A stretch of DNA of 19,402 nt from Candidatus Zhuqueibacterota bacterium. GTDB lineage: Bacteria; BS750m-G25. The translations under genes were made by a program, and so were the position numbers. The stretch lies in the NCBI GenBank assembly GCA_016783505.1, contig JADHWK010000041.1:1-19402 (forward strand), written 5' to 3'. Positions 1-19,402 of the stretch are shown piece by piece. A model generated the notes under the pieces. That model made no database searches. It was given only the letters and a program-made list of their open reading frames with translations, and was not told the origin of the DNA. How positions within the stretch are numbered: the stretch's first letter is position 1; each line of letters begins with the position of its first letter.

Positions 1-2
1 CC

Positions 3-227
3 ATTGAATATTTCTTACCAATGTCGGGAAAAGTGATTCTGAGGGTATTCAACGTTATGGGACAGGAAGTGGTAACATTAACTGATGGGTTCCGAAAGCC
101 CGGAAGTTATCGGGTGTTCTGGGATGGGAGGAATTCTGGTGGTAATACGGTAGCTTCTGGGGTCTATTTTTACCGCCTGGATGACGGGAATTTTTCCCAG
201 ACTAAAAAGATGCTATTACTGAGATGA
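3..227 (+). CDS. C-terminal fragment of a secreted protein with a FlgD-Ig-like / type-A sorting domain
   Basis: The reading frame is open to the left edge (I-E-Y-F-L-P before the first internal Met at 21), so this is the 3' end of a larger gene. The roughly 74 residues visible follow the FlgD Ig-like / type IX secretion C-terminal pattern: a '[16 protein letters not shown]' strand, a loop ending '[12 protein letters not shown]', then 'ASGVYFYRL' and a short tail ending in basic and hydrophobic residues (KKMLLLR). In FCB-group bacteria such tails mark proteins exported or anchored at the surface. The passenger part lies outside the window, so its function cannot be named. The C-terminal domain of the gene at 10276-11571 has the same layout. 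Confidence 0.85.
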
Positions 228-313
228 CTGAAATTAGCATGCAGATGCATAAGTAGGGCTTTTACACTCTTTTTTAAATCGCCATATTTGTTCTGGGAAG
301 TATATTGAGAGAA

Positions 314-324
314 TTTGTTATAAT
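314..324 (+). promoter_or_regulatory. Candidate extended -10 promoter
   Basis: A TGtTATAAT sequence (TG at 316-317, TATAAT at 319-324) fits an extended -10 element. No good -35 is seen at 17 bp. A start site would fall near 331, just before the hairpins at 337-374 and the terminator at 406-438. It could drive a short RNA or a leader for the gene at 608. The call rests on motif only. Confidence 0.4.
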
Positions 325-330
325 ATAGCA

Positions 331-438
331 TCCTTCCTCGGGTGCGTTACTCTTTCTTAACCCGAGACGGGTTAGTGGAGAAAGTAGTTATAAAAAAATG
401 GGAATAAAAAACCAGCATCTTTTCAGTGCTGGTTTTTT
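331..438 (+). ncRNA. Possible small RNA or attenuator leader ending at an intrinsic terminator
   Basis: This stretch has the layout of a short transcript. There is an extended -10 upstream, then ACCCGAG (360-366) that can pair either with CTCGGGT at 337-343 or, through TAACCCG (358-364), with CGGGTTA at 368-374, and then a terminator hairpin with a T6 run at 406-438. The mutually exclusive pairings resemble an attenuator. No known riboswitch class was recognised. It could equally be a plain 3' terminator region of the upstream gene. Confidence 0.25.
406..438 (+). terminator. Intrinsic terminator hairpin (repeat family copy 1)
   Basis: CCAGCA (412-417) pairs with TGCTGG (427-432) across a TCTTTTCAG loop region, with A-run before and T-run after, so it could work in both directions. 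Nearly the same hairpin occurs at 8981-9014 and 9882-9914. It lies after the partial gene ending at 227. An ATG at 398 is in frame with the DUF1611 gene but sits at the edge of this hairpin and is unlikely to be its start. Confidence 0.75.
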
Positions 439-523
439 AAACGGATTGCACATCACACGCGTCGAAACGAATTGTGGTAGTAACCTCATACAAAATTATC
501 GGGAAGGAGTCAAAAAAATTCAT

Positions 524-590
524 AAAATTGGCCATTCAGCCATCTTTTTTCTATTGCTTATTTGGTTATTTTTATTTATCTTTTTTAAAA
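524..590 (+). promoter_or_regulatory. Shared upstream block with TTGCTT-N17-TATCTT promoter (copy 1)
   Basis: TTGCTT at 554-559 and TATCTT at 577-582, 17 bp apart, form a sigma-70-type promoter. The whole block, starting with ATTCATAAAATTG and continuing through CTTTTTTCTATTGCTTATTT, recurs without gaps at about 11924-11990 upstream of the nagZ-amiE fusion. A start near 589 would give the DUF1611 gene only a ~19-nt leader without an obvious ribosome binding site. Confidence 0.55.
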
Positions 591-607
591 TCAACTTTAC
601 ATCAATA

Positions 608-1660
608 ATGGACAAAAGAAGTTTAGGTAATATTGTTATCCTGGCTGAAGGAGCGGTCCGAAAGCGGGATTTTAAAACGGGCATCGGGGTGATTCGCTAT
701 GGCGCCGATCAGGTGGTGGCCATCATTGATAAGGAGACGGCCGGGCGTGATGCCTCTGAGTTCATCGGGTGCGGGAAAGGCATAAAAATCTTTCCCGACC
801 TCAAATCTACTTTTCCTTTAAAACCCCATACGCTTCTTTTGGGCACCTCGCCCATCGGGGGCGGAATTCCATCTGATTGGCTGAAGATCATCGAGAAGGC
901 CCTGAAGGCGGGGATGGGGGTAATCAGCGGCATGCACGAGTTTCTGTCCGAAAATCCCGGATTGGTCAAGTTGGCCCGGGAATATGGGGGGGGCATCTGG
1001 GACGTGCGCAAACCGGTTAAGGACTATCCGGTAGCCAGGGGGGCGGCTAGGGATACGGGTGTCATTCGCATCCTCACGGTGGGCAGCGACTGTTCGTCGG
1101 GCAAGATGACCGCCACTTTCGAGATGGAAAAAGAGATGACGAAAAGGGGGTATCGGGTCAAATCTATTGCCACCGGTCAATCAGGCATAATCATCAAGGG
1201 CAGGGGCATCCCCATCGACCGCATTCCCGGGGATTTCATGGCCGGGGCCATTGAGGAAGCGATTTTAGAAGAAGCCCCCGGTTGCGATTATCTCTTAATC
1301 GAAGGCCAGGGGTCTATCAACCATCCTGGCTATTCGGGGGTGGCCCTGGCCCTGCTCCACGGGGCGATGCCCCAATATCTGGTTTTCTGTCATGTGGTTA
1401 CTCGGGAGGGCATCCGAAAGTATCAGGGCTTTCCCTATCCCCCGTTAAAGGAGTTAATTCAATTGAACGAAGGGATGGCGACCCCGGTGTATCCGGCTCG
1501 CACCATTGCTGTGGCCCTGAACACCTTAGGTCTGAGTGATGCGGATAGTCAGGGGGTTATTCGTCGGATAGAGGAGGAAACGGGACTGCCCACCACCGAC
1601 CCGGTGCGGTGGGGAGCGGGGAAGCTGGTGGATGCCCTCGGGAAGGCTCAAGTAGTCTAA
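608..1660 (+). CDS. dgcN: DUF1611 family protein, probable D-glutamate N-acetyltransferase DgcN
   Basis: This 350-residue product matches the DUF1611 P-loop family. Visible features are an N-terminal Rossmann-like part (NIVILAEGAVRKRDFKTGIG), a conserved 'LLLGTSPIGGGIP' and 'GMHEFL' region, a Walker-A-like GSDCSSGKMT at residues 159-168, and 'LLIEGQGSINHPGYSGV'. Family members called DgcN acetylate D-glutamate and work with DgcA, an enolase-superfamily N-acetyl-D-Glu racemase; the next gene is exactly that type, which supports the assignment. The frame stays open back to an ATG at 398, but that start lies at a terminator hairpin and would add a promoter-derived hydrophobic stretch, so ATG 608 (MDKRSLGNIVI) is preferred although it lacks a clear Shine-Dalgarno. 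Expected to be cytosolic. The family is clear; the exact substrate is inferred. Confidence 0.85.
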   Translation: MDKRSLGNIVILAEGAVRKRDFKTGIGVIRYGADQVVAIIDKETAGRDASEFIGCGKGIKIFPDLKSTFPLKPHTLLLGTSPIGGGIPSDWLKIIEKALKAGMGVISGMHEFLSENPGLVKLAREYGGGIWDVRKPVKDYPVARGAARDTGVIRILTVGSDCSSGKMTATFEMEKEMTKRGYRVKSIATGQSGIIIKGRGIPIDRIPGDFMAGAIEEAILEEAPGCDYLLIEGQGSINHPGYSGVALALLHGAMPQYLVFCHVVTREGIRKYQGFPYPPLKELIQLNEGMATPVYPARTIAVALNTLGLSDADSQGVIRRIEEETGLPTTDPVRWGAGKLVDALGKAQVV

Positions 1661-1700
1661 CCTGTCAATAGTGTTTTTATAATCTTTTAGAAAAGACAGC

Positions 1701-1866
1701 ACACAGATGACGCTGGTTCACACATGTTTTCACGGATTCTTTTTATTTTTGTATCTAGAATAAGATGAAATTAAATGCAATTGTAAATTATCATTATTTT
1801 GGTTTTATGATTTATATTATCAATCTGTGTGAATTCGTCCCGAAGTTTCGGGATGTCATCCGTGTT
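1701..1866. repeat. Long imperfect inverted-repeat element in the gap before the epimerase gene
   Basis: Left arm about 1701-1740 (ACACAGATGAC, then TTCACACA) and right arm about 1821-1866 (CTGTGTGAATTC, then GTCATCCGTGTT) are imperfect inverted copies around an AT-rich centre. A 16-bp palindrome TCCCGAAGTTTCGGGA (1838-1853) sits inside the right arm. The 331-bp gap 1661-1991 shows no coding region. It may be a miniature non-coding repeat element. Confidence 0.4.
1838..1853. repeat. TCCCGA-N4-TCGGGA palindrome (copy 1)
   Basis: TCCCGAAGTTTCGGGA is a perfect palindrome with a short loop. The same outer hexamers recur at 3190-3205 and 17509-17524, always in intergenic DNA, suggesting a dispersed short hairpin family. 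Confidence 0.6.
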
Positions 1867-1920
1867 CTATTTCGATTCGTTAGATATACCTTAGTGGCTG
1901 AACTGCTACAAAATTGTTAT

Positions 1921-1947
1921 CCAGAACCGTCTCTTTAGAGCGGTTCT
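1921..1947. repeat. AGAACCG..CGGTTCT hairpin upstream of the epimerase gene
   Basis: AGAACCG, a bulged T, CTC, a TTTA loop, GAG and CGGTTCT form a 10-bp stem. The reverse complement of the same element lies at 3127-3153, so the two copies bracket the epimerase gene in inverted orientation. Each has the CCAG flank on the outer side relative to the gene. Confidence 0.6.
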
Positions 1948-1991
1948 AAAAATGCTTATGGATCTGGAAGATCTTCTAATTTTAGGATACC

Positions 1992-3023
1992 ATGAAGTTA
2001 ATTTATGAACCCTTGAAGTTGAGGACGCGGGAGACGTTCCGGATCACCCACGGTGCCACCCAGGTGGCCAATAACGTGCTGGTGAGAATTACCCAAGAGG
2101 ATGGTCTCGAGGGAATAGGGGAAGCGGCCCCCCGATGGTATTACGACGAGAGTCAGCGCTCTGTAATTTCTTTTCTTAAAAAATTGGGCGGTGAGCTTAG
2201 CCAGGATCCCTTTGATTTGGAAGTGGTCTCTTCCTTTTTAAACGGCCTTTCAGCAGCAGGTTCTTCGGCCAAGGCGGCGGTGGATGTAGCCCTCCACGAT
2301 CTAATCGGAAAGATACTGGGACTCCCCCTCTATAAATATCTTGGGCTTTCCCCGGAAAAGACTCCTTTGACTTCGTTCACCATCGCTATGCATGCCATCA
2401 CCAAAATGGAGGACCTGGCCCGGGAGGCGGGGGATTTTCCCGTCCTCAAGGTGAAGCTGGGTAGCGGGGATGATAGGGACGTTATCCGTCGCATCCGGGG
2501 GGTCACCGACGCCGTCATCCGGGTGGATGCCAACGAAGCCTGGAAAACCGATGAAGCAATTGAGAAGATCAATCAACTGGCTGAGTTTGACATTGAGTTT
2601 GTGGAGCAGCCCCTTCCTGCCGGGGACCTTGAGGGCTTGAAGGAAGTCAAGGCCAACGTGGATGTCCCCATCTTTGCCGACGAAAGCTGCAAAGTCCCGG
2701 CGGACATTCCGAAGGTGGCCGAGGCTGTGGATGGGGTCAATATCAAGGTGGCCAAGTGCGGGGGTTTAAGGGAGGCACTGAAGATGATCCACACCGCACG
2801 GGCCTGTGGGTTAAAGGTGATGATTGGGTGCATGATCGAATCCTCGGTGGGCATCACTGCCGCCGCCCACCTTTCCCCACTGGCCGACTATGCCGATCTG
2901 GATGGGAACCTTCTTATATCAAACGACCCTTTTGAAGGGGTTAGGGTTGAGAAAGGAAAATTAATCCTGCCCCAAGGGCCGGGTATCGGGGTTGTTAAGA
3001 GAATCCATGCAGTTAAAATGTAG
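1992..3023 (+). CDS. dgcA: Enolase-superfamily dipeptide epimerase / N-acetyl-D-glutamate racemase (DgcA-type)
   Basis: The 343-residue protein has the full muconate-lactonizing-enzyme plan. An N-terminal capping domain (about 1-115) is followed by a barrel with the K-x-K pair K153/K155 (LKVKLG), metal ligands D179 (VDANEAW), E205 (VEQPL) and D230 (FADES), the second catalytic lysine K252 (NIKVAKCGG), and the substrate-loop motifs 'MIGCMIESSVG' and 'DLDGNLL'. Such enzymes epimerise L-Ala-D-Glu from murein peptides (YcjG/YkfB) or racemise N-acetyl-D-Glu (DgcA). The neighbouring DgcN-type gene favours the second and the murein-recycling neighbourhood allows the first; sequence alone does not decide. 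AGGA at 1984-1987 precedes ATG 1992. A strong hairpin abuts the stop codon. Confidence 0.92.
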   Translation: MKLIYEPLKLRTRETFRITHGATQVANNVLVRITQEDGLEGIGEAAPRWYYDESQRSVISFLKKLGGELSQDPFDLEVVSSFLNGLSAAGSSAKAAVDVALHDLIGKILGLPLYKYLGLSPEKTPLTSFTIAMHAITKMEDLAREAGDFPVLKVKLGSGDDRDVIRRIRGVTDAVIRVDANEAWKTDEAIEKINQLAEFDIEFVEQPLPAGDLEGLKEVKANVDVPIFADESCKVPADIPKVAEAVDGVNIKVAKCGGLREALKMIHTARACGLKVMIGCMIESSVGITAAAHLSPLADYADLDGNLLISNDPFEGVRVEKGKLILPQGPGIGVVKRIHAVKM

Positions 3024-3049
3024 CCGCACCCTGAAGGCTCGGGGTGCGG
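3024..3049. terminator. Strong hairpin directly after the epimerase stop codon
   Basis: An 11-bp stem (CCGCACCCTGA / TCGGGGTGCGG, one T-G wobble) with an AGGC tetraloop begins right after the TAG stop. There is no T-run after it, so it is not a classic intrinsic terminator and may instead stabilise the 3' end of the message. Confidence 0.45.
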
Positions 3050-3126
3050 GGATATCATTCAGTCGGGCGTCAGTCGGGAGGGCCTGTTGCAGAACTATCG
3101 CAATTGATAATTTAGGGGTTATGTTT

Positions 3127-3153
3127 GAACCGCTCTAAAGAGCGGTTCTGGTT
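3127..3153. repeat. GAACCGCTC-TAAA-GAGCGGTTC hairpin downstream of the epimerase gene
   Basis: A perfect 9-bp stem with a TAAA loop (3127-3148), followed by TGGTT. It is the inverted partner of the element at 1921-1947. Confidence 0.65.
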
Positions 3154-3181
3154 AACTAGTTGTTAAAGAAAGCTTTAACCA

Positions 3182-3323
3182 GAACCTTATCCCGATGCTT
3201 CGGGATAGGTTCCGCCCCTTGCTGGTTAGGCAAGATCTTCAGACGGAAAATCAAGGATCTCTGGGTTGTGCCACAGACCAGGGAGCCTGACCGGCCCGAC
3301 CAACCGCAGGCATTAAGCCTGCG
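3182..3323. repeat. Cluster of intergenic palindromes
   Basis: Two clear hairpins are seen. At 3182-3212, GAACC(t)TATCCCGA pairs with TCGGGATAGGTTC; its core is the TCCCGA-N4-TCGGGA family. At 3304-3323, CCGCAGGC-ATTAA-GCCTGCGG. A further ACCAC/GTGGT group follows near 3361-3387. The 724-bp gap 3024-3747 has no convincing gene; a 65-codon frame at 3543-3740 resembles nothing known and was left out. Confidence 0.5.
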
Positions 3324-3505
3324 GCTAAAACTACTTGATATTGGTAACCCATCAAAATCAGGGTGGTCAACCACTTGTGGTCCACCAGCGTGAATTTGAA
3401 ATTGCCGTTTCAAGCCCTAAGGAACCCGCTTGCAGAGGAGTGTTATCACATTGAGACAGAAATGAGTTTAGTTGTGTCTGAAGAATTGGTGCGGGGGGGA
3501 GAAAA

Positions 3506-3579
3506 GTAACCGCGAAATTTATTTGCGCGAAAATATCAGCACTTGAAGGGTTTCGCGTTACCCCCATTTTTGCGGTTAC
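3506..3579 (+). promoter_or_regulatory. Possible switching RNA structure upstream of the parvulin gene
   Basis: GTAACCGCGAAA (3506-3517) can pair with TTTCGCGTTAC (3551-3561) or with TTTTTGCGGTTAC (3567-3579), so two stems compete for one arm. The location is the leader region of the gene at 3748. No known regulatory RNA was recognised. Confidence 0.25.
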
Positions 3580-3747
3580 AAGATCCCACAGACTTACAAG
3601 AATTGGTTCATTATTCTTCCTTTGCTAAAGAGCTATTCAAATACTCTCCCATCGTCAACATGCCATTACCATATCTTCTGGACACTATTGGAAATGATTT
3701 TGTCAGAATCAAAAGAATTGGGAGCATAGCTGAGGGGTAACCGAGAG

Positions 3748-5547
3748 ATGGGGAAACAAAGAAAGCAAAACAAAATCTTAATCGTAGTATCCATTGGTAT
3801 CTTTTTTTCAATGGCCGTTTTCTTCCTTGACTGTGGCAAGAGGAAAGAAGTTTCGGAAGTCAATGTGCTTGCCAAGGTGGGGGATCGGATCATCACCGAT
3901 GAGGACTTTCGGATCAGCTACGAGCTCTGGCCGCGCTACTCCTGGGGAACGAAAGGGATGGATGCTAAGTGGGAGCACCTAAATACCCTAATTGAAAAGA
4001 AGTTGGTCGCCTTAGAGGGAATCAGGCGGGGGATTGACCAACAGGAGCCCATCCGGGAAAGGTTGAAATGGTATCAGAAGAAGGCTGCCATTGAACAACT
4101 CTATAAGCGAGAAATCAGTGAGAATGTTGAAATTACTGAGGCGGAAGCGAGGGAGGCCTTTCTCAAATATAATGAAAAAATCAGGGCTCGGCACCTGTTC
4201 GCTGAAACCTTAGATGAGGCCTTAAAGCTACGTGATCGCCTGTTGGCTGGGGAACGCTTTGAGGACGTGGCCGCTGAGATCTTTACAGATCCTACCCTAC
4301 GGGCAAACGGGGGGGACCTGGGGTTTTTCACCTGGGGGGAGATGGACGAGGATTTCGAAAAGGCCGCCTTTTCCCTGATGCCGGGGGAGTTATCGGAGCC
4401 GGTGAAGACCAGATGGGGTTACCACATTATCAAAGTAGAAGAGCGCCACCGCAACGCCATTATCACCGAATACGATTTTTATCAGAAAAAAAACCATATT
4501 GATTTTATCTTGAAAAGGAGAAAAGAAGAAAAATTGTCCCGGAAATACATCAAGGATTTTATGGACGATAAAAAGGTGGTGTTGAAGGGAAAGCCGTTCG
4601 GCTTTCTGGTGCGGACGAGTCGGGAGAAGTTAGGCCCTCCCGAACAACCCATTCCCCCCTACCTGCCCAAGTTGTTGGACCGGGAGATCGGTGAGGTGAA
4701 GGAGGTCATCGAGGACCATCTGGATGAGGTGTTGGTCACCTTTGAAGGAGGGCACTGGACCATTGGCGATTTTTTTGAAAAGCTGCGTCCCGTCCCCCCG
4801 AGCGAACGGCCGTTGCTGTCCAGTTTTACCGGTCTGAAAAATGGTATCGGGGTTATGGTGAGGGATGAATTTCTGGCCAAGGCAGCCTTCAAAAAGGGGC
4901 TTCATCATTCAGATGAAGCTAAAACTGAAGTCCAAAAACAGCAAGAAGATATTCTGTTTGGCCGACTGAAAACCAGCATTTTGGATACGGTCACGGTGAC
5001 TGAAGGGGAAATGCTTTCTTATTTTCAACAAAACAGGGATGATTATGATATTCCTGAGATGGTAAACGTTCGGGAGATTTTTGTTCGGGACAGAAGCACG
5101 GCCGAGGACCTTTTGTCCCGAATTAAAGCGGGGGAGGACATGGCCGCGTTGGCACGGGAGTATACCCTGCGCACCTGGGTCAAAGACAAGGGTGGGGAGT
5201 TCGGCTATTTTCCCCGGGGTCGGCACGGGGAGATCGGTCGCTTGGCATTTTCCCATCAGGCTGGGGACCTGGTAGGCCCCATCGAGATTGCTGGGGGACC
5301 CCCCCACGGGGGCTATTCTATCTTTAAGGTCATCGGGAGAAAAGATAGTCAGGAAAAATCCTTTGAGGAAGTTCGGGATGAGGTGCAAAAGGATAAGTTT
5401 AAGAAGAAGAAAAAAGCCGTGTGGGCGGATTTCGTGGCCTCCCTCAGGGATCGGTATCCGGTTGAAGTGGATGAGGACCTGCTGACCTCCGTTCCGGTGA
5501 CCGACACCCAGGGCCGGCCATCGCCGATGGTGGTCATTCGACGTTAA
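3748..5547 (+). CDS. Peptidyl-prolyl cis-trans isomerase lipoprotein with two parvulin domains
   Basis: The 599-residue protein begins with a basic, then hydrophobic export signal ending at C29 (FFLDCG), which looks like a lipobox although Asp at -1 is atypical. Next come a SurA/PrsA-like helical N-region (VGDRIITDEDF), a first parvulin domain at about 144-236 (IRARHLF, GGDLGFFTWGEM, GELSEPVKTRWGYHIIKVEER), a long linker, and a second at about 438-534 (VNVREIFV, GGEFGYFPRGRHGEIG, YSIFKVIGRK). Proteins of this build assist folding of exported proteins in the periplasm. The second domain departs from consensus around its last strand (IEIAGGPPHGGYS), so one domain may be non-catalytic. The stop codon is two bases from the next start, suggesting co-transcription with the sugar kinase; a direct role in murein recycling is not evident. 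Start at ATG 3748, with GAGGGG at 3732-3737 upstream. Confidence 0.9.
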   Translation: MGKQRKQNKILIVVSIGIFFSMAVFFLDCGKRKEVSEVNVLAKVGDRIITDEDFRISYELWPRYSWGTKGMDAKWEHLNTLIEKKLVALEGIRRGIDQQEPIRERLKWYQKKAAIEQLYKREISENVEITEAEAREAFLKYNEKIRARHLFAETLDEALKLRDRLLAGERFEDVAAEIFTDPTLRANGGDLGFFTWGEMDEDFEKAAFSLMPGELSEPVKTRWGYHIIKVEERHRNAIITEYDFYQKKNHIDFILKRRKEEKLSRKYIKDFMDDKKVVLKGKPFGFLVRTSREKLGPPEQPIPPYLPKLLDREIGEVKEVIEDHLDEVLVTFEGGHWTIGDFFEKLRPVPPSERPLLSSFTGLKNGIGVMVRDEFLAKAAFKKGLHHSDEAKTEVQKQQEDILFGRLKTSILDTVTVTEGEMLSYFQQNRDDYDIPEMVNVREIFVRDRSTAEDLLSRIKAGEDMAALAREYTLRTWVKDKGGEFGYFPRGRHGEIGRLAFSHQAGDLVGPIEIAGGPPHGGYSIFKVIGRKDSQEKSFEEVRDEVQKDKFKKKKKAVWADFVASLRDRYPVEVDEDLLTSVPVTDTQGRPSPMVVIRR

Positions 5548-5549
5548 AA

Positions 5550-6536
5550 GTGATGGTAACCGAATTGATGAATGGTTTTATATTGGGGGTTGATGGGGGT
5601 GGGACCAAAACCGTATGGGCCCTAACCCATTCTACGGGTAGGATTCTCATCCGTAGGGAAGGAAGAAGCGCCAACTTTCAGATCTTAGGGGAGGAAGGGT
5701 TGAGGGATGTCCTCGCCGAAGAGGGGTTCCAGACATTGAGGGAGGCCGGGGTATCCCCTGAAGATGTGGCGGTAGCGTTCTTGGGATTAGCCGGGGTGGG
5801 CAGGGAAAGGGACCGGGTCCAGGTGGCCCAAATGGCGGCCCAGATCGGTTTGGCCCGGGGGGTTTTGGTGGACTCCGACGCCCGGATCGCCCTGGCTGGG
5901 GCTTTCGCCGGGGAGCCGGGCATTATCCTGATAGCGGGCACCGGCTCGATCTGTTATGGGATAAACGAGGAGGGGGAGATGGCCCGCAGCGGGGGCTGGG
6001 GCTATTTGCTGGGGGACGAGGGAAGCGGATACTTCCTGGGCCAACAGGCCTTGATCGCCGCCCTGAAAGATTTTGATGGCCGGGGACAAAAGACCGAACT
6101 ACGACCCGTCCTTGAAGAAAAATTTGGGGTGGAAAATATAAGCCTGATTATCCCGGCTGTGTATTCCGGGAAGATTTCCCGGGAAGCGATTGCCGGCCTG
6201 GCCCCACTTGTCTTTGATACAGCGGATCGGGGGGATGCGGTGGCACGGGAGATCCTGCAGAGGGCGGGTTTGGCGCTGGCCGGGCTAACCAGGGCGGTGG
6301 CGGTCAGACTAGGGTTGACAGGAAAGTTAATCCGCCTGGCCCTCATTGGGGGTCTTTTTAGCCGAAAGAGGTGGTTTATCGGTCCCATCAGGGAGGAACT
6401 AGGCGCCCTTTCCCCTGGGGTCGAGATTGTCAAACCTCAACTTGAACCGGTCCTTGGAGCTGTCCTTCTGGCTCTGCAAGCCTGCCATATTACCCTTACG
6501 AAGGATATCCTGCGTAACCTCTCCAGATCTTCTTGA
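5550..6536 (+). CDS. murK: BadF/BadG-family ATPase, probable N-acetylmuramate/N-acetylglucosamine kinase
   Basis: The 328-residue ASKHA-fold protein shows the phosphate-1 motif GVDGGGTKT (residues 13-21), 'FLGLAGVGRERDR', a 'DSDARIALAGA' segment, the phosphate-2 motif IAGTGS (about 128-133), and 'GGWGYLLGDEGSGYFLG' typical of BadF-type GlcNAc kinases. MurK of Clostridium, in this family, phosphorylates MurNAc and GlcNAc. Here the gene stands just before namZ and murQ, which release MurNAc and consume MurNAc-6-P, so a MurNAc/GlcNAc kinase role fits well; the substrate is inferred. Translation may start at GTG 5550, ATG 5553 or ATG 5568; none has a strong ribosome binding site, and coupling to the gene ending at 5547 is likely. 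Confidence 0.85.
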   Translation: MMVTELMNGFILGVDGGGTKTVWALTHSTGRILIRREGRSANFQILGEEGLRDVLAEEGFQTLREAGVSPEDVAVAFLGLAGVGRERDRVQVAQMAAQIGLARGVLVDSDARIALAGAFAGEPGIILIAGTGSICYGINEEGEMARSGGWGYLLGDEGSGYFLGQQALIAALKDFDGRGQKTELRPVLEEKFGVENISLIIPAVYSGKISREAIAGLAPLVFDTADRGDAVAREILQRAGLALAGLTRAVAVRLGLTGKLIRLALIGGLFSRKRWFIGPIREELGALSPGVEIVKPQLEPVLGAVLLALQACHITLTKDILRNLSRSS

Positions 6537-6729
6537 TAAACCTAAGGTAGTCCCCGATTGAAATTGGGGTTTGGTCCATGTTTAAATTTCCTGAAGTCGA
6601 TTTCTTTGAATTTTATTGGGAATCGGTTTTAACCGATTTTGAAATTAATAGACGCCCTTGCCGGTCGGTGACTCGCTTAGGGGCAGGCCGAATTTATTCG
6701 GTGGTCTTAAAGACATAGGGAGATAAATA
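6537..6729. other. Intergenic leader before namZ with palindromes
   Basis: The gap contains AATCGGTTTTAACCGATT (an 18-nt palindrome in the 6620s-6640s), a CCGAAT-TTA-TTCGG hairpin, and CCCCGATTGAAATTGGGG near 6555. AGGGAGAT just before ATG 6730 is a good ribosome binding site. No promoter consensus stands out, and no known riboswitch was recognised. Confidence 0.4.
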
Positions 6730-8010
6730 ATGCAAAAGAAAATTCGAATTTATCACTATGCTTTTTTCTTACTATTCTTGGGCTTAATGGGAAAGGATGG
6801 TAGGGAAAGAGTATATGGAGAGGAAATGCATCGAAATAACGACATAAAAGTTAAGCCTGGCGTAGAAGTTCTTTTAGAAAAAAAATTAGATCTGTTGGCG
6901 GGGAAAAGGGTGGGTCTGATCACCAACCCCACCGGGGTGACTTCAAACCTCATGTCCACCATTGACGTGCTGGCGGAACGACCTGAATTTAAACTGATTG
7001 CCCTGTTCGGTCCCGAACACGGCATCCGGGGAAACGTCTGGGGCGGACAGAAGGTTAAAAATTTTCGCGACCCAAAAACCGGGATTAAGGTCTACAGTCT
7101 CTATGGGAAGGTTTTTAAACCCACCGGCAAGATGCTAAAAAAGGTGGATGTATTGATCTTTGACATACAGGACATCGGGATTCGGCCTTACACCTACATC
7201 TACACCATGGCTTACGCCATGGAGGCGGCCGCCGAGTTTGGAATCCCTTTCATTGTGTTGGATCGGCCCAATCCTCTGGGGGGAGAATTGGTGGAGGGGC
7301 CGGTTTTAGACCTTAGGTTTAAGTCATTCATCGGGCTTTACCCCATCCCCTATATTCACGGGATGACGGTGGGGGAACTGGCGAAGTTATTTAATGAAGA
7401 ATTCGGGATTAATTGTGACCTTAAGGTCGTTCCTATGGAAGGTTGGGAGCGGCGGATGAACTTCGGGGATACGGGCCTGCCCTGGGTTCCCCCCTCCCCC
7501 CATGTATCACACTGGCAGACGGTTTTCTACATTGCTGCTACCGGAGGCATCGGGGAATTGGGGACCCTCTCTGAGGGGGTAGGAACGCCCCAGCCTTTCG
7601 AGCTGATTGGTGCTCCGTGGATCGATCCAGAAATCCTGGCCGCAGAACTGAACGCCAAAAATTTGCCCGGCGTACTCTTCCGGCCGACCTATTATAAAAG
7701 TTTCTATTTCCGATTCATCGAGGAACCAGTCCCCGGGGTTCAGCTCCATATTCAGAATTTTAGAACCTTTCAACCCTTTACGACCCAGATTCACCTCCTT
7801 TGCGCCTTAGCTAAGCTTTATCCCCACTTGCCTTTCTTGGAAAAATTAGAGGGGACAGAAGGAAAACACGGATTCTACCGGGCCGTGGGGACGGATCAGG
7901 TTGAAAAGGATCTGCGGGCCGGGAAATCGGCCCCCGAGATCATCGCCAGTTGGGAGGATGGCCTTCAAAGATATATGAAAATTCGAGAGAAATATTTAAT
8001 GTATAAATAA
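6730..8010 (+). CDS. namZ: Exo-beta-N-acetylmuramidase NamZ (DUF1343, GH171)
   Basis: This 426-residue protein carries an N-terminal hydrophobic export segment (YHYAFFLLFLGLMG) and then the complete DUF1343 fold: 'GKRVGLITNPTGV', 'FGPEHGIRG' (E96, equivalent to the family's proposed catalytic Glu), 'FDIQDIGIRPYTYIYTM', 'LDRPNPLGG', 'PYIHGMTVGELA', 'GLPWVPPSPHV' and 'TLSEGVGTPQPFE'. NamZ removes MurNAc from the non-reducing end of murein glycans and acts together with the glucosaminidase NagZ and the amidase AmiE in Bacillus subtilis; homologues of all three are in this window. It acts outside the cytoplasm, so the MurNAc released must be imported and phosphorylated before MurQ can use it. The gene is 22 bp from murQ and probably shares its transcript. 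Confidence 0.94.
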   Translation: MQKKIRIYHYAFFLLFLGLMGKDGRERVYGEEMHRNNDIKVKPGVEVLLEKKLDLLAGKRVGLITNPTGVTSNLMSTIDVLAERPEFKLIALFGPEHGIRGNVWGGQKVKNFRDPKTGIKVYSLYGKVFKPTGKMLKKVDVLIFDIQDIGIRPYTYIYTMAYAMEAAAEFGIPFIVLDRPNPLGGELVEGPVLDLRFKSFIGLYPIPYIHGMTVGELAKLFNEEFGINCDLKVVPMEGWERRMNFGDTGLPWVPPSPHVSHWQTVFYIAATGGIGELGTLSEGVGTPQPFELIGAPWIDPEILAAELNAKNLPGVLFRPTYYKSFYFRFIEEPVPGVQLHIQNFRTFQPFTTQIHLLCALAKLYPHLPFLEKLEGTEGKHGFYRAVGTDQVEKDLRAGKSAPEIIASWEDGLQRYMKIREKYLMYK

Positions 8011-8032
8011 TTGATTATCTTTTAGGAGAAAA

Positions 8033-8947
8033 ATGGGACGGGAAATTTTCGATGAGATTAAAGATCTGATCACCGAGAAACGGAATCCGGCCACCATGGG
8101 TATTGATTCCAAGTCCACGGAGGAAATCTTAACCTTGATTAATAGCGAAGATCAGCGAATTCCCGAAATTGTGCGGTCGGAAATCCCTTACATCGCCAGC
8201 GCCGTTGAACTGGTGGTGGCGACCTTCAAACGGGGGGGGCGGCTATTTTACGTCGGTGCCGGGACCTCGGGCCGGCTGGGGGTTTTGGACGCATCCGAAT
8301 GTCCCCCCACCTTCGGCACCGACCCCGAAATGGTGCAGGGGATGATCGCCGGGGGATACGGGGCCTTAGTGCGGGCGGTGGAGGGGGCTGAGGATAAAAG
8401 GGAAGATGGAGGAAAGGATCTGACCGAACAAGGGTTTACAAAGGACGACATTCTGGTGGGTATCGCCGCCAGCCGCCGCACCCCCTACGTGATCGGAGCC
8501 GTGGAGAAGGCCCGGGAATTGGGCGCCATGACGATCTACCTTACCACTACTCCCCGGGAAGAGATGAACATTCCGGTGGACGTGGCCATCTGTCCAGTAG
8601 TGGGTCCCGAGGTGGTGATGGGCTCTACCCGGATGAAATCGGGCACCGCCCAGAAGTTAATCCTTAACATGATAACCACCACCGCCATGATCCGGCTGGG
8701 CAAGGTCTACGAGAACATGATGGTGGACCTGAAGATGACATCCCAGAAGCTAAAGGAACGCTCCAAGCGCACGGTGATGATCGTCACCGGGGCGGACTAT
8801 GACGAGGCGGAACGGGTGCTGAAATTGGCCCACGGCCACGTGAAGACAGCCTTGGTGATGATCCTGGCCGGGGTGGATAGAGAGGAGGCATTAAGAAGAT
8901 TAGTAAAAAGTGGGGGGTTTGTAAGAAAAGCGATAGAAGGGGGTTGA
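8033..8947 (+). CDS. murQ: N-acetylmuramic acid 6-phosphate etherase MurQ
   Basis: The 304-residue cytosolic SIS-domain enzyme cleaves the lactyl ether of MurNAc-6-P to GlcNAc-6-P and D-lactate. The signature GAGTSGRLGVLDASECPP is intact, with E89 and E120 (EGAE) matching the two essential glutamates of Escherichia coli MurQ. 'GIAASRRTPYVIGA', 'GPEVVMGSTRMKSGTAQK' and 'KVYENMMVDL' are also typical, and the C-terminal UBA-like helical tail is present. Length is normal for the family. AGGAG five bases before ATG 8033 fixes the start. It is the last gene of the run beginning at 3748 and is followed by a strong intrinsic terminator. Confidence 0.97.
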   Translation: MGREIFDEIKDLITEKRNPATMGIDSKSTEEILTLINSEDQRIPEIVRSEIPYIASAVELVVATFKRGGRLFYVGAGTSGRLGVLDASECPPTFGTDPEMVQGMIAGGYGALVRAVEGAEDKREDGGKDLTEQGFTKDDILVGIAASRRTPYVIGAVEKARELGAMTIYLTTTPREEMNIPVDVAICPVVGPEVVMGSTRMKSGTAQKLILNMITTTAMIRLGKVYENMMVDLKMTSQKLKERSKRTVMIVTGADYDEAERVLKLAHGHVKTALVMILAGVDREEALRRLVKSGGFVRKAIEGG

Positions 8948-8980
8948 ATAGAAAGAAAGCTCAAAAATGAAATAAAAAAA

Positions 8981-9014
8981 AAAAAAAACCAGCATCTTTT
9001 CGGTGCTGGTTTTT
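8981..9014. terminator. Bidirectional intrinsic terminator after murQ (repeat family copy 2)
   Basis: ACCAGCATC-TTTTC-GGTGCTGGT with a long A-run on the left and T8 on the right. It can end murQ transcripts on + and toxin-antitoxin transcripts on -. It starts the direct repeat 8981-9095. Confidence 0.9.
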
Positions 9015-9095
9015 TTTGTGTAAGTTTCCTATGTAGTTATCGTTGAGGGTTTTTATCAGGTGATAATATCCGCAGGATTTTGGAGAAGGCGTTTA
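8981..9095 (+). repeat. Direct repeat, copy 1 (~115 bp)
   Basis: Aligns with 9882-9999 at roughly 80% by eye, from the terminator through 'TTTTTATCAGGTGA' and 'GATTTTGGA' to 'AAGGCGTTTA'. Copy 1 ends exactly on the antitoxin stop codon. Confidence 0.75.
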
Positions 9096-9383
9096 TCTGC
9101 CATGCGCTGCTTTCGTTATCTTTTCTTGGAGCCAAAAGTTAATCAGCGTCTCAATTGATACACCTTGCTGGCGCGCCTGAGCCCGCAGTTGAGCGATTAA
9201 GTCCTTCGCCACAGCACAATATATCTTACTTGAACGGAGGTTTATCTGCACATCCACATCTTCCATGAAGTCTTCGTAGTCGGTGGTGTTATGGGTGTCC
9301 CAGAACGCCCAAAACTCTTCAAGCGAGTCAAAGTTTTCCGGTAACGGATCACGTTGCGGGGTTTGTTTCTTACTTTTTGTCAT
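9093..9383 (-). CDS. BrnA/CopG-like antitoxin
   Basis: The 96-residue protein has an N-terminal 'FDSLEEFWAFWDTHNTTDYEDF' region characteristic of antitoxins paired with BrnT-type toxins, then a ribbon-helix-helix-like C-terminus ('INLRSSKIYCAVAKDLIAQL', 'GVSIETLINFWLQEK'). It should bind and neutralise the toxin encoded immediately upstream and repress the shared promoter. Its ATG overlaps the last 14 bases of the toxin gene, giving translational coupling in the toxin-first order known for brnTA. No frameshift or truncation is seen. The exact subfamily name is uncertain. Confidence 0.85.
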   Translation of the reverse strand: MTKSKKQTPQRDPLPENFDSLEEFWAFWDTHNTTDYEDFMEDVDVQINLRSSKIYCAVAKDLIAQLRAQARQQGVSIETLINFWLQEKITKAAHGR

Positions 9384-9660
9384 AGCTCTTTCGCTCCTTC
9401 TTGTCCATATTACGAGCGCTCAAAATCAGTGCTTCATGGGTCAATTTATGGATGAAGAATACAGTCAAATAGCGTCCAGACTCTGTCTGTCCTAGCGCTC
9501 TGTAAACGTGTTCGCCGCGGAAGCGCCCTCTGCGCATCTTCTTAACTTTGGGCTTGCTAACAAAAACTTCCTCAATCTCCGTCATCGTAACATGGTGTTT
9601 GATTTCGATTTTCTCTATAACATTATCCAGCCAGATGAGGCCAGTAATTTTTATTACCAT
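9370..9660 (-). CDS. BrnT-like toxin (RelE-fold ribonuclease family)
   Basis: The 96-residue product matches the BrnT pattern: an N-terminal W-x-x-x-V-I-E-K-I-E-I-K-H-H-V segment, 'MTEIEEVF', a basic block, 'GEHVYRALGQTESGRYLTVFFI', and the C-terminal 'LILSARNMDKKERKSY'. BrnT toxins are small RNases that stop translation. AAGGA lies just before the ATG at 9658-9660. A weak promoter (TAGAAT with TTTCGA 16 bp upstream on the - strand) may lie in 9670-9710. The pair is opposite in strand to the surrounding recycling genes and is bracketed by direct repeats, consistent with acquisition as a module. Confidence 0.85.
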   Translation of the reverse strand: MVIKITGLIWLDNVIEKIEIKHHVTMTEIEEVFVSKPKVKKMRRGRFRGEHVYRALGQTESGRYLTVFFIHKLTHEALILSARNMDKKERKSYDKK

Positions 9661-9725
9661 TGGTTCCTTTGCATTCTATCACACTTCGCCTTCATCGAAA
9701 AGCTAAAAGATACATAGCGGATGTC

Positions 9726-9782
9726 GCCTAACAAATGAGCTCACCTACGGCAGCTACCGTATTAGTGCAGTGGTGGTTAGGT
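9726..9782 (+). repeat. attC-like site 1
   Basis: Starts with GCCTAAC (RYYYAAC) followed by AA and GCTCA, as in the 5' half of integron attC sites, and ends with GTTAGGT (GTTRRRY) after 57 bp. The inner pairing is weak. No integrase gene is in the window, so at most it is an orphan or decayed site. Confidence 0.4.
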
Positions 9783-9881
9783 TGAGTGGTGTATTCATTC
9801 CTTCTATTACAGATTTACGCATACTTTTTTAATATAATTATTTTTTGATTAATAAGCAAGAACAATTTGGAACCCTAAAAC

Positions 9882-9914
9882 AAAAAAACCAGCATCTTCT
9901 CGGTGCTGGTTTTT
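9882..9914. terminator. Intrinsic terminator hairpin (repeat family copy 3)
   Basis: ACCAGCATC-TTCTC-GGTGCTGGT flanked by an A-run and T5. It is not directly next to a gene end; it belongs to the second direct-repeat copy. Confidence 0.75.
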
Positions 9915-9999
9915 GTTGGAGGTAGGTTTCAAAAGTGGTTATTGTTAGTGGGATTTTTATCAGGTGACAATATAAGCAAGATTTTGGAAAAGGCGTTTA
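9882..9999 (+). repeat. Direct repeat, copy 2 (~118 bp)
   Basis: Partner of 8981-9095, in the same orientation. The two copies bracket the toxin-antitoxin pair. The 615-bp gap 9661-10275 otherwise holds two attC-like sites and short inverted repeats, with no gene seen. Confidence 0.75.
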
Positions 10000-10167
10000 G
10001 TGTCTTCAGGCTTTGCGAAGTCCGGCAAAGGCCAGATTTTAGGCGAGTGGGGTGAGTTAAAGAGCTCATGCTAAGTGATGTAGCGGCACTTTTAACGTCT
10101 CTGGAGCTAATCTACGCCAAAGGCGTGGTTAGATAGAATTTCAAAACAAGTTCAACTTTTGTTGTCC

Positions 10168-10225
10168 ATCTAACCTTTTTAAAATTACTCAACCATTCGG
10201 CGTCTGTTTGAGCGATGTGTTAGGA
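10168..10225 (-). repeat. attC-like site 2 (opposite orientation)
   Basis: Read on the - strand it begins TCCTAACACATCGCTCAA and continues ACAGACGCC, very close to the classical attC 5' half. It later has GGTTGAG and ends GGTTAGAT. The length of 58 bp is in range. CTCAA/TTGAG arms can pair. The first base of the 7-mer (T instead of R) is off consensus. Confidence 0.4.
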
Positions 10226-10275
10226 AATAATTTGAATCAATTTATTATCCAAAAAGAATTGATAGAAGATTTTTC

Positions 10276-11571
10276 TTATTTTAAAAACAGCATCTTCCGA
10301 ACTTGTCTTTCATTACCTGCTTGTAAAATATAAAAATATATTCCAGAAGAAACGATTCTTCCGAAATTATCCTTGCCATTCCACATAACAGATTTTAATC
10401 CTGGAGTTTGCACATCATCTACGAGTGTTTTTATTTCTTCTCCTAGTAAATTATGAATTTTTAAAACTACTTTAAAAGTTTTTGGTAAGGTGTATTCTAT
10501 CATAGTAGTAGAATTGGCAGGATTGGGATAATTTTGCCATAATTCAAGTTTCTTCGAAATATTATCATTTGGGATTTTATCTACTGAAAGTACTCCGCCA
10601 TTAATTGTTTTTAAAATAACACCTTGACAACCTACTGCATATCCTATATTTGCATCAGTAAAATAGACTGAACGCAGACTTTCAGTTGTTCCGAAATTTT
10701 GAATAAGCCAATAATTACCGCCATCCGTAGTCTTTATAATCATGCCATTTGATCCAACAGAATAACCTGTGTCCGTGTCTGTAAAATATACTGATTGAAG
10801 ATCATCCAAATCAGTAGAAGTATAAATCGGTATTCCACTCCAATTATTACCACCATTTGTAGTTTTTAGCATTACTCTTCCACCAGTAAAATTATTCCCA
10901 ACGATAAATCCTGTATCTTGGTTTGTGAAATAGACAGAAAGGTAAGTATTAGTTATACTAGGTGGATTAATATTCCAATTATTTCCACCATCTATCGTTT
11001 TCATAATAGTACCGTCCCCGCCAACTGCATAACCTATGCTGTCAATAGGGAAAAAGATAGAACGTAGTTCTCTAGTAGTTCCTGAATTTTGAGCTATCCA
11101 ATTATTACCGGAATCTGTTGTCCTTAAAATTGTACCACCAGAACCAACCACATATCCTGTATCCACATTTACAAAAAATACTGAATATAGTGAACTCGTG
11201 GTCCCTGAATTTTGAAGAATCCAATTATCACCACCATCCGTTGTTTTTAGGATTGTTCCAATACCTCCAACTGCGTATCCTGTATTCTCATCAGTAAAAT
11301 AAACAGACCAAAACAAACCCATTTGTGTTGTTTGAATAATCCAAGTAATGCCACCATTCATTGTCTTTGTAATTATGCCAATCCAAGTTTGGCCATCATG
11401 ATGACCTCCAACCACATAGCCCGTGTCCGCATTAACAAAATGAACAGATAGAAGAGCATTTTCAGTTGGTAAGGGATCTAAATAAAACCAACCGTGCTGT
11501 GCTTTGGTGGCAATGCTTAAAAATAGCGCAAATAAAAATGAAGTGATGACTGTAAAGCAAATATTTTTCAT
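10276..11571 (-). CDS. Secreted YCF48-repeat beta-propeller protein with type-A sorting domain
   Basis: The 431-residue protein has a cleavable-looking signal peptide (MKNICFTVITSFLFALFLSI, then ATKAQ). Seven tandem units of about 41-48 residues follow, with the pattern L-x-S-V-Y-F-T-D-x-x-T-G-Y-x-V-G-x-x-G-T-I-x-K-T-T-D-G-G-x-N-W, as in the YCF48/HCF136-like and BNR propeller families; seven units suggest one closed propeller. A linker (LELWQNYPNPANSTTMIEY) leads to the FlgD-Ig type-A sorting domain ending in KMLFLK, so export by a type IX-like system and surface attachment are expected. Ligand and function are unknown. The gene is visibly more AT-rich than the recycling genes, suggesting a different history. 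Confidence 0.9.
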   Translation of the reverse strand: MKNICFTVITSFLFALFLSIATKAQHGWFYLDPLPTENALLSVHFVNADTGYVVGGHHDGQTWIGIITKTMNGGITWIIQTTQMGLFWSVYFTDENTGYAVGGIGTILKTTDGGDNWILQNSGTTSSLYSVFFVNVDTGYVVGSGGTILRTTDSGNNWIAQNSGTTRELRSIFFPIDSIGYAVGGDGTIMKTIDGGNNWNINPPSITNTYLSVYFTNQDTGFIVGNNFTGGRVMLKTTNGGNNWSGIPIYTSTDLDDLQSVYFTDTDTGYSVGSNGMIIKTTDGGNYWLIQNFGTTESLRSVYFTDANIGYAVGCQGVILKTINGGVLSVDKIPNDNISKKLELWQNYPNPANSTTMIEYTLPKTFKVVLKIHNLLGEEIKTLVDDVQTPGLKSVMWNGKDNFGRIVSSGIYFYILQAGNERQVRKMLFLK

Positions 11572-11877
11572 AATTAGTCCTTATTTTTTTACTAATTATG
11601 TAGCTTAACTAATAATTATATTGCAGTTAGCAGTATAACACTTAGGAAAATATTATTTCAAGTTGTTATTATTAACATTGGTGTTTCCGCGATTAACAAA
11701 AGCATCTGAAAAATACCTTCAGAGGTTCACTTTCTTCGGAATAATAAGACCACTAAAAAACTCTTGAAAGCCTTCACCGAGCAGAATCTATCAAGGTTTC
11801 ACACCAACAATAGCTTCCATAAGTAAAAAGCCTGTCTGGTTAACTTAAGATAATCACAAAATTTAAGATATAATTCT

Positions 11878-11911
11878 TTGATAATATACTAAAAAAAGAT
11901 TATTATATCAA
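11878..11911. promoter_or_regulatory. Imperfect inverted repeat upstream of the nagZ-amiE promoter
   Basis: TTGATAATATA (11878-11888) and TATTATATCAA (11901-11911) are inverted with two mismatches and a 12-nt spacer. They lie just upstream of the shared promoter block, where an operator would be expected. No regulator is encoded nearby. The rest of the gap 11572-12025 is AT-rich and holds no gene. Confidence 0.3.
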
Positions 11912-11923
11912 GAGAATAATTCA

Positions 11924-11990
11924 TAAAATTGACTTTTCAATTACCTTTTTTCTATTGCTTATTTGGATATTTTTGCTTATCTTTTTTTGG
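11924..11990 (+). promoter_or_regulatory. Shared upstream block with TTGCTT-N17-TATCTT promoter (copy 2)
   Basis: TTGCTT at 11955-11960 and TATCTT at 11978-11983, 17 bp apart. This is the gap-free counterpart of 524-590. A start near 11990 gives the fusion gene a ~36-nt leader with a good ribosome binding site. Confidence 0.55.
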
Positions 11991-12025
11991 AAAAGTTGAG
12001 GGGAACTAAAAAGAAAGAGGAGAGA

Positions 12026-14905
12026 ATGAAAATCCTTTTGAAGTCCAATTTAATTTTAATAGCTATGAGTGTTACCATGATAACCTGCAGTAAAGGACCA
12101 AGGTCTTTGGCTTTTCAAGACAAAGGGATGGTCAATTCAAAATTAATTGAACGTCTGTTGAACCAAATGAGCCTTGATGAGAAGATCGGCCAGATGATGA
12201 CAGTTCACTTTCACGGCCGCTTCTTCAACTCAGCCGACCCCACCTTTCATAAAAGGATCGAAAAGCAGATCGTCGAAAGCAAGGTGGGTGGATTTATCAT
12301 CTACGGGGGGAACGTCTACGAGACGGCTCACCTGATCAACCGCATGCAGAGGCTCTCCAAACTACCTTTATTGATCGCCTCTGACGTGGAGTGGGGTGCC
12401 GGCCAGCAGATCCGGGGGGCGGTCGTCTTCCCAACCCTCATGGCTATCGGAGCCACGGGGAACGAGGAATATGCCTACTTAGCGGGAAAGATCACCGCCG
12501 AGGAGTGCCGGGCCCTGGGGATTCATCAGGCCTACGCCCCGGTGATGGACGTGAACAATAATCCCGAAAACCCCATCATCAACGTCCGCTCCTTCGGCCA
12601 GACCCCGGAAGGGGTCTCTAAACTGGGCAAGGCCTTCATCCGTGGTCTTCAGGAAAACGGCGTTCTGGCCACTGCCAAGCATTTTCCCGGCCACGGGAAT
12701 ACCAGGCTTGACTCCCATATCGAGATGCCGACGATCTATTCGGATTTAGACAGTCTGAAAAAGGTTGAATTTTACCCCTTTGGTAAAGCTATTCAGGCCG
12801 ATGTGGCCGCAATCATGACTGCCCATATTGCCGTCCCCGCCCTGGACCGTACCCCCAATAGGCCGGCTACCCTTTCACCCAAGGTGATCACCGGGCTGTT
12901 GAGGAAGAAGATGGGGTTTGGGGGGCTGATCATTACCGACTCGATGATGATGGGGGGAATCACCCGGGGCCATGCCGTGGTGAAAGCCACGGTGGGAGCG
13001 GTTAAAGCGGGAACCGACATCATCTTGGTCCCCCCCGACCCAGAGCTGGCCATCCGAGCCTTAGTGGCGGCGGTCAAAAGGGGTGAGATCTCTGAGGAAC
13101 GGATCGATGAGTCGGTGCGGAGGATTCTGGGGGTCAAGGATCGGCTGGGGCTTTTCAAACACCGGCTTGTGGAAATTGACCCTCTACCCGGTGCCATCGG
13201 CAGCCCGGAGAACTGGGGTGTAGCCCGAAGGATCGCCGAGGGCGCTGTAACCCTGGTAAAAAATGGGGAAAGCCTCATGCCCCTGACCCTGCCCGATTCA
13301 GTCCGGGTACTATGTTTGACCCTGAACTCCGACCCCCGAAGGACCACCCTGGGGGCCCCCTTCCGGAAAGCGCTCCAGGCCCGTGTTGATTCGGTAAAGC
13401 TGGCAATAATTGACGACAGAACGGATGAGGAGGAATTCGGGGGGTTGCTGGATTTTGCAAAGGGGATGGACGCCATCATCGCTGGGGCTTTTGTGGAGGT
13501 GCGGGCCTACAAGGGAACAGTGGCCATGGAGGAGAAACAGGCCCAATTTGTGGAACGATTGTTGAATCTGGGGAAACCCTTCATCCTGGCATCCTTCGGT
13601 AGCCCTTATCTGATCCGACAATTTCCGGATGTGCCTGTCTATCTGTGCAGCTACAGCAAGGACGAATGGTCCCAGATAGCGGCGGTGGAAGCCATCTTCG
13701 GTGAGATCGAGGTTAATGGAAAGCTGCCCGTCTCTATTCCCGGTTACTTTCCCCTGGGGCATGGCATCCATCTGCCCAAAACTGAAAGGCTGGCCTTCTT
13801 TCCTGTGTTGAGGGAGGTTGAACCCAAAAGGGCGAAATTTTCCCCGGCAAGATTGGATTCTTTAGTAAAGGTGGTCGAAGAAGCCATTACAGATACTGCT
13901 TTTCCGGGAGCGGCCTTACTGTTGGCCCGGTCCGGAAAGGTTGTTTTCAACCGGGGATTCGGGCATTTTAGGTATGATCCTGCATCACCACCAGTAATCC
14001 CAAATACAATGTTTGACTTGGCCTCGGTGACCAAGGTGGCAGCCACTACTACGGCAATCATGATCCTCTACGACCGGGGAATGTTAGACCTGGACCACCG
14101 GGTCGCCGATTACCTGCTCGAATTCGGTCAGCAGGGGAAAGAGCGCATTACCATCCGACACATTCTGACCCACACCTCTGGGCTTACGGCCTGGGTCCCC
14201 CTGTTTGATTCCTGTAAAGGGAAGGATGAAGTCAAAGAAAAAATTTTCGGAATGGAACTGGAATATAGGACCGGGAAAAAGACCATCTACAGCGACCTGG
14301 GGATGATCACCATAGGATTGGTGATCGAAAAGATCAGCGGAATGCCCCTGGATCAGTTCTGCCGGGAGGAAATCTACGAACCGTTGGGGATGACGCATAC
14401 CATGTTTAATCCCCCGAAGGAATTATGGGATCAGATCGCTCCCACGGAGGATTCCCCCCAATGGGGCCGGGTGATGCAGGGGGAGGTTCACGACCAGAAC
14501 GCCTACGTCATGGGGGGTGTGGCCGGGCACGCCGGGCTATTCAGCACGGCCGGGGATATGGCCATCTTGTTACAGATGATCTTAAACGGCGGGTATTACA
14601 ACGGCAGGCGCTTCTTCAGCCCGGAGACGGTAGAGCTTTTTACGGAACGGGCTAATTTGGTAGAGGAATCCAGCCGGGCGCTGGGCTGGGATACCCGTTC
14701 GGAACCGGCCTCTACCGGGGCCTATTTTACCGACGAAACCTTCGGCCATCTGGGGTTCACGGGGACCTCTGTCTGGGTTGATCCCGAAAGGCAACTTTTA
14801 GTGGTTTTGCTGACGAACCGGGTCTACCCCAGCCGGGAGAACATCAAGATTCGACAGGTGAGACCGAGGGTGCATGATGCGGTGATGGGGGCTCTATTGA
14901 AATGA
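12026..14905 (+). CDS. NagZ-AmiE fusion: GH3 beta-N-acetylglucosaminidase plus beta-lactamase-fold hydrolase lipoprotein
   Basis: ATG 12026 is preceded by GAGGAG; an in-frame TTG at 11963 lies inside the promoter and is rejected. The 959-residue product starts with a lipoprotein signal (lipobox MITC, C21). The GH3 half (about 35-380) has K218-HFPGHG-224 with D229-S-H231, the acid/base loop of NagZ, and the nucleophile D305 (IITDSMMMGG); a GH3 C-terminal-type domain follows to about 590. The C-terminal half (about 610-955) is a class-C beta-lactamase/esterase fold with S667-V-T-K670, Y755-S-D and H908-L-G910. B. subtilis has the same two activities as neighbouring genes: NagZ (YbbD) and AmiE (YbbE), an N-acetylmuramyl-L-alanine amidase. 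The fusion would thus remove GlcNAc and the stem peptide from muropeptides outside the inner membrane. GH3-serine hydrolase fusions are known in Bacteroidetes. The amidase role is inferred. Confidence 0.92.
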   Translation: MKILLKSNLILIAMSVTMITCSKGPRSLAFQDKGMVNSKLIERLLNQMSLDEKIGQMMTVHFHGRFFNSADPTFHKRIEKQIVESKVGGFIIYGGNVYETAHLINRMQRLSKLPLLIASDVEWGAGQQIRGAVVFPTLMAIGATGNEEYAYLAGKITAEECRALGIHQAYAPVMDVNNNPENPIINVRSFGQTPEGVSKLGKAFIRGLQENGVLATAKHFPGHGNTRLDSHIEMPTIYSDLDSLKKVEFYPFGKAIQADVAAIMTAHIAVPALDRTPNRPATLSPKVITGLLRKKMGFGGLIITDSMMMGGITRGHAVVKATVGAVKAGTDIILVPPDPELAIRALVAAVKRGEISEERIDESVRRILGVKDRLGLFKHRLVEIDPLPGAIGSPENWGVARRIAEGAVTLVKNGESLMPLTLPDSVRVLCLTLNSDPRRTTLGAPFRKALQARVDSVKLAIIDDRTDEEEFGGLLDFAKGMDAIIAGAFVEVRAYKGTVAMEEKQAQFVERLLNLGKPFILASFGSPYLIRQFPDVPVYLCSYSKDEWSQIAAVEAIFGEIEVNGKLPVSIPGYFPLGHGIHLPKTERLAFFPVLREVEPKRAKFSPARLDSLVKVVEEAITDTAFPGAALLLARSGKVVFNRGFGHFRYDPASPPVIPNTMFDLASVTKVAATTTAIMILYDRGMLDLDHRVADYLLEFGQQGKERITIRHILTHTSGLTAWVPLFDSCKGKDEVKEKIFGMELEYRTGKKTIYSDLGMITIGLVIEKISGMPLDQFCREEIYEPLGMTHTMFNPPKELWDQIAPTEDSPQWGRVMQGEVHDQNAYVMGGVAGHAGLFSTAGDMAILLQMILNGGYYNGRRFFSPETVELFTERANLVEESSRALGWDTRSEPASTGAYFTDETFGHLGFTGTSVWVDPERQLLVVLLTNRVYPSRENIKIRQVRPRVHDAVMGALLK

Positions 14906-14910
14906 GTTAA

Positions 14911-14932
14911 AAGTTAGAAGTGAAAAGTTAAA
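14911..14932. repeat. Left 22-nt inverted repeat bounding the RAYT cassette
   Basis: AAGTTAGAAGTGAAAAG plus TTAAA matches the reverse complement of 15894-15915 at 20 of 22 positions. It starts six bases after the nagZ-amiE stop codon. The sequence is low in complexity, which weakens the case for a true transposon end. Confidence 0.5.
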
Positions 14933-14964
14933 AGTTAAAAAAATCATCAAGGGTTGCAATCTAA

Positions 14965-15018
14965 GCTCCCGGTGGATGTTGCCTGCCCGCCAAAGATTGG
15001 CAGGCGGGTCATCCACCG
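14965..15018 (-). repeat. REP-like hairpin A, with a second palindrome nested in its loop
   Basis: GCTCCCGGTGGATGTTG opens the element and TCATCCACCG closes it, giving the same stem and GAGC tail as the other copies. The loop is interrupted by about 26 bp that is itself an imperfect palindrome (CCTGCCCGCC...GGCAGGCGGG). Confidence 0.7.
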
Positions 15019-15080
15019 TAATCCCCCGCTCCTTATGGATATTGTCTGTTCCCCAATGTTTTAATGGGTCACCATTTTTT

Positions 15081-15106
15081 CGGGGAAGACAACTTCCCCG
15101 GCGAGC
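15081..15106 (+). repeat. REP-like hairpin B
   Basis: CGGGGAAG-ACAA-CTTCCCCG followed by GCGAGC: an 8-bp stem, an ACAA loop and a GAGC tail. Confidence 0.75.
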
Positions 15107-15134
15107 ATTGAAAACTGTTTTTTTTATAAACTAT

Positions 15135-15162
15135 GCTCCCGGCGGATGTTATCATCCGCCGG
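15135..15162 (-). repeat. REP-like hairpin C
   Basis: GCTC, CCGGCGGATG, TTAT, CATCCGCCGG: a perfect 10-bp stem with the GAGC tail on the - strand. TTATCA (15149-15154) and TATAAT (15172-15177), 17 bp apart, form a possible promoter for the transposase partly inside this hairpin. Confidence 0.75.
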
Positions 15163-15188
15163 AATATCCTGTATAATAAGGACGCAGC

Positions 15189-15743
15189 TTGGGAACCTAT
15201 GCAAAAAAATTTCAAGATTCTGGACTTCTTTTTATTACGAATACAGTACTAAATTGGAATAACCTCTTTCTTGATCGTATCTGTACTGAAATCGTTATGA
15301 AGAGCTTGCTTTGTTGCATTGAGCAGCAATGGATCAACCTTTTTTGCTATGTTTTAATGCCTAACCACTACCATGTGATTGTCCGTATGCTTGACGGTCA
15401 CAAGGTTGAGAATTTCCTTCGGGATTTTCATAAATTCACATCACAAAAGATTCTGTTCTATTTGAAAGACACAAGATCGAATTTGCTTTCCCAGTTTTAT
15501 GTCGAGGTTAAAAAACAGCGGTATAAGATTTGGATGAGGGATGTTGACATTAAGAACGTAATTACCCCTCAGTTTCTTTTGCAAAAGGCCGAATACATTC
15601 ACAATAACCCTTTGTCTGAGAAATGGAGGAGGATTTTGAGGGTAGAGAATCCATGGGATTACCCCTATTCCAGCGCAACTTTTTATTTAAAGGGACAAAA
15701 TGATCCTTTTATTCCTTTGGCTGATTTTCGGGAATTAGTTTGA
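15189..15743 (+). CDS. REP-associated tyrosine transposase (RAYT, Y1_Tnp/HUH family)
   Basis: The 184-residue protein carries the HUH motif in 'YVLMPNHYHVIV' (H60-Y-H62) and the nucleophilic tyrosine in 'AEYIHNNPL' (Y136), followed by 'WDYPYSSA', all hallmarks of the IS200/IS605-related transposases that mobilise or maintain REP sequences. The start is TTG 15189 with AAGGA at 15178-15182; no ATG start fits. No frameshift is seen, so the enzyme may be active. Three REP hairpins lie on each side in alternating orientation, which is the standard RAYT/REPtron layout. The cassette lies between the nagZ-amiE fusion and the first symporter gene and may separate their transcription. Single-copy RAYTs are often domesticated; there is no nearby sign of recent transposition. 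Confidence 0.9.
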   Translation: MGTYAKKFQDSGLLFITNTVLNWNNLFLDRICTEIVMKSLLCCIEQQWINLFCYVLMPNHYHVIVRMLDGHKVENFLRDFHKFTSQKILFYLKDTRSNLLSQFYVEVKKQRYKIWMRDVDIKNVITPQFLLQKAEYIHNNPLSEKWRRILRVENPWDYPYSSATFYLKGQNDPFIPLADFRELV

Positions 15744-15760
15744 GGGGATAAAGAGTTGGC

Positions 15761-15788
15761 GTCGGGGAAGACAACTTCCCCGACGAGC
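15761..15788 (+). repeat. REP-like hairpin D
   Basis: GTCGGGGAAG-ACAA-CTTCCCCGAC followed by GAGC: a perfect 10-bp stem. Confidence 0.75.
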
Positions 15789-15821
15789 TGTTAGCGGAAA
15801 ATGATTTCTTCCTTTTTCTAA

Positions 15822-15849
15822 GCTCCCGGCGGATGTTGTCATCCGTCGG
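15822..15849 (-). repeat. REP-like hairpin E
   Basis: GCTC, CCGGCGGATG, TTGT, CATCCGTCGG: the same stem as hairpin C with one G-T pair, loop ACAA on the - strand. Confidence 0.75.
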
Positions 15850-15857
15850 GGATAATA

Positions 15858-15885
15858 GTCGAGGATGACAACATCCTAGACGAGC
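15858..15885 (+). repeat. REP-like hairpin F
   Basis: GTCGAGGATG-ACAA-CATCCTAGAC followed by GAGC: the same architecture with one mismatch in the stem. Confidence 0.7.
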
Positions 15886-15893
15886 ATATGACA

Positions 15894-15915
15894 TTTAAGT
15901 TTTCACTTTTAACTT
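15894..15915. repeat. Right 22-nt inverted repeat bounding the RAYT cassette
   Basis: Inverted counterpart of 14911-14932 (20 of 22 identical). It ends seven bases before the next gene's start codon, so the cassette fills essentially the whole intergenic space. Confidence 0.5.
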
Positions 15916-15921
15916 AGTCAC

Positions 15922-17361
15922 ATGGGTTTTACCGACCTCGATTATTTCATCCTGATCTTCTATCTGATCGGGGTGTCCTTATTTGGCCTCTGGATCGGTA
16001 GGAAGCAACGGGACACAAAGGATTACTTTCTGGGGGGGAGAAATCTTCCCTGGCTGGCGGTGGCCTTCTCTGTAGTGGCTACCGAGACCAGCGTCCTTAC
16101 CTTCATCAGCATTCCCGGCTTGGCTTATCTCACCAATCTAAATTTCCTGCAGATTACCTTTGGCTATCTAATCGGTCGCATCATCGTCTCTTTCGTCTTC
16201 ATCCCCGCCTACTATAGGGGTGAACTTTCCACCGCCTATGAGTTTTTAGGTCAGCGGTTCGGCCCCAGACTCCGGAATTTTTCCTCCGGGGTCTTTCTGG
16301 TCACCCGACTTTTAGCAGACGGGGTGCGGCTTTTTGCTACCGCCATTCCCCTGTCCGTCCTCACCGGCTGGTCCTATCCGTCCGCCATTGCCGTCATCGG
16401 GATCGTTACCATTATTTATACCTTCACCGGTGGCATCAGGGCGGTGGTGTGGATGGACGTGGTGCAGATGACCATCTATCTCGGCGGGGCATTGCTTTCA
16501 GTTGGGGTGATCTTAGCCTCCCTTCCCGGGGGGTGGGGGGATGTGGTCGCTTCGGCCCTGCCGGATCAGAAGTTTCAGGTACTCAGCCTGGGCTTCGGTC
16601 AGGGATTGGGGGGATTTTTCAAGATCAATTACACGTTGATCACCGGATTGCTCGGCGGCGCTTTTCTCTCCATGGCCTCTCACGGCACCGATCAACTGAT
16701 CGTTCAACGGCTTCTCACCTGCCGCTCCCAGCGGGAAAGCCAGCGGGCCCTGATCGCCAGCGGGGTGCTGGTCATCATCCAATTTGCCCTGTTTCTGATC
16801 ATCGGGCTTATGCTCTACGCCTTTTATCAGGGTGCGGCATTAAGGTCCGATGAGATCTTCCCCAGATTTATTGTGAACCACCTCCCCCCGGGAATCTCGG
16901 GACTGGTCATCGCCGCCGTGTTCGCCGCCGCTATGTCCACATTAAGCTCCTCGTTGAATTCCTTAGCCTCATCCACTATGCTGGATCTTTATAAGCCCCG
17001 TTACGGCCGGGATAATTCCCCTTCAAAGGACCTGTGGATTTCCCGGGTAATCACCCTGTTCTGGGGTCTGGTGCTGATCGGGGGGGCAATGTTGTTTAAG
17101 AGCAGAGAAAACCCGGTGGTCGAACTGGGGCTGACCATTGCCTCGTTTACTTACGGAGGACTGTTAGGGGCGTTCTTTCTGGGGGTGCTATCGAAAAAGG
17201 TTTCCGAGACAGCAGCCATTGTCGGGATGGCGGCGGGAATAGGGGTGATGATTTTCGTCATCGGTTTTACCCCCATCGCTTGGCCCTGGTATGTGGGGAT
17301 TGGGTGTTCGATAACCCTTTTGGTGGGATTTCTTTTTAACAAGGTTCTTTCAAGGTTTTAA
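15922..17361 (+). CDS. Sodium:solute symporter (SSS/SLC5 family), first copy
   Basis: The 479-residue integral membrane protein begins 'LDYFILIFYLIGVSLFGLWIGRKQRDTKDYFLGGRNLPW', the standard first helix and loop of the SSS family, and shows about 13 hydrophobic segments. 'FSVVATETSVLTF' is the broken first core helix, and 'AAMSTLSSSLNSLASSTMLDLY' (about residue 335 onward) contains the Ser residues of the conserved sodium-site helix. It couples sodium entry to uptake of a small solute. Because the neighbours liberate MurNAc, GlcNAc and peptides outside the cytoplasm and no PTS is present, an amino sugar or related murein fragment is a reasonable substrate, but this is inference. No ribosome binding site is evident before ATG 15922; the sequence there is the AT-rich edge of the RAYT cassette. 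Confidence 0.9.
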   Translation: MGFTDLDYFILIFYLIGVSLFGLWIGRKQRDTKDYFLGGRNLPWLAVAFSVVATETSVLTFISIPGLAYLTNLNFLQITFGYLIGRIIVSFVFIPAYYRGELSTAYEFLGQRFGPRLRNFSSGVFLVTRLLADGVRLFATAIPLSVLTGWSYPSAIAVIGIVTIIYTFTGGIRAVVWMDVVQMTIYLGGALLSVGVILASLPGGWGDVVASALPDQKFQVLSLGFGQGLGGFFKINYTLITGLLGGAFLSMASHGTDQLIVQRLLTCRSQRESQRALIASGVLVIIQFALFLIIGLMLYAFYQGAALRSDEIFPRFIVNHLPPGISGLVIAAVFAAAMSTLSSSLNSLASSTMLDLYKPRYGRDNSPSKDLWISRVITLFWGLVLIGGAMLFKSRENPVVELGLTIASFTYGGLLGAFFLGVLSKKVSETAAIVGMAAGIGVMIFVIGFTPIAWPWYVGIGCSITLLVGFLFNKVLSRF

Positions 17362-17416
17362 TCTGGGAGATTCAAGAATCCTCAAGGTTAAGGGTGCATA
17401 ACCTAAAGGTGGTTCT

Positions 17417-17443
17417 CTGTCTCAAGGTTCAACCTTGAGACAG
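17417..17443. repeat. Perfect 13-bp inverted repeat between the two symporter genes
   Basis: CTGTCTCAAGGTT, one C, then AACCTTGAGACAG. As RNA this is an 11-bp stem with a TTCAA loop. No T-run follows, so it is not a classic terminator; operator or mRNA processing roles are possible. Confidence 0.6.
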
Positions 17444-17504
17444 CAAATCATTCGAAATTGCAATTGCAAATTATTTATATAAAATTAAGGAATTAGCGTG
17501 TAGA

Positions 17505-17528
17505 TGCATCCCGAATACTCGGGATGCA
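17505..17528. repeat. TGCATCCCGA-ATAC-TCGGGATGCA hairpin (TCCCGA palindrome family)
   Basis: A perfect 10-bp stem just before the second symporter gene. It contains the TCCCGA-N4-TCGGGA core also seen at 1838 and 3190. An in-frame ATG at 17504 is part of this hairpin and is probably not the start codon. Confidence 0.65.
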
Positions 17529-17539
17529 CTTCGGTTGAA

Positions 17540-19255
17540 ATGAAATTAATATTCTGGGATTGGTTTATAATTGTCGGCTACTTTGTCTTTGCTCTGGCGG
17601 TAGGGGTATTTTTCTCGAGGAGGGCGGGGAAGAGTATAACTGAGTATTTCGTCTCCGGCCGTCGCCTTCCCTGGTGGATCGCCGGGACCTCGATGGTGGC
17701 TACCACCTTCGCCGCCGACACCCCCCTGGCGGTGACCGGACTGGTGGCCAATCATGGCATCGCCGGTAACTGGCTGTGGTGGAATTTTGTATTCTCCGGG
17801 ATGCTCACCGTCTTTTTCTTCTCCAGGCTGTGGCGGCGGGTTGGGGTGCTTACGGATGTGGAGTTCACCGAAATCCGGTATTCGGGAAAGCCGGCAGCTA
17901 TCCTGAGGGGTTTCCGGGCCTTATACCTGGGCCTGCCCATCAACCTCATCATCATGGGCTGGGTGACACTGGCCATGGCAAAGATTATCTCCATTACCCT
18001 GGGGTTTCCCAAATGGCAGGCTGTTGCTGTATGCCTGGGGGTGGCCCTCTTCTATTCCGTTCTGTCCGGTTTCTGGGGGGTGGTGGTGACGGATTTTATC
18101 CAGTTTCTGATGGCCCTCGGGGGAGCCATTGCCTTGGCAATTATCTCTGTGAACAAAGTTGGCGGAATTACGATATTAAAAGAAAAATTGGTGGAAACCT
18201 ACGGGGCCGGCCATCAGATTCTATCTATCATTCCTGAAGTGGGTTCGGCCTGGATGCCCCTTACCGCCTTTTTGATCTACATCGGCGTGCAGTGGTGGGC
18301 GACGTGGTATCCGGGGTCCGAACCCGGGGGCGGGGGGTATGTGGCCCAGCGGATGTTTTCAACCCGGGACGAGAGGCATTCACTTCTCGCTACGTTATGG
18401 TTTAATATCGCCCATTACGCCATTCGCCCCTGGCCCTGGATCCTGGTGGCCTTGGTGGCCATGGTCGTATATCCCCATCTGCCCGACCCGGAAACGGGTT
18501 ATCCCAGGGTTATGGTTGATTTTCTTCCCGCCGGCCTCCGGGGGATGATGGTAACTGCCTTCTTAGCTGCCTTCATGTCCACCATTGATACCCAGCTTAA
18601 CTGGAGCAGCTCTTACATCATCAACGATTTCTACAAACGCTTTCTGAAAAAAGACGCTTCTGATCGGCACTATGTTATGGTTTCCAGAATTGTGGTGGTA
18701 GGAATGATGGGTCTGGCTGCCTTAGTGACCAGTCAGATGGAGTCCGTGGGGGGGGCGTGGAAATTCTTGATATCCATCGGGGCGGGAACCGGGGCGGTCT
18801 ACATCCTCCGCTGGTACTGGTGGCGGATCAACGCTTGGTCAGAGATCTCAGCCATGGTCGCCTCATTCGTCGGAGCGATCTTCATCGCCCCCCTTCTCAC
18901 CGCCGAATTTACATTCCAACTGATTATTACAGTAATTTTTTCAACCACCGTCTGGTTGGTGATTACTTTTTTAACCCCACCGGAATCCGAGGAAACCCTG
19001 ATTCAATTTTACAGGAGGGTTCACCCCGGTGGGTCAGGATGGCGGACCATCGCCCGACAGGTGCCAGACGTTGTTGGGGACGAACTGGGCTGGCGGGATT
19101 TCGCCGATTGGATCTGCGGATGTGTGCTAATATTTTCCTTCCTCTTTGGGGTGGGAAAACTCCTTTTGGGCGACCCCGGACTTGGATTGTTCTTTATTTT
19201 GGTGGGCATGGGCGCCGGGAGCTTCATCACCTGGGACTATTTCAGGCGATCTTAG
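17540..19255 (+). CDS. Sodium:solute symporter (SSS/SLC5 family), second copy
   Basis: From ATG 17540 (MKLIFWDWFIIVGYF) the product is 571 residues; an upstream in-frame ATG at 17504 lies in a hairpin and is disfavoured. SSS features include 'RRAGKSITEYFVSGRRLPWW', 'GTSMVATTFAADTPLAVTGL' and 'AAFMSTIDTQLNWSSSYIIND'. It is longer than its neighbour, with extra C-terminal helices, and belongs to a clearly different subgroup, so the two are not a recent duplication and probably carry different solutes. Together they may import the sugar and another product (amino acid, peptide or lactate) of wall breakdown; the substrate cannot be read from sequence. Confidence 0.9.
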   Translation: MKLIFWDWFIIVGYFVFALAVGVFFSRRAGKSITEYFVSGRRLPWWIAGTSMVATTFAADTPLAVTGLVANHGIAGNWLWWNFVFSGMLTVFFFSRLWRRVGVLTDVEFTEIRYSGKPAAILRGFRALYLGLPINLIIMGWVTLAMAKIISITLGFPKWQAVAVCLGVALFYSVLSGFWGVVVTDFIQFLMALGGAIALAIISVNKVGGITILKEKLVETYGAGHQILSIIPEVGSAWMPLTAFLIYIGVQWWATWYPGSEPGGGGYVAQRMFSTRDERHSLLATLWFNIAHYAIRPWPWILVALVAMVVYPHLPDPETGYPRVMVDFLPAGLRGMMVTAFLAAFMSTIDTQLNWSSSYIINDFYKRFLKKDASDRHYVMVSRIVVVGMMGLAALVTSQMESVGGAWKFLISIGAGTGAVYILRWYWWRINAWSEISAMVASFVGAIFIAPLLTAEFTFQLIITVIFSTTVWLVITFLTPPESEETLIQFYRRVHPGGSGWRTIARQVPDVVGDELGWRDFADWICGCVLIFSFLFGVGKLLLGDPGLGLFFILVGMGAGSFITWDYFRRS

Positions 19256-19402
19256 GGGGATGTAGAGACTCTGCTGTTGCAAATGCAATCCCGTCCCAAG
19301 ATCGTTCCGAAATTTTCGGGATTACACCCCATTTGAAGGATAAAGAAAAAGCTCTGGGTGGATCTCAACAAAACCCGAGATTAGCGAAGTTTTAAAGGAG
19401 AA
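19256..19402. other. 3' intergenic region at the window edge, with a ribosome binding site for the next gene
   Basis: Contains CCGAAATTTTCGG (near 19305-19317), part of an AATCCCG...CGGGATT arrangement, and ends with AAAGGAGAA, which looks like a ribosome binding site for a gene starting just outside the window. No coding sequence was accepted here. Confidence 0.4.

Follow-up and report, generated by a model that had tools for sequence, protein, structure and literature searches.

A small transposase gene set among six inverted hairpins raises the question of whether gene and hairpins belong together, and if so, as what kind of element. The gene and its hairpins lie within positions 14911-15915 of the window, which here means the whole 19,402-nucleotide stretch that was analysed. 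We consider it very probable that the locus is a REPtron, in which the gene of a single-strand-specific HUH/Y1 transposase (RAYT) lies between the inverted, unlike REPs C and D, next to the non-autonomous REPINs A-B and E-F, and which would work by the mechanism proposed below. The family, the copy numbers, the arrangement, the unlike-partner rule, the predicted folds, the integrity of the gene and one polymorphic site were read from the sequence. The tag of this RAYT/REP system, GCTC, is unusual.

Layout of the six hairpins

The original prediction placed six REP hairpins, A to F, around the transposase gene, and all six were recovered at its positions, five as exact matches and one with two mismatches. 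A search of the 19.4-kb window with GGAWGANAACWTCCNNNNNGAGC, allowing up to two mismatches, hit six places, exactly A-F, against 0.01 expected by chance (mean of 200 dinucleotide shuffles), and folding each hairpin against its own shuffles gave z values of -4.4 to -6.6. The orientations are also as predicted: -,+,- for A-C, + for the gene and +,-,+ for D-F. The description of all six as a paired stem with an ACAA loop and a GAGC tail holds in general, except that A has no plain ACAA loop, its loop being broken by a 27-nt palindrome (CCTGCCCGCCAAAGATTGGCAGGCGGG, 14982-15008), and that the loop of C reads ATAA. In place of a symmetrical frame around the transposase, we prefer to see three consecutive units, each head-to-head: a REPIN (A-B), a REPtron core (C-RAYT-D) and a second REPIN (E-F), all with the CCGG end on the left.

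The first unit, a long-spacer REPIN, is composed of hairpin A (14965-15019, minus strand; CCGG-foot, with the 27-nt palindrome nested in its loop and the GCTC tag at 14965-14968), a spacer at 15020-15079 whose sequence recurs between the hairpins of the genome's other long-spacer REPINs, and hairpin B (15080-15106, plus strand; GTCG-foot, GGAAG/CTTCC stem, ACAA loop, GAGC tail). A reading of 15026-15079 as a decayed seventh hairpin was dropped in view of this match to a conserved spacer. The REPtron core begins with hairpin C (15135-15162, minus strand; CCGG-foot, GGATG/CATCC, ATAA loop) and ends with hairpin D (15761-15788, plus strand; GTCG-foot, GGAAG/CTTCC). Its ends are like those of the A-B REPIN, and at the position of the spacer sits the RAYT (TnpA-REP) gene (15189-15743, plus strand), which has a TTG start and encodes 184 aa with the HUH motif NHYH (H60, H62) and Y136 in YIHNNP. 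The third unit is a short-spacer REPIN, made of hairpin E (15822-15849, minus strand; CCGG-foot, GGATG/CATCC, ACAA loop), an 8-nt spacer (15850-15857), apparently a truncated version of the AATTCC...ATATAATA spacer, and hairpin F (15858-15885, plus strand; GTCG-foot, GGATG/CATCC, ACAA loop).

Just outside the outermost REPs there is an A/T-rich inverted repeat of 25 nt with 88% complementarity (14911-14935 and 15891-15915), which could be an outer boundary or a product of chance; its left arm (14918-14939) has no other copy in the genome at up to two mismatches. A search of the window against Rfam returned no match.

A dispersed REP family and its tag

The original prediction staked the REP reading on a genome-wide search for further copies, and such copies are present. 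In the window's genome assembly (2.5 Mb, 60% complete), which was covered by searches and by the sequence surrounding their hits, a pattern scan for the window REP found 39 places, against none with a reversed control pattern. A covariance model of the GCTC REP family, built from 21 copies, counted 44 copies there, 49 in Zixibacteria RBG_16_43_9 (G059) and 41 in the draft genome of a second Zixibacteria MAG (G060), and 0, 0 and 1 in three other genomes. The two predicted stem variants recur as well, with 19 exact GGATG/CATCC and 8 exact GGAAG/CTTCC stems among the 31 cleanly scored copies of the window's own genome. The tag is GCTC/GAGC in 24 of these 31, which were in part selected for it, and GTAG in none; the window REPs carry neither the GT[AG]G nor the CGTC that defines the foot of a canonical REP hairpin. 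Tag, loop and upper stem are conserved in the family, and the lower 5 bp of the stem are variable yet paired, with two-sided, pairing-preserving changes at 6 of the 10 stem pairs. Most copies in the window's genome are intergenic. Taken over the loci, 12 of 93 REPs lie inside an ORF of at least 120 aa, compared to 1288 of 1860 random positions drawn from the same loci (69%; p 5e-28). The REPs thus both flank the RAYT gene and disperse between genes genome-wide, as expected of a REP-associated transposase.

These repeats share many traits with the GTAG and CGTC super-families of REPs (PMC3733652): they are palindromes of 20-40 bp with an unpaired tetranucleotide at one end, they form head-to-head dimers of like or unlike partners with conserved spacers, and some have loop variants with inner palindromes. 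The tag GCTC, however, fits neither super-family, and a matching RAYT is present here, unlike for the CGTC repeats. In the window's genome, some dozen REPs have a palindromic insert of about 13-40 nt at one loop position, between TTG and T (14982-15008 of the window, and on contigs C28, C22, C21, C3, C66, C26, C49, C70, C25, C27 and C69). Amplification of a single subfamily may explain them; loop variants of a similar kind have been described for the GTAG-3 and GTAG-14 REPs. A text search of the literature found no paper containing both Zixibacteria and "repetitive extragenic palindrom".

It had further been suggested that the enzyme may recognise the tail and the loop rather than the stem. 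The first part of this proposal is in keeping with the conservation of tag and loop; the exclusion of the stem is less so, as the loop-proximal half-stem (GGAWG/CWTCC) is conserved too and may also be read, although the figure for its conservation is inflated, this same motif having served to find the copies. A second REP family gives a view of the tag from outside. G059 and G060 also encode RAYT homologues of about 42% identity, and the REPs on their flanks have GTTGGTC or GTTGGTG, an AGGA-like loop and then NNNN-AGC; such REPs number more than 70 copies in each of these genomes; a search for them in the window's genome found none. In both families the AGC lies 11 nt from the loop, exactly so in 19 of the 19 hairpins flanking second-family RAYTs, which were gathered without using the tag. 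Since this spacing is kept while stem and loop differ, the tag is what changes least from one family to the other, a comparison of sequences that favours recognition of the tag, as far as the tail goes. By analogy with GTAG, the enzyme most likely recognises the strand on which GCTC precedes the hairpin on its 5' side, the complement of the earlier writing as GAGC.

Other hairpins were met along the way. The second RAYT of the window's genome (L002, 37% identity) is flanked by yet another kind, with an ACA loop, and in a distant genome (G054) the sequence GTTGGTCACAAGACCAACACACAGC, which resembles the second family, occurs six times unchanged, on C19, C144, C159, C215, C227 and C274. For the 41 GCTC-family REPs of the draft G060, a cognate RAYT was not detected in that genome, only the second-family RAYT and more distant ones, which speaks against the REPtron reading as far as a draft genome can.

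Unlike partners and the fold of a REPIN

Adjacent REP pairs are all head-to-head, apart from two junctions between units in the window. Such pairs, with GCTC and GAGC outside and a spacer between, are repeated in the genome, as REPINs are, and every readable pair in the window's genome joins a CCGG-foot hairpin to a GTCG-foot hairpin. The spacers fall mainly into two families: AATTCCNGGGGTNTCNATATAATA, which goes together with a GGATG right hairpin, and a longer one, which goes together with a GGAAG right hairpin. Because each spacer family goes with its own right-hairpin stem, the GGATG and GGAAG variants, on their sequences, mark two REPIN lineages; they also mark the right end. The inverted REP doublet as a mobile unit is known from the REPINs of Pseudomonas fluorescens SBW25 (PMC3116915), but the GI REPINs of Pseudomonas are nearly symmetrical, with one long hairpin as their predicted fold, whereas the predicted fold of the unlike pairs here is two hairpins.

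Like lower stems are joined in none of the 28 cleanly scored REPINs from three genomes, against a mean of 6.5 on random re-pairing of REPs within genomes (P 0.0012). This P value is optimistic, since certain stem combinations are seen more than once and G059 and G060 share some orthologous sites, so that the pairs lack independence. Folding with DNA energy parameters predicts two separate hairpins for 27 of the 28 natural REPINs. Artificial same-stem REPINs, in which the right REP is an inverted copy of the left, form a single long hairpin in 28 of 28; this outcome largely follows from complementarity, and the evidence lies in the natural pairs. The predicted folds suggest that unlike stems keep the two hairpins of a REPIN separate, in a clover fold. 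Di Nocera et al. wrote of the preference for unlike REP partners (heterodimers) that it "has no obvious explanation", suggesting protection from hairpin-cleaving enzymes (PMC3733652), and Bertels and Rainey proposed the two-hairpin "clover", not the long hairpin, as the RAYT substrate (PMC3116915, supplement legend). A single measurable rule, that unlike stems preserve the clover fold, would link the two.

We propose the following mechanism. On a single strand, most likely the lagging-strand template, each REP would fold into its own hairpin, and the unlike lower stems of a unit would favour such separate folding over one long hairpin. A RAYT dimer would bind the two hairpins of the unit, making contact with the ANAA loop, with the GGAWG part of the stem next to it and, at the foot, with the tag that precedes the stem as GCTC. 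Y136 would then cut beside the tag and join the strand elsewhere, so that the unit is moved or copied. We infer the single-stranded substrate, the cut by Y136 beside the tag, the binding as a dimer and the movement by RAYT from the biochemistry of TnpA-REP and of IS200/IS605.

For one step of this mechanism there is a serious contender, to which we give somewhat less than an even chance: the unlike lower stems may have been inherited from a handful of founding REPINs, or may shield the hairpins from host enzymes that cleave them, instead of being selected for a two-hairpin transposition substrate. A few stem combinations do recur (CTTGT with GGCGA, GTCGA with CTGGC) among pairs that are not independent, and protection from SbcCD-type cleavage is an idea already offered in PMC3733652. 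Yet several distinct combinations occur over the three genomes, all of them unlike, and the second REP family likewise pairs two forms, GTTGGTC with GTTGGTG.

The enzyme and the possible mobility of its unit

The claim of a REP system with an apparently intact enzyme is borne out by the dispersed genome copies and by the ORF at 15189-15743, which has no internal stop and whose TTG start aligns with the ATG start of the nearest homologue (55% identity). The NCBIfam profile for REP-associated tyrosine transposases (REP_Tyr_transpos, NF047646) matches the protein with an E of 1e-18; its score of 67.6 bits is below the curated cut-off of 80, an annotation threshold and not a biological criterion. 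Relatives score 71.9 (homologue L048), 79.1 (homologue L049) and 84 (the second RAYT of the same genome). The score for Pfam Y1_Tnp, 17.1, is likewise below its cut-off of 23. Among solved structures, the AlphaFold model (mean pLDDT 90.6) comes closest to 4er8, a complex of E. coli TnpA-REP with a REP hairpin (E 1.8e-8); the transposases of ISDra2 and IS608 come next. A phmmer search of the protein against PDB sequences gave no match; a relative reaches 4er8 weakly. The HUH histidines H60 and H62, W115 and Y136 are invariant across twelve aligned relatives, and the protein has the HUH motif, the catalytic Tyr in Y---NP and the Y1 transposase fold of class 2 TnpA-Y1. A further RAYT homologue in G059 (L095, C85:3927-4388) has one in-frame TAA and is apparently decayed; its counterpart in G060 (L093) is open.

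Among the closest known systems is the E. coli REPtron (TnpA-REP/RayT, 4er8; RAYT group 2, subclass 2.2). The two share the HUH/Y1 fold, the class 2 Y---NP motif and a gene flanked by REPs in inverted pairs of two unlike subfamilies, which in E. coli are Y and Z2, in three REPINs (PMC6006769). The window protein is, however, only 19% identical to E. coli RayT and has an insertion of about 20 residues ahead of W115 in the alignment of the two; the tag is GCTC here and GTAG there, and the stems here are mostly perfect, not bulged. The residues that read GTAG in E. coli, Q95, E100, H101 and R104 (PMC6006769), correspond to M116, I121, K122 and I125, and are mostly not kept. The anatomy fits TnpA-Y1 subclass 2.6 (RAYT group 5), found mostly in Bacteroidetes, whose flanking structures are atypical and without GT[AG]G (PMC6006769). 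Compared with Table 1 of that paper, the window protein has the YIH[QN]NP motif (as YIHNNP), the insertion of about 21 residues between helix C and strand 4, the SS motif near the C-terminus, a similar length (184 aa against about 179) and non-GTAG flanking structures with copies elsewhere in the genome. It has NHYH and WM in place of NH[LIV]H and WQ, while its 55% homologue has the consensus NHLH and WQ. The nearest relatives found here are from Zixibacteria, and the RAYT and REP family held in common suggests that the window's genome may be of Zixibacteria too. A tag and a pair rule are defined here; RAYTs of this type, termed atypical until now, thereby gain a tag that is spelled out, from a lineage without cultures. 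By motifs and anatomy, the window RAYT fits the description "subclass 2.6-like" only.

Evidence that bears on mobility comes from this 55% homologue. The REPtron of G059 has the minimal form, REP(-), RAYT, REP(+), with the same REPs near the gene on both sides. Its site is empty in the close relative G060, with flanks 93-94% identical. In the occupied site, a host segment of 194 bp is followed by 45 bp, GCTC-REP-RAYT-REP-GAGC, a second copy of the 194 bp, and host sequence again; the direct duplication (L143, 714-907 and 1584-1777) is 98.5% identical between copies and consists of the end of a gene and a downstream hairpin. G060 has a single copy of the 194 bp and continues without the insert. 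The difference could be an insertion with duplication or a duplication followed by loss in G060; the insertion is simpler. It is worth keeping in mind that this is one event, seen in a homologue, the window cassette itself being without an empty-site counterpart. The duplication is a single case too, because the other REP units examined had no long flanking direct repeat, once masked runs of N and repeats of other families are set aside. To our knowledge, a 194-bp duplication is not expected from IS200/IS605 chemistry, where no such step is known. The REPINs at L131:3431-3494 and L129:1018-1085 are also absent in G060, which is weak evidence, as other repeats have changed there too; at one more REPIN site, L127 of G059, the contigs of G060 break off and give no comparison. 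Still, an occupied and empty site pair for a RAYT gene is of interest, although TnpA-REP has been described as a domesticated transposase (PMC8266576).

A discrete insertion such as that of G059, together with an enzyme of the same fold and chemistry class, is also what an IS200/IS605-like insertion sequence with merely REP-like terminal hairpins would give. We hold this reading to be very improbable: instead of several near-identical full copies, the genome has one copy of the gene against about 44 hairpins, gene-less inverted hairpin pairs exist, and the motif is YIHNNP (class 2), not the Y---Q signature of IS200 (PMC6006769). There is equally little chance that the host maintains these hairpins to terminate transcription or to stabilise RNA and that the transposase is only incidentally nearby, for although they are intergenic and REPs elsewhere are thought to acquire such roles (PMC3733652), most have no T-run after the stem, tag and loop are strand-asymmetric, head-to-head pairs have conserved spacers, and hairpins frame the RAYT on either side in both of two homologues that are no more than 55% identical.

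The REPtron reading can be taken further, but as a speculation that is more probably wrong than right: GCTC, with AGC fixed 11 nt from the loop, would define a third class of REP tag, served by a RAYT lineage of its own, the unlike stems would be kept for the clover substrate, and the REPtron would move leaving long (194 bp) direct duplications.

Elsewhere in the window, the genes at 398-8947 and 11963-14905 look like a peptidoglycan-recycling cluster followed by SSF symporters; by eye, the cluster has L-Ala-Glu epimerase-like, sugar kinase-like, DUF1343-like and MurQ-like genes, and Pfam finds in it a fusion of GH3 and beta-lactamase. Two small overlapping ORFs at 9093-9660 on the minus strand resemble, again by eye only, a BrnT/BrnA-type toxin-antitoxin pair.
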